Source: Halomonas sp.
GTDB lineage: Bacteria > Pseudomonadota > Gammaproteobacteria > Pseudomonadales > Halomonadaceae
Direction: 5' to 3'
Length of the DNA stretch: 64,000 nt
Assembly (NCBI RefSeq): GCF_020832045.1
Contig: NZ_JAFIFK010000068.1
Coordinates: 62,001-126,000, forward strand
Shown here: positions 1 to 64,000 of the stretch, one piece after another
Layout: each line of letters starts with the position of its first letter
Numbering within the stretch: the first letter of the stretch is position 1
The notes under the pieces: generated by a model
What the model was told of the DNA's origin: nothing
The model's input: the letters and a program-made list of their open reading frames with translations, nothing else
The model's database searches: none
Position numbers and translations under genes: made by a program

Positions 1-1
1 C

Positions 2-409
2 TTCAATAAGCCGAACGAAGAGATGATGGGTGAAAAAGGCATTCACACCCTTGAGCACCTCTTCGCTGGCTTCATGCGCAACCACCTGAACGGCAAGGAT
101 GTCGAGATCATCGATATCTCACCGATGGGCTGTCGTACGGGGTTCTACATGAGCCTGCTGGGCAACCCCAGCGAGGAGCGTGTAAGCGAAGCATGGCTTG
201 CGGCGATGCAGGACGTACTGGGCGTCAAACGGATGGAAGACATTCCGGAGCTGAATGAATACCAGTGCGGCACCTTCGTGATGCACTCCCTGGAAGAGGC
301 CCAGGAGATCGCGCAAGGCATCATCGAGCGAGGCATCGGGGTCAACAAGAACGCCGATATCGCACTGAGCGGCGAGCGGCTCAAGGCGTTGGGCAATCCA
401 GACGCATAG
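2..409 (+). CDS. luxS: S-ribosylhomocysteine lyase LuxS (5' end cut by window)
   Basis: LuxS cleaves S-ribosylhomocysteine to homocysteine and DPD, the precursor of autoinducer-2, in the cytosolic activated-methyl cycle. The reading frame is open from base 2, so the N-terminus lies outside the window. The visible part holds the metal motif HTLEH (family zinc ligands His, His), the active-site segment MGCRTGFY with its catalytic cysteine, and the later zinc cysteine in YQCGTF. About 135 residues are present against roughly 170 in the family. The gene ends normally and no terminator is evident before the next gene. Family assignment is secure from the motifs; whether AI-2 signalling is used cannot be seen here. 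Confidence 0.97.
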
Positions 410-427
410 TGTCATCAAGAATTGCCG

Positions 428-1639
428 ATGACCGCCCAACAGCGTTTGAGCCTGACGCGTGCCGACGCCCGCCGCCTGCTGGTGCGCTATCACTTCCAGC
501 TGGCGCCGCTGGAGAATGTCGTTCGTCGCTTGGGGACCGTTCAGTTCGATCCTCTGGCGCCGGTCGGCACCAACCCGGATCTGGTGCTGCAGTCCCGAGT
601 ACCCGAATACCGGCGGGGCGACTGGCTGCATGCGGCCTATGGTCAGCGGCTGCTGGTCGATGGCTGGGACAAGCAGGCCAGCCTGATACAGCCAGGTGAT
701 TGGTGGGCCCAGGCGCCGTTCCACCTCTGGTTCGAGCAACGCTGGCGGCAGCATGGCGTGGACGTCGAGTCGCCGGAGGCCCTCGCCTTGCTCGATCAGG
801 TCGAACGCCACGGCCCCGCCACCAGCCTCGAGCTTGGCGATCAACGGGCCGACCCCGCATTGCGTGGCAGTTGGTACGGTCCCAAGCGCTCGCGCCATCT
901 GCTCAAGGCGCTGTGGGATGCCGGTCGCTTGATGACGCACCATCGAGTGAACGGGCGCCATGCCTACGACTTACCCGAACGGGTGCTGCCTTCGGCCGAG
1001 GTCGTGCCGGGTGCCACGCAGGACGATGCCCTGCAAAGGCTGGTGGTCCGTCGTGTGCAGGCCGTCGGCCTGCTGCGACCCACCGCCGATGCCGCCGTGT
1101 GGTTGTTGCCCTGTTCGCGTGCGGAGCGCAACCGCATCGCCGCACGGGCAATCGCCGCGGGAGAGTTGGTCGAACTCGACGTGGAGGGCACGGGCTACTG
1201 GGCCACGCCTGGGGCGCTCTCGGCCTTGGAGGAGGCATCCGGCTCTGCCGGTTACATGAGCCAGGATGTGCGCTTCCTCGCCCCGCTGGATCCGTTGATG
1301 TGGGACCGCGGCGGTATCGCCCGGGTCTTCGGTTTCGATTACATATGGGAGGTCTACAAGCCTCAAGCCCTGAGGCGCTGGGGGTACTATGTGTTGCCGG
1401 TGCTGTGGGGCGATCGCTTCGTGGCTCGCTTCGACGCCAGGTGCCATCAGGGCACCTTGACCCTCCTGGCCTGGCATTGGGAGCCCGATATCCTGCCGTC
1501 CAGGCTGCCGGTGGGCCTGCCCGAGGCCTTGGAGCGGGCCGCCAGAGAGTTTCTTGCCTACCTTGGCGCTACTCGTCTCGTCCTGCCCAGGGGGCTCGGC
1601 CAAGAGGCCCGTCGCGCCTGGCAGCGGGCGGTCAATTGA
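428..1639 (+). CDS. ycaQ: YcaQ-family winged-helix DNA glycosylase (crosslink repair)
   Basis: This is a 403-residue protein of the HTH_42/YcaQ family, whose E. coli member unhooks DNA interstrand crosslinks. The segment VQFDPLAP near residue 38 carries the Q-hydrophobic-D catalytic motif reported for YcaQ-type enzymes (as opposed to the Q-hydrophobic-Q of the AlkZ branch). Length matches the family. The ATG at 428 was taken as start; a TTG two codons upstream is also possible and neither has a convincing Shine-Dalgarno. It follows luxS by 18 bases and could be co-transcribed with it. Substrate range is inferred from the family only. Confidence 0.88.
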   Translation: MTAQQRLSLTRADARRLLVRYHFQLAPLENVVRRLGTVQFDPLAPVGTNPDLVLQSRVPEYRRGDWLHAAYGQRLLVDGWDKQASLIQPGDWWAQAPFHLWFEQRWRQHGVDVESPEALALLDQVERHGPATSLELGDQRADPALRGSWYGPKRSRHLLKALWDAGRLMTHHRVNGRHAYDLPERVLPSAEVVPGATQDDALQRLVVRRVQAVGLLRPTADAAVWLLPCSRAERNRIAARAIAAGELVELDVEGTGYWATPGALSALEEASGSAGYMSQDVRFLAPLDPLMWDRGGIARVFGFDYIWEVYKPQALRRWGYYVLPVLWGDRFVARFDARCHQGTLTLLAWHWEPDILPSRLPVGLPEALERAAREFLAYLGATRLVLPRGLGQEARRAWQRAVN

Positions 1640-1834
1640 TCCTTACGAGGTAAACCCACCGCAACAGGATAACGCTGGTTGCGGTCGCGAGGCTCGCCTT
1701 CGACTGGACGAAGCGCTGGCGGGTGAGCTGTACTACCTTCAGCCATCGGTGCGGTTGGCCTGTTGCCGCAGGTCGACCCAACCTGAACAGCGCTGCCTGA
1801 AGGAAAAGGCAGCGGGTCCGCTTCGATCGGGAAG

Positions 1835-3616
1835 ATGAGTATGCAAGGAATGGGCGCTTGGCGGCTGCTGGCAGTATGGGTCGTAATGGCCATGGCCATT
1901 CTCATGGCCGCCCCCGGCATGGCGCAAATGCCTGAGGGCGTGGGCGAAGACGACAGCGAAAGGGAAAGCGAAGAGAGGGAGTGGTTTCCCCTCGATGCGT
2001 TGAATACCGGGCTCGATGAGACACCCGATGAGGTACGGCGACAGACGCCGCGCGAGTCGATTCGCAGCTTCATGCAGCTTACCGCTAACCATGAATACTC
2101 CGCTGCGGCCCATCTGCTCAACCTTTCCGAGCTGGATGAAGCGGAACAGCAGCAGCAAGGTGCCGAACTGGCTCGCCAATTGGCTTCGGTGCTCAAGCGC
2201 GGCGAGTGGATCAACGTCTCCAACCTTCCCAGCCGTCAGGATGCGGCCATCGAAGACCCATCCGGCCAGAACCCCCGGGCGGGGGAGCCGCGCCGTAGTC
2301 TCGAGCTGGCATCGTTGGAGGTCAACGGCGATGCCTACGAGATTCGCCTCGGCCGCTATCGCGTGGAAGAGGAGGACCCGGTCTGGCTGATCTCCGAGGA
2401 TAGCGTAGCGTCGATTCCGCTGCTTTATGAGGAGTTCGGGCCCTCACTGCTGGAAACCTACATACCCGAGCGCTTCAAGACCTCTCTCGGCATGCTGGAG
2501 GTATGGGAGTGGATCGCGATACCGATCTTCCTGCTGCTGATCGGCCTGGTGGGCTGGAGCATCTTCGGATTGGTCGGCTTGCTGTCGTCCTGGTCCCCCA
2601 ATGGGGTGCTCAGTATCTTCGCCGGCAGGATTCGTGGGCCAATGGCACTGCTGGTCATGGCCTTCGTCGCCCAGGTCCTGCTCGACTACGTGGTCTCCTT
2701 CACGGCTGTGGCCACCACTTTCATTCGGGTATTGCTGATCATCCTCATCGCCTGGGGGGTCGGCACGATCGCTCTGCGCCTGGTGGATACGGTGCTGCTC
2801 AAAGTCACCCGGCGCTTCGTCGGCGAGATCGACGATACCAAGCCGAAGGATGAGCGGCAGTTGCTCACGTCGCTTTATGCCCTGCGCCGGGTCATCATCC
2901 TGCTCACCGTCGTTGCGGTGGGCGTCTATGTGCTGAGCCAGATCCAGCTCTTCGAGACGCTGGGCATGTCGCTATTGGCCTCGGCCAGTGTGCTCGCCGT
3001 ACTGGTGGGCATTGCGGGTCAGGCGGTGCTGGGCAACATTCTCTCCTCGTTTCAGGTTTCGCTGGCCAAGCCGATTCGTATCGGCGACCTGGTCATGTTC
3101 GAAGGCCAGTGGTGCTACGTGGAAGGCATCTTCTACACCTTCATTCGTCTGCGGATATGGGATGAGCGGCGCTTGATCGTTCCGGTGACCTATTTCGTCT
3201 CCAAGCCATTCGAGAATCTCTCCATCAAGAATGCCAAGATGTACCGTCAGCTGGAGCTGGTATTGCATCTTAGCGCCGATGTCCAAGTCATCCGGGAGAA
3301 GTTCGAGGAGTTTGCCAAGGAGGAGGAGAACGTGGTCGAGCACCACAAGCTGTGCTGCTACGTTACGGGACAGACCGAAAAAGCGCAGACGGTGACCTGT
3401 TACCTCATGGCCTCCGACCCCTTCGCTGGCTGGATAGCGGAGATGCAGATCCGCGAGCGACTGATGACGTTCATCCGCAACAATCACCCCGAGTGGTGGC
3501 CGCGCGATATCGTGGTGCTCAGCCAGCAGGATATTGCCAAGGACGGCAAGCCTGAAAAACCGCGCGTGCGGGTGCCAGTCGAAGGAGAAAACAAGGGTGA
3601 TGGGGCCGTCGAGTGA
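1835..3616 (+). CDS. MscS-family mechanosensitive ion channel
   Basis: The 593-residue protein starts with a cleavable signal peptide (hydrophobic stretch ending AMA/GMAQ near residue 30), followed by about 180 acidic, soluble, presumably periplasmic residues, then four membrane helices between residues 220 and 400. The last helix is Gly/Ala rich (VGIAGQAVLGNILSSF) and runs into KPIRIGDLV, the typical MscS pore helix and beta domain. Such channels release solutes on osmotic downshock, which suits a salt-adapted bacterium. The periplasmic extension makes it much longer than E. coli MscS (286 residues) and nearer to medium-size MscS paralogues. The 195 bases before it contain nothing recognisable. 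Confidence 0.9.
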   Translation: MSMQGMGAWRLLAVWVVMAMAILMAAPGMAQMPEGVGEDDSERESEEREWFPLDALNTGLDETPDEVRRQTPRESIRSFMQLTANHEYSAAAHLLNLSELDEAEQQQQGAELARQLASVLKRGEWINVSNLPSRQDAAIEDPSGQNPRAGEPRRSLELASLEVNGDAYEIRLGRYRVEEEDPVWLISEDSVASIPLLYEEFGPSLLETYIPERFKTSLGMLEVWEWIAIPIFLLLIGLVGWSIFGLVGLLSSWSPNGVLSIFAGRIRGPMALLVMAFVAQVLLDYVVSFTAVATTFIRVLLIILIAWGVGTIALRLVDTVLLKVTRRFVGEIDDTKPKDERQLLTSLYALRRVIILLTVVAVGVYVLSQIQLFETLGMSLLASASVLAVLVGIAGQAVLGNILSSFQVSLAKPIRIGDLVMFEGQWCYVEGIFYTFIRLRIWDERRLIVPVTYFVSKPFENLSIKNAKMYRQLELVLHLSADVQVIREKFEEFAKEEENVVEHHKLCCYVTGQTEKAQTVTCYLMASDPFAGWIAEMQIRERLMTFIRNNHPEWWPRDIVVLSQQDIAKDGKPEKPRVRVPVEGENKGDGAVE

Positions 3617-3686
3617 GGTCGGTAGTGCTTGACTGAGAACCGCAAGCGACAGACAACGAGGCGTCGTCTAATAGGGAGAGAGCAGG

Positions 3687-4463
3687 ATGTCGTGTCGCAA
3701 GGTCTTTGTGGTGGCTTCAGGCCTGGCGGTTCTGGCCGGGTGCCAGGCGCAGCAGGATCCGGCCGATATGGTCGGTATGGGGCATGAGCCCGTCGAGGCG
3801 CATTTCGTGGAGCCTGACTGCCCAGGGGAGCAGTGCGCCGAGGTGGAGGTGCGAGCATTGCACTTTCCCGGTTTGCCGGAGCTGAGCGAGGAGCTGCGCA
3901 GGCGGCTGCTGGTGATGGGGCAAGGGGTTACCGATGGCGAGACCGAGTGGCCAAGCGACTCCTGGGACGCCTATGCCGAGGCCTTCTTCGCGCTGGCCAG
4001 GGAGCATCGCCGCTATGCTCCGCCACACGCTTCCAGTCAGGCTTCGCTCGAGGCGAAGGTGCTGTCCCGGCATCATGATCTGCTGGTCGTCGAACTCGAC
4101 AGTTATGTCTACCACGCTGGGCAGGCCCACGGCATGCCGCTGACCGAGTTCATGGTCATCGACGAGCGCCTGGGCCAGGTGGTCACACTCGACGATATGC
4201 TGCTCGACGGCCAGGTGTCGGCCTTTCAGGAGGCTCTGGCTCGGGCCCATGAGCGGTGGCTGAGAGATCAGGAACTGGACGAGGCGTTCGCCGCCAGTTG
4301 GCCATTTCATCCAAGCCAGAATGTGGCGCCGCTCGAAACCGCCTGGGTGGTGAGATACAACGTCTATGAAATCACCCCCTACGCCCTTGGCCAGCCGGAA
4401 CTCCACATCCCCCTTGATGAGCTCGAGGGTATCGCCAAGCCGCGCTATCTCGGTCGAGAATAG
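3687..4463 (+). CDS. Lipoprotein with DUF3298/RsiV-type domain
   Basis: The 258-residue product begins with a lipoprotein signal (lipobox LAGC, cysteine at residue 19), so it should be anchored in the envelope. The rest resembles the DUF4163/DUF3298 region of RsiV-like proteins: a strand-rich N-terminal part, a YVYHAGQAHGMP segment near residue 140 and a C-terminal half with the VTLDDML motif and a YEITPYALG motif common in this family. The family binds lysozyme in RsiV but its role in Gram-negative lipoproteins is unknown. It has a GGGAGAG-type ribosome site and sits 41 bases before the DUF2157 gene in the same orientation, so it may belong to that operon. Confidence 0.8.
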   Translation: MSCRKVFVVASGLAVLAGCQAQQDPADMVGMGHEPVEAHFVEPDCPGEQCAEVEVRALHFPGLPELSEELRRRLLVMGQGVTDGETEWPSDSWDAYAEAFFALAREHRRYAPPHASSQASLEAKVLSRHHDLLVVELDSYVYHAGQAHGMPLTEFMVIDERLGQVVTLDDMLLDGQVSAFQEALARAHERWLRDQELDEAFAASWPFHPSQNVAPLETAWVVRYNVYEITPYALGQPELHIPLDELEGIAKPRYLGRE

Positions 4464-4504
4464 CGTTCGATACTGCACAGTAACCACGCAGGAAAATAAC
4501 TAAG

Positions 4505-5473
4505 ATGGCCTCCATTCGCCGTGAGCTGGTGGCGTTGATCGAGCGCGGCGCGATACCGCGTGAACAGGTAGCGCGTGCGGTTGCGCTTTCCGGACTTCAC
4601 CCTTCGGGACGGGCCTGGCGGGTGTTCCTGGATCGCCTGCTGCTGTGGCTGGGCGCGCTGGCGCTGATCTTCGGCGTGCTGTTCCTGGTGGCCTACAACT
4701 GGGCCGAGATGGGTCGCTGGCTGCGTTTCGGCCTCGTTCAGGCGGCGCTGGTGACGGCCATCGTCGTGTACGGATCGGTCAAGGGGCGCGGTGTGGTGGC
4801 AAGAGCCGCCTTGATGGCGGCTTCGCTGCTGTTGGGTGTGCTGCTCGCGCTGTACGGCCAGGTTTACCAGACTGGCGCCGACCCTTGGCAGCTGTTCTTC
4901 TTCTGGGCGGTGCTGATGCTGCCGTGGACCCTCGTGGCGCGCTTCGATGCTCTTTGGATCCTGTGGCTGGGCCTGCTCAACCTCTCACTGTCGCTTTATT
5001 TTCATGCCTGGGGCGGTGTTTTCGGCCTGTTCGTCGGCGATATGGGTGCCCTGAGGGGGCTTTTCATTCTCAACACGACGGCGCTCGCGGTATGGGAGCT
5101 GGGTGCACGGCGCTGGCGTTGGCTGTCGCTGGGCTGGCCCACGCGGCTGCTGGCGCTGGGTAGCGGCATACCGCTCACGCTGCTGGTGATGATGCGACTC
5201 GTCGATGAGCGGGTGGCCTTATCGCCGTCGCTGTTGGTGTACCACCTGTGGCTGATGGCGCTCTACATCGTCTATCGCCACTGGCGAGCCGATCTGTTCA
5301 TGCTGGCAGGAGGCTGCCTCTCGATCATTGTCGTGGTTATGCTGTTTCTTGGCCGGCATCTGCTTTGGCAGGGCGGAGCGGGCAGCTTCCTGTTCTTGTC
5401 CATGACGGTGCTGGCCTTGGGTGCCATGGCGGTGTTCTGGCTCAAGCGGCTTCATCTGGAGATGTCGGCATGA
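4505..5473 (+). CDS. DUF2157 multi-pass membrane protein
   Basis: The 322-residue protein opens with about 35 charged residues (ending LHPSGRAW), the usual DUF2157 head, followed by some ten membrane helices beginning FLDRLLLWLGALALIFGVLF. The segment FLVAYNWAEM after the first helix is characteristic. Function is unknown. It overlaps the next gene by four bases (ATGA), which implies translational coupling, and the next gene overlaps the third in the same way. DUF2157, DUF4401 and GDYXXLXY proteins recur together in proteobacteria, so they probably form one membrane assembly; this is inference from co-occurrence. Confidence 0.88.
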   Translation: MASIRRELVALIERGAIPREQVARAVALSGLHPSGRAWRVFLDRLLLWLGALALIFGVLFLVAYNWAEMGRWLRFGLVQAALVTAIVVYGSVKGRGVVARAALMAASLLLGVLLALYGQVYQTGADPWQLFFFWAVLMLPWTLVARFDALWILWLGLLNLSLSLYFHAWGGVFGLFVGDMGALRGLFILNTTALAVWELGARRWRWLSLGWPTRLLALGSGIPLTLLVMMRLVDERVALSPSLLVYHLWLMALYIVYRHWRADLFMLAGGCLSIIVVVMLFLGRHLLWQGGAGSFLFLSMTVLALGAMAVFWLKRLHLEMSA

Positions 5474-6549
5474 CCCGTTCGCTCGAGGAAAGGCTCGCTC
5501 GTGGCGGCGTGAGCGTGGCACCGGCCGAGGGCGCGCCGCCAATCGAAGCGCCCTGGTTCGTGCGTGCCATCCAGGCGTTTTCGGGCTGGCTTGCTGCCCT
5601 GTTCCTGCTGGGATTCATAGGCATGGCTGCCGTGTTCGTGCTCGACAGCAGTGCGGCAGCCGCCACGCTGGGGCTAGTGTTGATGGGCGGCGCTTATGCG
5701 TTGCTGCGGAAGACGCGAGGAGACTTCATCGAGCACCTGGCACTGGCTGCCAGCCTGGCGGGGCAGCTGCTGGTGGCTTGGGCGCTGGCCTCTGCCCTGG
5801 CGGGAGTGAATGCCGGAGTGTGGTGGGCGCTGACAGTGCTGCAGTGCACTCTCGCCCTTGTCATGCCGAGCCTCACCCACCGTACCTTTTCGGCTTTCGC
5901 CGCGAGCATGGCGTTCTATCTGGCGCTGACGGAAAGCGCTTCCGCACCTTCGCTGTCAGGTGGCCTGGTGCTGCTGGCACTCACTGTGCTATGGCTCGAC
6001 GAGTTTCGCTGGCCGGCTCACATACGCCAATGGCAGGCGCTGGGCTACGGCCTGCTGTTGGGGCTGGTAGCCATCCATGCGGTCGGCTACTTCGGACAGT
6101 CGCTGCTGTTGGGGCGCTACTTCATAGGAACCGGCTTGGATTGGCTGGAACCCTGGGCTGGGGATGTCCTCGGCATACTGGCGCTGGTATTGCTCATTCG
6201 GCATGTCTTGCAGCGCCATGTCAGCGCTGTCGTTCCAGGCATGCGGGTGGCGGCCTATGTCACCGTGCTCGTGTTGGCGCTGCTCTCCCTTCACGCTCAT
6301 GGCCTGAGTCATGGCCTTGTGGTGCTCGCGCTAGGTTTCGCCATCGGCAATCGTGTCATTATCGGGTTCGGCAGCCTGCTGCTAATGTTCTCCATTACCA
6401 ACTACTACTACTGGTTGGATGTCACGCTGCTGGCCAAGGCCCTGACGCTATTTGCCCTCGGTATCGCGCTTCTCACGGCACGCTGGGTACTGCGGCGCTG
6501 GTGGCGAGTCGGTGCGACTGCCGCAGCGGGCACGGGGGTCGACCAATGA
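5470..6549 (+). CDS. DUF4401 multi-pass membrane protein
   Basis: The start was placed at the ATG inside the ATGA overlap with the DUF2157 stop codon, giving 359 residues; a longer reading from 5248 runs wholly inside the preceding gene and is unlikely. After a short soluble head (about 35 residues) nearly the whole chain is hydrophobic with some ten helices, including WLAALFLLGFIGM and the late FGSLLLMFSITNYYYWLDVTLL segment typical of DUF4401. Function unknown. It couples by ATGA to the following GDYXXLXY gene. It is the middle member of the trio and probably a structural partner of the DUF2157 protein. Confidence 0.87.
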   Translation: MTRSLEERLARGGVSVAPAEGAPPIEAPWFVRAIQAFSGWLAALFLLGFIGMAAVFVLDSSAAAATLGLVLMGGAYALLRKTRGDFIEHLALAASLAGQLLVAWALASALAGVNAGVWWALTVLQCTLALVMPSLTHRTFSAFAASMAFYLALTESASAPSLSGGLVLLALTVLWLDEFRWPAHIRQWQALGYGLLLGLVAIHAVGYFGQSLLLGRYFIGTGLDWLEPWAGDVLGILALVLLIRHVLQRHVSAVVPGMRVAAYVTVLVLALLSLHAHGLSHGLVVLALGFAIGNRVIIGFGSLLLMFSITNYYYWLDVTLLAKALTLFALGIALLTARWVLRRWWRVGATAAAGTGVDQ

Positions 6550-7082
6550 AAACGACTGCCAAGCTGAACATGCTCGTCGTCGTAGCCGCCACGGCGCTGA
6601 TCCTGGTTTTGGTCAACATGGCCATATGGGGCAAGGAGCGCCACCTTGCTGAGGGCCAGGCGGTCTATCTCGAGCTGGCACCGGTGGACCCTCGCTCGCT
6701 GATGCAGGGCGACTACATGGCGCTCAACTTCGAGGTCGGCAACCGTATCCGAGATGCCCTTTACTCTGCTCGTCTCGAGGGTGGCGAGCGGCAGACTGCC
6801 AATGGGCACGTGGTGGTGCGCCTCGACGACCGCGGCATTGCCCACTTACAGCGGCTGGGCTCCGCAGAGGAAGCGCTGGGTGGAGATGAGATGCCTCTGC
6901 GCTACCGCCTGCGCAACGGCCAGGTGCGCTTCGCCACCGACGCCTTCTTCTTCCAAGAAGGCCACGCCGAGCGCTACGAGCCTGCTCGTTATGGCCAGTT
7001 TCGCGTCAATGAACGCGGCGAGCCTTTATTGGTTTCCTTGCACAACGATGAGCTGGAGCTGCTGGGGGAGATGGAGCGGTAG
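6546..7082 (+). CDS. GDYXXLXY-motif membrane-anchored protein
   Basis: The start is the ATG overlapping the previous stop codon (ATGA), giving 178 residues. One N-terminal helix (residues 9-27) anchors a soluble, presumably periplasmic domain. The family signature is present as GDYMALNF near residue 57, with Phe where the name-giving Tyr usually stands. The motif lies close to PVDPRSLMQ, as in other members. Nothing enzymatic can be assigned. Its position as last gene of a tightly coupled trio suggests it is the extracytoplasmic component of the DUF2157/DUF4401 assembly. Confidence 0.87.
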   Translation: MKTTAKLNMLVVVAATALILVLVNMAIWGKERHLAEGQAVYLELAPVDPRSLMQGDYMALNFEVGNRIRDALYSARLEGGERQTANGHVVVRLDDRGIAHLQRLGSAEEALGGDEMPLRYRLRNGQVRFATDAFFFQEGHAERYEPARYGQFRVNERGEPLLVSLHNDELELLGEMER

Positions 7083-7135
7083 GGCATCTTGGCAATAAAA
7101 CGCAGAGACTTGATGGCCTATGGGCCCACGTTGAA

Positions 7136-7897
7136 CTAGCTCAGCCCGAACAGCGCATGGGCCAGGTGCCCGCTGAGGAAGGCGAGGCCGGCAGCGGCGC
7201 CACCCATGCATAGGGTGCGAAACCCTGAACGCAAGATCGGCTGCTGGTAGACCAGGCTCTTGAGCGTGCCGATGCTGAAGAACATCACTCCGGCGATACA
7301 GAGGCTGGCCAGGAACTGGGTGACGACATCCAGGCCTGGTAGCGCATAGGGCAGTAGCGGCATGGCGCCGACGATGATAAAAGCAAAGAAAGTCGTTAGC
7401 GCGGCGCGCAAGGGGTTCAATCCGACAGGCTGCAAAGAGTGCTCTTCCTTGAGCATGGTATCCACCCAGACGTCGTGATTATCGGTCAGGGTCTCTACCA
7501 CTCTTTCCAACAAGTCTCCTTCGAAGCCTTTCGCACGGAAAATCTGGCGTATCTCTTCTCGCTCCCCATCGGGGATGAGCTGAATATGGCGATATTCGCG
7601 ACGAGTAACGCTATTGATGTGCTCCTGCTGCGCTTGGGAGGCTTCGTAATTGCTGACGGCCATGCTGAAGCCGTCGGCAAGAAGATTGGCGCAACCGAGA
7701 ACCAGCGCGACCGTAGGGGAAAAGCCTGCGCCGAATGCACCTGAAATAACAGCGAAGGTCGTTACGCAGCCGTCGATGCCACCCAGTACGGCATCGGGAA
7801 TGGAACTCGCTTGCGGTGGCTGGGACAGGCGTTCCTTCACTGCATCGGGTTGATGTTCGGGCTCGAGCTCCTTACGGTCATCTGCCATGGCAGCCAT
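7136..7897 (-). CDS. VIT1/CCC1-family transporter
   Basis: The 253-residue protein belongs to the VIT/CCC1 (DUF125) family of iron or manganese transporters of the inner membrane. After 35 hydrophilic residues comes the first family helix region (PDAVLGGIDGCVTTFAVISGA), then LLADGFSMAVSNY with the conserved Asp/Met/Ser/Asn positions of the second helix, a cytosolic helical insert rich in Glu (residues 90-150), and three more helices. The insert corresponds to the metal-binding region of VIT1-type proteins. It is transcribed alone, convergent with the preceding operon. The start is the upstream ATG of MAAMADDRK; the internal ATG three codons later is equally possible. Confidence 0.88.
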   Translation of the reverse strand: MAAMADDRKELEPEHQPDAVKERLSQPPQASSIPDAVLGGIDGCVTTFAVISGAFGAGFSPTVALVLGCANLLADGFSMAVSNYEASQAQQEHINSVTRREYRHIQLIPDGEREEIRQIFRAKGFEGDLLERVVETLTDNHDVWVDTMLKEEHSLQPVGLNPLRAALTTFFAFIIVGAMPLLPYALPGLDVVTQFLASLCIAGVMFFSIGTLKSLVYQQPILRSGFRTLCMGGAAAGLAFLSGHLAHALFGLS

Positions 7898-8109
7898 CCG
7901 CAGAGGGTCTTCGCTTTCCCCATTCTAAGGGGGAAGCAGGTACATCGATGCACGTCGCTGATGGCATTTGGGGCATGCTTCTCTTGTCGCATATGCGGCA
8001 GTGGCCGGTTTGTAGCCATTCCTTTGGCCGTCAATCTGAAGCTAGTTGATTAATCCTACAGTACAAAGAACCATCGGTGGTCAAGCAGCCGATCGAAAGG
8101 AGGGCCGCA

Positions 8110-8251
8110 ATGTTTGGACCTGACCCGACCACCCGGCATCCCATGGAAGGGAGAAAAGATCACTCAGCATCTTCCGCTCATCGTGGCGGGTGATGTCGAG
8201 GCGCTTCAGGCGGCACCCTGCTCGCCGCGAGCGCCAATCGGTGAACGGTAA
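8110..8251 (+). pseudogene. Deletion remnant of a CatB/Vat-type xenobiotic O-acetyltransferase
   Basis: A strong ribosome site (AAAGGAGG, 7 bases before ATG) starts a frame encoding MFGPDPTTRHPMEG, which is the family-typical beginning of CatB/VatD-like hexapeptide acetyltransferases. The frame then leaves the family and stops after 27 codons. From base 8153, in the next frame, the DNA encodes EKITQHLPLIVAGDVEALQAA, shown in two parts KITQHLPLIV and AGDVEALQAA, the usual C-terminal end of the same family, and stops at 8251. A normal member has about 210 residues, so roughly 500 bases have been lost between positions 8149 and 8153, with a frame change at the junction. The remainder of 7898-8301 holds only the terminator listed separately. 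Confidence 0.75.
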
Positions 8252-8287
8252 AAAGCGGCGCCGCCATGATGATGGTTGCGCCGCTTT
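8252..8287 (-). terminator. Rho-independent terminator of the butanediol dehydrogenase-like gene
   Basis: A perfect 9-bp stem (AAAGCGGCG / CGCCGCTTT) with an 18-base loop lies 15 bases beyond the stop of the leftward dehydrogenase gene. Read leftward, the stem ends in five T residues. It also abuts the stop codon of the acetyltransferase remnant and may once have served both strands. Confidence 0.85.
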
Positions 8288-8301
8288 CAGTGGGGAGCGA
8301 C

Positions 8302-9372
8302 CTACGGCTCCACGATGATCTTCACATGTGACTTGTCGTTGAGCAGCGTCTCGAAGCCTTTCTCGACGATGTCATCCAGCGCAATGCGCGCGGTGATCAG
8401 GTCCTCGGCGCGGTAGTAGCCCTGCTCCATCAGCGCCATGACGGCCGGGTAGACGTGCCGGTAGGCGATGATGCCCTTCATGGTGCGCTCCTTGATCACC
8501 AGGTCGTTGGGTTGGAAAGCGGCTTCGCTTTCCCAGATGCTCACGACCACCGTTTCGCCCCCGGCGTGGGTGCTGTTGATGGCCTGGCTGAGCACTGCGG
8601 GGATACCGGTGACTTCGAAGGCGAAGTCCGTGCCGCCGCGGGTCAGGTCATGAAGCCGTGCCACTACGTCGCCTTGCTGTGGGTCCAGCGCCGTGGCGCC
8701 CAGGTCGGTGGCCTTCTGCCGCCGTACTTCGGAGAGCTCGACGGCGTAGATATCGGCGGCGCCGGCGGCCTTGAGAGATTCGATCACCATCAGGCCGATG
8801 GGGCCCGCGCCGAACACCACGGCGCTGTCGCCCGCCTTCAGCGAACTCTGGCGCACGGCGTGCAGGCCCACGGCGGCGGGTTCCACCAGCGCGCCTTGCT
8901 CGTAGGAGAGCGCTTCGGGCATGCGGTGGACCATGTGCTCGCCGACCACGGTGTACGCCGAGAAGCCACCGCCGCCTCCCGAGAGCCCATGGAAGCCCAG
9001 TAGCGGCGTAAGGTTGTAGCGCTCCATCAGGTAGCTGCCGTCTCGGTGGGGCGACAGGATCGGTTCGATGGCGATGCGATCTCCAATTTTGACCCGGGTG
9101 ACCCGTTCGCCCACCTCGACCACTTCACCGGCAAACTCGTGGCCCATGATGATGGGCGCGCGCTGCTGGCTGAGCGGGTGCGGTTCATCGACGGGAATGA
9201 AGATGGGGCCGGCACTGTACTCGTGCAGGTCGCTGCCGCAGATGCCGCAGGCGGCGACCTTCACCTTGACCTGGTGCGGGTCCTCGATTCGGGGAACCGC
9301 TACTGTTTCCACACGCAGGTCCCGTGCGCGATACCAGACGGCCGCTTGCATGGTGTGCTTGTCGTCGTGCAT
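8302..9372 (-). CDS. Medium-chain alcohol dehydrogenase, 2,3-butanediol dehydrogenase-like, without structural-zinc cysteines
   Basis: The 356-residue protein has the medium-chain dehydrogenase layout: a catalytic GroES-like domain with CGICGSDLHEY (zinc ligand Cys45) and GHE, and a Rossmann domain with GAGPIG. The Ile-Phe-Ile-Pro and HPLSQ segments after HEYSAGP are typical of (R,R)-butanediol dehydrogenases. Unusually, the lobe after EPILS that normally carries four zinc-binding cysteines has none; the whole protein contains only Cys42 and Cys45. GAGG lies 8 bases before the ATG. It follows the flavin monooxygenase on the same strand after 63 bases and is probably expressed from the same sigma-54 promoter, so its substrate may be the alcohol or ketone used or made by that enzyme. 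Confidence 0.88.
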   Translation of the reverse strand: MHDDKHTMQAAVWYRARDLRVETVAVPRIEDPHQVKVKVAACGICGSDLHEYSAGPIFIPVDEPHPLSQQRAPIIMGHEFAGEVVEVGERVTRVKIGDRIAIEPILSPHRDGSYLMERYNLTPLLGFHGLSGGGGGFSAYTVVGEHMVHRMPEALSYEQGALVEPAAVGLHAVRQSSLKAGDSAVVFGAGPIGLMVIESLKAAGAADIYAVELSEVRRQKATDLGATALDPQQGDVVARLHDLTRGGTDFAFEVTGIPAVLSQAINSTHAGGETVVVSIWESEAAFQPNDLVIKERTMKGIIAYRHVYPAVMALMEQGYYRAEDLITARIALDDIVEKGFETLLNDKSHVKIIVEP

Positions 9373-9399
9373 GGGATGACCTCGATGTTCTTGTCATGT

Positions 9400-9419
9400 G
9401 GGCCGGCAAGTGCCGGCCC
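9400..9419 (-). other. Perfect intercistronic hairpin
   Basis: GGGCCGGCA and TGCCGGCCC form a perfect 9-bp stem with a 2-base loop between the monooxygenase stop and the dehydrogenase start. There is no T tract on either strand, so it is more likely an mRNA-stabilising or processing element than a terminator. Confidence 0.45.
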
Positions 9420-9435
9420 GTGATGTCAGGTGGTG

Positions 9436-11232
9436 TCAGGCCAGGTGGTGCACTTCCTGCTGGCCGTACACCGGCGTGGGGATGCCCTCCATGCGCGCCT
9501 TGAGCTGCAGCGCCAGGTAGTGGGAGTAGTGGCGCGACTGGTGCAGGTTGCCGCCGTGGAACCACAGCGCCTGCTGCTGCGTGGGCTTCCACATGTTGCG
9601 CAACTCGCCTTCCCAGGGGCCGGGGTCCTTGGTGGTGTCGGAGCCGAGCCCCCAGCACTTGCCGACCTTGTCGGCCACTTCCTGGGAGATGATGCGAGCG
9701 GCCCAGCCGTTCATCGAGCCGTAGCCGGTGGCGTAGACGATCAGGTCGGCGGGCAGCTCGGAGCCGTCGCTGAGCGTCACCGAGCGAGGGTTGATGCGCT
9801 CGATTCCCACACCGCTGCGCAGCTTGATGTCGCCGTTGGCCACCAGGTCGCAGGCACCCACGTCGATGTAGTAGCCGGAGCCGCGGCGCAGGTACTTGAG
9901 GAAGAGACCGGAGTCGTCGTCGCCGAAGTCGAGCATGAAGCCGGCGTCCTCCAGCTTCTTGTAGAACTCGGCGTCGCGCTCGCGGATCTTGTCGAAGGCC
10001 GGGCGCTGGAAGTCGGGCAGCAGCTTGTAGGGAATCGAGGCGAAGATCAGGTCGGCCTTGTCGTGGGTGATGCCGTTCTTCACCGCTTCCTCGGAGTAGA
10101 GCGGGCCGAGGGCGTGCTCCATCAGCGAGTCGGACTTGACGATATGGGTCGAGGAGCGCTGGATCATGGTCACGTTGGCGTCGTTCTCCCACAGCGCCGC
10201 GCAGATGTCATGGGCCGAGTTGTTGGAGCCCACCACGACAACCTTCTTGCCACGATAGGCATCGGGCCCAGGGTGCTGGCTGGAGTGCTGCTGCTCGCCT
10301 GCGAAGGTCTCGGCGCCGGGGAAGTGGGGCACATTGGGTACGCCCGACATGCCGGTGGCCAGGATCAGCTGTTTGGGGCGCAACGTGACGCTTTCGCCGG
10401 CGCGGTTGACCTGCACCGTCCACTCGCCGCTGGCCTCGTCGAAGCTGGCGCCCTCGCATTCGGTGGAACTCCAATAGTTGAGTTCCATCACCTTGGTGTA
10501 CATCTCCAGCCAGTCGCCGATCTTGTCCTTGGGGGCAAACACCGGCCAGTTCTCGGGAAAGGGGATATAGGGCAGGTGGTCGTACCACACCGGGTCGTGC
10601 AGGCACAGCGACTTGTAGCGGTTGCGCCAGGCATCGCCGGGGCGGGGGTGCTTGTCGAGCACGATGGTGGGCACGCCGAGCTGACGCAGCCGTGCGGCGA
10701 GCCCGATACCGCCCTGGCCGCCGCCGATGATCACGCAGTAGGGCTGGCGAGTGTAGCCGAGCTCGCGTTCTTCCCGCTGGCGTGATTCGAGCCAGGTCTC
10801 GCGAGTCTTGCTGGCGCCGTGCTCGGCTCCCATGGGCCGCCGGGTACCGCGCGGTTCGGGATGGTCCTTGAGCTCCTGCATGGTGGTCAGCAGGGTCCAG
10901 CACTTGCCCTCCTTGAGGCGCAGGAGGCCCTTGCCTCGGGCCACGCCGGTCTTGAAGGTGAACCAGGCCTCGGTCACGCCGCCCGCCTCGGTGGCCTCGC
11001 CGTCGAGCTGCCAGTTGGTGGGGCGTGTCTCGCTCAGGGTGGCGTTGAGCATCGACTGGATGGCGTCCTTGCCTTCCAGTGTCTTGAGGTTCCAGGTGAA
11101 GGCGACCAGGTCGCGCCAGTAGCAATCCTCATTGAACAGGGCCATGACCCGCTCGATGTCTCGGTCATCGAGCGCGTTTTCGAATTCGCTCAGCCATTGC
11201 TGGACGCGGTGAGTCGGCGTGGGTGTCGTCAT
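9436..11232 (-). CDS. Flavin-containing monooxygenase with N-terminal SnoaL-like domain
   Basis: The product has 598 residues. Residues 1-125 look like an NTF2/SnoaL-like cone (VQQWLSEFENALDDRD, NEDCYWRDLVAFTW). The rest is a class B flavoprotein monooxygenase: FAD Rossmann motif IIGGGQGGIG, the FMO fingerprint FAGEQQHSSQHPG (FxGxxxHxxx form), the NADPH Rossmann motif VVVVGSNNSAHD and a late ATGYGS. The family oxygenates soft nucleophiles or ketones with NADPH and O2. The start at MTTPTPTH was chosen because GGAG lies 7 bases upstream and because the longer reading would run through the sigma-54 promoter. It is divergent from the AcoR-type activator. The substrate is unknown. Confidence 0.88.
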   Translation of the reverse strand: MTTPTPTHRVQQWLSEFENALDDRDIERVMALFNEDCYWRDLVAFTWNLKTLEGKDAIQSMLNATLSETRPTNWQLDGEATEAGGVTEAWFTFKTGVARGKGLLRLKEGKCWTLLTTMQELKDHPEPRGTRRPMGAEHGASKTRETWLESRQREERELGYTRQPYCVIIGGGQGGIGLAARLRQLGVPTIVLDKHPRPGDAWRNRYKSLCLHDPVWYDHLPYIPFPENWPVFAPKDKIGDWLEMYTKVMELNYWSSTECEGASFDEASGEWTVQVNRAGESVTLRPKQLILATGMSGVPNVPHFPGAETFAGEQQHSSQHPGPDAYRGKKVVVVGSNNSAHDICAALWENDANVTMIQRSSTHIVKSDSLMEHALGPLYSEEAVKNGITHDKADLIFASIPYKLLPDFQRPAFDKIRERDAEFYKKLEDAGFMLDFGDDDSGLFLKYLRRGSGYYIDVGACDLVANGDIKLRSGVGIERINPRSVTLSDGSELPADLIVYATGYGSMNGWAARIISQEVADKVGKCWGLGSDTTKDPGPWEGELRNMWKPTQQQALWFHGGNLHQSRHYSHYLALQLKARMEGIPTPVYGQQEVHHLA

Positions 11233-11272
11233 CGTTATTCTCCGCTTGTTGTTGGGGACACCCTGAGTCAGG

Positions 11273-11288
11273 AGCACGAACCGTGCCA
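11273..11288 (-). promoter_or_regulatory. Sigma-54 (-24/-12) promoter of the monooxygenase gene
   Basis: Read leftward the site is TGGCACG-N4-GTGCT against the consensus TGGCACG-N4-TTGCW. The invariant GG and GC have the obligatory 10-base spacing; the only mismatch is G for T at the -12 box. The predicted start, near 11262, leaves a leader of about 30 bases with a good ribosome site. A sigma-54 activator gene lies divergently next to it. Confidence 0.85.
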
Positions 11289-11388
11289 GCTACGGGTTCT
11301 TGCGTGGCAATCTTTACAACTATTTGAAAAAGCTGGTTTCTTCGAGTGAAGAAGTGCCGGATGAGCGCGTGGAACTGCCTTGCCGACA

Positions 11389-11438
11389 TGTAACGCATGT
11401 GACAGCTGTCACGTGAGGCAAGCGGACCTGTCGTTACA
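11389..11438. promoter_or_regulatory. Probable activator-binding region (nested inverted repeats)
   Basis: A perfect 14-base palindrome GTGACAG/CTGTCAC (11399-11412) sits about 110-125 bases upstream of the sigma-54 promoter, the usual distance for an enhancer site. An outer inverted pair TGTAACG (11389-11395) and CGTTACA (11432-11438) brackets it. The AcoR-type protein encoded next door is the obvious candidate ligand; this is inference. The rest of the 388-base divergent region shows nothing else definite. Confidence 0.55.
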
Positions 11439-11620
11439 CCTGTAAACCCCCGACCAAGGACGCAGGTGAAGCCGATTGACTCCTGCTCGGTACGGCATAG
11501 GCTGGAAGTCTGCTCTGCTGACAACCACATCTGCCCACAACAGCTCTGTTCATAACCGTTCTGTTTACAACAACAAGGTCACCGTCACAGGAGCGTGGCA
11601 AGGTGGCACCGGAGGCAGCG

Positions 11621-13594
11621 ATGCAATTGCGCAACGAGCAACGCCAGCACATCGAGACCCTGATCCGGCTCAGCGAAGGCCAGCCGGCGGACCTGGGCGG
11701 CTGCCGCGACGTGATCCGGCGCTCTTGGGAGCGCTGTGTCGGCGAGTATCGACTCGACCCCGGCCGACCCCGCCCCGTGCGGGTACTGACCCAGCAAGCG
11801 CTCAAGGAGCACCGCGAGCCGGTGGACGAACTGCTGCACGTGGCCCGGACCGGTGTCGATCAACTCTTTACCCAGATCGCCCCGCTGGGCTATGTGCTGC
11901 TGCTCACCGACCGCCAGGGTATTACCGTCGATTTCCGTGGCCAGCGCGACCGGGAGTCCGACCTACGCCGGGCGGGCCTCTACCTCGGTGCCGATTGGGA
12001 CGAGCGCTACGCGGGCACCTGTGCGGTGGGCACCTGCGTGCACGATGCCCAGGCCATCACCTGTCATCAGAGCGAACATTTCGATGCCACCCACATCAGC
12101 CTGACCTGCACGGCGGCGCCGATCACCGACCCGCAGGGCAACGTGATCGCGGTGCTGGACATCTCCGCGCTGCAGTCGCCCCGTGCTCAGGAGAGCCAGA
12201 ACTTCGGCCTGCCACTGGTCACGCTGTATGCGCGGATGATCGAGGATGCCTACTTCCTGCATCGCTATCGCCACTGCCTGATGCTGCGCTTCGATACCGC
12301 CCGTGAGTTCGTCCATCTCAATGGCCGCGGCCTGATCGCCATCGAGGAGGATGGCACGGTCATTGCCGCCAACGGTGCCGGTCGCGCACTGATCGACGCC
12401 CATCTGCGCCGCTGGCCGCCGTGGTCGCCGGGCTGGATGCCGACGATCACCCAGCTGTTCGATGGCGAGCTCGGCGAGTTGCTGGGCATACCGGCGGCCA
12501 GTGACGACGGCATTCGGGCCTTTCGGGCGCGCGCCAACGACACCACTTGCTTCATCACCCTGCTGGAGCCGCGCGGACGGCGCCCGTCCGCATGTGCCGT
12601 GACGCCTTCGCCCACGCCGGTTCCGGCGCTGGACCGGCTGGCCTCGGACGACCCCGCTATGCATCGCGTGCTCAAGCTGGCGCGGCGGTTGCGCAACGAG
12701 GAGGTCAGCGTCTTGATCACCGGCGAGACCGGCACCGGCAAGGAGGTGCTGGCCAGGGCGCTTCACGACAGCGGCACGCGTGCCAAGGGGCCGTTCGTGG
12801 CGGTGAACTGCGCGGCGATTCCCGAATCGCTGATCGAGAGCGAGCTGTTCGGCTACCTGCCCGGCGCCTTCACCGGTGGGCGCAGCAAGGGCATGCGTGG
12901 GCTGATCCAGCAGGCCGACGGCGGCACCCTGTTCCTGGACGAGATCGGCGACATGCCGCTGACACTGCAGACCCGGCTGCTGCGTGTGCTGGCCGAGCGT
13001 GAGGTGATGCCGCTGGGAGCCGAGAGGGCGATACGCGTCGACATTCGCGTGATCACCGCCATCCACCGCGACATGAGCGAGATGATCGCCCGGGGTGGTT
13101 TTCGCGAAGACCTCTACTACCGCCTGAACGGTGCTCAGCTGCGGCTGCCGGCGCTGCGCGAGCGGGCCGACAAGCACTACGTGATCCGCAGCGTCTACCA
13201 GGCGCTGCTTGCCGGGCGCGAACGGGAGGTGCGCTTGCGCGCCGACGCCATGAGTGCACTGCTGGCTCATGCCTGGCCGGGCAATATCCGCCAGCTCAAG
13301 AACGCCCTGGCCTTCGCCCTGGCCACGGTCGAGGGCGACGAGATCACGCTTCACGACCTGCCGGAGGAGTGCCAGGGGCATCTCGGCGCCGCACCGCAGA
13401 CGATTGCGGCCGCACCTGTGGGAAGTTCTGAAGAGGGTCGGGCGCTACACGACCTGCTGCGTGCCAGCGGCTGGAACGTCAGCCTCGTCGCGCGGCGGCT
13501 CGGCGTATCACGGCCCACGATCTATCGGCGCATGCGCCGCCATGGCCTAGTACCGCCCAACTGGCGCGAGTCCGACTCGAAGCTCGAACGTTAA
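11621..13594 (+). CDS. AcoR-type sigma-54-dependent transcriptional activator
   Basis: The 657-residue protein has an N-terminal GAF-like sensing domain (about residues 60-180), a second PAS-like stretch (residues 220-310), an AAA+ sigma-54 activator domain from about residue 330 (Walker A GETGTGKE, Walker B GGTLFLDEIGDM, RLLRVLAE, arginine-finger region FREDLYYRLNG) and a Fis-type helix-turn-helix at the end (VARRLGVSRPTIYRR). The sigma-54 contact loop reads GAFTGG, differing from GAFTGA only in the last residue. ATG at 11621 was preferred to the GTG at 11603 because GGAGG lies 5 bases before it. The layout is that of AcoR/MimR-like activators of catabolic operons; the likely target is the divergent monooxygenase operon. 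Confidence 0.93.
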   Translation: MQLRNEQRQHIETLIRLSEGQPADLGGCRDVIRRSWERCVGEYRLDPGRPRPVRVLTQQALKEHREPVDELLHVARTGVDQLFTQIAPLGYVLLLTDRQGITVDFRGQRDRESDLRRAGLYLGADWDERYAGTCAVGTCVHDAQAITCHQSEHFDATHISLTCTAAPITDPQGNVIAVLDISALQSPRAQESQNFGLPLVTLYARMIEDAYFLHRYRHCLMLRFDTAREFVHLNGRGLIAIEEDGTVIAANGAGRALIDAHLRRWPPWSPGWMPTITQLFDGELGELLGIPAASDDGIRAFRARANDTTCFITLLEPRGRRPSACAVTPSPTPVPALDRLASDDPAMHRVLKLARRLRNEEVSVLITGETGTGKEVLARALHDSGTRAKGPFVAVNCAAIPESLIESELFGYLPGAFTGGRSKGMRGLIQQADGGTLFLDEIGDMPLTLQTRLLRVLAEREVMPLGAERAIRVDIRVITAIHRDMSEMIARGGFREDLYYRLNGAQLRLPALRERADKHYVIRSVYQALLAGREREVRLRADAMSALLAHAWPGNIRQLKNALAFALATVEGDEITLHDLPEECQGHLGAAPQTIAAAPVGSSEEGRALHDLLRASGWNVSLVARRLGVSRPTIYRRMRRHGLVPPNWRESDSKLER

Positions 13595-13676
13595 CACGCT
13601 ATCTTTGTGGCTATTGCGTGCCTCCTGTGCCCAGAGCCGGGGCGGGGCGCTTCGTCACTTGTATAGCGGAGTTTTC

Positions 13677-14540
13677 ATGAGCCAAGAAAACGAGTACATA
13701 CCGCCGAAGGTGTGGAAATGGGAGAAGGCGAGCGGCGGTGAGTTTGCCAATATCAACCGGCCCATCGCCGGCTCCACCCACGACAAGGCGCTGCCGGTGG
13801 GCAAGCATCCGCTGCAGCTCTACTCGCTGGCCACGCCCAACGGCGTGAAGGCCACGGTCATGCTCGAGGAACTGCTGACACGGGGCCACGCCGGCGCCGA
13901 ATACGATGCCTGGCTGATCAAGATCGGCGATGGCGATCAGTTCGGCAGCGGCTTCGTCGAGGTCAACCCGAACTCGAAGATACCGGCTTTGATGGACCAC
14001 AGCACCACGCCGCCCACCCGGGTATTCGAGTCGGGCTCGATTCTGCTCTATCTGGCCGAGAAGTTCGGCGCGCTGCTGCCCCGCGACCCGGCCGGGCGCA
14101 CCGAGACCCTGAACTGGCTGTTCTGGCAGATGGGCAGCGCGCCCTATCTCGGCGGCGGCTTTGGCCACTTCTACGCCTACGCGCCGACCAAGATCGAGTA
14201 CGCCATCGATCGCTTCGCCATGGAGGCCAAGCGTCAGCTCGACGTGCTGGACCGGCGCCTGGCCGAGAGTCCCTATCTGGGCGGTGACGAATACACCATC
14301 GCCGATATCGCCAACTGGTGTTGGTACGGGCAGCTGGCGCTGGATCGTGTCTACGATGCCGGCGAATTCCTGCAGGTGCAGGAGTACGAGCACGTGCAGC
14401 GCTGGGCCAGGGAGATCGACGCTCGCCCGGCGGTGCAGCGTGGGCGCATGGTCAACCGCACTTTCGGTGAGCCTGAAGAGCAGCTGCACGAGCGGCATAC
14501 GGCCAGCGACTTCGAGACCCAGACGCAGGACAAGTGCTAG
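13677..14540 (+). CDS. yghU: YghU-type glutathione S-transferase
   Basis: The 287-residue product matches the YghU/YfcG-like nu-class glutathione transferases, which reduce disulfides with glutathione. The extended N-terminus (YIPPKVWKWEK) is typical of YghU, followed by the thioredoxin-like domain with LATPNGVKATVMLEE, the VNPNSKIPAL turn and ESGSILLYLAEKFG, then an all-helical C-terminal domain. A GCGGAG ribosome site precedes the ATG. It lies 82 bases downstream of the sigma-54 activator in the same direction and 3 bases before a GNAT gene. A role in detoxifying products of the neighbouring monooxygenase is possible but only suggested by position. Confidence 0.92.
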   Translation: MSQENEYIPPKVWKWEKASGGEFANINRPIAGSTHDKALPVGKHPLQLYSLATPNGVKATVMLEELLTRGHAGAEYDAWLIKIGDGDQFGSGFVEVNPNSKIPALMDHSTTPPTRVFESGSILLYLAEKFGALLPRDPAGRTETLNWLFWQMGSAPYLGGGFGHFYAYAPTKIEYAIDRFAMEAKRQLDVLDRRLAESPYLGGDEYTIADIANWCWYGQLALDRVYDAGEFLQVQEYEHVQRWAREIDARPAVQRGRMVNRTFGEPEEQLHERHTASDFETQTQDKC

Positions 14541-14543
14541 CCC

Positions 14544-14993
14544 ATGCAGCCAAGACCACTGGAGGAGGGCGATCTGGAAGGCTGCGCAACCCTATTTGCG
14601 CAGGTGTTCTCTGCCCCACCCTGGAGCGAGCCATGGAGCATCGAACGTGCCCTAGCACGGCTCGAGCATTTTCATGCATCGCCCGGTTTCGTCGGGATGC
14701 TGGTGTCCGGCGAACGAGGTGAGGTCGCCGGCTTCCTGTTGGGCAACCTCGAGCCCTATGTGGAGGGCCAGCTGTTCTACCTGCGCGAGATGTGCGTTGC
14801 CACGCACCGGCAGGGCCAGGGAGTTGGCTCGCGGCTCTACCACGCCCTGGCGCGGGAGCTGGCGTCAGGCGATGTCCGTGCGGTCTACCTGGCCACGGGC
14901 CGGGCCATCCCCGCGGCAGACTTCTACCAAGGGCTCGGCTTTCGTCGCAGCGAAAGCATGACCTTCTATGCCAAGGGCTTGAAGGGAGAGTGA
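14544..14993 (+). CDS. GNAT-family N-acetyltransferase
   Basis: The 149-residue protein is a single GNAT domain: PLEEGDLEGCATLF at the start, the strand with YLREMCVA, the acetyl-CoA loop HRQGQGVGSRLYHAL (family R/Q-x-x-G-x-G/A) and a final AADFYQGLGFRRSESMTFY. The substrate cannot be told. It begins three bases after the YghU-type gene and is presumably co-transcribed with it. Confidence 0.87.
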   Translation: MQPRPLEEGDLEGCATLFAQVFSAPPWSEPWSIERALARLEHFHASPGFVGMLVSGERGEVAGFLLGNLEPYVEGQLFYLREMCVATHRQGQGVGSRLYHALARELASGDVRAVYLATGRAIPAADFYQGLGFRRSESMTFYAKGLKGE

Positions 14994-15084
14994 GCGAGCA
15001 TGCTTGGCGTGATATAGCTACATTGGACTCCCTCAAGGCGCTCTGGCATGCTTCGCGCTCCTTGAAACCCGCTGGGAAAGAGCC

Positions 15085-15423
15085 ATGAGTGCGCTGCCGA
15101 ACTGCCCCGCCTGCCAATCCGAATACACCTATGAAGTGGCCGACCTGTATGCGTGCCCCGAGTGCGGGCACGAGTGGTCTGGGCAGGCTGAGAGCGAGTC
15201 CGCTGAGGCGAAGGTGGTGCGCGATGCCAATGGCAATGAACTACAGGACGGCGACAGCGTCACCGTGATCAAGGACCTCAAGGTCAAGGGCACATCGTCG
15301 GTGGTCAAGGTGGGCACCAAGGTGAAGAGTATTCGCCTGGTAGACGGCGACCACGACATCGACTGCAAGATCGACGGCTTCGGGCCGATGAAGTTGAAGT
15401 CGGAGTTCGTCAAGAAAGCCTGA
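15085..15423 (+). CDS. yjdM: YjdM/PhnA-family zinc-ribbon protein
   Basis: The 112-residue protein has an N-terminal zinc ribbon ([10 protein letters not shown] and CPECGHEW, two CxxC knuckles) and a C-terminal SH3-like domain with [15 protein letters not shown] and [19 protein letters not shown]. This is the full length of the former PhnA family, now YjdM, whose role in phosphonate use has been withdrawn. It is preceded by AAAGAG and is separated from its neighbours by about 90 bases on each side. Confidence 0.95.
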
Positions 15424-15518
15424 GGTGATAGAGACTTCCTATCGGGTCAATAGCCATACTCTTTTAGAATGAGGCTTATACTAAGTAGCAAGTCTCATTA
15501 GCTTCAAGGAGGTGGCTT

Positions 15519-15737
15519 ATGATGAATCGTATTGGAACGTTGCTTTTTCTGGTAGGGCTCGGTGTTGCAATCGTGATGATTTTTCCCCTTGTCGCGGCGC
15601 TGGCCCTCTCTGTGTTTACGGGCCTGGAGCCGACCTACTGGAGTCACTTCTTCTCGGGTAGCCTGCTCTTCGTCGTCATAGCTGGTCTGGCACTGTTGGC
15701 CGGTAGAGGCGCGCAACGGGCTCTTGTCCGTCCTTGA
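15519..15737 (+). CDS. Small two-helix membrane protein
   Basis: The 72-residue product has two predicted membrane helices (residues 5-34 and 45-64) separated by TGLEPTYWSHFF and a basic C-terminus (RGAQRALVRP). An excellent ribosome site (AAGGAGG) lies 5-8 bases before the tandem ATGATG. It is monocistronic, ends just before a hairpin terminator, and I do not recognise its family. Confidence 0.72.
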   Translation: MMNRIGTLLFLVGLGVAIVMIFPLVAALALSVFTGLEPTYWSHFFSGSLLFVVIAGLALLAGRGAQRALVRP

Positions 15738-15762
15738 GCGCTAAGTACCAAGCCAAGCCAAT

Positions 15763-15791
15763 GCAGGGCCGGGGTAAGCCCCCGGTCCTGC
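15763..15791 (+). terminator. Hairpin terminator after the small membrane protein
   Basis: Arms GCAGGGCCGGGG and CCCCGGTCCTGC form a 12-bp stem with one G-T pair and a 5-base loop, followed by TTCGTTT. It lies between two convergent small genes and may act for both. Confidence 0.65.
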
Positions 15792-15805
15792 TTCGTTTCA
15801 TTGAC

Positions 15806-16045
15806 TCAGTAATCGTCAGGTTCGCTTACGGCCTCTTGTGCGATCAGGGCATCAGCCAGTGCACGTGAGGCAAGGGCGAATTCCACACGAGCTGAGCTGA
15901 GCGCGCTCAAGTCCTTACAGGTACCGTCTCGCTCCATTCGGTCGAGATGGGTTTTGGCAATGACCAAACGCCTGCAAAGAACCTCATTGCTGGGCGCCTC
16001 TCTCGCTGCATTGGATAGATCGACCTGCGCATTGAGACTATTCAT
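15806..16045 (-). CDS. Small helical protein of unknown function
   Basis: The 79-residue protein appears mainly helical and acidic (pI low by composition), with SNEVLCRRLVIAKTHLDRMERDG and ARVEFALASRALADAL heptad-like stretches and two cysteines. No membrane segment or known motif was seen. GGGGAG lies 6 bases before the ATG and the gene ends at the shared hairpin, so it is likely real. Family unknown. Confidence 0.6.
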   Translation of the reverse strand: MNSLNAQVDLSNAAREAPSNEVLCRRLVIAKTHLDRMERDGTCKDLSALSSARVEFALASRALADALIAQEAVSEPDDY

Positions 16046-16221
16046 TTTTTTCTCCCCTACGCCATGCGAAAAAGCGCTTCGGTTCTTACGGCCGGTCGCT
16101 TGTTATGAATATCGTCCAGAATGAAAAAAACTGTAGCTTTTATGGCACGGGGAATAGCGTGGCTGGCCTGAGAAAGGCGTGGGGCGATATGGCGAGGGCG
16201 ATATGTAGCGGTGTGCTGTAG

Positions 16222-16602
16222 CTATTGAATGGCGGTGACCATGACTGGTGCCACACCGCGGTTCAGCATGCCGAGTTCGCGTGCTGCGCGCTTGGACAGG
16301 TCGATGATTCGTCCTTCGACGAAGGGGCCGCGATCGTTGATCAGTACTTCCACTTCCTGACCCGTATCGGCTCGGGTGACGACCACCTTGGTGCCGAGGG
16401 GAAGGCTGGGGTGGGCTGCTGTCAGCGCCTGCTGGTCGAAGGGTTCGCCGCTGGCTGTGGTAGCGCCTTGGAAGCGATCGCTATAGAAGGAGGCGATTCC
16501 CTCTTCCTGAACCTCGGCTTCATGAGCCGATGCGTGGACGGCTACTACTGCGAGCATCCCCGCCATGCAGCAAGCGAGCAACTTTTTGGGTCGAGCTCCC
16601 AT
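16222..16602 (-). CDS. RlpA-like double-psi beta-barrel secreted protein
   Basis: The 126-residue precursor has a signal peptide (cleavage after AHASAHA near residue 28) and one double-psi barrel domain: GIASFYSDRFQG, TTASGEPFD, LPLGTKVVV, and the catalytic-type region INDRGPF followed by IIDLSKRAA. This is the RlpA lytic transglycosylase domain, which acts on peptidoglycan strands lacking stem peptides. Unlike RlpA it has no lipobox and no SPOR domain, so septal targeting is doubtful. The sequence directly before its start codon can pair with an upstream segment (see the regulatory entry). Confidence 0.87.
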   Translation of the reverse strand: MGARPKKLLACCMAGMLAVVAVHASAHEAEVQEEGIASFYSDRFQGATTASGEPFDQQALTAAHPSLPLGTKVVVTRADTGQEVEVLINDRGPFVEGRIIDLSKRAARELGMLNRGVAPVMVTAIQ

Positions 16603-16606
16603 GGTT

Positions 16607-16700
16607 TTGCCTCAGGTAGGTCGTGTTAGCGGTTATCGCTTTCATCGATGAGGTGCTGGTGAGCGTTATGGATAGTACCCTTCAACCGGACCTGAGGCAA
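16607..16700 (-). promoter_or_regulatory. Possible ribosome-site-sequestering stem upstream of the RlpA-like gene
   Basis: In the leftward transcript TTGCCTCAGGT (16700-16690) is exactly complementary to ACCTGAGGCAA (16617-16607). The second arm ends four bases before the start codon and contains the only Shine-Dalgarno-like sequence (GAGG). The 72 bases between the arms hold smaller palindromes (AGCG/CGCT, CATCGATG). Pairing would hide the ribosome site, so a switch or thermometer is possible. Confidence 0.45.
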
Positions 16701-16783
16701 CCCGGTAAAAAACAGCCCTGACAAGTTCGCCGCAGAAGTCGGCTTATTAGGCGGTGTTTGACGATGATGCTTCAAAGCACCCT

Positions 16784-17680
16784 TCAGGCCCTTTGAGCCT
16801 GTCCGGTCCAGACCGGGACATGGTCTTTCAAGGAGATGAGGCGCAGGGGAGCGACACAAGCTGTCTGATTGCGTCCGGCCTCCTTCGCCATGTAGAGACC
16901 TTCATCCGCTTGCTTTACCAGCGTGGACTGCTTGGCGTTGCGTACCGGTAGCATCGCGGAGACACCGATGCTGACCGTGACATGGCCGGCCACGGGGGAG
17001 TCGGGGAAGGGGATGGCTCGCTCCGTGAGCATGAAATGGATGCGTTCAGCCATGCGGTTGGCGCCTTCGAGGTCGGTATGGGGCATCAGCACCACCATTT
17101 CCTCGCCGCCATAGCGTGCAACAAGATCGCCAGGCCGGGCAGCAGCTGCCTTGAGGACACTGGCCACTTCACGTAGGCAGGTGTCGCCTTTTTGATGTCC
17201 ATAGTTGTCGTTGAAGCATTTGAAGCAGTCGATATCGATCATTAAAAGGCTGAGCGGTTGACGCTCACGCGCGGCGCGTTGCCATTCCAGTTTCAGTACA
17301 CGTTCGAACTCGCGGCGATTGGCAATCCCCAGCAGGCCGTCATGTGCGGCTTGTCGAGCGAGCTTGGCATTGGAGGCCTCGAGGCGCTCACGCTCATGCA
17401 GCAGTTGAAGTTCGCGAGCGCGATAGGTGCGTTGCATGGGCAGCAGAATCAGCGAGACTGTCAACATGATGCCGCCCGCGAACGCGACGAGGGCCGTGCC
17501 GGTATGCAAGCCTTCTGCACTTAGGGAGGCCAAGAAATGAACGATACTGGGAAAGAGACTGGTTTCGTCAGGTACCACACCATGCAGGGAAAGTACCGCG
17601 TCGCTAAGCAAGGCGACCAGCAGCACGAGGCCGGCCAGGCTTGGGGGATTGCTCAACGGAGACTGTGATTTTATGTTCAT
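16784..17680 (-). CDS. Membrane-bound diguanylate cyclase
   Basis: The 298-residue protein has two N-terminal membrane helices (LAGLVLLVALLSDAVLSL and TALVAFAGGIMLTVSLILL), a coiled-coil linker (RELQLLHERERLEASNAKL) and a GGDEF domain. The active-site loop reads GGEEM, with Met in the fifth position, and the inhibitory site RPGD stands the canonical five residues before it, so product inhibition by cyclic-di-GMP is expected. DIDCFKCFNDNYGHQKGD carries the metal-binding Asp. The start at MNIKSQ was chosen since upstream codons enter the leader. The gene lies about 90 bases downstream of the structured RNA and its terminator. Confidence 0.9.
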   Translation of the reverse strand: MNIKSQSPLSNPPSLAGLVLLVALLSDAVLSLHGVVPDETSLFPSIVHFLASLSAEGLHTGTALVAFAGGIMLTVSLILLPMQRTYRARELQLLHERERLEASNAKLARQAAHDGLLGIANRREFERVLKLEWQRAARERQPLSLLMIDIDCFKCFNDNYGHQKGDTCLREVASVLKAAAARPGDLVARYGGEEMVVLMPHTDLEGANRMAERIHFMLTERAIPFPDSPVAGHVTVSIGVSAMLPVRNAKQSTLVKQADEGLYMAKEAGRNQTACVAPLRLISLKDHVPVWTGQAQRA

Positions 17681-17770
17681 GGCCACTCGTCTCGCTCCTT
17701 GCTGGGATTGGATAACCCGTTCTTGACTTCCTGTGCTGCTGTCGGAGCTGCCAACTCCTCTGCGTTGTCG

Positions 17771-17795
17771 AAAAAAAAGGGCCGCAGAGCGGCCC
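17771..17795 (-). terminator. Strong rho-independent terminator in front of the cyclase gene
   Basis: GGGCCGC and GCGGCCC form a 7-bp GC stem with a 3-base loop; read leftward it is followed by eight T residues. No leftward protein gene ends here, so it must belong to an RNA that begins between 17800 and 18290. Confidence 0.88.
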
Positions 17796-17950
17796 AAGTA
17801 CGCAGGGAACTAAAGGATAGAGCTAACGCAATTGCGTGCCATCGGCCGATGGAAACCGTGAAACTCGGTGGACTCCTTTCCACATGATGCCGGTGCCTGG
17901 CAATCGAGTTTCTGGGTACGAGATCGGCCGTGCCGGCCATTCGTACCACT
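17771..17950 (-). ncRNA. Highly structured leader RNA or small RNA upstream of the diguanylate cyclase gene
   Basis: Read leftward, successive elements are: a hairpin of 7 bp plus 5 bp (17941-17947 with 17915-17921; 17934-17938 with 17926-17930); a three-way junction closed by GAAACTCG/CGAGTTTC (17905-17912 with 17860-17867) that holds two small hairpins, GTGGA/TCCAC with loop AAGGAG and TGCC/GGCA; two perfect palindromes (17839-17852 and 17826-17837); and a terminator. No known riboswitch consensus was recognised. Codon third positions in the overlapping short frames are far less GC-rich than in neighbouring genes, against coding. The unit either ends as a free small RNA or controls the cyclase gene by attenuation. 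The rest of 17681-18290 is AT-rich and shows nothing definite. Confidence 0.6.
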
Positions 17951-18290
17951 CTGTTCTGTATGCTGCGAAAATGGTGCCATAAATTTCCATTTTGTTAAAA
18001 AACATGAGGTTATTTTCTTTCCTGATTGAGGTTTGGGCAGCGACAACCGGGATCGGGGTATTGTGCGGTCGATTTATGTTGCGGTATGGCGACACAAAGC
18101 GCGATGTCTGAATAAAGCCAAATAAAACAATGGTTTGAGTGTATCCATTTGGAGACATCGTTTGCGACGCAATACTCTACCCGAAGCGATATGTCGCTTC
18201 TCGGCAGGGTGCTAGACCGCCGGCATCGTTCGGGCGAGACTGCTGGTAGTGTCGATTGCCTATGAATTCATCATGACGAGGAGAAACCCG

Positions 18291-18689
18291 ATGGCGAGCG
18301 TATTCACCCGAATCATCCACGGCGACCTACCCGCGGAATTCGTTTGGTCAGATGAGCGATGCGTGGCGATCATGACGTTGAACCCAATGAAGCCCGGTCA
18401 TCTGCTTGTCATCCCGCGCGAGGAGATCGATCACTGGGACGACATGCCGGCCGAGCTGAGCGCTCATCTCATGCAGGTGTCTCAGAGCCTGGCCAAGGCG
18501 CTGAAGCGGGCTTTTCCCTGCGAGCGGGTGGGAATGATGATCGTCGGTCTCGAGGTGCCTCATGTGCACCTGCACCTGGTACCGCTTGATTCAATGCAGG
18601 ACATACGTCTCGAAGGGCTGGCTCAAGCAGGCCCTGAGGAGTTGGCCGACAATGCCGATCGTATTCGTAGTGCCCTCACGAATCACTGA
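18291..18689 (+). CDS. HIT-family protein
   Basis: The 132-residue protein is a single histidine-triad domain: FTRIIHGDLPAEFVW, LNPMKPGHLLVIPR and the triad HVHLHLVPL, which binds and cleaves nucleoside phosphoramidates or dinucleoside polyphosphates in the family. The start at MASVF follows a GAGGAG ribosome site by 7 bases. A longer reading from 18249 lacks one. It is followed by the GAF-GGDEF gene after 24 bases, probably in one transcript. Confidence 0.92.
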   Translation: MASVFTRIIHGDLPAEFVWSDERCVAIMTLNPMKPGHLLVIPREEIDHWDDMPAELSAHLMQVSQSLAKALKRAFPCERVGMMIVGLEVPHVHLHLVPLDSMQDIRLEGLAQAGPEELADNADRIRSALTNH

Positions 18690-18713
18690 CCCATGTATAC
18701 GGGGAAGCCGTGT

Positions 18714-20507
18714 ATGTCACATGGTAATGACATGGTGTCCAGCTCGGCTTATCAGACGCTGCTGGCCAAGGTAGGGGAGCTCGAAAAGGCTGAGCGGGTG
18801 CAGCGAGCGCTATATGCCATCTCCGACCTGGCCGGTGCTCAACTGGAGATGAGCGAGACGCTCAGGCGTCTGCACGACATCATTTCCGGTTTGATGTACG
18901 CCAAGAATTTCTTCATCGCCCGCTACGATGATCTCACCCAGCATGTCCGTTTCCTCTATTTTTCGGATGTGGCAACCTCGTTTGCGGATGTGGCGGCGGC
19001 GGGGATGGATACGGCGATTCCGCTGGACGAGCTCGAATATAGCCTCACCTGGTACACGATTCGTCTGGGCAAACCGCTGCGCGGTTCACTCGATAGCATC
19101 GGAGCGGAGCTTCCCGGAGAGTTTCGGCCGCTTGGCGTGGCAGCCAAGGATTGGCTGGGTGTGCCCATGCTGGAAGGCAGTCAGGTGCATGGCATCGTCG
19201 TGGTGCAGCATTACGAAGAAGCCGGAGTATACGGGGCGGACGATCAGGCGCTCCTGAGCTTCGTTGCCTCGCATATTCTGACGACGCTGCAACGGCGCGA
19301 GAACCTGGAAAATCTGGAACAGGCGGTTGCATTGCGCACCAAGGAGTTGGCCGACGCCAATGCCAAGCTGCTTCAGGAAATTGCGCAGCGCAAGCGTAAC
19401 GAGTTGATTCAGCGTGCGCTTTACCATATCGCCGAGCAAGCGGGCGACACCGGTCGGGAAAAGGATTTCTATCGTACGATCCATTACCAACTGGGAAACC
19501 TGCTCTATGCCGATAACTTCTTCATCGCGCTCTTGGTCGACGAGGGCGAGGCGATCGACTTCGCCTACTATGCCAACGATTACGATCCGCCGAGTCTCAA
19601 ACGGCGTCTGCGCGACGGTTTGACCGAGTACGTCTTGCGTCAGGGTGCGGATGTGCTGCTCGACAAGAGCCAGATCGCTGCGCTCGAGGATGCTGGCAGC
19701 ATTACCATCAATGGGCGTCGTCCCCACTCCTGGTTGGGAGTGCCGCTACGCTGTGAGGGGCGGGTACTGGGGGTCATGGCCGTGCAAAGCTATCGCGACG
19801 ACACTCTCTATCAGCCCGAGGATTCGGAGCTGCTGCGGTTCGTGTCCAGTCAGATTGCCAGCAGCCTGGAGCGCAAGCGCGCCTTGGCGTCTCTACGTGT
19901 GGCCAAGGAGACGCTTGAGCACAGGGTGCGGGAACGCACCAGTGAGCTCGAAAAGGAGATCGCCACCCGCAAGGCCGTGGAGCAACAGCTCAAGCATGAG
20001 GTAATGCACGACCACCTGACGGGACTGCCCAATCGGGCCTACCTGCTGGAGCGACTCGAGCAACTCTCATCGCGGCGTAGCACCGGTGTCGACAAGCGGA
20101 ACTTTGCCATCATGTTTCTGGATGTCGATCGCTTCAAGGCAATCAATGACGAGCACGGCCACATCGTGGGAGACATGGTATTGAAGGAGATCGCCCAGCG
20201 TCTTTCATACAGCGTCAGGCCGCCCGGCCTTGCGGCGCGCCTGTCAGGAGATGAGTTCGCCATTCTGCTGGAGGGAATCGAGCGAGAAGAGGAAGCGGTC
20301 ACGGTCGCTTCTCGCTTCCTGCGAACCCTGGAACGTCCGATTTCACTCGCGGGAATCAGTCTCGAGGTCTCCGTGAGTATCGGCATTGCCAGCCATGGAG
20401 AGGGCGAGATGTCGCACTCGGATTTGCTGGGGCGAGCGGACAAGGCGATGTATCAAGCCAAGAGCGAAGGGCGCAGCCTATATCGCCTTTCCCCCTCTCG
20501 AAAGTGA
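18714..20507 (+). CDS. Soluble diguanylate cyclase with two GAF domains
   Basis: The 597-residue protein has no membrane segment. Two similar GAF domains (about residues 20-200 and 225-405; compare SGLMYAKNFFIARYDD with GNLLYADNFFIALLVD, and WLGVPMLEGSQVHGIVVVQ with WLGVPLRCEGRVLGVMAVQ) are joined by coiled coils and followed by a GGDEF domain. The active loop is SGDEF, which is still compatible with catalysis; the inhibitory site is RPPG instead of RxxD. The start at MSHGNDM has GGGGAAG at a good distance; an ATG seven codons upstream does not. The ligand of the GAF domains is unknown. Confidence 0.92.
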   Translation: MSHGNDMVSSSAYQTLLAKVGELEKAERVQRALYAISDLAGAQLEMSETLRRLHDIISGLMYAKNFFIARYDDLTQHVRFLYFSDVATSFADVAAAGMDTAIPLDELEYSLTWYTIRLGKPLRGSLDSIGAELPGEFRPLGVAAKDWLGVPMLEGSQVHGIVVVQHYEEAGVYGADDQALLSFVASHILTTLQRRENLENLEQAVALRTKELADANAKLLQEIAQRKRNELIQRALYHIAEQAGDTGREKDFYRTIHYQLGNLLYADNFFIALLVDEGEAIDFAYYANDYDPPSLKRRLRDGLTEYVLRQGADVLLDKSQIAALEDAGSITINGRRPHSWLGVPLRCEGRVLGVMAVQSYRDDTLYQPEDSELLRFVSSQIASSLERKRALASLRVAKETLEHRVRERTSELEKEIATRKAVEQQLKHEVMHDHLTGLPNRAYLLERLEQLSSRRSTGVDKRNFAIMFLDVDRFKAINDEHGHIVGDMVLKEIAQRLSYSVRPPGLAARLSGDEFAILLEGIEREEEAVTVASRFLRTLERPISLAGISLEVSVSIGIASHGEGEMSHSDLLGRADKAMYQAKSEGRSLYRLSPSRK

Positions 20508-20666
20508 GCCTCGCTTCAATGCGCGAACCACGGCGCCAGTGTCCGCCATGGCTTACAGCCTGCGGTGTCAATATCCGATACCACTTCCAAGGCGCTGGTC
20601 TACTATGGATGCTTTCTTGAGCCCGCTGCGTTTTTGGCGGGCGCTCGCCGTCCAAGAGCCAGGCTT

Positions 20667-21062
20667 ATGGAGGACATGGTGGAAGAGTCGCAGCTTTTGG
20701 AGACACGGCGCCAGTGGTACGCCGCGTATGTCGATGGCAACGTCGGGCAGTTGGACCACATCGAGAGCGACGACTTCGTCGTGATCTGCGAGGCGGGGTT
20801 GGTAGGGAAGCTGGACCAGCTCGGCAGCATTGCCGAGGCAGTTGCGAGGGACCGGTGGTTTTCCCGCGGCAGTCGCGCCGAAGATGAGGTCGTAAAGCTG
20901 TTGCCGTTCGGCGATCTGGTGTCGATTTTCGGTCAGGGACGCGTTGTCGGCGATGTCCGTGCTCGTCCCCCTCTCTTTTTCAGCGAGCTTTGGCAGAAGC
21001 TCGATGGCCAGTGGCGCGTTTTGTCACTGCATTTCACGGTGGCTGCCGATCCAAAAGGCTGA
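20667..21062 (+). CDS. NTF2-like (DUF4440/SnoaL) family protein
   Basis: The 131-residue protein resembles DUF4440 NTF2-like folds: a helical start (EESQLLETRRQWYAAYVDG), DDFVVICEAGLVGK, and a strand-rich end with GQGRVVGDVR and FFSELWQKLDGQWRVLSLHFT. The family contains enzymes and ligand-binding proteins, so no reaction can be named. The start at MEDMVEES was chosen over an upstream GTG frame with poor coding character. Confidence 0.72.
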   Translation: MEDMVEESQLLETRRQWYAAYVDGNVGQLDHIESDDFVVICEAGLVGKLDQLGSIAEAVARDRWFSRGSRAEDEVVKLLPFGDLVSIFGQGRVVGDVRARPPLFFSELWQKLDGQWRVLSLHFTVAADPKG

Positions 21063-21079
21063 AGGCCGCCATGCCGAAC

Positions 21080-21106
21080 CACGCCGACGGATATACCGAC
21101 GGCGTG
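21080..21106. terminator. Hairpin between convergent genes
   Basis: CACGCCG-A-CGG and CCG-A-CGGCGTG form a stem of 7 and 3 bp around an A-A mismatch with loop ATATA. It lies between the convergent NTF2-like and phosphodiesterase genes. T tracts are weak on both strands. Confidence 0.4.
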
Positions 21107-21116
21107 AATTCCTCTC

Positions 21117-22433
21117 TCAGTCACCGCGCTGAATGCAGTTGGCATACAGGCTGACGGTGGCGGGCCAGTCGGTGAAGATGCCGATGATGCCGACATCCCG
21201 CACCAGGGCGTCGAGTGTGATCAGCTTGTCGCCTTCACGCCGAATGACCTCTTCCGTGGTCTGGTGATACCACTGTCCACCTTCCGCCAGCGGACCGGAA
21301 CGCTCCAGTGTCCAGGTTATCAGCTCGAGCCCCGCTTCCTTGGCACGCTCAGCGTACTCCGACGGTACGATGCGACTCTCCTCTTCGCTGAATCCGGGAT
21401 TGGCAGCCAACAGCATCCAGGTTGGCGGCGCCAGAATGCGCACTCCCTGTTCAGCCAGCTCTTCCATGGTCGGTGACCAGGTCTCCGGGTCGGTATGGTC
21501 GAAGCCTTCATCGCCGTAGCGTCCATCGAGATAGACCGCCTGCTCGCCGAACTCGGGCTCGTGCTCAATCCAATAGAGCACGTCATCGAGATTGAAGGAC
21601 TGGGCGAAGACATCGCCGGCTGGCACATCCTCTGCCTTGTACTCGTCGATCAGCTTCTGGGCGTAGTCCTCCTGGCTCATGCCATTGAAGGGCATTTCCA
21701 CCTCGGGTTCCTTGAGCTCGGGCGTCATCTTCACGCCAAGTGCCTTGAACAGCGCGACGGTGTCGGCATGGCTCATCAGTGTGCCCCGGGTGGCATAGAG
21801 ATCGGTGCGCCAGGCGGGCGTGCCTGCCAGGTACTCTTCTATGCTGCGAGCTTCGCGGTTGGCGCCTTCCATGGTGCCGCGCAGGGAGCGAAATTCGGCC
21901 AGGGTGATGTCGCTGGTGCAGCAGCGTATATCGGCGGCATTGGCTAGTTCTCCGCTATCTGGATCGACTTCCGGCGGCACGCTACATTTTTCGGCCAGAT
22001 CCGTCTCGACGATGTTAGTAGTGTAATGAAGGTCGCACTGGGCGTGGCGACACACGAGCTCGTTGTCGCTGGTGAAAGTCACGTCACATTCGACGATACC
22101 GGCACCGCCCTGTACCCCGGCCAGGTATGACTCGAGGGTGTGCTCGGGAAACTGCAGCGGTGCACCTCGATGAGAGATGACCAGATCGTCAGGCTTCCAG
22201 TCGGTGTGCTGGCCGGCACATTCGAGTAGCTCGGCCTTGAGCTCGCGCTCGCGTTCGGTCTCTTCGCTCATGTCATGGATCAGGAATAGCGGCCGTGGAC
22301 CGAGCGTCACCTGCCGGGCGGCCTCCAGCAAGGCATCGCTCCATTCGGGGGCGTTATCGTTGGCGTTCTGCGCCATCGCTGGGCCGACTATCAACAGGCT
22401 CAGACAGGCCATGGTGGGGAGTGTCTTGTTCAT
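21117..22433 (-). CDS. Periplasmic glycerophosphodiester phosphodiesterase
   Basis: The 438-residue precursor starts with a signal peptide (MNKTLPTMACLSLLIVGPAMAQ). The GDPD catalytic pattern is present: SHRGAPLQFPEHTLESY (the His-Arg and Glu ligands) and ECDVTFTSDNELVCRH (acid pair and second His), with a late TWTLERSG and IGIFTDWPATV closing the barrel. These enzymes cleave glycerophosphodiesters to glycerol-3-phosphate and an alcohol. It is longer than E. coli GlpQ (about 358) because of inserts with several cysteines (CSVPPE, CCTSD), which may form disulfides. An upstream ATG reading lacks a signal peptide at its start. Confidence 0.92.
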   Translation of the reverse strand: MNKTLPTMACLSLLIVGPAMAQNANDNAPEWSDALLEAARQVTLGPRPLFLIHDMSEETERERELKAELLECAGQHTDWKPDDLVISHRGAPLQFPEHTLESYLAGVQGGAGIVECDVTFTSDNELVCRHAQCDLHYTTNIVETDLAEKCSVPPEVDPDSGELANAADIRCCTSDITLAEFRSLRGTMEGANREARSIEEYLAGTPAWRTDLYATRGTLMSHADTVALFKALGVKMTPELKEPEVEMPFNGMSQEDYAQKLIDEYKAEDVPAGDVFAQSFNLDDVLYWIEHEPEFGEQAVYLDGRYGDEGFDHTDPETWSPTMEELAEQGVRILAPPTWMLLAANPGFSEEESRIVPSEYAERAKEAGLELITWTLERSGPLAEGGQWYHQTTEEVIRREGDKLITLDALVRDVGIIGIFTDWPATVSLYANCIQRGD

Positions 22434-22521
22434 TATGAGTCTCGCTATCTTCCTTGTTGGCGTGGGCCACCGATCGCTGCCGGGAGCCAAATTTGAGCGT
22501 AGCCATGCGCAGCGAAGCGTG

Positions 22522-23130
22522 CTAGCGCTCCGTGAATGCCAGGCGCACCGCCAAGGCGAGAAAGCTCGCTGCGAAAACTCGCCTCAGCCAGGAAAGGACG
22601 CCCGGGCGTGTGATGACCCGCTGGCGGGCGGCGGCGGCGCTGACGCCATAAAGTATGAAGACCGTTAATGTCATCAGCATGAAAGCGAGGCTCAGCTCGA
22701 GCATCTGTTTCAGCACCGCTTCGTCGGAACGGATGAATTGAGGCAGGAAAGCCAGGAAGAACAGGGTGAGCTTGGGGTTGAGAAGATTGAGCAGCACGCC
22801 GGTGACGACCAGTTGCCGGGCTGGTAGGGCCGTAAGGCCTGCTGCAGGAGCAGGTTCATTGCGAGACCTTAGAACGCTCCACGCCACGTACAGCAGATAG
22901 ACGATTCCCAGAAGCTTGAGCAACTGAAAGGCTGCCGCGCTGGTATGCAGCAGCGAGGCGAGGCCCGTCATGGCGGCAAGGATGTGCGGCACGATACCGA
23001 GCGTACAGCCGAAGGCGGCGATGATGCTGGCGCGCGTGCCATGGGTGAGTCCCGTGGATAAGGTGTACAGCACCCCAGTCCCGGGAGAGGCAACGATGAC
23101 CAGCGAGGTAAGGATGAATTCCAGGCTCAT
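22522..23130 (-). CDS. LysE/RhtB-family amino-acid exporter
   Basis: The 202-residue membrane protein has six predicted helices and the family hallmarks SPGTGVLYTLSTGLTHG and GVLLNLLNPKLTLFFLAFLPQF. LysE/RhtB proteins export amino acids or homoserine lactone. It lies downstream of an AraC-type regulator on the same strand after 71 bases, a common pairing, so the regulator probably controls it. The pathway cannot be specified. Confidence 0.92.
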   Translation of the reverse strand: MSLEFILTSLVIVASPGTGVLYTLSTGLTHGTRASIIAAFGCTLGIVPHILAAMTGLASLLHTSAAAFQLLKLLGIVYLLYVAWSVLRSRNEPAPAAGLTALPARQLVVTGVLLNLLNPKLTLFFLAFLPQFIRSDEAVLKQMLELSLAFMLMTLTVFILYGVSAAAARQRVITRPGVLSWLRRVFAASFLALAVRLAFTER

Positions 23131-23201
23131 GGGCAGGCTCCGATGGGAAACCCTGCCATCGTGACGCTATGGGTCAGGCCGTTCTTGAATGAAATTGCAG
23201 C

Positions 23202-24011
23202 TCAGGTGGGTGCGAGGGCGCGCCGATAGCGGCCTGGAGAGAGCCCGAACTGACGATTGAAGGCACGGCTCATGTGGCTCTGGTCGGCAAAGCCCGCTGC
23301 CAGGGCGGCCTGGCTCAGCGCCTGCCCGCTGGCGATCAGGCTCCGGGCCTTTTGCACGCGGCGTTGCAAGAGATAGGCATGGGGAGTGGTACCCAGCGCT
23401 CGGGAGAAGCTGCGCAGCAGCTGGTAGCGGCTCAGGCCCGCCATCTCGGCCAGCTCACTGAGGCTGACGGGCAGCTGCGGGGCGTCATCGAGACGCTGAC
23501 GAACCCTGGCGATGGTGCCGGGGATGCCCTGACGATCAGGTACCGTACGAGAGCCATGGCGAGAAAAGGCTGCCCCTAGAAGCTGGCAGCTCAGCTCGTC
23601 CACCGGCAGGCGTTCCGCAGGTGCCGTCATGAGCCGACCGAACATCTGCCGTATGAGCACCTTCAGCAGAGGGTCGTCGAGGGCGGGCCGGGTCAGCTCG
23701 GCGTCGTCATCGTTATCGAGGACTTGCCGCACCAGAGTCGGGTCGAAGTAGAGCATGCACCAGCCACGCAGCGTGCCGGCCATGGGCGCACCGTCATGCA
23801 TCTCGCCCGGGTTGACCGTGATGATATTGCCCGCCACCGCGTCGACCCTACCGACGCCGCTCCAGGAGCGATGGCCACCAGAGACGATCAGGCCGACCCC
23901 GTACTGATCATGGGCATGACGAGGAAATGTCCGGCACGAGGTCAGGCTCATGGCTACCAGCCCATCGAGCCCGGTGGGCAAGGCGGTGACGTGATGACAT
24001 TCTTCCGTCAT
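23202..24011 (-). CDS. AraC-family transcriptional regulator
   Basis: The 269-residue protein has an N-terminal cupin-like sensing domain (FPRHAHDQYGVGLIVSGGHRSW, NPGEMHDGAP) and a C-terminal AraC domain with two helix-turn-helix units (SLSELAEMAGLSRYQLLRSF and ALAAGFADQSHMSRAFNRQFG). The start at MTEECHH was taken because AGGAA lies 6 bases upstream, whereas the longer reading from 24098 has no ribosome site. It probably controls the LysE-type gene that follows it. Confidence 0.9.
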   Translation of the reverse strand: MTEECHHVTALPTGLDGLVAMSLTSCRTFPRHAHDQYGVGLIVSGGHRSWSGVGRVDAVAGNIITVNPGEMHDGAPMAGTLRGWCMLYFDPTLVRQVLDNDDDAELTRPALDDPLLKVLIRQMFGRLMTAPAERLPVDELSCQLLGAAFSRHGSRTVPDRQGIPGTIARVRQRLDDAPQLPVSLSELAEMAGLSRYQLLRSFSRALGTTPHAYLLQRRVQKARSLIASGQALSQAALAAGFADQSHMSRAFNRQFGLSPGRYRRALAPT

Positions 24012-24079
24012 GCTATTTCCTGAGCCAGAAGTGGCCGAATCGATGTGTTGGCTGGCCGGGACATCGACTAAAGCGACAT

Positions 24080-24116
24080 AAAAAGCCTCAGGAAGCAACG
24101 CTCCTTCCTGATAGGC
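24080..24116 (-). terminator. Rho-independent terminator of the 52-residue gene
   Basis: CAGGAAG (24089-24095) and CTTCCTG (24104-24110) form a perfect 7-bp stem, extended by GCCT/AGGC; read leftward it ends in TTTTT. It lies about 80 bases beyond the stop codon of the small gene. Confidence 0.75.
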
Positions 24117-24196
24117 CGAATATAGTAACGGTTAATTATTATCGCCGATAACGGCTAGAGCAAATTACTCCGTACAAGGAAAAGAAGTGCTGCATG

Positions 24197-24355
24197 TCAC
24201 TCGTTTTTGCTCCCGTTAGGGGAAGCGTCGACGTGGGCTCTGTCGAGATAGAACCACAGGGCGGCGTAAGCGGCCTGTGCCCGGCGGGCATGCTGATCCC
24301 AGAAGCGCAGGACTTCATCATCGTAACGTGCGGGGGAGTAAGTGGAGTTTGTCAT
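24197..24355 (-). CDS. Small 52-residue protein of unknown function
   Basis: A perfect ribosome site (AAGGAGG, 8 bases before ATG) starts a 52-codon frame. The product begins MTNSTYSPARYDDEV and contains LRFWDQHARRAQAAYAALWF, an amphipathic helix rich in aromatic and basic residues, and ends SPNGSKNE. Third codon positions are GC-rich as in neighbouring genes. The gene has its own promoter with a palindrome at the start site and its own terminator, so it is an independent unit. No family was recognised. The plus-strand frames across it are shadows. Confidence 0.75.
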   Translation of the reverse strand: MTNSTYSPARYDDEVLRFWDQHARRAQAAYAALWFYLDRAHVDASPNGSKNE

Positions 24356-24401
24356 GAGGCGGTCCTCCTTAAGGGATTACCACCTCCCAGCATAGGCTCT
24401 T

Positions 24402-24420
24402 TTTGCTGCATTGCAGCAAA
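24402..24420. promoter_or_regulatory. Palindromic operator candidate
   Basis: TTTGCTGCA and TGCAGCAAA are a perfect inverted repeat around a single base. It lies immediately downstream of the -10 box of the small gene's promoter, where a bound protein would block transcription. Confidence 0.5.
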
Positions 24421-24447
24421 TAATATGTAACTTTTCCTATCCTGCAA
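24420..24447 (-). promoter_or_regulatory. Sigma-70 promoter of the 52-residue gene
   Basis: Read leftward: TTGCAG, 16 bases, TATTAT. The -35 matches TTGACA at four positions and the -10 matches TATAAT at five. The leader to the start codon is about 57 bases. Confidence 0.55.
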
Positions 24448-24449
24448 TC

Positions 24450-24483
24450 AAAACACCCCACCAGGATTTACCGAAATGGGGTG
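24450..24483 (-). terminator. Rho-independent terminator of the first 103-residue paralogue
   Basis: CACCCCA and TGGGGTG form a perfect 7-bp stem with a 16-base loop, ending in TTTT when read leftward, 26 bases after the stop codon. Confidence 0.75.
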
Positions 24484-24508
24484 CGTTTGTTGCGACGAGC
24501 TTGATGCT

Positions 24509-24820
24509 TCAGCGCTGCGTATTCTCCTCAAACAGTTCAGCCTTGGCCTCACGCATGACGTTCTCGCATGCGGCCTGATGTGCAAGCTGGGTCAGCAAGC
24601 TCTGAGTAACGGCAAAACCTTTGCCCAGGCAGGTGTCCACCTCTTCACGACTGACTGTGGGAGTGACTTCATACTCGATCTTGATCGTTCTACCGCTACC
24701 GTCCAGCTTGTCGGCAAGATTACGAATAAACCAGGCGAGGCGTTCACGCCAGCCAGCCGTACCTTCCAGTCCTTCGTTGACACTGAACGTGCACTGCCAT
24801 TCAGGTTTATAGACTCGCAT
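24509..24820 (-). CDS. 103-residue protein of unknown family (paralogue A)
   Basis: The product starts MRVYKPEWQCTFSVNE, has an amphipathic stretch (WRERLAWFIRNLADKLDG), a strand-like GRTIKIEYEVTP and a long C-terminal helix (DTCLGKGFAVTQSLLTQLA, ACENVMREAKAELFEE). Cys10, Cys64 and Cys85 are all kept in the second copy at 26186-26497. By hand the two copies align without a gap at about 60% identity. GGAGG lies 6 bases before the ATG and a terminator follows. No known domain was recognised; the fold may be an alpha/beta sandwich of a cytosolic protein. Confidence 0.75.
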   Translation of the reverse strand: MRVYKPEWQCTFSVNEGLEGTAGWRERLAWFIRNLADKLDGSGRTIKIEYEVTPTVSREEVDTCLGKGFAVTQSLLTQLAHQAACENVMREAKAELFEENTQR

Positions 24821-25143
24821 GAGTGCCTCCTGTCCTGGCTTGATTAGAAATGATCGATCGTGATGTTCACTCCGCTACTTCGACGAAAACTGCTTTTACA
24901 GCATATCAAACTTGTACTCGGCTTACACGAACTGTGCCGTTTCGCTCCGCTAAGATCTTGCTTACTGACATCGTGAAACCACTGCGCACGACTCTACTAT
25001 CGGCACGGCGAGCAGAAACCTGAGCGAATCATGCTTATGACTGACGTCTGCCTGAGCGCAGGAAGGGGGGCGCCAGGCAGGCTGCGATGCAAGATTAACG
25101 GGCAACTTGAAAGCGAGGCTAGCTCGAATGGGAGGCCGATAAA
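24821..25143. other. Intergenic region without recognisable gene
   Basis: These 323 bases separate the CurA-type gene from paralogue A. I see no supported open frame. An imperfect inverted repeat near 25052-25082 (CTGCCTGAGCGC against GCGCCAGGCAG) has no T tract. The promoter of paralogue A must lie in the right-hand... that is, higher-coordinate, AT-richer part around 24880-24930, but no clear boxes were identified. Confidence 0.5.
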
Positions 25144-26142
25144 TTACAGTCGTACCAGCATCTTGCCTCTGTTGCCCCCTTCGAAGAGCTGAAGGAAGGC
25201 GTCGGGTGTGCTTTCCAGCCCCTCCACCACGGTCTCCTCGTAGTCGATCTCGCCCTTGGCTACCTGTGGCCCCACCTCCTCCAGAAAATGGGGGTATTCG
25301 GTCCAATGGTCGAAGATGATGAAACCCTGCATGCGCGCGCGCTTGATCAGCAGGTTTGCCAGGTTGCGCGGCCCCTGAGCCTGGGTTTCGTCGTTATAGC
25401 GTGAGATCAGCCCGCATATGGCGATACGGGCACCCACCTTGAGATTGTTCAGAGCCGCTTCGAGGCAGGTGCCGCCCACGTTTTCGTAGTAGACGTCGAA
25501 GCCCTCTGGACAGGCATGCTTGAGGTCGTCGCTGAGCTGCTGGGTATCCTTGCCCTTGTAGCTGACCGCACCAATATCGTGCTGCTCCAGCCAGGCAAGC
25601 TTGTCGGCGGCACCGGCGATGCCGACGACCTTACCGCCTTTCGCTTTGGCCAGCTGAACGGCAAGCGACCCCACGGCCCCACTGGCAGCGCTCACCAGCA
25701 CGTTATCGCCCTCGCGCAGATTGGCGATGCGATTGAGCCCCGCCCAGGCCGTCATGCCCGGCATGCCGAGCACCCCCAGGTAAGCCTGGTCGGGCACTTC
25801 GATGTCGGGCAACGGTTCCACCACGTCCCCCTTGAGCTGAGCCAGGTCTCGCCAGCCGGCCATGTGGCGCACTTTGTCGCCGACTTTGAAGCGGGTATGG
25901 CGTGACTCGATCACCTCACCAATGGCAGCGCCATCTAGCGGCTTGCCGAGTTCGAACGGGGCGATGTAGGTCTCCGCTCCGCTCATGCGGCCGCGCATGT
26001 AGGGGTCGACCGAGAGCCAGGTGTTGCGTATGCGAATTTCATCCACGGCGAGCTCGGGTAGCGCGTGGCTTTGCAGCTCGAACAGCGCCTTGTCCGGCAG
26101 GCCCTTAGGATAGGCGCTGATGGAAAAGTAGCGTGCCTGCAT
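25144..26142 (-). CDS. curA: CurA-type NADPH-dependent 2-alkenal/enone reductase (zinc-free MDR)
   Basis: The 332-residue protein belongs to the leukotriene B4 dehydrogenase/CurA branch of the medium-chain superfamily, which reduces alpha,beta-unsaturated carbonyls with NADPH and lacks zinc. Family marks are NTWLSVDPYMRGRM, GMPGMTAWAGL, SAASGAVGSLAVQLAK (nucleotide loop), YYENVGG and FIIFDHW. The start at MQARYFS follows GAGGAG; the earlier ATG lacks support. It lies 43 bases downstream of paralogue B on the same strand, so they may be co-transcribed. Confidence 0.92.
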   Translation of the reverse strand: MQARYFSISAYPKGLPDKALFELQSHALPELAVDEIRIRNTWLSVDPYMRGRMSGAETYIAPFELGKPLDGAAIGEVIESRHTRFKVGDKVRHMAGWRDLAQLKGDVVEPLPDIEVPDQAYLGVLGMPGMTAWAGLNRIANLREGDNVLVSAASGAVGSLAVQLAKAKGGKVVGIAGAADKLAWLEQHDIGAVSYKGKDTQQLSDDLKHACPEGFDVYYENVGGTCLEAALNNLKVGARIAICGLISRYNDETQAQGPRNLANLLIKRARMQGFIIFDHWTEYPHFLEEVGPQVAKGEIDYEETVVEGLESTPDAFLQLFEGGNRGKMLVRL

Positions 26143-26185
26143 GTCATCTCCTCGACGTGGCGTGCTGCCGGCTTTGAGGGCGCAT

Positions 26186-26497
26186 TCAGCCGGGCGGTCC
26201 CTGCTCGAAGAGTTCGGCCTTGGCATCTCGCATTACGTCCTCGCAGGCTGCCTGTTGGGCCAATTGGTTGAGCAGGGTGTGGGTGACCTCGAAGCCCTTC
26301 ACCAGGCAGGTATCGATCTCCTCGGCGGTCACTTCCGGCTCGATATGGCATTCGATGGTCACGGTGCGGCCTTTGCCATCGAACCTGTCGGCCCAGCGGC
26401 GCATGCGCCATGCGAACCGCTCACGCCAGCTTGCGGCTATGCCGGGGGCTTCGTTCACGGTGAAGTTGCATTGCCACTCCGGCCTGTAGATTTTCAT
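26186..26497 (-). CDS. 103-residue protein of unknown family (paralogue B)
   Basis: The start at MKIYRPEWQCNFTVNE has GGGAGG 6 bases upstream and aligns exactly with the start of paralogue A; the longer reading does not. Conserved features are the PEWQC start, WRER-AW, a GRT strand, the DTCL-KGF turn and the C-terminal AACE-VMR-AKAELFE helix. Length is identical (103 residues). Function unknown. Its placement directly upstream of the CurA-type reductase hints at a link with carbonyl stress or redox metabolism, which is inference. Confidence 0.78.
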   Translation of the reverse strand: MKIYRPEWQCNFTVNEAPGIAASWRERFAWRMRRWADRFDGKGRTVTIECHIEPEVTAEEIDTCLVKGFEVTHTLLNQLAQQAACEDVMRDAKAELFEQGPPG

Positions 26498-26709
26498 GAG
26501 AACCTCCCGTTCCGGCTGGGTCACTCCGTTGTTTCTTCCTTGTTCCGTCCGTGACGGTCGGAATGTTCATACTTCTAGCATAGAAGCTATATGCGCTTGG
26601 GACAGGTAAGCGAATGTGTAGCCGGTAAGGTCCTGCCACGCCCAGCAAGCGTTATTGGACCAATGGCGACTCTCTGTCCATGGTTAGGGTATCGGCCAAT
26701 TCACACTTC

Positions 26710-29700
26710 ATGGATGGAAACGTGAACAAGTTAGCTTGGCGAACCGGCATCGCGGTTGGGGTCGTGCTGTTGGCCTTGGCGGCGGCTGCCCTTTTTCTCG
26801 AATCCGCCTGGTTCCGTGGCTGGCTGGAAGACCAGGCCAGCGAACAGCTGGGGCGCGAAGTGACGATCGGCGACCACACCGTCGATTGGGGGCAGCCGCT
26901 GACGTTGCGGCTCAATGAGGTGCAGGTTGCCAACGCATCTTGGGCCGAGGATCCCATGGCCAGCCTCGATGAGCTCTCGGTCACCCTCGCGGTAGGCGCC
27001 TTGCTACGGGGACGGATCGAACTGGAAAGACTCGCCGTCGATAGGCCCGATATCCTGTTGCTGCGCCGTGAAGACGGCACCACCAATATCGACGATCTGT
27101 TGGCAAGGGAGCCAACCGAGGAGCAGGAGATTCCGCTCTGGCCTGAAGCCTTCAACATCGACCGGGGGCGTTTGATCTTTCGCGATGAGGGCGAGCAGAT
27201 CGAACTCGAGCTGGCCTTCGATACGCCGGGAGAGAGTTTCGATGAGCTGAGCGTGGATCTGCGGGGAGAGGGCAGCGTTCAGGGCGACCCTGTCGCTTTT
27301 CAGGGCCTGCTGCACCTGGAGATCGAAGAGCGGCGTGGCGCCCTGGAAACGTTTCAGGGTCGCATCGGTGAAAGTCGCCTGCGCGGCGCCGTGGCGCTCG
27401 ACCTGGGGCGCGACGTGCCACGTCTGATGGCCGACCTACAAGCCGATACGCTCGATCTGGACCGCTGGAGCGGCATGTTCGGCGCTGACCCCCAGCCTCC
27501 GGAGCGCGAGTTGGCCGAGCAGCAGCGCACGCTGGCTCAGCGAATGGACGTGTTGCGCTCCTTCGAAGCGGAGGTCGACCTGGCCATCGGGCAGCTGCAG
27601 TTCGTCGAGCGCAGCCTGCACGATGTCGCGCTCAAGGCATCGCTCTGGGATGGCCAGCTCTCGATCGAGCACCTGCAGGCGAGAGAGCCTCTAGGCGATG
27701 GCAACGAGCGGCAATTGGCGCTGCAGGGCCGGGTGGATGCGGATGAAGAAGGCCAGGCGGCTGCCATTGAGCAGGGACACTTCCACTATCGGGACACTGC
27801 CCAGGGAATCGCCATCGAGGCCGTCTTCGAGAGACCCGATGATGGTGGTGAGGGTCAACGCCTGGCGGTACGGGGCGAAGGCCGCTTGCAGGAAGACCCC
27901 CTCGATTTTCAGGGCCTGCTGCAACTCGATGTGGAAGGGCTGCGCGGCGGTATCCATGACCTAGAGGCAAACATTGGCGACAGCCGCCTGGAGGGCCGGT
28001 TGGGGGTCGATCTGGGACGCGAGGTGCCATGGCTGGCGGCCGAGCTGAAAGCCGACGCTCTCGATCTGGACCGCTGGGGGCTGTTCGAGCAGCAGCCGGA
28101 GGAAACGGCCCCGCAGGAGGAGCAAACGGGGGATGCTGGGGAGTGGGATCAGGGTTTGGCCCAGTTCCTTGCGGGGCTCGCGGATTTCGAAGCGGAGCTC
28201 GACCTGGCCCTCGGGCAGCTTCATTACGCCGGCCAGACTCTCCACGACCTGGTCGCCGAGGCCAGCTTGCAAGACGGCCGGCTCACCATCGATCAGGTCC
28301 GGGCGCACCAGCAGATCGATCAGGAGCAACCTCGCTCCCTCTATGTTCAGGGTTGGCTGGAGGTTGATGAGCAGCGCGTGGCAGGTCATCTGAGTGCACA
28401 GGCGGACCGTATCGACCTGACGGCAGCCTTGGCTCCGTTCTGGGTCGGCGAGGTGGGGACGCTCGATGGAACGCTCAACACCCGGATCGTCGACGGTGGC
28501 TTGCTACTCGAAGATACCGCCCTCGACTATCAGGCCCCGCAGTGGGGGCTGTCGCTCGCCTTGACGGCCGATACGCGCACGGAAGGCGTCGAGGGGCACC
28601 GGGTGCACCTCCTCGGCGAGGGGCGATACGAGGAAGAACCCTTTGCCTTCGACCTATTGATCGGGCCGTTGCTCGACCTCACCGATCCGGATATTGCCTA
28701 TCCGGTCTCCGGTGAGGTGGCCAGCGGCGACACTCGGCTGCGGATCGACGGCAGCGCGGTGCAGCCTTTCGCCCTTGAATCGCTGGAGGGCAGCGCTCAG
28801 CTGGAAGGGCCCAGTCCCTCGGAGCTGACCGATCTGACAGGTATCAACCTGCCGGAGCTGCCGCCTTACCGGGTTTCAGGCTACGTGCGTTATCAGAACG
28901 ACCTGCTCAACATCGATGGCCTGGAAGGCGGCTTCGGCGACAGCGATGTGGCCGGCGACGTGCGCCTGCGCTTCGGCGAACAGCCCCAACTGTGGGCCAC
29001 GCTGGTTTCCCAGCGGCTGGAGGCGGACGACCTGCTGCCGATGCTGGGTATCTCGCCGGAAACGGGGCCGGGTGAAACGGCATCTGTCGAGCAGGAGCAG
29101 TGGGCGGCCGAGGAGGAGCGCGCCGAAATGCTCTTCCCCGATCGCGAATGGGATCTCGAGGCGCTGCGCAATACGGATATCGTGCTCGACTACGAGGCGG
29201 TCGACGTTCAGGCGGAGCACGTGCCGTTCGAGAACCTGTCGTTGGCCCTGGAGCTGGAACAGGGCGTGATGACGGTCGAACCGCTGCGGCTGGGACTAGG
29301 CGGCGGGCAGGTCCGTGCCTCCTGGGTGCTGGATGCACGGCAGGCTGCCATCGAAGGTAGTCTGCAACTGGCGCTGAGTCAGGTGAACCTCAGTGCTCTG
29401 TTGGACGAGGCAGGCCTGCCCGAGGTGGCTCGCGACACCTTGGGCGTGATCGGTGGCCACGGCGATTTCCACTACCGCGGCCGCTCGATGCATGAGGCCA
29501 TGGCTGGGCTCGATGGCGAGCTGAAATTGGCCATGTCACAAGGTTGGCTCGATATCATCGCCGCTGAGCTGCTGCCGCTCAATGTGGCCAACGCACTGGT
29601 GGCAGCCCTCGGTGGGGAGGATCAGGTCCAACTGGAGTGTATCTACGTGCGTCTCGTCGCCGAAAACGGCCTGGTCGATCTGAATGAGTTCTTCATGGCC

Positions 29701-30006
29701 ACCGAAATTGCCCACTTCGAGGGCGCTGGCGCCATCAATCTCGCAACGGAGCAGATGGATATGGCCTTCCAGGGGCACAATATCGATCCCACGCTGTTCA
29801 CCGGAAATTCTCCTGTGGAGCTAAAGGGGTCACTGCGCGATCCGGAGGTGAACGTCATCACACAGGAGCTGCTTGCCCGCGGCGCGCTCTCGCTGCTGGG
29901 AGCCATCGTGGCACCGCCGCTGGCAATCCTGCCATGGATAGACCCAGGCGGTGGCGAACGAGTCGGGATAGGCTGCGAACAGGCGCTTGCCGAATTCCAG
30001 GAATAA
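26710..30006 (+). CDS. AsmA-family protein with internal duplication
   Basis: The 1098-residue protein has one N-terminal membrane helix (TGIAVGVVLLALAAAALFL) and a very long beta-rich periplasmic region ending in the AsmA C-terminal domain (LDGELKLAMSQGWLDIIAAELL, FFMATEIAHFEGAGAINL, DMAFQGHNIDPTLFTG, PVELKGSLRDPEVNV). AsmA-like proteins are thought to form hydrophobic grooves moving phospholipids between membranes. Two stretches of about 140 residues repeat each other (see the repeat entry). The start is uncertain: ATG 26680, ATG 26710 and GTG 26722 are possible and none has a good ribosome site. It is monocistronic. Confidence 0.9.
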   Translation: MDGNVNKLAWRTGIAVGVVLLALAAAALFLESAWFRGWLEDQASEQLGREVTIGDHTVDWGQPLTLRLNEVQVANASWAEDPMASLDELSVTLAVGALLRGRIELERLAVDRPDILLLRREDGTTNIDDLLAREPTEEQEIPLWPEAFNIDRGRLIFRDEGEQIELELAFDTPGESFDELSVDLRGEGSVQGDPVAFQGLLHLEIEERRGALETFQGRIGESRLRGAVALDLGRDVPRLMADLQADTLDLDRWSGMFGADPQPPERELAEQQRTLAQRMDVLRSFEAEVDLAIGQLQFVERSLHDVALKASLWDGQLSIEHLQAREPLGDGNERQLALQGRVDADEEGQAAAIEQGHFHYRDTAQGIAIEAVFERPDDGGEGQRLAVRGEGRLQEDPLDFQGLLQLDVEGLRGGIHDLEANIGDSRLEGRLGVDLGREVPWLAAELKADALDLDRWGLFEQQPEETAPQEEQTGDAGEWDQGLAQFLAGLADFEAELDLALGQLHYAGQTLHDLVAEASLQDGRLTIDQVRAHQQIDQEQPRSLYVQGWLEVDEQRVAGHLSAQADRIDLTAALAPFWVGEVGTLDGTLNTRIVDGGLLLEDTALDYQAPQWGLSLALTADTRTEGVEGHRVHLLGEGRYEEEPFAFDLLIGPLLDLTDPDIAYPVSGEVASGDTRLRIDGSAVQPFALESLEGSAQLEGPSPSELTDLTGINLPELPPYRVSGYVRYQNDLLNIDGLEGGFGDSDVAGDVRLRFGEQPQLWATLVSQRLEADDLLPMLGISPETGPGETASVEQEQWAAEEERAEMLFPDREWDLEALRNTDIVLDYEAVDVQAEHVPFENLSLALELEQGVMTVEPLRLGLGGGQVRASWVLDARQAAIEGSLQLALSQVNLSALLDEAGLPEVARDTLGVIGGHGDFHYRGRSMHEAMAGLDGELKLAMSQGWLDIIAAELLPLNVANALVAALGGEDQVQLECIYVRLVAENGLVDLNEFFMATEIAHFEGAGAINLATEQMDMAFQGHNIDPTLFTGNSPVELKGSLRDPEVNVITQELLARGALSLLGAIVAPPLAILPWIDPGGGERVGIGCEQALAEFQE
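27265..28310 (+). repeat. Tandem intragenic duplication in the AsmA-family gene
   Basis: Unit 1 (about 27265-27690) and unit 2 (about 27875-28310) encode parallel series: FQGLLHLEIEERRG / FQGLLQLDVEGLRG, IGESRLRGAVALDLGRDVP / IGDSRLEGRLGVDLGREVP, ADTLDLDRW / ADALDLDRW, FEAEVDLAIGQLQF / FEAELDLALGQLHY. The order and spacing match, so this is a segmental duplication within the groove-forming region. Confidence 0.8.
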
Positions 30007-30041
30007 CCGCACTCCTCCCAGGCACACTTGCCCGTGGCACC

Positions 30042-30386
30042 TTAACGCGTTTCGTGCCAGGCCTCGTGGCCGCAGCTGCGGCAGTGGAAAAGGGCCTCGA
30101 AGCCGGAATCCGTCTCGTTCGACCGGCGCAGCGTACCTCTTCGATAGATAAAGGAGCGCAGCGAGCAAATCGGACAGCGAAGTTCTTCGTGACGAGGTGC
30201 ATGAGGCAGGTCGCTTAATGTGTGCTCCGAAGGCAAGGCGCTGGCCTCTCTCATGAGGTCATCCAGCTCCGCTTGCAAAGCGCTCACCATGCCATGCGCC
30301 TCTTCGGCCTCGGCGGGGGCGGCCAGCGCGGCCAAGCGTTCGATATCTCGTTTCACCGCATCCAGGCGCGAGGCAATATCGGTCAT
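30042..30386 (-). CDS. Small coiled-coil protein with C-terminal zinc ribbon
   Basis: The 114-residue product has a helical N-terminal part (SRLDAVKRDIERLAALAAP, EEAHGMVSALQAELDDLMREA) and a C-terminal zinc-ribbon-like end with CPIC and CRSC pairs 30 residues apart. The start at MTDIASRL has CAGGAG 5 bases upstream. It is convergent with the AsmA gene and divergent from a cyclase gene. Family unknown; a nucleic-acid or protein-binding role is only suggested by the zinc ribbon. Confidence 0.72.
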   Translation of the reverse strand: MTDIASRLDAVKRDIERLAALAAPAEAEEAHGMVSALQAELDDLMREASALPSEHTLSDLPHAPRHEELRCPICSLRSFIYRRGTLRRSNETDSGFEALFHCRSCGHEAWHETR

Positions 30387-30621
30387 GGAAACTCCTGCGT
30401 CACGATTGCGCGTTCCATCAGCATAACCCGGCGTTGTCAATATGACATGCTGTGGCGATGAGCAGGACGGAATTATGCCCTGCGTCATGACGTGACTGTG
30501 CCGAAGCAGTATTTCAGTGTCTTGTTAACGCTTCTTTACGATACGCTAGCACTGGCGCGACGCGGCGCGGTGGCTCCGCGGTGGCTCCTGTCGGATAGTC
30601 AACGCGGTGGACGAGGTGTGA

Positions 30622-31809
30622 ATGAACAGGCCAGAGAAGGTTCTGGTGGAGAAGCACGACATCACCACACGAGGCGATGCGCCACCGGGAATGGAGGGCG
30701 CCTTTCAACGTGGCTGGCGCAACCTGATGACGTCGGGCGGCCGTACCTCGGAGAGCAGTCCCGACTACCTGCGCATTACCCTGCTCAACCTGGTGCAGGG
30801 CACGGCCATTGTCGTCTGGTCGCTGTTTCTGGTGCTGATGCTTGCCGGCCTCGTGGAGTTTTCGTGGGGCCGCGTGCTCATCGATACAACAGGGCTGCTG
30901 ATCGCCTTCGGTGTCATCCTGGGTCTGCGCCGCGGCATTCCCGTCTCACTGGCGGTGCATATCACCCATGCCTTTCTCTTTTTATGCCTGTTGGGCCTCT
31001 CCTTTGTACGAGCCGACAACCCGTTGACCATGACGTTGCCGCTGATCTACCCCGCTCTGGCCTTCTTGCTGCTAGACGACATACGCCGCGGGCTGGCCGG
31101 CACCTTGATGATGACGGCAGGGCTCAATATTTTGCTTTCCTCGGGGCTCGGGCCGGAACTGCGCGACAGCGCCGTGCTGCTCGACGGGGCCGTGACCATC
31201 ACCGTGGTGATGGTGTTCCAGGCAGCGGTCATGGCGCTCTATGTGCATCATCGTAAACAGGCGATTTCCATGCTGCGGGCCGTCAGCGTGCAGCTCAATG
31301 AGTTGGCGAGTCACGATCCGCTGACGGGGCTCTACAACCGACGCACCTTCGTCGAGGTGATCGAGCGTGAGCTTGCGCGCCGGGACAACGACGTCCGCCA
31401 GTTGGCCTTTTTGCTGTTCGATATCGACCGCTTCAAGGCCTATAACGACCATTTCGGTCATCCCCAAGGCGATGAATTGCTGAAGCGGCTGGCGGTTACG
31501 GCCAAGCGAGTTTTTTCGCGGGGCGAGGATGTGGTATTTCGTCTTGGTGGCGAGGAGTTCGGCGTCGTCTTCCAGACCGAGTCGCCGGAGCAGGCCGCGG
31601 ATATGGCCGACCAACTCCTTGCAGCCGTCGAAGCCATGGGTGAGCCGGCGCCGGCCGGGCCAAACGCGACCCTGTCGGTTTCCGCCGGGCTTTACCTGGT
31701 GAAAAAGGGGCACGAGACCTCTGCCAACCGGATCTACAACCGGGCTGACCAGGCGCTGTATCGGGCCAAGGAGGCAGGGCGGGCGCGCTGGTTTCATGCC
31801 ACGCCGTGA
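30622..31809 (+). CDS. Membrane-bound diguanylate cyclase
   Basis: The 395-residue protein has a 50-residue soluble head, six predicted membrane helices (residues 55-205) of the kind seen in MASE-type sensors, and a GGDEF domain. The loop is GGEEF with the inhibitory site RGED five residues before it, and DIDRFKAYNDHFGHPQGD supplies the metal site, so an active, product-inhibited cyclase is expected. It is divergent from the zinc-ribbon gene and ends ten bases from the convergent lipoamide-dehydrogenase-like gene. The signal sensed by the membrane domain is unknown. Confidence 0.92.
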   Translation: MNRPEKVLVEKHDITTRGDAPPGMEGAFQRGWRNLMTSGGRTSESSPDYLRITLLNLVQGTAIVVWSLFLVLMLAGLVEFSWGRVLIDTTGLLIAFGVILGLRRGIPVSLAVHITHAFLFLCLLGLSFVRADNPLTMTLPLIYPALAFLLLDDIRRGLAGTLMMTAGLNILLSSGLGPELRDSAVLLDGAVTITVVMVFQAAVMALYVHHRKQAISMLRAVSVQLNELASHDPLTGLYNRRTFVEVIERELARRDNDVRQLAFLLFDIDRFKAYNDHFGHPQGDELLKRLAVTAKRVFSRGEDVVFRLGGEEFGVVFQTESPEQAADMADQLLAAVEAMGEPAPAGPNATLSVSAGLYLVKKGHETSANRIYNRADQALYRAKEAGRARWFHATP

Positions 31810-31818
31810 GCCGCAGCC

Positions 31819-33279
31819 CTAGCCACCGGGGCCGTACTCCAGGCATCTCTCACCTATCGGCGGCCCAAGCAGCAGCGCTCGATTGAGATCGCGCATTGCA
31901 CTGCGCAGCCCCTCCTCCAGCACCGGATGGTAGAAGGGCATCTCCAGCATGCGTTCGACCCCCATCTTTTGCTCCAGCGCCCAGGCCAGCAGGTGGGCGA
32001 GGTGCTCTACCCGTGGTCCAAACAGCTCGGCGCCGAGAAACTGACCAGAGCCGTGTTCGGCATAAAGTCTCATCAGTCCGCGATTCTGGCTCATCACCAC
32101 GGCGCGCCCCTGATCCTCGAAAGTTGCTTCGCCCTCGGCGACACCGTCGCACCCGAAGCGCTTGACTGCCTCTTCGAGACTCAGTCCGACCGTGGCCATC
32201 TGCGGGTCACTGAAAGCGATGGACAAGGGCGTGCTGCGACGCCCGGCGCGGCGCTCAGGGTAGCGTCCGGCGTTATTCCCGGCTATCCGACCCTGCTGAT
32301 TGGCTTCGTGCAGCAGGGGCAACTCCTGGCTGGCGTCACCGGCAATGTAGACATGGCTGGCCTCGCCATCTGCGCGGCGGCATTGCATAGTGAAGCGGTT
32401 ATAAAGGGGAACGCCATTGTCATCCAGCGCCAGTCCGGCGTTCTCCAGTTGGAGCCCTTCGAGAAAGGGGCGTCGCCCGGTAGCAGCAAGCAGATAATCG
32501 AAGCGCTCGATCAAGCGCTCCCCGCTCTCCCGTTCAAGGAAGGCAATTTCCACTTGATCCCCGGCGCGCCGAATGGTGTCGACTTCGGCAGATGGGTCGA
32601 GATAGAACTCCTCGTTGAAGGTACGCTCGGCATAGTCACGCAGCGCGGGGTCCTGAAAGGGGCCGAGTGAACCGCTCTTGCCGAACAGGCGTAAACGTAC
32701 CCCAAGTCGACTCAGCGCCTGGCCGAGTTCCAGGCCGATGATGCCGGCGCCGAACACGGCAAGCGAACTCGGCAACGTCTCCCACTCGAATACGGTGTCG
32801 CTATCGATCAGGCGATCGCCAGCCGGATGAAAAATGTCGGGGGCGTGAGGCTGCGAGCCGGTGGCGATGATGATGGTGCCAGCCCGCAGGTGTTGATTGC
32901 CGACGCAGAGGGTATGGGAGTCCACGAAGTGGGCCCAGCCAGATACCAGATTACCGGGTTCTATCTGCTGCATGGAGTCAATGACGCCCTCGACGAAGGC
33001 GTCGCGCTCACGCCTCACCCGAGCCATCACCGCTCGCCCATCGACCCTGACGTTGCCGACCTCAATGCCGAAGCGCTTCGATGTGTTTACCTGATGGGCT
33101 GCCTCTGCGGCCGCGATGAGCAGCTTGGAGGGCATGCATCCCACGCGAGCGCAGGTCGTTCCAGGCTCACCGCCTGCTATGAGCACTACCTCATCCGAGT
33201 ACTGCCTTGCGCTTTGCCAGGCGCTCAGACCAGCCGTACCGGCCCCGATAACGGCCACGTCGACATCGCGTACCTGCAT
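31819..33279 (-). CDS. Dihydrolipoamide dehydrogenase-like flavoprotein disulfide reductase
   Basis: The 486-residue protein has the class I disulfide reductase order: FAD motif VIGAGTAGL, redox-active pair CARVGC (CxxxxC), ATGSQP, NAD motif FGAGIIGLELGQAL, the second FAD motif YIAGDAS and a C-terminal dimer domain with FYHPVLEEG, where His and the +5 Glu of the usual HPxxxE dyad are kept. No genes for 2-oxoacid dehydrogenase subunits are nearby, so this is probably a stand-alone paralogue of LpdA acting on another disulfide. A GGGGGA ribosome site precedes the ATG, and a long hairpin lies just upstream. Confidence 0.9.
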   Translation of the reverse strand: MQVRDVDVAVIGAGTAGLSAWQSARQYSDEVVLIAGGEPGTTCARVGCMPSKLLIAAAEAAHQVNTSKRFGIEVGNVRVDGRAVMARVRRERDAFVEGVIDSMQQIEPGNLVSGWAHFVDSHTLCVGNQHLRAGTIIIATGSQPHAPDIFHPAGDRLIDSDTVFEWETLPSSLAVFGAGIIGLELGQALSRLGVRLRLFGKSGSLGPFQDPALRDYAERTFNEEFYLDPSAEVDTIRRAGDQVEIAFLERESGERLIERFDYLLAATGRRPFLEGLQLENAGLALDDNGVPLYNRFTMQCRRADGEASHVYIAGDASQELPLLHEANQQGRIAGNNAGRYPERRAGRRSTPLSIAFSDPQMATVGLSLEEAVKRFGCDGVAEGEATFEDQGRAVVMSQNRGLMRLYAEHGSGQFLGAELFGPRVEHLAHLLAWALEQKMGVERMLEMPFYHPVLEEGLRSAMRDLNRALLLGPPIGERCLEYGPGG

Positions 33280-33303
33280 GGCGTCCCCCTTGGCATCAAG
33301 AAT

Positions 33304-33344
33304 CGGCTAGCGTCTAGGCTTCACTGAAGCCTAGACGCTAGCCG
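33304..33344. repeat. Perfect 19-bp inverted repeat in the leader of the disulfide reductase gene
   Basis: Arms 33304-33322 and 33326-33344 are exactly complementary with a 3-base loop (key part GCTAGCGTCTAGGCTTC). It lies 24 bases before the reductase start codon and 29 bases after the stop of the DUF3008 gene on the same strand. There is no T tract, so it may be a processing or attenuation hairpin or a protein-binding site. Confidence 0.8.
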
Positions 33345-33373
33345 TCGGCCAAGGCCACCTGGAGGGAGAGTGC

Positions 33374-33562
33374 TCAAGACTTGCGATTATGGGCAGGTTT
33401 GTCCTTCTGGCTCGCCGAAGCCATTTTTTCCAGCTCTTTTTCGTCCATGGATTCATACATCTGCTTCGATGCGCCTTCGAGCTCGCTGACCTTCTTCTCG
33501 CCACGCTTGGCGGCTAATGCAGCTCCGGCTGCCATTTGCTGGGCTTGTGATTTTGCTGGCAT
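33374..33562 (-). CDS. DUF3008-family small basic protein
   Basis: The 62-residue protein begins MPAKSQAQQMAAGAALAAKR and contains GASKQMYESMDEKELEKMA, the full-length pattern of DUF3008 proteins. They are small, charged and probably helical; the function is unknown, though they are often near stress genes. A GGGAGG ribosome site precedes the ATG. Confidence 0.9.
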   Translation of the reverse strand: MPAKSQAQQMAAGAALAAKRGEKKVSELEGASKQMYESMDEKELEKMASASQKDKPAHNRKS

Positions 33563-33961
33563 GGGTGCCTCCCTTCTTTGGACGAAATGATCGTAGCGTT
33601 ACCAAATACCGAACTCTACGAAGAGATATCAATGAGTTGTAGTAATGACCTATCAGGTAAATTAGCCGGCTTTACTCGGGCGCGCCGTTTCAATCCGTTA
33701 CTTATTCATGCGGAACGTATTCAAACACAACGTTTTTTAATCGAGCAAACTAGTTGAATTCGTTAATTGCTAAAATAGGAGAGACTGGAGTTGCAAATCT
33801 GTTTTGACTGGTAGGGCATGCCGTGGTATTCGAAAGCTACGGCAAAAAATAACAATTACGATCTGGCGTTTAATACAGACGATGGCAAGGGACACCTGTA
33901 ACGACTTAACGGATTGAAATCCAACGGATAGCTCCGTTGCATCCGCAGGGAAGGGAGACGT
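33563..33961. other. AT-rich intergenic region with inverted and direct repeats
   Basis: This 399-base region is clearly richer in A+T than the genes around it. A perfect 13-bp inverted pair, TTTCAATCCGTTA (33688-33700) and TAACGGATTGAAA (33907-33919), brackets most of it, and a further AACGGAT occurs at 33924-33930. A hairpin TGCCGTGG/CTACGGCA lies near 33819-33844. No target-site duplication flanks the repeats. The promoters of the DUF3008 gene (leftward) and the GGDEF-EAL gene (rightward) must lie here, but I cannot assign boxes. Confidence 0.6.
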
Positions 33962-35278
33962 ATGCGCCAGCTCGTCTTACATGGTCGCCCCCACGGGGTG
34001 GTCAGTCAGGTTTGCTATGACGATGTCACCGGCCTGGTGACTCGACGTCAGGCTGAGATTCACTTGAACACGCTGCTGATAGAAGCCGCCACCCGGAAAA
34101 AAAGAGTGGGCGTGCTGCATGTCGACATCGACCGCTTGAAGGAGATCAACCATTCCCTTGGTCGCGCCATGGGGGATGCCTGCCTGAGGCAACTGGCCCA
34201 GCGCATCGTCGAGGCCATTGGCAATCGCGGCCATGTGAGTCGTATGGACAGCGACGAACTGATGGTGGTACTCCCCGACATTGAAAATCTGAATGACGTA
34301 ATCCCCATCGTGGAAAACCTGTTGGCCCATGCCCGTCGGCCGCTGAAGCTCTCCGGTCAAGCGCTCCTCGCCAGCTGTTGCCTTGGCGTTGCCCTCTACC
34401 CCGAGCACGGCGAGACGGTCAGTGAACTCATGCGCCATGCCAACTTGGCCCGGCGCAAGGCCCAGGCGAGGGGCGCCGGACAGTACTGTGTATTTTCACC
34501 GGATCAACTCAAGGCCGGTACCGATCGTCTGCAACTGCGCTGCGACTTGCACAAGGCATTGCCACAGGGCGAGATGGCACTGCAATATCGCCCTCTGATC
34601 TGCGCGCGCAGCGGACAGGTCGTGGCGATAGCGGCCCAACCGCGCTGGCATTCGCCGCGTTTCGGCATTCTCGAGCCGGCAAAGTGGATCCCGGCTGCCC
34701 GCGACAATGGGCTGTTGAATGACATCTGCCACTGGGTCTTGATCAACGCCTGCCGACATGCCCGCTCTTGGTATGACGCCGGTTCGGGGCTCAGGGTTGT
34801 GATTGGCGTGCCGGCCGAAGGGGTGGCGGGCGACATGCTGATCGAGCGTGTCGAACAGGCCCTGGACGCGAGTTGCCTGCCACCGGACCTGCTCGAGATC
34901 GAATTGACCGAGAGCGGGCTGATGCGTGACCCCCACCATGCCAGCAACATGCTTGCGCGCCTTCACACCATGGGAGTGCGCCTTGCCATCGACGGTTTCG
35001 GCAGCGGCCACTCCATCCTCGGTCACCTGGGCCTGTTTCCTCTCGATACACTCAAGCTCGACGCCTTGTTCATCCACGACTGTCTCGACAATCCTCGCCA
35101 TCAGGCCATCATCCGTTCGGTCATCGGCATGGCGCACGACTTGGGGATACGCGTCGCGGCGAGCGGTGTGAGTTCACGCCAACAGGTCGATTTCCTGCGT
35201 GAGCTAGGCTGCGATCTGCTGCAGGGCAGTCTGTGGTCACGCATGGAGTACAGCGAACCTCTACCGCCGTTGCCCTGA
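33962..35278 (+). CDS. Degenerate GGDEF-EAL protein, probably catalytically dead
   Basis: The 438-residue soluble protein has both folds of cyclic-di-GMP enzymes without their active sites. In the first domain DIDRLKEINHSLGRAMGD is kept but the signature loop is DSDEL in place of GGDEF. In the second, the EAL position reads AAQPRW, the DDFGTG loop is IDGFGSG and the EGVE loop is SGVS, while ELTES and KLDALFI remain. It could bind a nucleotide or act through protein contacts. A GGGAGA ribosome site precedes the ATG. Upstream lies a repeat-rich control region. Confidence 0.88.
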   Translation: MRQLVLHGRPHGVVSQVCYDDVTGLVTRRQAEIHLNTLLIEAATRKKRVGVLHVDIDRLKEINHSLGRAMGDACLRQLAQRIVEAIGNRGHVSRMDSDELMVVLPDIENLNDVIPIVENLLAHARRPLKLSGQALLASCCLGVALYPEHGETVSELMRHANLARRKAQARGAGQYCVFSPDQLKAGTDRLQLRCDLHKALPQGEMALQYRPLICARSGQVVAIAAQPRWHSPRFGILEPAKWIPAARDNGLLNDICHWVLINACRHARSWYDAGSGLRVVIGVPAEGVAGDMLIERVEQALDASCLPPDLLEIELTESGLMRDPHHASNMLARLHTMGVRLAIDGFGSGHSILGHLGLFPLDTLKLDALFIHDCLDNPRHQAIIRSVIGMAHDLGIRVAASGVSSRQQVDFLRELGCDLLQGSLWSRMEYSEPLPPLP

Positions 35279-35376
35279 CGTTGGGGGCAGAGAGCCCAGG
35301 GTGTGGTTGCGGGCAAGCCGGTTTCGACCGACCATGAAGTCTCGACAATCAGACCACGTCCTTCAAAGGAGCCGCC

Positions 35377-35574
35377 ATGCCCATCGTCACCATCCAGCAG
35401 TTCCCACGCGAGCTGAACCAGAAGCGCGAACTGGCGCGCCGTATCACCCAGGCTTTTGTCGAGGTGTACGGCACTTCCGAGCAGAGCGTGCAGGTCTTCT
35501 TCAGCGAAGTGGATGGAGAGAACTGGGCCAAGGCGGGAGAGATGGGCTGTGATCGCAGTCCGGGGCAGGGCTGA
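35377..35574 (+). CDS. 4-oxalocrotonate tautomerase-like protein
   Basis: The 65-residue product begins with MPIVTIQQFP, so processing would expose the catalytic Pro1 of the tautomerase family, and continues with RELARRITQAFVEVYGTSEQSVQVFFSEV, the usual helix and strand. The C-terminal GDRSPGQG-like tail is a little longer than in 4-OT (62 residues). AAAGGAG lies 6 bases before the ATG. It is followed by a creatininase-family gene after 14 bases, suggesting an operon. Confidence 0.88.
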   Translation: MPIVTIQQFPRELNQKRELARRITQAFVEVYGTSEQSVQVFFSEVDGENWAKAGEMGCDRSPGQG

Positions 35575-35588
35575 GAGGGAGAGACATC

Positions 35589-36341
35589 ATGCGACTTCAG
35601 CACCTCACCTGGCAGGAGGTCGAGACCTACCTGAGGCAAAGAACCGATATCATCGTGCCGATCGGCTCCACCGAGCAGCACGGCCCCAATGGCCTGGTTG
35701 GCACCGATGCCATCTGTCCCGAAACCGTTGCCTGGGAAGTCGGTGAGCGATATGGGGTGCTGGTGGCGCCGACTCAGAGTCTGGGAATGGCCCAGCATCA
35801 CCTGGCGTTTCCCGGCACGATCAGCCTGCGCCCCAGTACCTTGATTGCCGTGCTGCGCGACACCTTGCTCTCGCTATCGCGTCACGGATTTACCCACGTC
35901 TTCTTTCTTAATGGCCACGGCGGAAATATCGCCACCCTGAGTGCCGCCTTCGCCGAGGTGTATGCCGAACGCAGCCTGCTCGATGGCGATGTACGGCGTG
36001 GCGAGTTGAACCTCACCAATAACAACTGGTTCGCCGGCCCTCGCGTGCGCAAGCTGGCCGAGTCGCTGTACGGGGATGCCGAAGGCACGCATGCCACTGC
36101 GTCGGAAGTGGCGCTCTCGTGGTTTGCCCGACCGGACGCGGTAAAACAGGTCGAGATGTCGCCGCGTCTTGCGCCGCAAGGCAGCGCCCAGTGCGACGCC
36201 GAAGAGTTCCGTCGCCGTTTTCCCGATGGCCGCATGGGCTCCGACCCTAGCCTCGCCAGCATCGAGCACGGCCGGCGCTTCTTCGAAGCCAGCGTGGACG
36301 ACGTGTGGGAAGCTTACCGGGCCTTCACCGGCCGTGAATGA
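35589..36341 (+). CDS. Creatininase-family amidohydrolase
   Basis: The 250-residue protein shows the creatininase metal motifs: GSTEQHGPNG (Glu, His), GTDAIC (Asp), FLNGHGGN (His) and a late EGTHATASEVALS (His, Glu). The family opens lactams or removes formyl groups, including in riboflavin/F420 and mycofactocin-type pathways. Between a tautomerase and an alpha/beta hydrolase gene, it may serve catabolism of a small cyclic amide, which is inference only. Confidence 0.92.
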   Translation: MRLQHLTWQEVETYLRQRTDIIVPIGSTEQHGPNGLVGTDAICPETVAWEVGERYGVLVAPTQSLGMAQHHLAFPGTISLRPSTLIAVLRDTLLSLSRHGFTHVFFLNGHGGNIATLSAAFAEVYAERSLLDGDVRRGELNLTNNNWFAGPRVRKLAESLYGDAEGTHATASEVALSWFARPDAVKQVEMSPRLAPQGSAQCDAEEFRRRFPDGRMGSDPSLASIEHGRRFFEASVDDVWEAYRAFTGRE

Positions 36342-36354
36342 AGGAGGGCGATAA

Positions 36355-37200
36355 TTGCTGCGCGTGGTCTCCTCCCTGGTCGGCATCTATGCACTCGTGG
36401 TGCTCCTGGCCTGGTTCTTTCAGGAGCGTTTGCTCTTTTTGCCCCACGTCGGGCGTGAACACGTTGCCACCCCTGCCGAGCGCGGCTTGGGCTGGCAGCA
36501 GGTCGATCTGATCACCGAGGATGGGGTCAATCTGGATGCCTGGTGGATTCCCACTGACCGACCTCGTGGCAGCCTGCTGTTCCTGCATGGCAACGCCGGC
36601 AACATCTCCCATCGGCTCGACTCGATTCAACAGTTCCACCGCCTGGGGCTTTCGGTGCTGATTCTGGATTATCGCGGCTATGGACGCAGTGAAGGGCGCC
36701 CATCCGAAGCGGGTACGGCGCTGGATGCCAGGGCGGGATGGCGCTGGCTAACCGAGCAAGCCGGTGCACCTGCCGATGAGATCGTACTGTTCGGCCGCTC
36801 GCTGGGGGCGGCCGTAGCGGCGGAGCTGGCGGCTTCACTGGAAGCGCAGAACCAGCCGGCGGCGGTGCTGCTGGAGTCGCCGTTTCGCTCGGTGCCGGCA
36901 CTCGGCCAACAACTTTACCCCCTCCTGCCGGTGCGTTGGCTGGCAACGCTGGACTACCCGACCGAACGCTACGTCACCCGGATCGAGGCGCCGCTACTGG
37001 TGATTCATAGCCGCGACGACGAGATCATTCCCTATACCGAGGGTGAAGCGGTATTCGAGGCAGCCAATGAGCCCAAGCAGATGCTTCCCATCATGGGCGG
37101 ACACAACACCGGTTTCGTCGAGAGCGAGCCTGGATATTCAGCGGCCATCGACCAATTCCTGATCCGCCTGGCGGGGTTGGAAAGACACCCATCCGATTGA
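36355..37200 (+). CDS. Membrane-anchored alpha/beta hydrolase
   Basis: The start is a TTG with a strong GGAGG site 8 bases upstream; no ATG fits as well. The 281-residue product has an N-terminal helix (LVGIYALVVLLAWFF), then FLHGNAGN (oxyanion loop), YRGYGRSEG, the nucleophile elbow GRSLGAA, HSRDDEIIPY (Asp) and GGHNTGF (His). This is the YfhR/BEM46-like hydrolase layout. Substrate unknown. It is the last gene of a compact run of three. Confidence 0.9.
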   Translation: MLRVVSSLVGIYALVVLLAWFFQERLLFLPHVGREHVATPAERGLGWQQVDLITEDGVNLDAWWIPTDRPRGSLLFLHGNAGNISHRLDSIQQFHRLGLSVLILDYRGYGRSEGRPSEAGTALDARAGWRWLTEQAGAPADEIVLFGRSLGAAVAAELAASLEAQNQPAAVLLESPFRSVPALGQQLYPLLPVRWLATLDYPTERYVTRIEAPLLVIHSRDDEIIPYTEGEAVFEAANEPKQMLPIMGGHNTGFVESEPGYSAAIDQFLIRLAGLERHPSD

Positions 37201-37313
37201 AACTGACATCGTGGAATTGCCCTGGCTATGTAGGTTTTCTGAGTAGCTGGGTAATGTTTCGTTCCCGCCTGCTGTACTAGCGTGACGTTTGAGGCTTCCG
37301 GCTCGAAGCGGCA

Positions 37314-37341
37314 TTGACAGCCTACCTACGCCGACTATTTT
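37314..37341 (+). promoter_or_regulatory. Sigma-70 promoter of the envelope-protein operon
   Basis: TTGACA (perfect -35), 16 bases, TATTTT. The leader to the first ATG is about 85 bases and contains a TCCCCC/GGGGGA hairpin (37389-37404) with a 4-base loop. Confidence 0.6.
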
Positions 37342-37433
37342 GCGAGTGTGGCCAAACAATTCTCTGTACGAGTACCGGCGACATGGAATCCCCCAGATGG
37401 GGGAGTGAAACAGGCAATACATGGAGGTGGCGA

Positions 37434-37889
37434 ATGAACGATACCCCTAGCCGTACGAGCTCAGATTCCGATACTGACAATGGCAGCGGCCGGCCCGGCA
37501 TCGATCGCGACGAACTGCGTCACCACGCAGAAGAAGCTCGCGATGAGCTGCGCGATGCAGCCAAACAGCAGGCCGAAAGCCTGTTAGATCGTCAGAAGGC
37601 TGCAGCGGCCGATCAGGCCGAGAAGGTCGCAGCGGTGCTGCACAAGACAGCTGATGAGTTCGAACGCCAGCAACAGCCCTATTTTTCCGGTTGCGTCAAT
37701 GAATTGGCTCGGCGATCCGATGCCTTCTCTCGCACGTTGCGTGAACGGGACCTGGAAACCTTGTTGGAGAGCACCCGCCGGTACAGTCGTCAGCATCCGG
37801 CACTCTTCCTTGGCGGAGCGATTGCTGCTGGCTTCATGCTCTCGCGCTTTCTGCGCAGCTCCCATGAAGTGGATGGTCAGCACCACTGA
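37434..37889 (+). CDS. DUF883-like anchored helical protein
   Basis: The 151-residue protein is hydrophilic and helical (DELRHHAEEARDELRDAAKQ, AEKVAAVLHKTADEFERQQ) and ends with a short membrane segment preceded by SRQHP (ALFLGGAIAAGFMLSRFL), the arrangement of YqjD/DUF883-like and nutrient-deprivation-induced proteins that tether ribosomes or other partners to the inner membrane in some species. The ATG has GGAGG 7 bases upstream; the earlier ATG at 37314 lies inside the promoter. It is first of three genes. Confidence 0.8.
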   Translation: MNDTPSRTSSDSDTDNGSGRPGIDRDELRHHAEEARDELRDAAKQQAESLLDRQKAAAADQAEKVAAVLHKTADEFERQQQPYFSGCVNELARRSDAFSRTLRERDLETLLESTRRYSRQHPALFLGGAIAAGFMLSRFLRSSHEVDGQHH

Positions 37890-37963
37890 CGTCTTGACGC
37901 CAGTGAAATGGAGGCGCTTGCGCTGAGCAGCGCTTTTGCCAGTAGCCAAGGAGGCGAACTCTC

Positions 37964-38401
37964 ATGGAAGCGGAAAACAGAAGCCGAACCCAAGACTCCT
38001 CGATCGGATCTCTCTTCACGAGCCTCGCTCGGGAAGTGACCGCCTTGGTGCGTAAGGAATCCGAACTGGCCAAGGTGGAAATGAGCGAGAAGACCGGCCA
38101 GGCGCTAGGGGCCATTGCCTCGATAGCCATTGCCGGCGCTGTTCTAATGTGCGGTTTTCTTGTGCTGCTTGCCGCCGCGGTCTTCGGCCTCAATGTCGTT
38201 CTTCCTCCCGAGACCACGCCGTGGCTCTCCGCACTCATCGTCGGCGGAGTCGTCGTGCTGGTGGGCCTGATAATGCTTCAGGCGGGGCGCAAGAAGCTGA
38301 AGCAGGAAAACCTGATGCCGACCCGCACCATGGCGAGCCTGCGGCGGGACAAGTCTCTGGCCCAGCAGCATGAAGAGGTGATCAAGGAGGAGATGAGATG
38401 A
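37964..38401 (+). CDS. Phage-holin-like DUF1469 (YqjE-type) membrane protein
   Basis: The 145-residue protein matches DUF1469: an amphipathic start (SIGSLFTSLAREVTALVRKESELAKVEMSEK), two membrane helices separated by LPPETTP, and a charged tail. YqjE-type proteins occur with YqjD-type proteins; the name holin is only a fold label. The last codon overlaps the next start (ATGA), which implies coupling. Confidence 0.9.
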   Translation: MEAENRSRTQDSSIGSLFTSLAREVTALVRKESELAKVEMSEKTGQALGAIASIAIAGAVLMCGFLVLLAAAVFGLNVVLPPETTPWLSALIVGGVVVLVGLIMLQAGRKKLKQENLMPTRTMASLRRDKSLAQQHEEVIKEEMR

Positions 38402-39531
38402 GCCAGGACGGAAGGCGACGTTCCGACGAGATCGAGAACGAGATCCACCAGGCGCGGGCGCGTCTGGACGATACCCTTCACCAAATCGAAGTGAGACTTT
38501 CTCCCGAGAGGCTTATGAACATGACTTATGACTATTTGCGTCAAGGCGGCGGTGAAAGGATTGCCACAAGCCTGGGCAGGACGATCAAGGAAAATCCGCT
38601 GCCCGTTCTGGTGACCGGTATCGGGCTAGGCTGGCTGGTTTTGGCTCAGCGCAACTCGCAGCACGATCGCTCCCACGAAACGCAGCCGCGTCATGCCGGC
38701 GGGTATCCAGGCTCCACCATTCCCGATAGCGGTCATGACGGTAGGCACGACAGCCTCAGTGGAGCGGGAACCACCACGCTGGGGCATGATCCGGCAGCCT
38801 TGGGAGCGACCCCCAGACACGACTCCGATTCACAGAGCCACGGTGGCGGGATGACCAGCAAGGCGCAGCACATGGCCGAAGAGATGCGCGAGCGAGCCGA
38901 GCGCGTGGGCGGTCAGGTCAAGGAGCGCGTTCAGCACATGGGCGATCAGGTTCGCGATCGCGCTTCTCATTTCGGTGAGCAGAGGCATGCCGCGATGCAC
39001 GCCGCATCGCAGCGGATGCATGAGGCCAGCAGTCAGACGAGCCACTTCGTCAAGGACCACCCCCTGGTGGCGGGTGCACTGGGCGTGGCCGTAGGGGCCG
39101 TGCTGGGCAGCCTGTTCGCCCCGACACGGTTGGAAAACGAATATCTTGGCGACCTTCGCGACCGCGCCCTCGACCGCGCCGAAGAGGCTGGCCAGGAGCA
39201 GCTCGAACGTGCCGAGGAGAAGATTCACCAGACCGCAGAGCGGTTGAAAGACGAGGCTCGCTCGGCCAAGCCCTCGAATGCCCCTCACTACGGTGAGAAC
39301 GACTCGAGCGAGGAGCGTTTCGCCAAGGCAGGGTCGTCGAAGGTCGGTACCGAGAGCGGTATGAAAAGCGGTATGAAGAGCGGCATGGAGAGCGGTATGA
39401 AGAGCGACCAGAGCGAGGCGGCGAAGAAGGGTGGTTCCAGCACTACCCCATCGACGGCTTCCACCCCATCGACGCCTTCCACACCTTCCACCTCGTCGGG
39501 CAGTGGTACAACACCCAGCAAGGGCAGTTGA
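38398..39531 (+). CDS. DUF3618 envelope protein with low-complexity tail
   Basis: The 377-residue protein starts with the DUF3618 helix (RRSDEIENEIHQARARLDDTLHQIE) and a membrane segment (NPLPVLVTGIGLGWLVLA). A His/Ser/Gly-rich linker follows, then long amphipathic helices (AEEMRERAERVGGQVKERVQ) and a second glycine-zipper membrane segment (HPLVAGALGVAVGAVLGSLFA) like YtxH. The C-terminus has four SGMK/E repeats and a Thr-Pro-Ser-rich tail. Such proteins are tied to envelope stress; mechanism unknown. It is last in the operon and ends at a terminator. Confidence 0.87.
   Translation: MSQDGRRRSDEIENEIHQARARLDDTLHQIEVRLSPERLMNMTYDYLRQGGGERIATSLGRTIKENPLPVLVTGIGLGWLVLAQRNSQHDRSHETQPRHAGGYPGSTIPDSGHDGRHDSLSGAGTTTLGHDPAALGATPRHDSDSQSHGGGMTSKAQHMAEEMRERAERVGGQVKERVQHMGDQVRDRASHFGEQRHAAMHAASQRMHEASSQTSHFVKDHPLVAGALGVAVGAVLGSLFAPTRLENEYLGDLRDRALDRAEEAGQEQLERAEEKIHQTAERLKDEARSAKPSNAPHYGENDSSEERFAKAGSSKVGTESGMKSGMKSGMESGMKSDQSEAAKKGGSSTTPSTASTPSTPSTPSTSSGSGTTPSKGS
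39355..39402 (+). repeat. Four tandem 12-bp repeats inside the DUF3618 gene
   Basis: Four in-frame copies of AGCGGTATGAAG (third copy AGCGGCATGGAG) encode SGMK-SGMK-SGME-SGMK. Copy-number change would keep the frame, so length variation between strains is likely. Confidence 0.9.
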
Positions 39532-39564
39532 ACCGAAGCCCCATGCAAGATGAACAGCCGCGGG

Positions 39565-39593
39565 GCCCCCCCCCGGGCCGGGGGGGGCGTTTT
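39565..39593 (+). terminator. Rho-independent terminator of the envelope operon
   Basis: GCCCCCCCC and GGGGGGGGC form a 9-bp stem with loop CGGGCC followed by GTTTT. The homopolymer arms (nine C, eight G) are unusual and error-prone in sequencing. The hairpin runs up to the stop codon of the convergent YebC-family gene. Confidence 0.85.
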
Positions 39594-39594
39594 C

Positions 39595-40317
39595 TCACTC
39601 GGTGATTTCGGCGTTGTGATAGACGTTCTGAACGTCGTCCAGGTCGTTCAGCGTATCGATCAGCTTTTCGAACATCGCCACATCGTCACCCTCGACCTGT
39701 GTCACGGTCTGAGGTACGAACTGAATTTCGTCGACTTCGAACTCGATCCCACTGAAGGCATCCAGCAGCGCCTGTTTAGCCTTGGCATATTCGGTATGCG
39801 GCGCGAAGACGGTAATGCGGCCCTCTTCGTTCTCGATGTCGGTGACATCGACATCGGCTTCCATCAGCGCTTCTAGCGCGGCTTCCTCGTCGCTACCGGC
39901 AAAAGCGAGGATGGCGCAATGATCGAACATGTGGCTGACGCTGCCCGGGGTACCGAGCTTGCTCTTGGCCTTGTTGAAGCAGCCGCGTACGTCACCGAAG
40001 GTGCGGTTGGGGTTGTCGGTGAGGCAGTCGACGATAACCATGCAATTGCCCGGACCGAAGCCCTCATAGCGGGCCGGAGAGTAATCCTCGCCGCCGACAC
40101 CGCTGGCCTTGTCCAGCGCCTTCTCGATGACGTGGCCGGGTACCTGGTCCTTCTTGGCGCGCTCCATCAGGCCGCGCAGCGTCAGATTGCCGTTGGGGTC
40201 GGTGCCGCCCTGCTTGGCGCAGACGTAGATCTCACGCCCGTACTTGCTGTACACCTTGGTCTTGGCGGCGGCCGTCTTGGCCATGGATTCCTTGCGGTTC
40301 TGAAAGGCCCTGCCCAT
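39595..40317 (-). CDS. YebC/PmpR-family protein (YeeN type)
   Basis: The 240-residue protein begins [19 protein letters not shown] and shows the family pattern: [63 protein letters not shown] and the acidic end domain. The length and the single lysine-rich head match the YeeN subgroup. YebC-type proteins are described as transcription regulators and, more recently, as factors helping ribosomes through proline stretches. The gene is monocistronic and convergent with the envelope operon. Confidence 0.93.
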
Positions 40318-40466
40318 AAACGTTGTCCTGTCGAATCGGATACGAGGCTGGATTCTACGAAACCGTCCCGGCAGGGAACAGCCCTATTTCAACCCGACAG
40401 GTGCTGTCGTGATACGGATCATGTCTACACTGACAGCTGACACGTCTCATCGGTGGAGGCATCGCC

Positions 40467-41660
40467 ATGGATCAGCATCAATACCGCCATGCCTTGTCGG
40501 CACAGCTCGCGACCAGCGAACTGGCCTTCCCCGACGCTGAATTCGATACTCGCCTGGCGCGGGTGCGGGCTGCCATGGGCCAGGCGGGTCTCGACGCCCT
40601 GCTGCTGACCGACCCGGCAGATATCTACTACCTGACCGGATACAACACGTTCGAAGTGTCGGTACATGTCTGTCTCGTCTGCTCGCCCGAGCGGCTGGTA
40701 CTGCAGGTGCCCTCCATCGAAACCGGTCCGGCGGTGGTCACGGCCCGTGTCGATGAACTCCTGGGTTATCGCTGGGAGGGTATTGGCGAGGTGATCGAGC
40801 CGCTGACCGAAACCCTGGCCCCGTTTCGTGCCATCGGCCTGGACCTTTACGGTCCAGGGCTTCGTCATGGCATCATACGGGAGCTCCAGGCGCGCCTGGG
40901 CGTCGAGCGCTTTCGTGACGACGGGGGCGAACTGCTCGACAGCGTCAGAATCGTCAAGAGCGAGGCGGAACTCGCCTGTTTGCGCGAGAGTGCCCGGATC
41001 ACTTCGCTGGGGCTCAAGGCGGCGTCGCGGATCGTTGCCGCCGGTATGGCTGACAGCGATGTGGCCGCCGAAGGTGCGCGTGCCATGCTGGCCGCAGGCA
41101 GTGAGTTCATGAGTATGCAGCCCATCGTCACCGTTGGGCGGCGTATCAGTGTCATTCACCTCAATCATCAACGTCATCGTATCGCTCCCGACGATCCCGT
41201 ATTTCTCGAATTCGGGGCAGCCTACCGCCGCTATACCGCACCGATGATGAAGACGGTCGTGGCGGGCAGGGCAAGCCGAGAAATGCTGGTGATGAGAGAT
41301 GTCTGTCGTGACCTCTACGAGACGCTGATCGCGCAGATGCGGCCCGGGAGCACCTTCGATGACGCCGCGCGGGCCGCGCAAGCGGTTCTCGAGCCGCATG
41401 CCGAGCGGGTGTTCTTCTCGGGGGTCTTCGGCTATGCCGTGGGCGCTCAATTCCCGCCCAGCTGGGTCGAGGGCAGCGGGTACATCGCCCGCGGCCAGCA
41501 GCGCCTTTTCGAGGCCGATATGGTCTTCCACTTGCCGCTGTGTCTTCGTATTCCTGGCCGGTGGGGAATCGGCATCAGCGATACCGTGATGGTAACGCCG
41601 GAAGGTGGCGAACCGCTGACCGACAACGACTGGCAGCTGCACGAGTGCCTGGCGCTCTGA
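40467..41660 (+). CDS. M24-family (creatinase/ectoine-hydrolase-type) hydrolase lacking metal ligands
   Basis: The 397-residue protein has the N-terminal creatinase domain (AGLDALLLTDPADIYYLTGYNTFE) and the pita-bread domain. The five metal ligands of true M24 peptidases are replaced: the first Asp by Glu (FLEFGAAY), the second by Ala (YTAPMMKTV), the His loop reads GYAVGAQFPPSW, and the last Glu is Ser (ISDTVMVT). This pattern is that of creatinase and the ectoine hydrolase DoeA/EutD, which work without metal. Other ectoine-degradation genes are not adjacent, so the substrate stays open. GGAGG precedes the ATG. Confidence 0.85.
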   Translation: MDQHQYRHALSAQLATSELAFPDAEFDTRLARVRAAMGQAGLDALLLTDPADIYYLTGYNTFEVSVHVCLVCSPERLVLQVPSIETGPAVVTARVDELLGYRWEGIGEVIEPLTETLAPFRAIGLDLYGPGLRHGIIRELQARLGVERFRDDGGELLDSVRIVKSEAELACLRESARITSLGLKAASRIVAAGMADSDVAAEGARAMLAAGSEFMSMQPIVTVGRRISVIHLNHQRHRIAPDDPVFLEFGAAYRRYTAPMMKTVVAGRASREMLVMRDVCRDLYETLIAQMRPGSTFDDAARAAQAVLEPHAERVFFSGVFGYAVGAQFPPSWVEGSGYIARGQQRLFEADMVFHLPLCLRIPGRWGIGISDTVMVTPEGGEPLTDNDWQLHECLAL

Positions 41661-41672
41661 ACGGCTATCCCA

Positions 41673-42302
41673 TCACTCGTGGAGGAGGCTAGGCGTCACG
41701 GGCTCGCCGTCAAGCTCGCTGGCACGACGATACGCAGGGCGGCTGCTGACACGCGCCCAGTAGTCGGCGAAGGCGGGACAGGGCCCGAGGCCGCCGTATT
41801 TCAACCCCCAGCCGATATGAGCGCCGAGATAGACATCCGCTGCGGTGAACCGGGGGCCGGCAATGTACGCTTGACCGCTGATGGCAATTTCCAAGGTGTC
41901 CAACACGGCTTCGATGCTGCCGTAACCGACGCGGCCCTGTTGCTCGACATTGGGTTCCATGCCCAGGTCGCGGTCCGTCATGGCCGCTTCGAGCGGACCG
42001 GCGGCAAAAAACAGCCAGCGATAGTAGGCGCCGCGTTCGGCCAATGGCGGCGCCAGCCCGGCGGCGGGGAACGCATCGGCCAGGTAGGCGCAGATGGCGG
42101 CACATTCCGTCACGACCGAGTTGCCATGGCGAATGGCCGGTACCTTGCCCATCGGGTTGACGGCAAGAAATTCCGGCGACTTCATGGCAGGACCGAATTC
42201 GACGATTTCCGTTTGGTAGGGCGCGCCGATCTCCTCGAGCATCCAGCGAGCGATACGGCCGCGCGAGGCGGGGTTCGTGTAGAGAATAAGCGAATCAGTC
42301 AT
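41673..42302 (-). CDS. Glutathione S-transferase family protein
   Basis: The 209-residue protein has a thioredoxin-like N-terminal domain (LILYTNPASRGRIARWMLEE, with Ser at the position usual for the active residue), NPMGKVPAI with the cis-Pro, ECAAICAYLADAF, and an all-helical C-terminal domain. The start at MTDSLIL has GGAGGG upstream; the longer reading runs into soxR. It lies 76 bases downstream of soxR on the same strand, so it may share its transcript. Confidence 0.9.
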   Translation of the reverse strand: MTDSLILYTNPASRGRIARWMLEEIGAPYQTEIVEFGPAMKSPEFLAVNPMGKVPAIRHGNSVVTECAAICAYLADAFPAAGLAPPLAERGAYYRWLFFAAGPLEAAMTDRDLGMEPNVEQQGRVGYGSIEAVLDTLEIAISGQAYIAGPRFTAADVYLGAHIGWGLKYGGLGPCPAFADYWARVSSRPAYRRASELDGEPVTPSLLHE

Positions 42303-42378
42303 GGCGGATCCCTCCAGGCGTGCATAGCACACGATAGCAGGTCCCGTCCTTAACGTAACTGCACTGTTAAACGATGAT

Positions 42379-42885
42379 TCAATCAGGGTCGAGCAAACGT
42401 GCTCCCGCTCCCTCCGTGGCCAAGGTGTCATCAGGGTTGCGCAGCGGACACTCCCCCATCGAGAGGCAACCGCAACCAATGCAGTGGTCAAGCTGGTCGC
42501 GCAGGTGAGTGAGCCGGTCGATCCGTTCGTCCAGCGCCTGGCGCCAGCTTGCCGAGAGCCGTTGCCAGTCGGCGGCGGTCGGGGCGTGGTATTCCGGTAG
42601 GGTATCGAACGCGGCCCTTATTTCGGCCAGGGTGATGCCGGTGCGCTGGGCGACCTTGATGATCGCCACGCGGCGTAGTACATCCCGGGTGAAGCGGCGC
42701 TGATTGCCGGCGTTGCGGCGACTTCTTATCAGCCCCTTGGCCTCGTAGAAATGGATGGCGGAAATCGCCAGTCCGCTGCGCCTGGCGACGTCTCCGACGC
42801 TGAGATCGGTTGCCGGCACCTTCCGTTTGGCGGCTGGATTGCGTGGCGGCGCCTTCAACGTATCGCCGGTGATGGGACCATTCAT
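42379..42885 (-). CDS. soxR: Redox-sensing activator SoxR
   Basis: The 168-residue MerR-family protein has the DNA-binding head ([26 protein letters not shown]), a long dimer helix and the [2Fe-2S] cluster motif [12 protein letters not shown] (C-x2-C-x-C-x5-C). Oxidation of the cluster by redox-cycling compounds switches on target promoters. It lies divergent from the ABC exporter, whose promoter carries a SoxR box, and upstream of a GST. No soxS gene is present, as in most non-enteric bacteria where SoxR acts directly. Confidence 0.96.
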
Positions 42886-43023
42886 GCAGCAGTGCCTCGT
42901 CAGGTCTTATTAAACTCAACTTGATATATTAAAAGCGCTGATGCACAGCATCATGAAGATTGATTGTGCACCCGCAGAAAATGCTCGTATCGTTTCCAGT
43001 TCATTTTTGGCCGCACGACGCAC

Positions 43024-43054
43024 TTGACCTCAATTTAACTTTAGGTTTTAGCCT
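43024..43054 (+). promoter_or_regulatory. SoxR-controlled promoter of the ABC exporter gene
   Basis: CCTCAATTTAACTTTAGG at 43028-43045 matches the SoxR box CCTCAAGTTAACTTGAGG at 16 of 18 positions. It overlaps a -35 TTGACC (43024-43029) and a -10 TAGCCT (43049-43054) with the 19-base spacing that MerR-family activators correct. The exporter ATG follows 80 bases later. Confidence 0.85.
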
Positions 43055-43133
43055 GTTCCCTGTCAGCTGATTCATAGAGCTTAACGAAGTTTTAAACAGA
43101 CCGTTCTTAAGTTTTCTTGACGATGGAGATGTC

Positions 43134-45020
43134 ATGTTTCGCTACTTCGAGACGCGGGTGAACCCCTACCCTTCGGGGCAGACCGGTACGCCGCCCAAGG
43201 GATTGTTCGCGTTCATCCTGCACTTCTCGCGTCCGGTACTGCCGCTGCTGGTGGCCATGTCGCTGGTCACGGCGCTGGTTTCGGCCGCCGAGGTAGTCTT
43301 CTTCGGCTATATGGGGGAGCTGGTGGACTGGCTTGCCAATGCCGAGCGCGAAGGCTTTTTCGCCGAATATGGCTGGCGCCTGGCGGGCATGGCGGCGCTT
43401 GTCGTCGTGGGGCTGCCCCTACTGGTGCTGCTACAGTCGCTGCTTTCCCACCAGGGAATTTTCGGTAACTACCCGATGCTCGGTCGCTGGCTGGCGCACC
43501 GCCACATGCTGAGTCAGAGCCTGGCCTTCTATCAGGATGAGTTTGCCGGCCGGGTGTCACAGAAGGTGATGCAGACGGCCCTGGCGATCCGCGAGACGGT
43601 GACCAAGCTGGTCGGACTGTTGGTCTACGTGCTGGTCTACTTCGTCGGCGCCATGCTGCTGATGGGCAGCGCCGAGCCGTGGTTGATGCTTCCGTTGGTG
43701 GCATGGATGGCGGGCTATGTCGGCATTATGTGGGCCTTCGTGCCGCGGCTGCGGCGCGTCTCCATGGATCAGGCCGATGCCCGTGCGCGCATGACCGGCC
43801 GCATCGTCGACAGCTACAGCAATATCCAGACCATCAAACTGTTTGCCGATACTCGCCGCGAGCAGGCCTATGCTCGCGACGCCATGGAGCAGTTCATGGT
43901 CACGGTTCACCGCCAGATGCGCCTGGCCACGCTGCTCTCGGTGTGCCTGACGGTGATCAACTCCTTCCTACTGGCCAGCGTAGCCGCCATTGCCATCGGC
44001 GCCTGGTACTTTCAGGCCATTTCGCTTGGCGCCATCGCCGTGGCCATTGCCTTGGTGATGCGCATTCGCTTCATGTCGGACTGGATCCTGTGGGAAGTGG
44101 CGGGGCTGTTCGAGAACATCGGCACGGTACAGGACGGCATCAATACCATCGCCCGGGAGCCTACGATCAAGGACCTGCCCGGAGCGGCCACGCTGCACGT
44201 CCCCCACGGCGAGATACGTTTCGATGCCCTGCGCTTCGGTTACTCACGTCCCGACGGCGACGACAGCCGAGTATTCGACGGTATGAGCCTGACCGTGGCG
44301 CCGGGGGAGAAGATCGGACTGATCGGTCGCTCCGGCGCCGGCAAGTCGACCCTAGCCAATCTGCTGTTGCGCTTCTACGACCTGGAGGGCGGACGCATCC
44401 TGATCGACGATCAGAACATCGCCGAGGTCACCCAGGAGTCGCTGCGTCGCAAGATCGGCATGGTCACACAGGACACCTCGTTGCTGCACCGCTCGGTGCG
44501 CGACAACATCCGCTACGGTAGCCCTGACGCAACCGATGAGCAGGTGCTGGAAGCCGTGCAACGGGCCCATGCTGAATTCATTTTCGAGCTGGTCGACCAC
44601 AAGGGTCACCGCGGCCTCGATGCCCATGTCGGCGAGCGTGGCGTCAAGCTTTCCGGCGGCCAGCGTCAACGCATCGCCATCGCCCGGGTGCTGCTCAAGA
44701 ATGCGCCGATTCTGGTGCTTGATGAGGCGACATCGGCACTCGACTCCGAGGTCGAAGCGGCCATACAGGAGCAGCTCGACACGCTCATGGTGGGCAAGAC
44801 GGTCATCGCTATCGCTCACCGCCTGTCGACCATTGCCATGCTCGACCGACTGATAGTGATCGATGAAGGAAACATCGTCGAAAGCGGGACCCACAGTGAG
44901 CTGCTCGCCCGCGATGGTCTGTATGCCTCGCTGTGGCGCCGTCAGTCGGGTGGCTTCCTGGGGCTGGATATCGATGAGAGTGAACAACGCCGTGAACGCC
45001 CGTTGGACGTGGAGTCGTGA
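43134..45020 (+). CDS. ABC exporter half-transporter (fused permease and ATPase)
   Basis: The 628-residue protein has six membrane helices (residues 25-320) and a nucleotide-binding domain with Walker A GRSGAGKS, Q-loop VTQDTSLL, signature LSGGQRQR, Walker B ILVLDEATSALD and switch His in AIAHRLST. It resembles the MsbA/multidrug type, which works as a homodimer. The upstream SoxR-type promoter suggests that it exports redox-active compounds or their products. It overlaps or adjoins the RidA-family gene. Confidence 0.94.
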   Translation: MFRYFETRVNPYPSGQTGTPPKGLFAFILHFSRPVLPLLVAMSLVTALVSAAEVVFFGYMGELVDWLANAEREGFFAEYGWRLAGMAALVVVGLPLLVLLQSLLSHQGIFGNYPMLGRWLAHRHMLSQSLAFYQDEFAGRVSQKVMQTALAIRETVTKLVGLLVYVLVYFVGAMLLMGSAEPWLMLPLVAWMAGYVGIMWAFVPRLRRVSMDQADARARMTGRIVDSYSNIQTIKLFADTRREQAYARDAMEQFMVTVHRQMRLATLLSVCLTVINSFLLASVAAIAIGAWYFQAISLGAIAVAIALVMRIRFMSDWILWEVAGLFENIGTVQDGINTIAREPTIKDLPGAATLHVPHGEIRFDALRFGYSRPDGDDSRVFDGMSLTVAPGEKIGLIGRSGAGKSTLANLLLRFYDLEGGRILIDDQNIAEVTQESLRRKIGMVTQDTSLLHRSVRDNIRYGSPDATDEQVLEAVQRAHAEFIFELVDHKGHRGLDAHVGERGVKLSGGQRQRIAIARVLLKNAPILVLDEATSALDSEVEAAIQEQLDTLMVGKTVIAIAHRLSTIAMLDRLIVIDEGNIVESGTHSELLARDGLYASLWRRQSGGFLGLDIDESEQRRERPLDVES

Positions 45021-45052
45021 ACGGGAACACCATAGCTAGAGGAGGGATGGGT

Positions 45053-45469
45053 ATGCAAGGTGTTGAGCGGGAGGTCATCAATCCACGTGGGGTGCCCAAT
45101 ACGCTGCAGTACGGCTTCAGTCAGGCCGTGATGGTGAAGGGCGGATACCGGGTGCATCTCTCGGGGCAGGTGGGCGTCGATGCTCACGAGTGCCTGGTAG
45201 GCCCGGATCTTGAGGGTCAGACCTTCGCCGCCCTGGACAATATAGAAGCCATACTCGCCACGTTGGGCGGAGAACTGTCACATGTGGTGATGCTGCGGAT
45301 CTACATCGCCGAGCCCGCCCGCTACGATCAGGAAGGGGTAGTCGATGCACTGCGATCGCGCTTTCCCCACTCACCCCCGGCCTCCTCCTGGGTGATCGTC
45401 AGCGGTCTCTCCGAGCCGGAGTGGCTGGTCGAAATCGAGGCCGAGGCGGTGCTTCCTGATTTGCCTTGA
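45053..45469 (+). CDS. RidA-family enamine/imine deaminase-like protein
   Basis: The 138-residue protein shows the RidA fold: NPRGVPNTLQYGFSQAV, LSGQVGVD, EGQTFAALDNIEAIL and a final VEIEAEAVLP. The catalytic Arg region of true RidA is replaced by SPPASSWVIVSGL, so it belongs to another subgroup and its reaction is uncertain. The start at MQGVERE has GGAGGG 6 bases upstream; a GTG start overlapping the ABC gene is possible. It is likely co-transcribed with the exporter. Confidence 0.87.
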   Translation: MQGVEREVINPRGVPNTLQYGFSQAVMVKGGYRVHLSGQVGVDAHECLVGPDLEGQTFAALDNIEAILATLGGELSHVVMLRIYIAEPARYDQEGVVDALRSRFPHSPPASSWVIVSGLSEPEWLVEIEAEAVLPDLP

Positions 45470-45471
45470 GC

Positions 45472-46446
45472 TTACGCCAGCGCCTGCTCCGCCTCGGTTT
45501 CCGGGGTAAGTGACGGTGGCTGCCAGGCATCGCTGGGAGGCTGCATGGTGGTGCGCATTCGCTCGACCACGAAATCGACGAAGGTGCGTACCTTGGGCGA
45601 GACCAGTCTGCCACCGGGGAAGACGGCATGCAGCTCGACTACGGGTCCCTCCCAGCCTTCGAGGATACGCCGCGGGCGGTTCGAATCTGGGCTCATGCAG
45701 GTGACGAACTCGTTGGCGAGCATGATGCCCTGACCGTCCTCGAGCATGCCGCGAAGAGCGAAGGGGTCGTTGGCGATGGCTATTGGGTCGACTTCCACCT
45801 CGACGCTTTCGCCGCTGATACTGCGGTGTAGTTGCCAGACGTAACGCTGGCCACGCTGTTCCGTGGCCTTGGCCAATACCGGGTGCGATGCGAGTTCCGC
45901 CGGCTCGCGGGGTTCGCCATAACGGGCGAGGTAAGTATCACTGGCATAGACGTACGAGTGAAAGCGTGCCAGGGAGCGTGCCACCAGGCTTGAGTCTGGC
46001 AGGGCGCCGACCCTAAGGGCGACGTCGATCTGATTGGCGATCAGGTCTAAACGTTCGTTGGAGAGCACCAGCTCAATGCGCACCTGAGGATACAGCTGGC
46101 GGAAGTCGCGCACCAGAATCGAGGTGAACTCGGTGCACAGGGTGAAGGGCGCGGTAACCCTGAGCCAGCCTCGCGGGCTCTCCTCGAGATGGTGTACCGC
46201 TTTTTCCGCCTCGCCCAGGTCATGGGCGATGCGATTGCAGTAATCGAAGTAGATGGTGCCCGCCTCGGTGAGGCTCAGGTGGCGGGTGGTGCGGTTGAGT
46301 AATCGAGCTCCCAGGCGTCTTTCCAGGTCCTGAACCTTGCGGCTCACCGTCGTCTTTCCGAGACGAAGTTGTTTGGCAGCAGCGCTGAAGCTGCCTTGTT
46401 CCACGACCTTGGCAAAGATCAGAGCGTCATTGAGGTCTTGCAGCAT
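45472..46446 (-). CDS. LysR-family regulator divergent from the RND pump
   Basis: The 324-residue protein has a LysR helix-turn-helix head (LNDALIFAKVVEQGSFSAAAKQLRLGKTTVSRKV) and a periplasmic-binding-type effector domain of the CrgA/AaeR sort (RGWLRVTAPFTLCTEF, DVALRVGALPDSSLVARSL). AAGGA lies 9 bases before the ATG. It ends two bases from the convergent RidA-family gene. Its position, divergent from the pump operon, is that of MexT relative to mexEF-oprN, so it probably controls the pump. Confidence 0.92.
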   Translation of the reverse strand: MLQDLNDALIFAKVVEQGSFSAAAKQLRLGKTTVSRKVQDLERRLGARLLNRTTRHLSLTEAGTIYFDYCNRIAHDLGEAEKAVHHLEESPRGWLRVTAPFTLCTEFTSILVRDFRQLYPQVRIELVLSNERLDLIANQIDVALRVGALPDSSLVARSLARFHSYVYASDTYLARYGEPREPAELASHPVLAKATEQRGQRYVWQLHRSISGESVEVEVDPIAIANDPFALRGMLEDGQGIMLANEFVTCMSPDSNRPRRILEGWEGPVVELHAVFPGGRLVSPKVRTFVDFVVERMRTTMQPPSDAWQPPSLTPETEAEQALA

Positions 46447-46497
46447 GATTATTGTCCTTTGCCGTGCACACGGCCTCGGGGAAAACACTGCGTCCTA

Positions 46498-46561
46498 GGA
46501 AATACTATGAAAGGCAAGAACGGTGACACGGAGACTGTCCCGCCAAAGGGACAGTATTTCC
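46498..46561. repeat. Nested palindrome in the LysR/pump intergenic region
   Basis: An inner hairpin ACTGTCCC/GGGACAGT (46534-46541 with 46548-46555, loop GCCAAA) lies within a longer inverted pair GGAAATACT/AGTATTTCC (46498-46506 with 46553-46561). It resembles REP-type palindromes, but could also be a regulator site in this 283-base divergent region. No pump promoter boxes were recognised. Confidence 0.55.
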
Positions 46562-46729
46562 CTGATCGCCAGACTAATCAAGTTCCCGGTAACACTATAA
46601 GGTGGCGCATTGCGAAGTTGCCGTCGATTAATCACGCCGCCGAACGATATTAATAAGTTAAGGAAATATAGCCGCCAGAGCGAATAACGGATGGCTAACT
46701 TCGTGTTGATTATAGGGAGAGGGAATATC

Positions 46730-47941
46730 ATGAACGTCTACAAGATGTTCGAACGTAGAGGGAGCCGGCGAGCGCTCGTGGTTACCGCCATGATTGCCGG
46801 CCACCTTGTTCTTAGCGGATGTGAAAGCCAAGCCGATACTCAGGCTGGTGCCGAACAGGGTCCACCGCCGCCACAGGTCAGCGTGGCCCAGGTGTTGGTC
46901 GAGGACGTCGAGCTATGGGATGCCTTCACCGGCCGTATCGAGGCGGTGGAGACGGTCGACCTGCGCCCACGGGTTTCCGGCTATATCGAAAGCGTCAACT
47001 ATATCGAAGGTGAAGAGGTCGAGAAGGGGGACGTGCTGTTCGTCATCGACCCGCGCCCCTACCGTGCCGAGCTGGAGCGGGCCGAGGCCGAACTGCAGCG
47101 CGCCAGAGCGCGGGCCGAGCTGGCCCGCAGCGAAGCTGCCCGGGCCGAGGCGCTGTCCCAGAGCCGTTCGATCTCGCGCGAGGAGCTGGACCAGCGGCGC
47201 TCTGCTGCGGCCACCGCCGAGGCAGACATCCTGGCCGCTCAGGCCAGCGCCGAGACGGCCCGGCTCAACATGGCATTCACCGAAGTGCGCGCCCCCATCG
47301 GCGGACGTGCCGGCAGGGCGATGGTAACGCCGGGGAACCTCGTTTCCGAGGCCTCGCCACTGACTCGCATCGTTGCCCTGGATCGGGTCCACGTGCACTT
47401 CCACAGTGATGAGCGGGCCTACCTGCACTACGACGCCATGGCGCGCAACGGCAGCCAAGCCAGGTTTCGCGATGGCGGCATACCGGTACGCGTGGGCCTG
47501 GCCAACGACGAGGGCTACCCCTATCGCGGTGAGGTCGACTTTGTCGACAACCATCTCGATGCCGAAGCCGGCACCATCCTCACCCGTGCCGTACTCGACA
47601 ACAGCGAAGGTCGCTTCGCCCCCGGCATGTACGCCCGCGTACAGCTGCTGGCGGGCAGCGCCGAGGACACCCTGCTGATCGACGACAAGGCGGTGCTCAC
47701 CGACCAGGACCGCAAGTATGTCTACGTGGTCGACGGCGAGGGCCGGGCCATGCGTCGCGACGTGCAGCTAGGCCGCATGGTAGACGGCCTGCGGGTGGTG
47801 GCTTCAGGCCTCGAGCCGACAGATCAGGTAGTGGTAAGCGGTGCCCAGCGGATCTTCTTCCCCGGCATGCCGGTGGCGGCGGAGAGCGTTGACATGCGCG
47901 GGCCAGGTGCGGCTTCCGGCGAGTACGCAGCGATGCGCTGA
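46730..47941 (+). CDS. RND pump periplasmic adaptor (MexE-like lipoprotein)
   Basis: The 403-residue protein has a lipoprotein signal (lipobox LSGC), PPPQVSVAQVLVEDVELWDAFTGRIEAVETVDLRPRVSG split over the barrel-lipoyl start, a coiled-coil hairpin rich in Ala/Glu/Arg (ELERAEAELQRARARAELA), the lipoyl return FTEVRAPIGGRAG and a C-terminal membrane-proximal domain. It links the inner-membrane pump to the outer-membrane channel. AGGGAGAGG precedes the ATG. It is first of three pump genes. Confidence 0.93.
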   Translation: MNVYKMFERRGSRRALVVTAMIAGHLVLSGCESQADTQAGAEQGPPPPQVSVAQVLVEDVELWDAFTGRIEAVETVDLRPRVSGYIESVNYIEGEEVEKGDVLFVIDPRPYRAELERAEAELQRARARAELARSEAARAEALSQSRSISREELDQRRSAAATAEADILAAQASAETARLNMAFTEVRAPIGGRAGRAMVTPGNLVSEASPLTRIVALDRVHVHFHSDERAYLHYDAMARNGSQARFRDGGIPVRVGLANDEGYPYRGEVDFVDNHLDAEAGTILTRAVLDNSEGRFAPGMYARVQLLAGSAEDTLLIDDKAVLTDQDRKYVYVVDGEGRAMRRDVQLGRMVDGLRVVASGLEPTDQVVVSGAQRIFFPGMPVAAESVDMRGPGAASGEYAAMR

Positions 47942-48038
47942 GCCGGGCGCACCGGAGCCTTACGACTCCACATAACCATAACCCCTGACTGATGTTTTCG
48001 GGGCGGGCGACCAGCCCGCGCCGGAAGGGAGTCTTGTC

Positions 48039-51000
48039 ATGAATTTCGCCAAGTTCTTCGTCGACCGGCCGATCTTCGCCGCCGTGCTGTCAATCCTGAT
48101 TTTCATTGCCGGCGCCATCACCATCCCGCTGCTGCCGATCAGCGAATACCCCGACGTGGTGCCGCCCACCGTGCAGGTACGGGCGGTCTATCCCGGCGCC
48201 AACCCCAGTGAGATCGCCGATACGGTGGCCACGCCGCTCGAAGAAGCGATCACCGGGGTCGAGAACCTGATGTACATGAAGTCGGTGGCCGGCTCCGACG
48301 GGGTGCTGGCGATGACGCTGACCTTCCGTCCCGGCACCGACCCGGACGATGCCCAGGTACAGGTGCAGAACCGGGTCAGCCAGGCGCTGGCGCGGCTGCC
48401 CGAAGCGGTGCGCCGCCAGGGTGTGACCACTGACAAGCAGTCGCCCGACCTGACCATGGTGCCGCAGCTGATCTCGCCCGACGGGCGCTACGACAGCACC
48501 TACCTGCGCAACTACGCGGCGCTGCACGTGCGCGACGAGCTGGCACGACTGCCCGGCGTGGGTCAGGCAATGCTGTTCGGTGCCGGCGACTACGCCATGC
48601 GAGTGTGGATCGACCCCGACCGTGCCGCCGCCCGCGGGCTCACCGCCGGCGACATCATCGAGGCGATCCGCGAGCAGAACGTGCAGGTCTCGGCCGGCCA
48701 GCTCGGCGCGCCGCCGACTCCGACCACCTCGGACTTTCTCATTTCGATCAACGCCCAGGGTCGTCTGACCACCGAGGAGGAGTTCGGCAACATCGTGGTC
48801 AGGGCCGGCAGCGGCGGCCAGATCACCTACCTCTCGGACGTGGCACGCATCGAGCTCGGCGCCGCCGAATATTCGCTGCGCGCGCTGCTCGACAACCAGC
48901 AGGCGGTGGCGATCGGTATCTTCCAGGCCCCCGGCTCCAACGCCATTGCGCTCTCCGATGCGGTACGTGAAAAAATGGACGAGCTGGCGGAGCGCTTCCC
49001 CGAGGGAGTGGAGCACACCATCGTCTACGACCCCACGGTGTTCGTACGCGACTCGATCAAGTCGGTAATCAAGACCCTGCTCGAAGCGGTGCTGCTGGTG
49101 GTGCTGGTGGTCACGCTGTTCCTGCAGACCTGGCGCGCCTCGGTGATTCCGCTGCTGGCGGTGCCGGTGTCGATCGTCGGCACCTTCGCCGTACTCCACT
49201 TGCTCGGCTTCTCGATCAACACCCTGACCCTGTTCGGCCTGGTGCTGGCCATCGGCATCGTGGTCGACGACGCCATCGTGGTGGTAGAAAACGTCGAGCG
49301 CAACATCGAGGAGGGGCTCGCCCCGCTGGCGGCGGCCCATCAGGCCATGCGCGAGGTGAGCGGGCCGATTATCGCCATCTCGGTGGTGCTGTGTGCGGTG
49401 TTCGTGCCGATGGCCTTCCTCGAGGGCGTCACCGGCCAGTTCTATCGCCAGTTCGCGGTGACCATCGCCATCTCCACGGTGATCTCGGCGATCAACTCGC
49501 TGACGCTGTCGCCGGCGCTCGCCGCGCTGCTGCTCAAGCCCCACGATGCGCCCAAGGATCGCCTGTCGCGGCTGATCGATTTCCTGTTCGGCTGGGTGTT
49601 CCGCCCCTTCAACCGCTTCTTCAACGCCAGCTCCAAGGGCTACCAGGGCGGTGTGGCCCGCAGCCTGCGCCGACGCGGCGTGGTGTTCGCCGTCTATGCG
49701 CTGCTGCTGGCGGGTACCGGCGTGATGTTCCAGGCGGTGCCGGGGGGCTTCATTCCCACCCAGGACAAGATGTACCTGATCGGCGGTGCCAAGCTGCCCG
49801 AGGGCGCATCCCTCGACCGCACCGAAGCGGTGATCCGGCGCATGACCGACTTGGCGCTGGAAACCGAAGGCGTGACCTCGGCGGTAGCCTTCCCCGGGCT
49901 CAACCCGCTGCAGTTCACCAACACGCCCAACACCGGCACGGTGTTCTTCGGCCTCGATCCGTTCGAGTCGCGCTCGCGCAGCGCCGACGAGATCGTTGCC
50001 GAGCTCAACGGCAAGCTCGGCGCCATGCAGGAGGCGTTCAGCTTCGCCTTCACCCCGCCGGCCATCCTCGGTATCGGCTCGGGTTCGGGTTTCTCGCTGT
50101 TCATCCAGGACCGCGCCGGGCTGGGCTACGGCGAACTGCAGCAGGCCGTCGATGGCTTCAGCGGCGCGCTGATGCAGGCGCCCGGCATGGGCTACCCGAT
50201 CACCTCTTACCAGTCCAACGTGCCGCAGCTCGACCTGCACGTCGACCGGATCAAGGCCAAGACCCAGGGCGTGGCGCTGACCGACCTGTTCGAGACCCTG
50301 CAGGTCTACCTCGGCTCGGTCTACGTCAACGACTTCAACCGCTTCGGCCGCACCTGGCAGGTGATGGCCCAGGCGGACGGCGACTACCGCATGGACGTGG
50401 AGAACATCGAGCGCCTGCGTACCCGCAACGCCTACGGCGAGATGGTGCCGATCGGCAGCATGATCCGCATCGACCGCACCTTCGGCCCCGATCCGGTGAT
50501 CCGCTACAACGGTTACCCGGCGGCGGACCTGATGGGCGAGGCCAACCCGCAGGTACTGTCGTCGAGCCAGGCCATCCAGGTGGTCGAGCAGCTCGCCTCG
50601 GCAGTGCTGCCGGCGGGCATGTCCTTCGAGTGGACCGACCTGAGCTACCAGCAGGTCAACCAGGGTGGGGCAGCGCTGGTGGTGTTCCCGCTCGCCATCC
50701 TGCTGGTGTTCCTGGCGCTGGCGGCGCTCTACGAGAGCTGGACGCTGCCGCTGGCGGTGATCCTGATCGTGCCGATGTGCATGCTCTCGGCGCTGATCGG
50801 CGTGAAGCTCACCGGCGGCGACAACAACATCTTCGTTCAGGTGGGCCTGGTGGTGCTGATCGGCCTGGCGTGCAAGAACGCCATCCTGATCGTCGAGTTC
50901 GCTCGCGAGCTGGAGATGCAGGGGCGCGGCATCGTCGAGGCGGCGCTGGAGGCATGCCGCCTGCGCCTGCGGCCGATCATCATGACCTCGATCACCTTCA

Positions 51001-51212
51001 CCGCGGCGGTGGTGCCGCTGATGCTGGCCGGCGGTGCCGGCGCCGAGGTACGCCAGGCGCTGGGCACAGCGGTGTTCGCCGGCATGATCGGCGTGACCCT
51101 GTTCGGCCTGTTCCTGACCCCGGTGTTTTACGTCGCCCTGCGCAAGCTGGTCACGCGTGGGGAGGCCGAGCCCCGTGAAGCTCAGCCCGTGGAGGGTGCC
51201 TATCATGCATAA
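48039..51212 (+). CDS. RND efflux pump permease (MexF-like, HAE1 family)
   Basis: The 1057-residue protein starts MNFAKFFVDRPIFAAVLS and has the twelve-helix RND layout with two large periplasmic loops. Helix 4 carries the proton-relay pair Asp-Asp (AIGIVVDDAIVVVENV). The IAISTVISAINSLTLSPALAA and GLACKNAILIVEFA segments are typical of HAE1 pumps, and the overall sequence is closest by eye to MexF. It should export chloramphenicol- or quinolone-like hydrophobic compounds, as MexEF-OprN does; actual substrates are unknown. It overlaps the next start by eight bases. Confidence 0.96.
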   Translation: MNFAKFFVDRPIFAAVLSILIFIAGAITIPLLPISEYPDVVPPTVQVRAVYPGANPSEIADTVATPLEEAITGVENLMYMKSVAGSDGVLAMTLTFRPGTDPDDAQVQVQNRVSQALARLPEAVRRQGVTTDKQSPDLTMVPQLISPDGRYDSTYLRNYAALHVRDELARLPGVGQAMLFGAGDYAMRVWIDPDRAAARGLTAGDIIEAIREQNVQVSAGQLGAPPTPTTSDFLISINAQGRLTTEEEFGNIVVRAGSGGQITYLSDVARIELGAAEYSLRALLDNQQAVAIGIFQAPGSNAIALSDAVREKMDELAERFPEGVEHTIVYDPTVFVRDSIKSVIKTLLEAVLLVVLVVTLFLQTWRASVIPLLAVPVSIVGTFAVLHLLGFSINTLTLFGLVLAIGIVVDDAIVVVENVERNIEEGLAPLAAAHQAMREVSGPIIAISVVLCAVFVPMAFLEGVTGQFYRQFAVTIAISTVISAINSLTLSPALAALLLKPHDAPKDRLSRLIDFLFGWVFRPFNRFFNASSKGYQGGVARSLRRRGVVFAVYALLLAGTGVMFQAVPGGFIPTQDKMYLIGGAKLPEGASLDRTEAVIRRMTDLALETEGVTSAVAFPGLNPLQFTNTPNTGTVFFGLDPFESRSRSADEIVAELNGKLGAMQEAFSFAFTPPAILGIGSGSGFSLFIQDRAGLGYGELQQAVDGFSGALMQAPGMGYPITSYQSNVPQLDLHVDRIKAKTQGVALTDLFETLQVYLGSVYVNDFNRFGRTWQVMAQADGDYRMDVENIERLRTRNAYGEMVPIGSMIRIDRTFGPDPVIRYNGYPAADLMGEANPQVLSSSQAIQVVEQLASAVLPAGMSFEWTDLSYQQVNQGGAALVVFPLAILLVFLALAALYESWTLPLAVILIVPMCMLSALIGVKLTGGDNNIFVQVGLVVLIGLACKNAILIVEFARELEMQGRGIVEAALEACRLRLRPIIMTSITFTAAVVPLMLAGGAGAEVRQALGTAVFAGMIGVTLFGLFLTPVFYVALRKLVTRGEAEPREAQPVEGAYHA

Positions 51213-52647
51213 ACGTGGCATGCGTAACCTGATGCTGTTGCCGCTGACCCTGGCGCTGGCCGCCTGCGCGGTGGGGCCGGACTACCGCGCGCCGGCGCTA
51301 CCCGAGCCCGCCGCCCTGGTGCGTGCCGAGGCGGAGCTCATCACGCCCGAGGCCGTCGAGCGCGACTTCTGGCGCAGTTTCGACGATGCGCTGCTGAGCG
51401 AGCTGGTCGAGGAGGCCTTCGACGCCAACCACGACCTGCGCATCGCCCTGGCGCGCCACGACCGCAGCCTGGCGCTGCTGCGCCAGTCGCGTCGCGACCT
51501 GGCGCCCAGTGTCACCGCTCAGGCCGGCGCCGCCCATCAGCGTGCCAGTGCCGACCAGATGCCCCAGGCGACGCGCTCGCAGCGCGACTTCGAGAGTTAT
51601 GACGCCGGCGTTGCCGCACTGTGGGAGCTCGACTTCTTCGGCCGCGTACGGCGTGCCGTGGAGGCCCAGCAGGCGGAGGCGGAGGCCTCGGCCGCCGATG
51701 TGCGTGCCATGCAGGTGGTGGTGGTCGGTGAGCTGGTCGATCAGTACGTGCGTCTGCGCGGCCTGCAGGAGCAACTGCGCGTGGCTCGGGCCAACGCCGA
51801 CAACCAGCGTGAATCGCTGGCGCTGGTGGATGCACGGCTGGAGGCGGGGCGCGGCACCGAGTTCGACAGCGTACGCGCCCGGGCGCAGTTGGAGAGCACG
51901 CTCTCGCGCATACCGGCGCTGGAGGGCGAGATCGCTGCCGTCACCCATCGCCTGGCGGTGCTGACCGGTCGCGAGCCCAGCGCCTTGGTCGCTCGTCTGG
52001 AAACGCCCGCGCCACTGCCGGCACTGCACGAGCGGGTGGCAATCGGCTTGCCCGGTGAGCTGCTGCGCCGTCGCCCCGACATCGCCGCAGCGGAGCGGCG
52101 CCTGCATGCTGCTACGGCCAGCATCGGTGTGGCCACTGCCGATCTCTACCCACGCTTCACGCTGAGCGGCCTGCTCGGCACCCAGGCTGCCAGTACCGGC
52201 GACCTATTCGGTCGCGACAGCCAGACGCGGCTGGTGGCACTAGGGGTGGACTGGTCGTTCCTCGACAGCGGCCGGGTACGGGCGCGCATGGCGGCTGCCG
52301 ATGCCGACGCCGAGGCCAACCTGGCGCGTTACGAGCAGACGGTGCTGCTGGCGCTGGAAGAGGCCGAGACGGCGCTTGCCCGTTATGCCCAGTCGCTGCG
52401 CGAGCGTGAGCACCTGGAGGCGGCTGCCACAGCCAGCGCCGAGGCGGCGCGTCAGGCGCGGGTGCGCTTCGAGGTCGGCGTGATCGATTTCCTCGAGGTG
52501 ATCGATGCCGAGCGCTCGAGGCTGGAAGCCGAGAACGGCCTGGCCCAGAGCAGCGTACGTGCCGCCACCGCCCTGGTCGGGCTCTACCGGGCGTTGGCAG
52601 GCGGCTGGGATGAGCGCATGGACGAACCTGGGCTGGCATCCTCCTAG
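51205..52647 (+). CDS. RND pump outer-membrane channel (OprN/NodT-like lipoprotein)
   Basis: The 480-residue protein is a NodT-type TolC-fold factor: lipobox LAAC, AVGPDYRAPALPEPA, FWRSFDDALLSELVEEAFDANHDLRIALAR and the repeat RRRPDIAAAERRLHAATASIGVATADLYPRFTLSG (read in pieces). The start at MHKRGMRN follows GGAGG and lies within the permease gene end, so translation is coupled. A 9-bp hairpin follows the gene. Confidence 0.94.
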   Translation: MHKRGMRNLMLLPLTLALAACAVGPDYRAPALPEPAALVRAEAELITPEAVERDFWRSFDDALLSELVEEAFDANHDLRIALARHDRSLALLRQSRRDLAPSVTAQAGAAHQRASADQMPQATRSQRDFESYDAGVAALWELDFFGRVRRAVEAQQAEAEASAADVRAMQVVVVGELVDQYVRLRGLQEQLRVARANADNQRESLALVDARLEAGRGTEFDSVRARAQLESTLSRIPALEGEIAAVTHRLAVLTGREPSALVARLETPAPLPALHERVAIGLPGELLRRRPDIAAAERRLHAATASIGVATADLYPRFTLSGLLGTQAASTGDLFGRDSQTRLVALGVDWSFLDSGRVRARMAAADADAEANLARYEQTVLLALEEAETALARYAQSLREREHLEAAATASAEAARQARVRFEVGVIDFLEVIDAERSRLEAENGLAQSSVRAATALVGLYRALAGGWDERMDEPGLASS

Positions 52648-52683
52648 CCGAGCCTGGCCAAGCTGATCCACCTTGCGAAGACG

Positions 52684-52715
52684 AGCCGGCATGGCGCCAC
52701 GCGCTTGCCGGCTCA
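52684..52715 (+). terminator. Hairpin after the RND operon
   Basis: GAGCCGGCA and TGCCGGCTC form a perfect 9-bp stem 37 bases after the last pump gene. The loop holds the palindrome TGGCGCCA. The downstream T content is low (ACTCTGTCGTATT), so termination is likely but not certain. Confidence 0.55.
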
Positions 52716-52890
52716 CTCTGTCGTATTGTCCCCCAGTAAGCACTTGCTGACCCCGCCTTGCCGATAGGGCGACATCGTTCGCCGCTTTCTGCTATTCTGG
52801 CCACCTTCTTTATATCCTCGGCTCGTGCCTTTCGGCACTCCCGCATTGCTTGCCGCCTCGGCAACCGCTAATAATTTCGCAGGTTCTTTC

Positions 52891-54291
52891 GTGTCCGATA
52901 CTCCCAATGACGGGGCCTTTGCCTCGCTGCCGCTGGCGCCAGAGCTGATGGCCAATCTCGATTCGCTCGGCTACCACGTCATGACCCCGGTTCAGGCCGA
53001 GAGCCTGCCTCCGCTGCTGGCAGGCCGTGACGTGATCGCCCAGGCCAAGACCGGCTCGGGCAAGACTGCGGCGTTCGGCCTTGGATTGCTCTCGCGTCTC
53101 ATGGTCTCGCGCTTTTGCGTGCAGGCGCTGGTGCTTTGCCCCACCCGCGAGCTGGCCGACCAGGTGGCCGGCGAAATCCGGCGGCTGGCGCGCACGCTGC
53201 CCAACGTCAAGGTGCTGACCCTGTGCGGTGGCGCTCCCTTCGGCCCTCAGCTCTCTTCGCTGGCTCACGGCGCCCATGTGGTGGTGGGCACGCCCGGCCG
53301 TGTGGAAGAGCACCTGCGCAAGGGCTCGCTCAACCTCAACGTTCTCGAGATCCTGGTGCTGGACGAGGCCGATCGCATGCTCGACATGGGTTTCCAGGCC
53401 AGCATGGAGGCGATCGTCGCCGAGACGCCGGCCAGCCGTCAGACTCTGCTCTTCAGCGCCACCTACAGCGACGAGATACGGGGCATCGCCGAAGGGCTGA
53501 TGCGTGACCCGGCCGAAGTGGCGGTGGCCGAGACTCATGATGAGAGCTCCATACGCCAGCGCGTCTACCGTGTAGCGGACGAATCGGAGCGTTTTTCGGC
53601 GCTGCGCGGACTGCTGCTGCAGTATCGGCCACGTTCCAGCGTGGTGTTCTGCAATACCCGGCGCGAGACCCAGGAGGTCGCCGACGCCCTCGGCGAAGCG
53701 GGCTTCAGCGCATTGGCGCTGCATGGCGACCTGGAGCAGCGTGACCGCGACCGCATTCTGGTACTGTTTGCCAACCACAGCGTCTCCATTCTGGTGGCCA
53801 CCGATGTGGCGGCACGCGGGCTGGATATCGAAGCGCTGGATGCGGTATTCAACTACCAGATTGCTCGTGACCTCGAGGTGCATGTGCATCGCGTCGGGCG
53901 TACCGGTCGTGCCGGCAATTCCGGTATCGCCTGTACACTGGTCACCGAGCGGGAGACCTACCGGCTCGAGCGCCTGGTCGAATTTCTTGGCGAGCCGCTC
54001 GAGGAAGCGCCATTGCCACCACGCAATGTGCTGGCGAGGGAGCCTTTTCTGCCGGAAATGGCCACACTGCAGCTAGACGGCGGCAAGAAGCAGAAGGTGC
54101 GCCCTGGCGATATCCTCGGGGCCTTGACCGGAGATGGTGGCATTGAGGGCGCCCAAGTGGGCAAGATCAAGGTGCTGGAGCGCAGCGCCTATGTGGCCGT
54201 GCAGCGCGAGGTCGCCAAGGCGGCGCTCGCCCAACTTGGTACGGGTAAGCTAAAGGGGCGCTCGTTTCGCGCCCGGCGTGTCAGCCACTGA
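52891..54291 (+). CDS. dbpA: ATP-dependent RNA helicase DbpA
   Basis: The 466-residue DEAD-box protein has the Q motif (GYHVMTPVQAESLPPLL), motif I AKTGSGKT, PTRELA, DEAD in LDEADRMLDMGF, SAT, and the C-terminal HGDLEQRDRDRIL, ATDVAARGLDI and HRVGRTGRAG. The last 75 residues form the DbpA RNA-binding domain (GGKKQKVRPGDILGALTG, VGKIKVLERSAYVAV) that recognises 23S rRNA hairpin 92 during 50S assembly. GTG at 52891 (SDTPNDG) was chosen over the longer ATG frame, whose extra 22 residues look non-coding. Confidence 0.95.
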   Translation: MSDTPNDGAFASLPLAPELMANLDSLGYHVMTPVQAESLPPLLAGRDVIAQAKTGSGKTAAFGLGLLSRLMVSRFCVQALVLCPTRELADQVAGEIRRLARTLPNVKVLTLCGGAPFGPQLSSLAHGAHVVVGTPGRVEEHLRKGSLNLNVLEILVLDEADRMLDMGFQASMEAIVAETPASRQTLLFSATYSDEIRGIAEGLMRDPAEVAVAETHDESSIRQRVYRVADESERFSALRGLLLQYRPRSSVVFCNTRRETQEVADALGEAGFSALALHGDLEQRDRDRILVLFANHSVSILVATDVAARGLDIEALDAVFNYQIARDLEVHVHRVGRTGRAGNSGIACTLVTERETYRLERLVEFLGEPLEEAPLPPRNVLAREPFLPEMATLQLDGGKKQKVRPGDILGALTGDGGIEGAQVGKIKVLERSAYVAVQREVAKAALAQLGTGKLKGRSFRARRVSH

Positions 54292-54341
54292 TAGATGGCG
54301 GACGGGCCGCTGAGGGTTGCCGAGACAGAAGAGGGGGAAAG

Positions 54342-55244
54342 GTGAAGGTACCAAAGCGATTGCAGCCGCTGATCGATGACGGCTTGATTGATGAAGTCGA
54401 GAGCCAGCTGATGAGCGGCAAGGAAGCTCAGGTCTATGTAGTGCGCTCCCATGGGGAACGCCGCTGCGCCAAGGTCTTCAAGGAAGCCAAGCAGCGCAGC
54501 TTCAAGCAGGCGGTGCAGTACCAGGAGGGACGCCGCGAACGTAACAGCCGCCGTTCACGGGCCATGGCCAAGAAGACCAAATACGGCCAGAAGGAACAGG
54601 AGCAGGCCTGGCTCAACGCCGAGGTCGATGCCCTCTACCGACTGGCGGCGGCGGACGTGCGGGTGCCGCAGCCCTTTGGATTCATCGACGGCGTGCTGCT
54701 GATGGAGATGATCATCGGTGCCGATGGCCTGACGGCTCCGCGACTGGACGACGTCACTCTGAGCCCCGAGCAGGCCCGTGAGTACTATGACAAGATCCTT
54801 CGCGACGTGGTCAAGATGCTCTGCGCGGGTCTGGTGCATGGAGATCTCTCCGAGTTCAACGTGCTGCTGGCCCCCGACGGTCCGGTGATCATCGATCTGC
54901 CCCAGGCGGTTGACGCTGCCGGTAACAACAGCGCCGAGTGGATGTTCGAGCGAGACGTGGACAACATGCGCCGTTACTTCGGCCGCTTCGCCCCTGAGTT
55001 GCTCGACACCGATTACGGCAAGGAGATCTGGGCGCTCTATGAAGCCGGCGAGCTACACCCGGAGAGCCAGCTCACAGGTTGCTTCGAGCACGACACCAGC
55101 ACCGTGGACGTAGACGAGCTAATGACCGTGATCGACGATGTGCGTGAGGAGGAAGCCTACCGCCAGGGGGCACGTAACCGCGGCGACGAGCCCGGCGTAG
55201 AGGAGGCTGCCGAGGAGTGGCAGGAATCCCAGCGGGAGCGTTGA
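54342..55244 (+). CDS. PA4780-family RIO1-like protein kinase
   Basis: The 300-residue protein has the RIO fold: a glycine-loop equivalent SGKEAQVYVV, the catalytic lysine in CAKVFKEA, a basic insert (EGRRERNSRRSRAMAKK), the catalytic loop HGDLSEFNVLL and the metal loop IDLPQAVD. Bacterial RIO1-like kinases autophosphorylate; cellular targets are unknown. The acidic C-terminal tail (residues 265-300) is typical. It lies 50 bases after dbpA, which fits a role near ribosome assembly, though this is inference. Confidence 0.93.
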   Translation: MKVPKRLQPLIDDGLIDEVESQLMSGKEAQVYVVRSHGERRCAKVFKEAKQRSFKQAVQYQEGRRERNSRRSRAMAKKTKYGQKEQEQAWLNAEVDALYRLAAADVRVPQPFGFIDGVLLMEMIIGADGLTAPRLDDVTLSPEQAREYYDKILRDVVKMLCAGLVHGDLSEFNVLLAPDGPVIIDLPQAVDAAGNNSAEWMFERDVDNMRRYFGRFAPELLDTDYGKEIWALYEAGELHPESQLTGCFEHDTSTVDVDELMTVIDDVREEEAYRQGARNRGDEPGVEEAAEEWQESQRER

Positions 55245-55376
55245 GCCTGGGAGCCGTGCCGTCGAGATTCGGCAGGCTGCGGTTGAACCCACGCTATAGT
55301 GGCGATAGCAGGAGTTGACTAGGCTGGAGGGGAAACCGACGGATACGGTGCCGGCACGAACTGGCAGGGGCCCTCG

Positions 55377-57149
55377 ATGCGCGATGACCTACAACAACCT
55401 CACTACGAGCAGGCGCGTCTCTATGCGCTGCGCCAGCTCAACCTGCTGGACACGCCACCCAGCGAAAGCTTCGATCGCATTACGCGTCTGGCCAGCAAGT
55501 TCTTCGGCATGCCCATCGCGGCGGTCTCGCTGACCGATGCCGATCGCCAGTGGTTCAAGTCGCGTGTGGGGGTCGAACATCGGGAAATCCCGCGCCTCAA
55601 GGCCTGCTGCGGTGAAGTGGCCGATGAGTCCAAGGTACTGGTCGTGCCCGATCTACTCCAATCCCCCACCTATCGTGATAGCTTGCTGGCCGAGTCGGGT
55701 ATACGCTTCTACGCAGGCGCTCCCTTGCAGACTCAGGATGGCTACACCCTGGGCGCCATGTGCGTGCTCGATACCCAGCCGCGCGAGATCAGCAAGGAGG
55801 AAGTGGCGCTGCTCCAGGACATGGCCGCCATGGTCATGGCTCAGATCGAACTGCAGCATGCCTTCGGCCGTATCGACCCGCTCACCGGATTGCCCAATCG
55901 CAGCCAGCTTGCCGAGGACCTGGAGGATATGGCGCGCGACGCACCCGGTCGACAGCAATATGCATTGTTTACCGAGGTGCTCGATAGCAGTCAGGTGAGC
56001 ACCCTGAACCGGGTCATGGGACCTACCTATGTCGATGACCTTTCCCGTCTTGCCGCACGCGGCCTCGAGGAGGTGCTGGGCAAGGACCAACGTCTCTACA
56101 GCGTCGGTCTGTGCCAGTTCGTCCATCTGGTGGACGACCGCAATGACGACGAGTTGATCGAAGGGGCGTTGCGTCTGCGCGAGACGCTGCTGTCCCTGGA
56201 GCTGCTCCGTGAAGCCCCGATTCTGGTGCACCCGGTAGTGGGAGCCGCACCGCTGTGCCTGGGTCAGGACAAGCCCGCCGACGTGCTGCGAACTGCCCAC
56301 AGCGCCTGCCAGGACGCGCGCCTGACGGAGGCTGGCGCCGGGCTCTACTCCCAGGCGCTGGATGCCAGCCATCGGCGCCGCTTCATGCTGCACTCCGACT
56401 TCCGGGCCGCGTTGAATGCCTCGGACCAACTGCGCCTGGTGTATCAGCCACGTATCGAGTTGAGTACCAACCGCTGCCTCGGCGTCGAAGCCCTGCTGCG
56501 CTGGCGTCATCCCACGCTTGGCGAGGTTTCGCCGGCCGAATTCATTCCCCTTGTCGAAAACACCCCTCTGGCTCGTCCGTTGACGGCCTGGGTGATCTAC
56601 TCCGCCATCGCCCAGGCTGAGTCCTGGCACCGACAAGGACTGGCCATTGGTGTATCGCTGAACGTCTCGGCCTGCAATCTGGAAGAAGCCGATTTCGCCG
56701 AGCGGTTGTTGTCCCAGATCCGCCAAGCCGACCTGCCGGCCTCGGCCATCGAGCTCGAGCTGACGGAGACGGCCTTGTTCGAGCAGGGGCGCGGCGCCTG
56801 GCAACAGCTCGACCGGCTGATCGAGGCGGGTATCCGAATTGCCATCGACGACTTCGGAACCGGCTACAGCAGCCTGGCCTACCTGCAGGATATCCCTGCC
56901 CAGGTGGTCAAGATCGATCGCTCCTTCATCAAGGGAATCGATGACATGCCGCGCAGCCGAACTTTGGTGGAATCGATGCTGAGCATGGCGCACAACCTGG
57001 GCTACCGCGTGGTGGCCGAGGGTGTGGAAACACAGCAGACCTACGACTATCTGCAAGCATTGGGCTGTCACGAAGCACAAGGCTTTCTGATGTCTCGTCC
57101 CCTGGAGGGGGGCGACTTCGAGCGCTGGTTGGCGTCAAGCAACCATTGA
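55377..57149 (+). CDS. Cyclic-di-GMP phosphodiesterase with GAF and degenerate GGDEF domains
   Basis: The 590-residue soluble protein has an N-terminal GAF domain (residues 15-160), a GGDEF-like domain whose start is kept (GRIDPLTGLPNRSQLAEDL) but whose signature loop reads VGLCQF, and an intact EAL domain: EALLRW, ELTETAL, IDDFGTGYSSL, KIDRSFIKGI, EGVETQQ and QGFLMSRP. Hydrolysis of cyclic-di-GMP to pGpG is expected; the dead GGDEF part may bind GTP as a regulator. It is convergent with the chemoreceptor gene. Confidence 0.92.
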   Translation: MRDDLQQPHYEQARLYALRQLNLLDTPPSESFDRITRLASKFFGMPIAAVSLTDADRQWFKSRVGVEHREIPRLKACCGEVADESKVLVVPDLLQSPTYRDSLLAESGIRFYAGAPLQTQDGYTLGAMCVLDTQPREISKEEVALLQDMAAMVMAQIELQHAFGRIDPLTGLPNRSQLAEDLEDMARDAPGRQQYALFTEVLDSSQVSTLNRVMGPTYVDDLSRLAARGLEEVLGKDQRLYSVGLCQFVHLVDDRNDDELIEGALRLRETLLSLELLREAPILVHPVVGAAPLCLGQDKPADVLRTAHSACQDARLTEAGAGLYSQALDASHRRRFMLHSDFRAALNASDQLRLVYQPRIELSTNRCLGVEALLRWRHPTLGEVSPAEFIPLVENTPLARPLTAWVIYSAIAQAESWHRQGLAIGVSLNVSACNLEEADFAERLLSQIRQADLPASAIELELTETALFEQGRGAWQQLDRLIEAGIRIAIDDFGTGYSSLAYLQDIPAQVVKIDRSFIKGIDDMPRSRTLVESMLSMAHNLGYRVVAEGVETQQTYDYLQALGCHEAQGFLMSRPLEGGDFERWLASSNH

Positions 57150-57162
57150 TCGTGACGAAGCG

Positions 57163-57183
57163 CCCGGCAGGCGAACTGCCGGG
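57163..57183. terminator. Hairpin between convergent EAL and chemoreceptor genes
   Basis: CCCGGCAG and CTGCCGGG form a perfect 8-bp stem with loop GCGAA in the 42-base gap. Neither strand has a clear T tract, so it is a weak or bidirectional terminator candidate. Confidence 0.5.
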
Positions 57184-57191
57184 GACGTCGT

Positions 57192-58685
57192 TCAGACCAA
57201 CATCGGAGCCGGCAGGGCCGCGCTGTGCTGCATGCCAGGCAGTCTTTCGGCGGCGCCCTGAAGCTGGAATTCACCGATGGCTGCATTCAGTGAGCTGGCC
57301 ACCGCAGTGAGCTGTTCGGCCAGACGATGCGCTTCACCCAAGGAGTGCGCCGAATGGTGCAGTGACGATTGCATCTCGCTGACGCTGACCTCGAGGTCTT
57401 CGATGCCTTGGTGCTGCTGCGAGGTGGCGCTGTCGATATCGGCCAGGCGAGAGGCTACATCGCGGAACGCATTCAGCATCTGCTGCATGGTGCCATCCAC
57501 CTCCTGAGTCTGCGCTACGCCGTGGCGTACGCTCTCGTCGGTCTGTCGTACCCGTTCGCGTATCCGCCCGGCGGTCTCGCTGGTGCGGCTAGCCAATGTG
57601 CGCACTTCACTGGCCACCACGGCAAAGCCGCGACCGTGTTCGCCGGCCCTTGCGGCTTCCACCGAGGCATTGAGTGCCAGCAGGTTGGTCTGGAAGGTGA
57701 TGTCGTCGATTTCACCCAGCAGGCTGGCAATGCTGCGGGCATGAGACTCCAGTACCTGCATGGCGGCATGCAGCGCCGTGGCCTTCTCGCTGCCTTGGCG
57801 TGCGGCGCCTTCGGCCTCGCCGGCCAGTTGCCTGACCTGGGTGGCCTGATCGACGCTCTCACGGGTAGTTGCGGCCATTTCGGTGGCCGCCGACGAGACC
57901 CGCTCCACTTGGGCACTGTTGTGGCTGGCCTGACTGCGCACGTCGTCATGAGCGCTGAACAAGCCTTCACTCAGTACGTCTACCTGGGTGGCCGCTGCGC
58001 TCGCCTTGTGCAGGGTATCGGCGAGCTTCTGCTGCATACGTGCCATCGCGGCGATGGCGGGGCGACCGAGCTGGGCTTGAGTGAAAACCGTATCGAGCCG
58101 GCCGCTACCGGCGCGCTCGGCGAATTCACACACGCTGAGACTGTCGTCCAACATGCTGCGCAACTCTCGGGCCAGATAGCCCAGCACCACGACCTGGGCC
58201 ACCACGGCACCGGCGTGCATCAACAGGCATTCGAAGAGGCCTGCCACCTCGCCATGGCTGCCCAGACTCTGATAAAGCTGAACATGGCCATGGTGCTGCA
58301 GCCAGGTGAAAAGCACGTGGTGCACGGCGATGACCACTCCGCCGAAAGCGATCACGCGCCAGTCGCTGTAGAGGATCAGCACGGCCAACATGATGAAGAT
58401 GCTGAAGTGCGCCTCGATCATGCCGCCGCTCTGTTCGATCAAGACCATCGAAAGGCCCATGAACAGCGCTGCCTTGGTGAAGCCGTTGACGATATGGCCG
58501 GGCCATTTCCACTGCACCAGGGCGGCAAGGGGAAAGGCAACAACGCCGAAAACGAGAGCGACCCAAAGTGTGCCCGTGGCCAACCCGAGGCCCAGGCACA
58601 GCAGCAGGAAAGCGGATGCGGGAAACCACATGATGTGATCGGTACGCTGATGATGACGCGAGATACTGATGGCGGGTTGGGACAT
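57192..58685 (-). CDS. Methyl-accepting chemotaxis protein with multi-helix membrane sensor
   Basis: The 497-residue protein has about six membrane helices in the first 190 residues, with no large periplasmic loop, and a cytoplasmic signalling domain whose hairpin tip reads [34 protein letters not shown] in sequence. A HAMP domain is not evident. Such receptors sense signals in or near the membrane, for example redox state. GGAG lies 6 bases before the ATG, and a sigma-28 promoter lies upstream, so it is expressed with the flagellar regulon. Confidence 0.92.
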
Positions 58686-58775
58686 GGTAACTCCAGGAAC
58701 GGGAAGCTAGTCGTTAGCAAACTTTGTATCTTGTTTTTCTTATGTATAATGCCTGTACAAAGATTGTCCCTACTG

Positions 58776-58802
58776 ATATCGGCCAACGCTCAGTCAACTT
58801 TA
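58776..58802 (-). promoter_or_regulatory. FliA (sigma-28) promoter of the chemoreceptor gene
   Basis: Read leftward: TAAAGTTG, exactly 11 bases, GCCGATAT, against the consensus TAAAGTTT-N11-GCCGATAA (14 of 16 matches). The predicted leader is about 80 bases long. Confidence 0.85.
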
Positions 58803-58894
58803 GTGTTTCGGCAAGGTAAACATTCTGATACAGGAAGAGAGGCGATTTACCTGCCACACTGGCTCGGAACCCAACGGAAGCGAGCCGTATCCCG

Positions 58895-59503
58895 ATGCGT
58901 TGTAAACCGAAGAGAAGCCAACCGATACCAGGCCAAGGCTGGCCTTTCGCCCTCGTCCTGCTGTTGGTACTGCTGCTAGCGGGTTGCCAGACCCTGCCGC
59001 CGGAGCCACCCGACGAAGACAAGGCGGCCATCGACCGCATGCTGGTATTGATCGACGAACGGCTCGACGTGGCACCGGTGGTGGCGCAAGCCAAATGGAA
59101 CAGTGGCGCTCCCATCGAGGCGCCGGAGCGTGAGGCGGAGATTCTCGATCAGGTGGGCGAGGATGCCGAAGCCGCCGGTGTCGATGCGGACTTTGCCCGG
59201 CGCTTCTTCGACAAGCAGTTCGAAGCCAGCAAGCAGATCCAGCGGCGTCTGCACCATGAATGGCTGCAGGAGGGGCGCTCACCGTTTGCCGATCCGCCCG
59301 ATCTCGCCGAGGAAGTGCGCCCGGTGCTCGATCGCCTGACGCCGCAGCTCATCGATTCGCTGGCCGAGATGCAGCGTATTGCCGATGTCGAAGGTGCGGG
59401 TCGCTACCTCGAGCAGCGCGCAGCGGAGTTGGTCCAGGACGATTTCGACGGCGAACCGCGTGATGTGGCGATCACGCCGTTGAGAGAGCGCTTCGCACCA
59501 TAG
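58895..59503 (+). CDS. Secreted gamma-class chorismate mutase (lipoprotein AroQ)
   Basis: The 202-residue precursor has a lipoprotein-type signal (FALVLLLVLLLAGC). The mature part follows the AroQ-gamma pattern: DRMLVLIDERLDVAPVVAQAKW with the Arg and Lys of the active site, EREAEILDQV, ARRFFDKQFEASKQIQ, then a second helical lobe. It converts chorismate to prephenate, here outside the cytoplasm. Most secreted chorismate mutases are soluble, so the apparent lipid anchor is unusual. The role of extracytoplasmic prephenate is unknown. Confidence 0.85.
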   Translation: MRCKPKRSQPIPGQGWPFALVLLLVLLLAGCQTLPPEPPDEDKAAIDRMLVLIDERLDVAPVVAQAKWNSGAPIEAPEREAEILDQVGEDAEAAGVDADFARRFFDKQFEASKQIQRRLHHEWLQEGRSPFADPPDLAEEVRPVLDRLTPQLIDSLAEMQRIADVEGAGRYLEQRAAELVQDDFDGEPRDVAITPLRERFAP

Positions 59504-59511
59504 CGGACTAG

Positions 59512-60276
59512 CTACAGCTGCCAGACCCGGGGGTGCTCGGCCTTGAGCGCCCCTTGCTCGTCCCAGTCGCCCCAGCCGGCGAAGGGTATCGGTGCCTCGC
59601 CGTCGAGGCCTTCCAGCCGCTTCGCCCAGGCTGCCTTCTCGGCTTCCAGTCGTTCACGGAAGGCAGCCTCATTCTGATAGCTCAGCCCACCACCCTGCAC
59701 CCCATAGGTGACCTGGGGTGGCAGTACCTGCACCCCGAGGTAGTAGAGCGAATAGTGGATCGGCCACAGTAGCGCCACGATATGGCCGCTCCTGCCGTGG
59801 CGGGTGAAGGTGGGCGCCGGCGCGCCGGTGGTCACCGAGAGCATCGCTCTTTTCTCGGGGAAAAGCCCGCGATCGTAGCGCATCCGGCCGGAGTAAAGCC
59901 CACCGTAGACGAACACCCGGTCGAACCAGCCCTTGAGCATGGCCGGCTGGGCATGCCACCAAAGCGGGAACTGCAGGATCACCAGATCGGCACGTTTCAG
60001 CCGCTCGACCTCGCGCTGCACGTCGGTGGGCAGGCTACCGCTCTCGAAGGCCAGGCGCTGTTCGGTCAGGGGAAAGAAGGTGTCGGGCTCGGCCCGCTCG
60101 GCGTAGTGAGCCGGGCCCTCCAGCGGATCGAAGCCTTCGGCATAGAGATCCGAAACTTCGACGCTGTAGCCCTGCTGCTGCAGGGTCACGACGGCAACAT
60201 CCTTCAGAGCGCCGTTGAAGGAGCGCGGCTCGGGGTGGCAGAACACGATCAGGGCGTGGCTTTCGGATCTATTCAT
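59512..60276 (-). CDS. NQO1/MdaB-type NAD(P)H quinone oxidoreductase
   Basis: The 254-residue protein is a flavodoxin-fold FMN/FAD reductase: HPEPRSFNGAL at the phosphate loop, DLYAEGFDPL, LVILQFPLWWHAQPAMLKGWFDRVF and the TTGAPAPTF loop. The family makes two-electron reductions of quinones, avoiding radicals. It is divergent from a LysR gene with only 94 bases between, a typical arrangement for a regulator and its target. Confidence 0.92.
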   Translation of the reverse strand: MNRSESHALIVFCHPEPRSFNGALKDVAVVTLQQQGYSVEVSDLYAEGFDPLEGPAHYAERAEPDTFFPLTEQRLAFESGSLPTDVQREVERLKRADLVILQFPLWWHAQPAMLKGWFDRVFVYGGLYSGRMRYDRGLFPEKRAMLSVTTGAPAPTFTRHGRSGHIVALLWPIHYSLYYLGVQVLPPQVTYGVQGGGLSYQNEAAFRERLEAEKAAWAKRLEGLDGEAPIPFAGWGDWDEQGALKAEHPRVWQL

Positions 60277-60370
60277 TTCAGGGCTCCGGTTCGTTGGCTA
60301 CGAAACATGCCTAAAGGCTATGCTGTGCGTTGCTGAACTGAAATTCCCCAAAGATGACGATGAAGCTTGC

Positions 60371-61264
60371 ATGAATGAAATGGTTTTGCACTGGGACGAT
60401 CTGCGCGTGGTGCAGGCCATCGCCAAGGCTGGCTCGCTTGCCGGCGCTGGCCGGGGGCTTGGCGCCAGTCATGCCACGGTATTTCGGCGGCTGAACGCCA
60501 TCGAAAGCCGCCTGGGTGTGGCGCTGTTCGAGCGCTCGCGCTCGGGTTACGCGCCGACCCCGGCGGGGGAAGATCTGGCGGCTGTTGCAGAGCGGGTCGA
60601 GGCCGAGGTTCTGGGTGCCGAACGGCGCGTGGTGGGGCGCGACATGCGCCTCTCCGGCACGATTCGGGTCACCACCACCGATACGCTGCTCGTGGGCTTG
60701 CTGTCGCCGATCTTTGCCGCTTTCCAGCGTGCGCATTCCGATATCGTGCTCGAGGTAGCGGTCTCCAACCAGCTGTTCAACCTCTCCCAGCGCGACGCCG
60801 ACGTGGCGGTGCGGCCCTCATCGTCGCCACCGGAGCATCTGGTGGGGCGGCGGGTCGGCTCCATCGCTCAGGCCGTATATGCCAGATCCGACACCCCTGA
60901 GGCCTGGGTCGGTCCCGACCGTCACCTGGGCTATGCCGCACTCGACGCCTGGATGACCATGAACGGAGCGAACGAGCGCTGCCGTTACCGCGTCGACACC
61001 ATGCTCGGCATGCTGGCCGCCACCCGCGATGGGCTGGGCCGTGCCGTGTTGCCCTGCTACCTGGCCGACGTCGAGCAGGCGCTCGTGCGACTCGGCGAGC
61101 CGATCCCCGAACTCGCCACCGACCTGTGGCTGCTGACCCACCCCGACCTGCGTCGGGTGGCGCGCATTCGTACCTTCATGGTCTTCCTGGCCGAGGCGTT
61201 GACGTCCTGTGAGCCCAGCCTGGCAGGCCAGGCAGCGCGGCAGTCTCACTCGGGGAGCGCATAG
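60371..61264 (+). CDS. LysR-family regulator divergent from the quinone reductase
   Basis: The 297-residue protein has the helix-turn-helix head HWDDLRVVQAIAKAGSLAGAGRGLGASHATVFRRLNAIE and an effector-binding domain (LSGTIRVTTTDTL, DADVAVRPSSSPPEHLVGRRVG). ATG 60371 was chosen; ATG 60380 is also possible. Its last 19 bases overlap the end of the convergent PQQ dehydrogenase gene. It probably controls the neighbouring quinone reductase gene. Confidence 0.9.
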   Translation: MNEMVLHWDDLRVVQAIAKAGSLAGAGRGLGASHATVFRRLNAIESRLGVALFERSRSGYAPTPAGEDLAAVAERVEAEVLGAERRVVGRDMRLSGTIRVTTTDTLLVGLLSPIFAAFQRAHSDIVLEVAVSNQLFNLSQRDADVAVRPSSSPPEHLVGRRVGSIAQAVYARSDTPEAWVGPDRHLGYAALDAWMTMNGANERCRYRVDTMLGMLAATRDGLGRAVLPCYLADVEQALVRLGEPIPELATDLWLLTHPDLRRVARIRTFMVFLAEALTSCEPSLAGQAARQSHSGSA

Positions 61265-63681
61265 GCCATCACGCTGTCTCCCAGGCTGGTCTCGGCCTGG
61301 AAAGCGCCGCCGGCGGCAATCACCACGTACTGACGCCCCTCGTGCATATAGGTCATCGGTGTCGCCTGGCCGCCTGCCGGCAGGCGCGCCTCCCACAGCA
61401 TGTCGCCGTTGGTGTTGTCGAAAGCACGGATGTAGTCGTCCATGGCGGCACCGATGAAGGTCACGCCACCGGCTGACGTGACCGGGCCGGCACTGGTGGG
61501 CGCCCCCACGGTCATCTTCAGACGACTTGGAATACCCCAGGGGCCCTGATCGAAGCTGGTGCCAAGCGGCCGGGACCAGACCAGTTCGCCGGTGGCGATA
61601 TCGGTGGCACTGAGAAAGCCCCAGGGCGGTGCAGCACAGGGCATGTCCAGCGGTGAGAGCCAGGCACCGCGCTGTGCCGCGACCGGCGCGCCGAGCATAG
61701 GCTGAGCCTCCTGGTCGATATAGCTGGCATCATCCTCGCCGATAGAGGCGATGTTCTCCATCTCGTCGGCTTCCTCACGCGGATAGAGCACGATTCGCGC
61801 CGGCATGCGGTTGCTGTTGACGATCATCAGCCCATTCTCGAGATCGAAGGCAGCGCTGCCCCAGTTGATGCCGCCGAGAATGCCCGGGAACTGCAGCGAG
61901 CCGCCGGGGTGGTCCAGGGTTGGTGGGGTGAACATGCCTTCGTAACGCATGCGCTCGAACTGGATACGGCAGTAGAGATGATCGATGGGCGTCGCCCCCC
62001 AGGTGTGGGCGCCGCTGAAGTGCTCGACTTCCTGGCCGGGTATCGAGCCGAAGTTGGGCATGTCCGGCGAGAAGCGCTGCACCTCGGCGGTCCAGTCGCC
62101 TTCGATGGCGCCCTGGGGCACCGGCCGCTCCTCGATGGGCAGCAGGGGCTCGCCGGTTTCCCTGTCGAAGACGAACACCTGCCCGTACTTGGTTGCCTGT
62201 ACCACGGCGGCGCGGGGGCCGTCATCGGTGGGGAAGTCGATCAGCGCGGGCTGGGCGCCGAGGTCGTAGTCCCACAGGTCATGTAGCACCGTGGTGAACT
62301 TCCAGCGCACTTCGCCGCTGTCGGCTTCCACCGCCACCAGCGTCGAGGTGAACTCATCCTCTTCGGGGCTGCGGTCGCCGCCGTACTGGTCGTTGGTGGG
62401 GTTGCCGGTGGGCAGGTAGACCAGCCCCAGCTCCTCGTCGGCCGAGATCGGCGCCCATACGTTGGGCGTGCCACGAGGATAGAGCTCGCCTTCAGGCGGC
62501 TGCTCGTCCGGGGTGGTCCAGACCGAGTCCCAGGTCCACTGCCACTCTCCGGTGATGGCGTCGTAGGCGCGTACGGCGCCGGAAGGTGCATCGCGGCGCT
62601 GGTTATCGGTGACCTGATGGCCCACCACCACGACGCCGTTCACCACCGTCGGCCCCGAGGTGTTGGAGAGCAGCCCCAGCGCCTGCGGGTCCATGCGATC
62701 GTTGAGGTCCACCGTGCCGTTGTAGCCGAAGTTACTGCAGATCGAGCCGTCCTCGGCATCCAGTGCCATCAGGCGGCCGTCCAGTGTGCCAAGCAAAAGG
62801 CGACGAGGGCACTCCTCGATCGGTTCGGGAGCCTCGAAATAGGCCACCGCACGGCAGGTAGTCGAGAAAACATGTTCCTGGGCCTCCACTGCCACTTCAG
62901 GGTCGAAGTGCCACTGCTGTTCGCCGGTGCCCGGGTCCAGGGCGAACACCTGATTGCTCTGGGTGCAGACATAGAGGCTGTCGCCGATCTTCAGCGGGGT
63001 GTTCTGGAAGGCATAGGGGGCGGCGTCGCTGGGCGGCTCGTCGCCAGTGTTGAACTCCCAGGCCACCTCCAACTGATCGGCATTGTGCGGCATGATCTGG
63101 TCGGCCTCCGAAAAGCGCTGGGCCAGGTTGGTACCGCCGTAGGCAACCCAGTCCGTGTCATCCGGGGCACTCTGTTGACGGTTCTCCTCGGCGGCCAGAG
63201 TGGTGGGAGCATCGGGGCCGGAGTCGAAGATGAGCCACAGCACCGCCCCGGCGTAGCCGACGATGATCAGCACGCCGAGCAGCGGGCCGGCGTAGGGCAG
63301 GGGAGGCTGGTAATAGCCGCGACGGTACAACACGGGCAGCAGCAACAGGGCGACAGCCAGCAGGCCGGCCATCAGCCCGGTACGTGCCAACAAATCGATA
63401 TGCCAGACCGGCATCCACCCCTTGATGGCAATTTCCCAGAGCGACCAGGCAAAAGTCGCCGCGACGGTTAACGCATATAGCCACACCCCTCCAGGCAAGC
63501 CAAGTAAGAGCATGACGGCAGCAATCAGCGTGGCTAGACCGGCCAGGAGAAAATAGATCGTGCCGCCGAGGTAGAGCAGGTAAGCACCACCCAGCGACAT
63601 GGCCAGGCCGAGCAGCAGCAGAACATAGGCAAGAACGGTGACGGCCCAGCCGGCCACACCTCGTGAGGAATGCGCATCCAT
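61246..63681 (-). CDS. Membrane-bound PQQ-dependent dehydrogenase (glucose/quinate/shikimate type)
   Basis: The 811-residue protein has five N-terminal membrane helices (residues 10-150) and an eight-bladed propeller of PQQ dehydrogenases (DWVAYGGTNLAQRFS, repeated DAxTGEWQWTW-type W motifs, WDYDLGAQPALIDFP, RYEGMFTPPTLDHPGG, GGINWGSAAFD). It oxidises a sugar or cyclic polyol in the periplasm and passes electrons to ubiquinone. The W motifs and the PIDHLYCRIQFERMRYEG-like region fit the glucose/quinate group but do not settle the substrate. PQQ biosynthesis genes are not in the window. Confidence 0.92.
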   Translation of the reverse strand: MDAHSSRGVAGWAVTVLAYVLLLLGLAMSLGGAYLLYLGGTIYFLLAGLATLIAAVMLLLGLPGGVWLYALTVAATFAWSLWEIAIKGWMPVWHIDLLARTGLMAGLLAVALLLLPVLYRRGYYQPPLPYAGPLLGVLIIVGYAGAVLWLIFDSGPDAPTTLAAEENRQQSAPDDTDWVAYGGTNLAQRFSEADQIMPHNADQLEVAWEFNTGDEPPSDAAPYAFQNTPLKIGDSLYVCTQSNQVFALDPGTGEQQWHFDPEVAVEAQEHVFSTTCRAVAYFEAPEPIEECPRRLLLGTLDGRLMALDAEDGSICSNFGYNGTVDLNDRMDPQALGLLSNTSGPTVVNGVVVVGHQVTDNQRRDAPSGAVRAYDAITGEWQWTWDSVWTTPDEQPPEGELYPRGTPNVWAPISADEELGLVYLPTGNPTNDQYGGDRSPEEDEFTSTLVAVEADSGEVRWKFTTVLHDLWDYDLGAQPALIDFPTDDGPRAAVVQATKYGQVFVFDRETGEPLLPIEERPVPQGAIEGDWTAEVQRFSPDMPNFGSIPGQEVEHFSGAHTWGATPIDHLYCRIQFERMRYEGMFTPPTLDHPGGSLQFPGILGGINWGSAAFDLENGLMIVNSNRMPARIVLYPREEADEMENIASIGEDDASYIDQEAQPMLGAPVAAQRGAWLSPLDMPCAAPPWGFLSATDIATGELVWSRPLGTSFDQGPWGIPSRLKMTVGAPTSAGPVTSAGGVTFIGAAMDDYIRAFDNTNGDMLWEARLPAGGQATPMTYMHEGRQYVVIAAGGAFQAETSLGDSVMAYALPE

Positions 63682-63892
63682 GGCAATACCTGTGGTCAGG
63701 GGCGAGTAGGTCGGCCCGATTGGGGGCTCGCTTAAAGCTAGGCCACATCGAAGTTGGGTGCCATGAATGCCGGGGAATGGTTAAGGGGGGCCTGTCATTT
63801 TGGGGCTACAGGGTAATTACCTGGTATTCGTACAAGAAGAGTGATGAAAAGCCAGGAGAAGCTTTGTTGATGTGTACTGCGAAAAGGTGATT

Positions 63893-64000
63893 ATGGTGAA
63901 ACTCTCTTCCCCAGCGGCCGGGAAACCGCTACCCACGGAAGCCAAGGCCGCCTACGACATCATCGTTCGCGAGCTGGGCGAGAGCGTCGTCGGTGTCTAT
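63893..64000 (+). CDS. Probable nucleotidyltransferase (3' end cut by window)
   Basis: The frame from ATG 63893 stays open to the window edge and encodes 36 residues, MVKLSSPAAGKPLPTEA then KAAYDIIVRELGESVVGVY. The segment ELGESVVGVY at the end is where AadA-like aminoglycoside nucleotidyltransferases have the strand before their GSxxxGG active-site loop, so this family is likely but the active site lies outside the window. AAGGTGA lies 3 bases before the ATG. The 211 bases upstream show an imperfect palindrome CAGGGTAATTACCTG and nothing else. Confidence 0.5.
   Translation, partial: MVKLSSPAAGKPLPTEAKAAYDIIVRELGESVVGVY

Follow-up and report, generated by a model that had tools for sequence, protein, structure and literature searches.

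The question raised by this locus is what is made from a densely structured stretch of minus-strand DNA that lies between a HIT-domain gene and a diguanylate cyclase gene in the 64-kb window (the whole stretch of Halomonas DNA that was analyzed): the leader of the cyclase mRNA or a separate small RNA. An earlier reading made from the letters alone, here called the sequence-only reading, had described a hairpin, a three-way junction, palindromes and a terminator on this strand, about 90 bases ahead of the cyclase gene, and had taken them for an attenuating riboswitch, with a free small RNA as the alternative. The described elements are all present at 17771–17953, and the last T lies 91 bases from the start codon at 17680. 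As Table 1 shows, the features extend from the cyclase gene to two putative regulator-binding boxes. The two-part 5′ hairpin occupies 17947–17915 on the minus strand (coordinates read from the sequence). An 8-bp perfect stem (17912–17905 with 17867–17860) closes the junction around inner hairpins at 17902–17888 and 17883–17868, and palindromes lie at 17851–17840 and 17837–17826. The terminator is made of the hairpin GGGCCGC-TCT-GCGGCCC (17795–17779) and eight T (17778–17771); shuffled sequence averages 0.9 terminator sites in the same scan, so the hairpin by itself is not rare. Behind the HIT gene, positions 18726–20507 encode another GGDEF protein, which has GAF domains, and the RNA thus sits between two cyclase genes.

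Table 1. Features of the small RNA locus and its neighbors, in window coordinates
Feature	Position	Strand	Basis or detail
Diguanylate cyclase (GGDEF)	16784..17680	−	next gene after the window RNA; start codon 17680
Type A small RNA	17771..17953	−	~183 nt, predicted sigma-54 start to last T; promoter geometry, terminator, relatives
Intrinsic terminator	17771..17795	−	7-bp GC stem and eight T
3′ module common to type B RNA, CCUUUAGUUCCCUGCGUACUU and terminator	17771..17816	−	BLAST, pattern scan
Three-way junction	17860..17912	−	closing stem paired in four closest sequences, one both-side change
CsrA-type hairpin GUGGA-AAGGAG-UCCAC, ANGGAX hexaloop	17868..17883	−	high-affinity CsrA/RsmE form, sequence match
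Predicted sigma-54 promoter TGGCACCATTTTCGCA (−26 to −11)	17964..17979	−	10/11 scored positions
Putative GlrR/QseF-type box TGTCGCCATACCGCAACA	18077..18094	−	1 mismatch to TGTC-N10-GACA
Putative GlrR/QseF-type box TGTCTCCAAATGGATACA	18140..18157	−	1 mismatch to TGTC-N10-GACA; fits TGT-N12-ACA
HIT-domain protein	18291..18689	+	divergent neighbor of the window RNA

The predicted fold of the 181-nt window RNA has an energy of −68.1 kcal/mol (z = −2.44), which is equaled by 2 of 200 shuffled sequences; the RNA folds beyond chance, but the excess is modest. Conservation of the stems was judged on the window RNA and its three closest relatives, which make up 4 of the 15 distinct sequences of the family called type A below. 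In these sequences pairing reaches 100% in the junction stem and the two inner hairpins; the eighth junction pair lies in an alignment gap in the three relatives. In the 5′ hairpin the outer part is 85.7% paired and the inner part 31.3%; the first palindrome is 62.5% paired, and the second is broken by an insertion, with two pairs kept and two at 62.5%. Both-side changes are seen in 4 pairs over the whole structure, of which the junction stem and the GGA hairpin contribute one each, and 10 of 500 shuffles reach this number. Of the stems described by the sequence-only reading, the junction stem and its inner hairpins are thus conserved among these four sequences, and the inner 5′ hairpin and the palindromes are not.

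The region does not look translated, and tblastn of the four overlapping ORFs against relatives gave no protein signal. The corresponding frame of the three nearest relatives shows 58–68% identity over 44–50 residues, against 90% for the DNA. In distant relatives the frame match is confined to the nucleotide-conserved 3′ part; a stop interrupts it in loci L007 and L043, and in L057 the frame shifts. A small protein encoded over the RNA was rejected since the protein is less conserved than the DNA and is interrupted in these distant relatives.

The 3′ end of the RNA recurs throughout the genus. By BLAST against 58 genomes, the last 46 nt are found in 36 of the 37 genomes of the genus, including the one that holds the window (G001 is the exception), with two sites each in eight genomes; matches in other families do not rise above chance. 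A pattern scan of species-representative genomes for the 3′ module returned 90 stretches, with an exact pattern that diverged copies would escape. Of the named stretches, 79/80 come from Halomonas, Billgrantia, Onishia, Salinicola, Cobetia or Franzmannia, all of which we take to belong to the Halomonadaceae. Two loci, L065 (an actinomycete) and L113, lack the terminator and were discarded as chance matches. The remaining loci are of two types. Type A, to which the window RNA belongs, has 18 loci (15 distinct sequences, 118–224 nt as cut), and the ten that are named come from nine Billgrantia species and Halomonas alkalisoli. Type B has 102 loci (76 distinct sequences) with a median length of 463 nt (280–510).

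Across type A, the 5′ half is restructured between clades, whereas the 46-nt 3′ end including the terminator is kept almost letter by letter. The type A alignment holds 11 of the 15 sequences, L006, L007, L013 and L043 being too divergent. L007 (genome G012) is the shortest type A RNA, at 118 nt as cut; promoter, 3′ module and cyclase are kept, and much of the 5′ domain is gone. The type B alignment holds 38 of the 47 sequences below 88% identity. Both-side changes occur in 22 of the 50 pairs in its chosen helices, a count reached by 0 of 500 shuffles and biased towards structure, as the pairs were picked from 65 predicted on the same alignment (25/65 with both-side changes).

The tie to the cyclase gene that the sequence-only reading had claimed is real: the same gene follows the RNA in 18/18 type A loci. 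In L006, L092, L013 and L043 the HIT gene, and RlpA where seen, lies on the other side from the cyclase. Type B is located between argA and a cassette of kinase, small lipoprotein and response regulator; argA and/or the kinase adjoins it in 102/102 loci, the kinase in 97, with the other 5 loci ending before the kinase. The regulator beside the type B copy of the window's own genome scores 805.4 bits with the GlrR equivalog model, whose cut-off is 763. For the cassette kinase the only hits are to general histidine-kinase models and fall short of their cut-offs, and the lipoprotein matches no protein family, so the names glrK and qseG rest on position.

RNAs of both types are preceded by a sigma-54 site. 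The consensus used for scoring has 11 positions, and both strands of the window together hold 5 sites of the quality of the predicted promoter in Table 1, itself included. The geometry of that site places the RNA start at about 17953. A sigma-70-type site was not found in 17600–18350; since just 0.5 would be expected in that range, this absence says little. Among the 3′-module loci, some of which are copies of one place, 112/122 have a site matching at least 10/11 positions no more than 520 nt upstream. In the remaining ten, seven are cut by the locus end, L063 has its site at 541 nt, and L065 and L113 are the chance pattern matches.

Upstream of the window promoter lie two putative boxes spaced 63 bp apart. 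The binding site of QseF (GlrR) has been reported as TGTCN10GACA,(PMC8745638) and in an alternative form as TGTN12ACA.(PMC6075780) We counted both forms over the 91 distinct sequences (15 type A, 76 type B) that include 230 nt or more of DNA ahead of the promoter. With up to one mismatch, TGTC-N10-GACA is present in the 300 nt upstream of the promoter in 12/15 type A and 65/76 type B sequences, against 3/15 and 2/72 at 400–700 nt upstream and 0/15 and 16/76 downstream; shuffling predicts 1.2 and 8.2. The TGT-N12-ACA form is seen in 10/15 and 37/76, against 0/15 and 0/72 further upstream and 0/15 and 2/76 downstream. The places of the boxes are fixed as well: with the promoter's first T as reference, they fall near −180 and −116 in type A, and the type B pairs are near −191/−126 or −180/−115. 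In L007, L013 and L043, boxes are found only when 2 mismatches are allowed. A refined box with one mismatch gives 31 matches in the window's own genome versus 38 or fewer for control sites; because one-mismatch sites do not exceed the control genome-wide, single weak boxes mean little away from their place. Exact matches to the refined box occur at three sites in this genome, each before type B or before an operon that begins with a ugd-like gene.

That operon supplies the third boxed sigma-54-like promoter of the genome (L203/L222, G000:C61:5000–15500). Its gene order is ugd-like nucleotide-sugar dehydrogenase, GT2 glycosyltransferase, PilZ/HlyD, polysaccharide lyase 14 and alginate lyase, and it is preceded by a pair of GlrR-type boxes, spaced 64 bp apart, and by a sigma-54-like site (9/11). 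The two boxes and the site recur at constant spacing in G008, G010 and G012, and one box is found in G005 and G009. In G013, G015 and G016, a sigma-54 site is present at the operon place, but no boxes are found there.

The high-affinity site of CsrA/RsmE is described as a stem-borne hexaloop, ANGGAX.(PMC4005645) Such hexaloops on a stem of at least 4 bp are found in 75/76 type B sequences, with 88 loops versus 3.15 expected, and at a stem of at least 3 bp two or three GGA hexaloop hairpins are found in 74/76. Tandem hairpins of the form CANGGANG and a third CANGGA loop are present in 38/38 aligned type B sequences. The genome of the window encodes a single csrA gene (G000:C70). The type B RNA at L021:3924–4386 has, outside its CsrA-type hairpins, a long near-invariant stretch, GCGATGTGTRACTT...AGGTTGCGATGAGACGG.

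As an attenuating riboswitch or a protein-binding leader of the cyclase mRNA, the window RNA would sense a ligand with its 5′ fold and gate read-through with its terminator. The order of structured RNA, terminator and cyclase, the presence of the cyclase in every type A locus, and the junction stems kept in the four closest sequences fit such a device. The aptamer of a riboswitch is normally its conserved part, however, and here a 5′ part that varies in length and fold across type A is joined to an invariant 3′ end that includes the terminator, which reverses the riboswitch pattern. Moreover, the same 3′ module ends a different RNA before the kinase gene, and every minimum-energy fold that was computed contains the terminator hairpin. 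The sequence-only reading had found no likeness to GEMM or other known riboswitch classes, and Rfam bears this out: no gathering threshold was reached in the window or in 19 loci, and no riboswitch appears even among the weak matches. We rejected the riboswitch on its conservation pattern and on Rfam, and consider it very improbable. The alternative of a free small RNA is the one supported, as the promoter type and the boxes point to a separately controlled sRNA, likely one under GlrR and sigma-54. In the Enterobacteriaceae, glmY adjoins a qseEGF-type cassette,(PMC8745638, PMC6075780) and a diverged GlmY/GlmZ pair would make type B the GlmY and type A the GlmZ, acting via RapZ on glmS. Type B indeed holds glmY's place, immediately ahead of the cassette of kinase, lipoprotein and GlrR, the sigma-54 promoter and QseF-type boxes follow the same logic, type A genomes carry two RNAs, and the window's own genome encodes both rapZ and glmS. 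The window RNA itself, unlike GlmY, lies between the HIT gene and the cyclase rather than beside glrK–qseG–glrR, and type B differs from GlmY in its length and its CsrA-type hairpins.

The GlmY and GlmZ covariance models, whose Rfam accessions we take to be RF00128 and RF00083, give no match up to E 10 around the window RNA and none up to E 5 in a set of seven type A and type B loci. Nor does glmS find support as a target of the core: in 20 same-genus glmS leaders the longest complement to the core of the shared 3′ stretch is no longer than with shuffles (mean longest run 8.0 vs 8.3), and the leader in the window's own genome has no unusual core complement either. The main glmS of this genome is split over contigs G000:C19 and C102, and a second GlmS-like gene lies on C29. 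The RapZ encoded here aligns with E. coli RapZ only up to an RHR-x-L stretch near the end, and GlmY/GlmZ together with the RNA-binding part of RapZ are said to be restricted to the Enterobacteriaceae.(PMC7073468) We consider a diverged GlmY/GlmZ pair improbable. A CsrA sponge formed by type A itself, with only promoter and terminator shared with type B, is a somewhat better but still unlikely explanation. In its favor, the ANGGAX hexaloop sits on a 5-bp stem in the window RNA, L002, L003 and L069, with one both-side change, and on a 4-bp stem in L006. These are 5/15 type A sequences at a stem of at least 4 bp; the hexaloop is absent from the other 10/15, and from 9/15 at a stem of at least 3 bp, and one site per RNA would make a weak sponge.

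We therefore return to the reading that we hold to be quite probable, in which the window RNA is a free trans-acting sRNA under GlrR and sigma-54, driven together with type B and the exopolysaccharide operon. The kinase and lipoprotein of the cassette would activate GlrR (QseF), which would bind two TGTC-N10-GACA-type boxes and switch on the promoter at 17979–17964, giving an RNA that starts near 17953 and ends at 17771. GlrR would also drive type B, beside its own cassette, and the PilZ exopolysaccharide operon, and so direct a programme for exopolysaccharide and c-di-GMP that works through RNA. The tandem hairpins of type B may titrate CsrA away from its mRNAs. Type A would act through its invariant 3′ stretch, most likely by pairing with an mRNA or by binding an RNA chaperone, and in the window's clade it may offer one CsrA-type hairpin in addition. 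The cyclase gene may receive read-through past the terminator, comparable to Proteus, where glmY is co-transcribed with qseEGF in P. mirabilis and read-through from the glmY promoter is reported to feed qseEGF;(PMC8745638) given the strong terminator here, this is a guess. The promoter, boxes, terminator, conservation, CsrA-type hairpins and synteny are read directly from the sequences, and transcription, the binding of GlrR and CsrA, read-through and a target are inferred from them.

The shared 3′ stretch, CUUYAGUUCCCUGCGUA, is C/U-rich, precedes the terminator and is unpaired or weakly paired in the predicted folds; it resembles a pairing seed or a chaperone site, and CUUUAGUUCCCUGCGUA is the part of type A considered for pairing with a partner RNA. 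A search of 34 genomes with the pattern CAGGGAACTNAAGG, a 13-base complement of the core, gave 27 places, 24 of which are by position the RNA genes themselves; the other three are in G000:C11, G015:C11 and G043:C137. Among 151 start regions (window plus eight loci of the same genome, a small part of it), the best core duplex energy is −20.0, versus an average best of −22.5 for shuffled cores, and no target emerged from these searches.

Among known RNAs, type B resembles CsrB and RsmX/Y/Z in its tandem hexaloop hairpins and third CANGGA loop, and differs from them in its predicted sigma-54/GlrR control and in having no Rfam match; RsmY and RsmZ are reported to be controlled by GacS/GacA.(PMC2375449) The window RNA, with one such hairpin, does not have the several of the CsrB/Rsm RNAs, and most type A RNAs have none. 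Weak Rfam matches to alpha-r8/suhB (RF00519), SorY (RF02651) and AniS (RF02274), with best E values of 0.02 to 0.2 each, lie mainly over the 3′ end, where these RNAs have a similar form, UCCCU...ACUU-GGGCCG terminator. Their best scores are 24.7, 28.3 and 26.5, versus gathering scores of 41, 111 and 50. The likeness of the 3′ modules of both RNA types to SorY and suhB/alpha-r8 could reflect convergence or a common chaperone module. Qrr, CrcZ and NrsZ are sRNAs whose sigma-54 promoters depend on an enhancer-binding protein; the present RNAs would share sigma-54 dependence with them, but have other regulator boxes and no Rfam match at threshold, and CrcZ-type A-rich repeats were not seen by eye.

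These comparisons suggest a wider picture, which we put forward tentatively and with somewhat less than even confidence. In the Halomonadaceae, the GlrK-QseG-GlrR envelope-stress cassette would have kept its promoter logic and sRNA slot, with the GlmY/RapZ output replaced by a ~460-nt sigma-54-driven CsrA sponge; Billgrantia and its relatives would carry a second sRNA, alike at the 3′ end, ahead of a diguanylate cyclase gene, alongside a PilZ exopolysaccharide operon with GlrR boxes. Salt-loving bacteria may thus have rewired a known signaling circuit so that it has new RNA outputs. If so, the regulator and its genomic slot would outlast the RNA in them, and envelope sensing would be joined to the Csr system and c-di-GMP, so that signals from the cell envelope would jointly control c-di-GMP, exopolysaccharide and the Csr regulon via two undescribed RNA families. 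Two conserved families without an Rfam match would become testable in halophiles, a group in which one Halomonas is described as a bioplastic producer.(PMC13101641) A literature search for Halomonas together with GlmY, QseF or GlrR found nothing, and in searches for Halomonas with sRNA and Hfq, CsrA, or RpoN and noncoding RNA, none of the matches listed concerns these RNAs by title. Csr sRNAs of a marine bacterium have been described in a paper whose available part does not mention Halomonas.(PMC11882849)

Finally, a GlrR search across the class (E up to 1e-200) returned, among 143 genomes, only the window's own and G178, which belongs to the same class and another family. Upstream of the ORF in the putative kinase position of G178, no sigma-54 site of at least 10/11 was seen. 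Its contig C10 (L163/L165) encodes a GlrR-like regulator that scores 668 bits, below the cut-off, and carries two boxes separated by 65 bp, one of them perfect and the other with one mismatch, then a sigma-54-like site (9/11) and an ORF that is EF-hand-like by eye.
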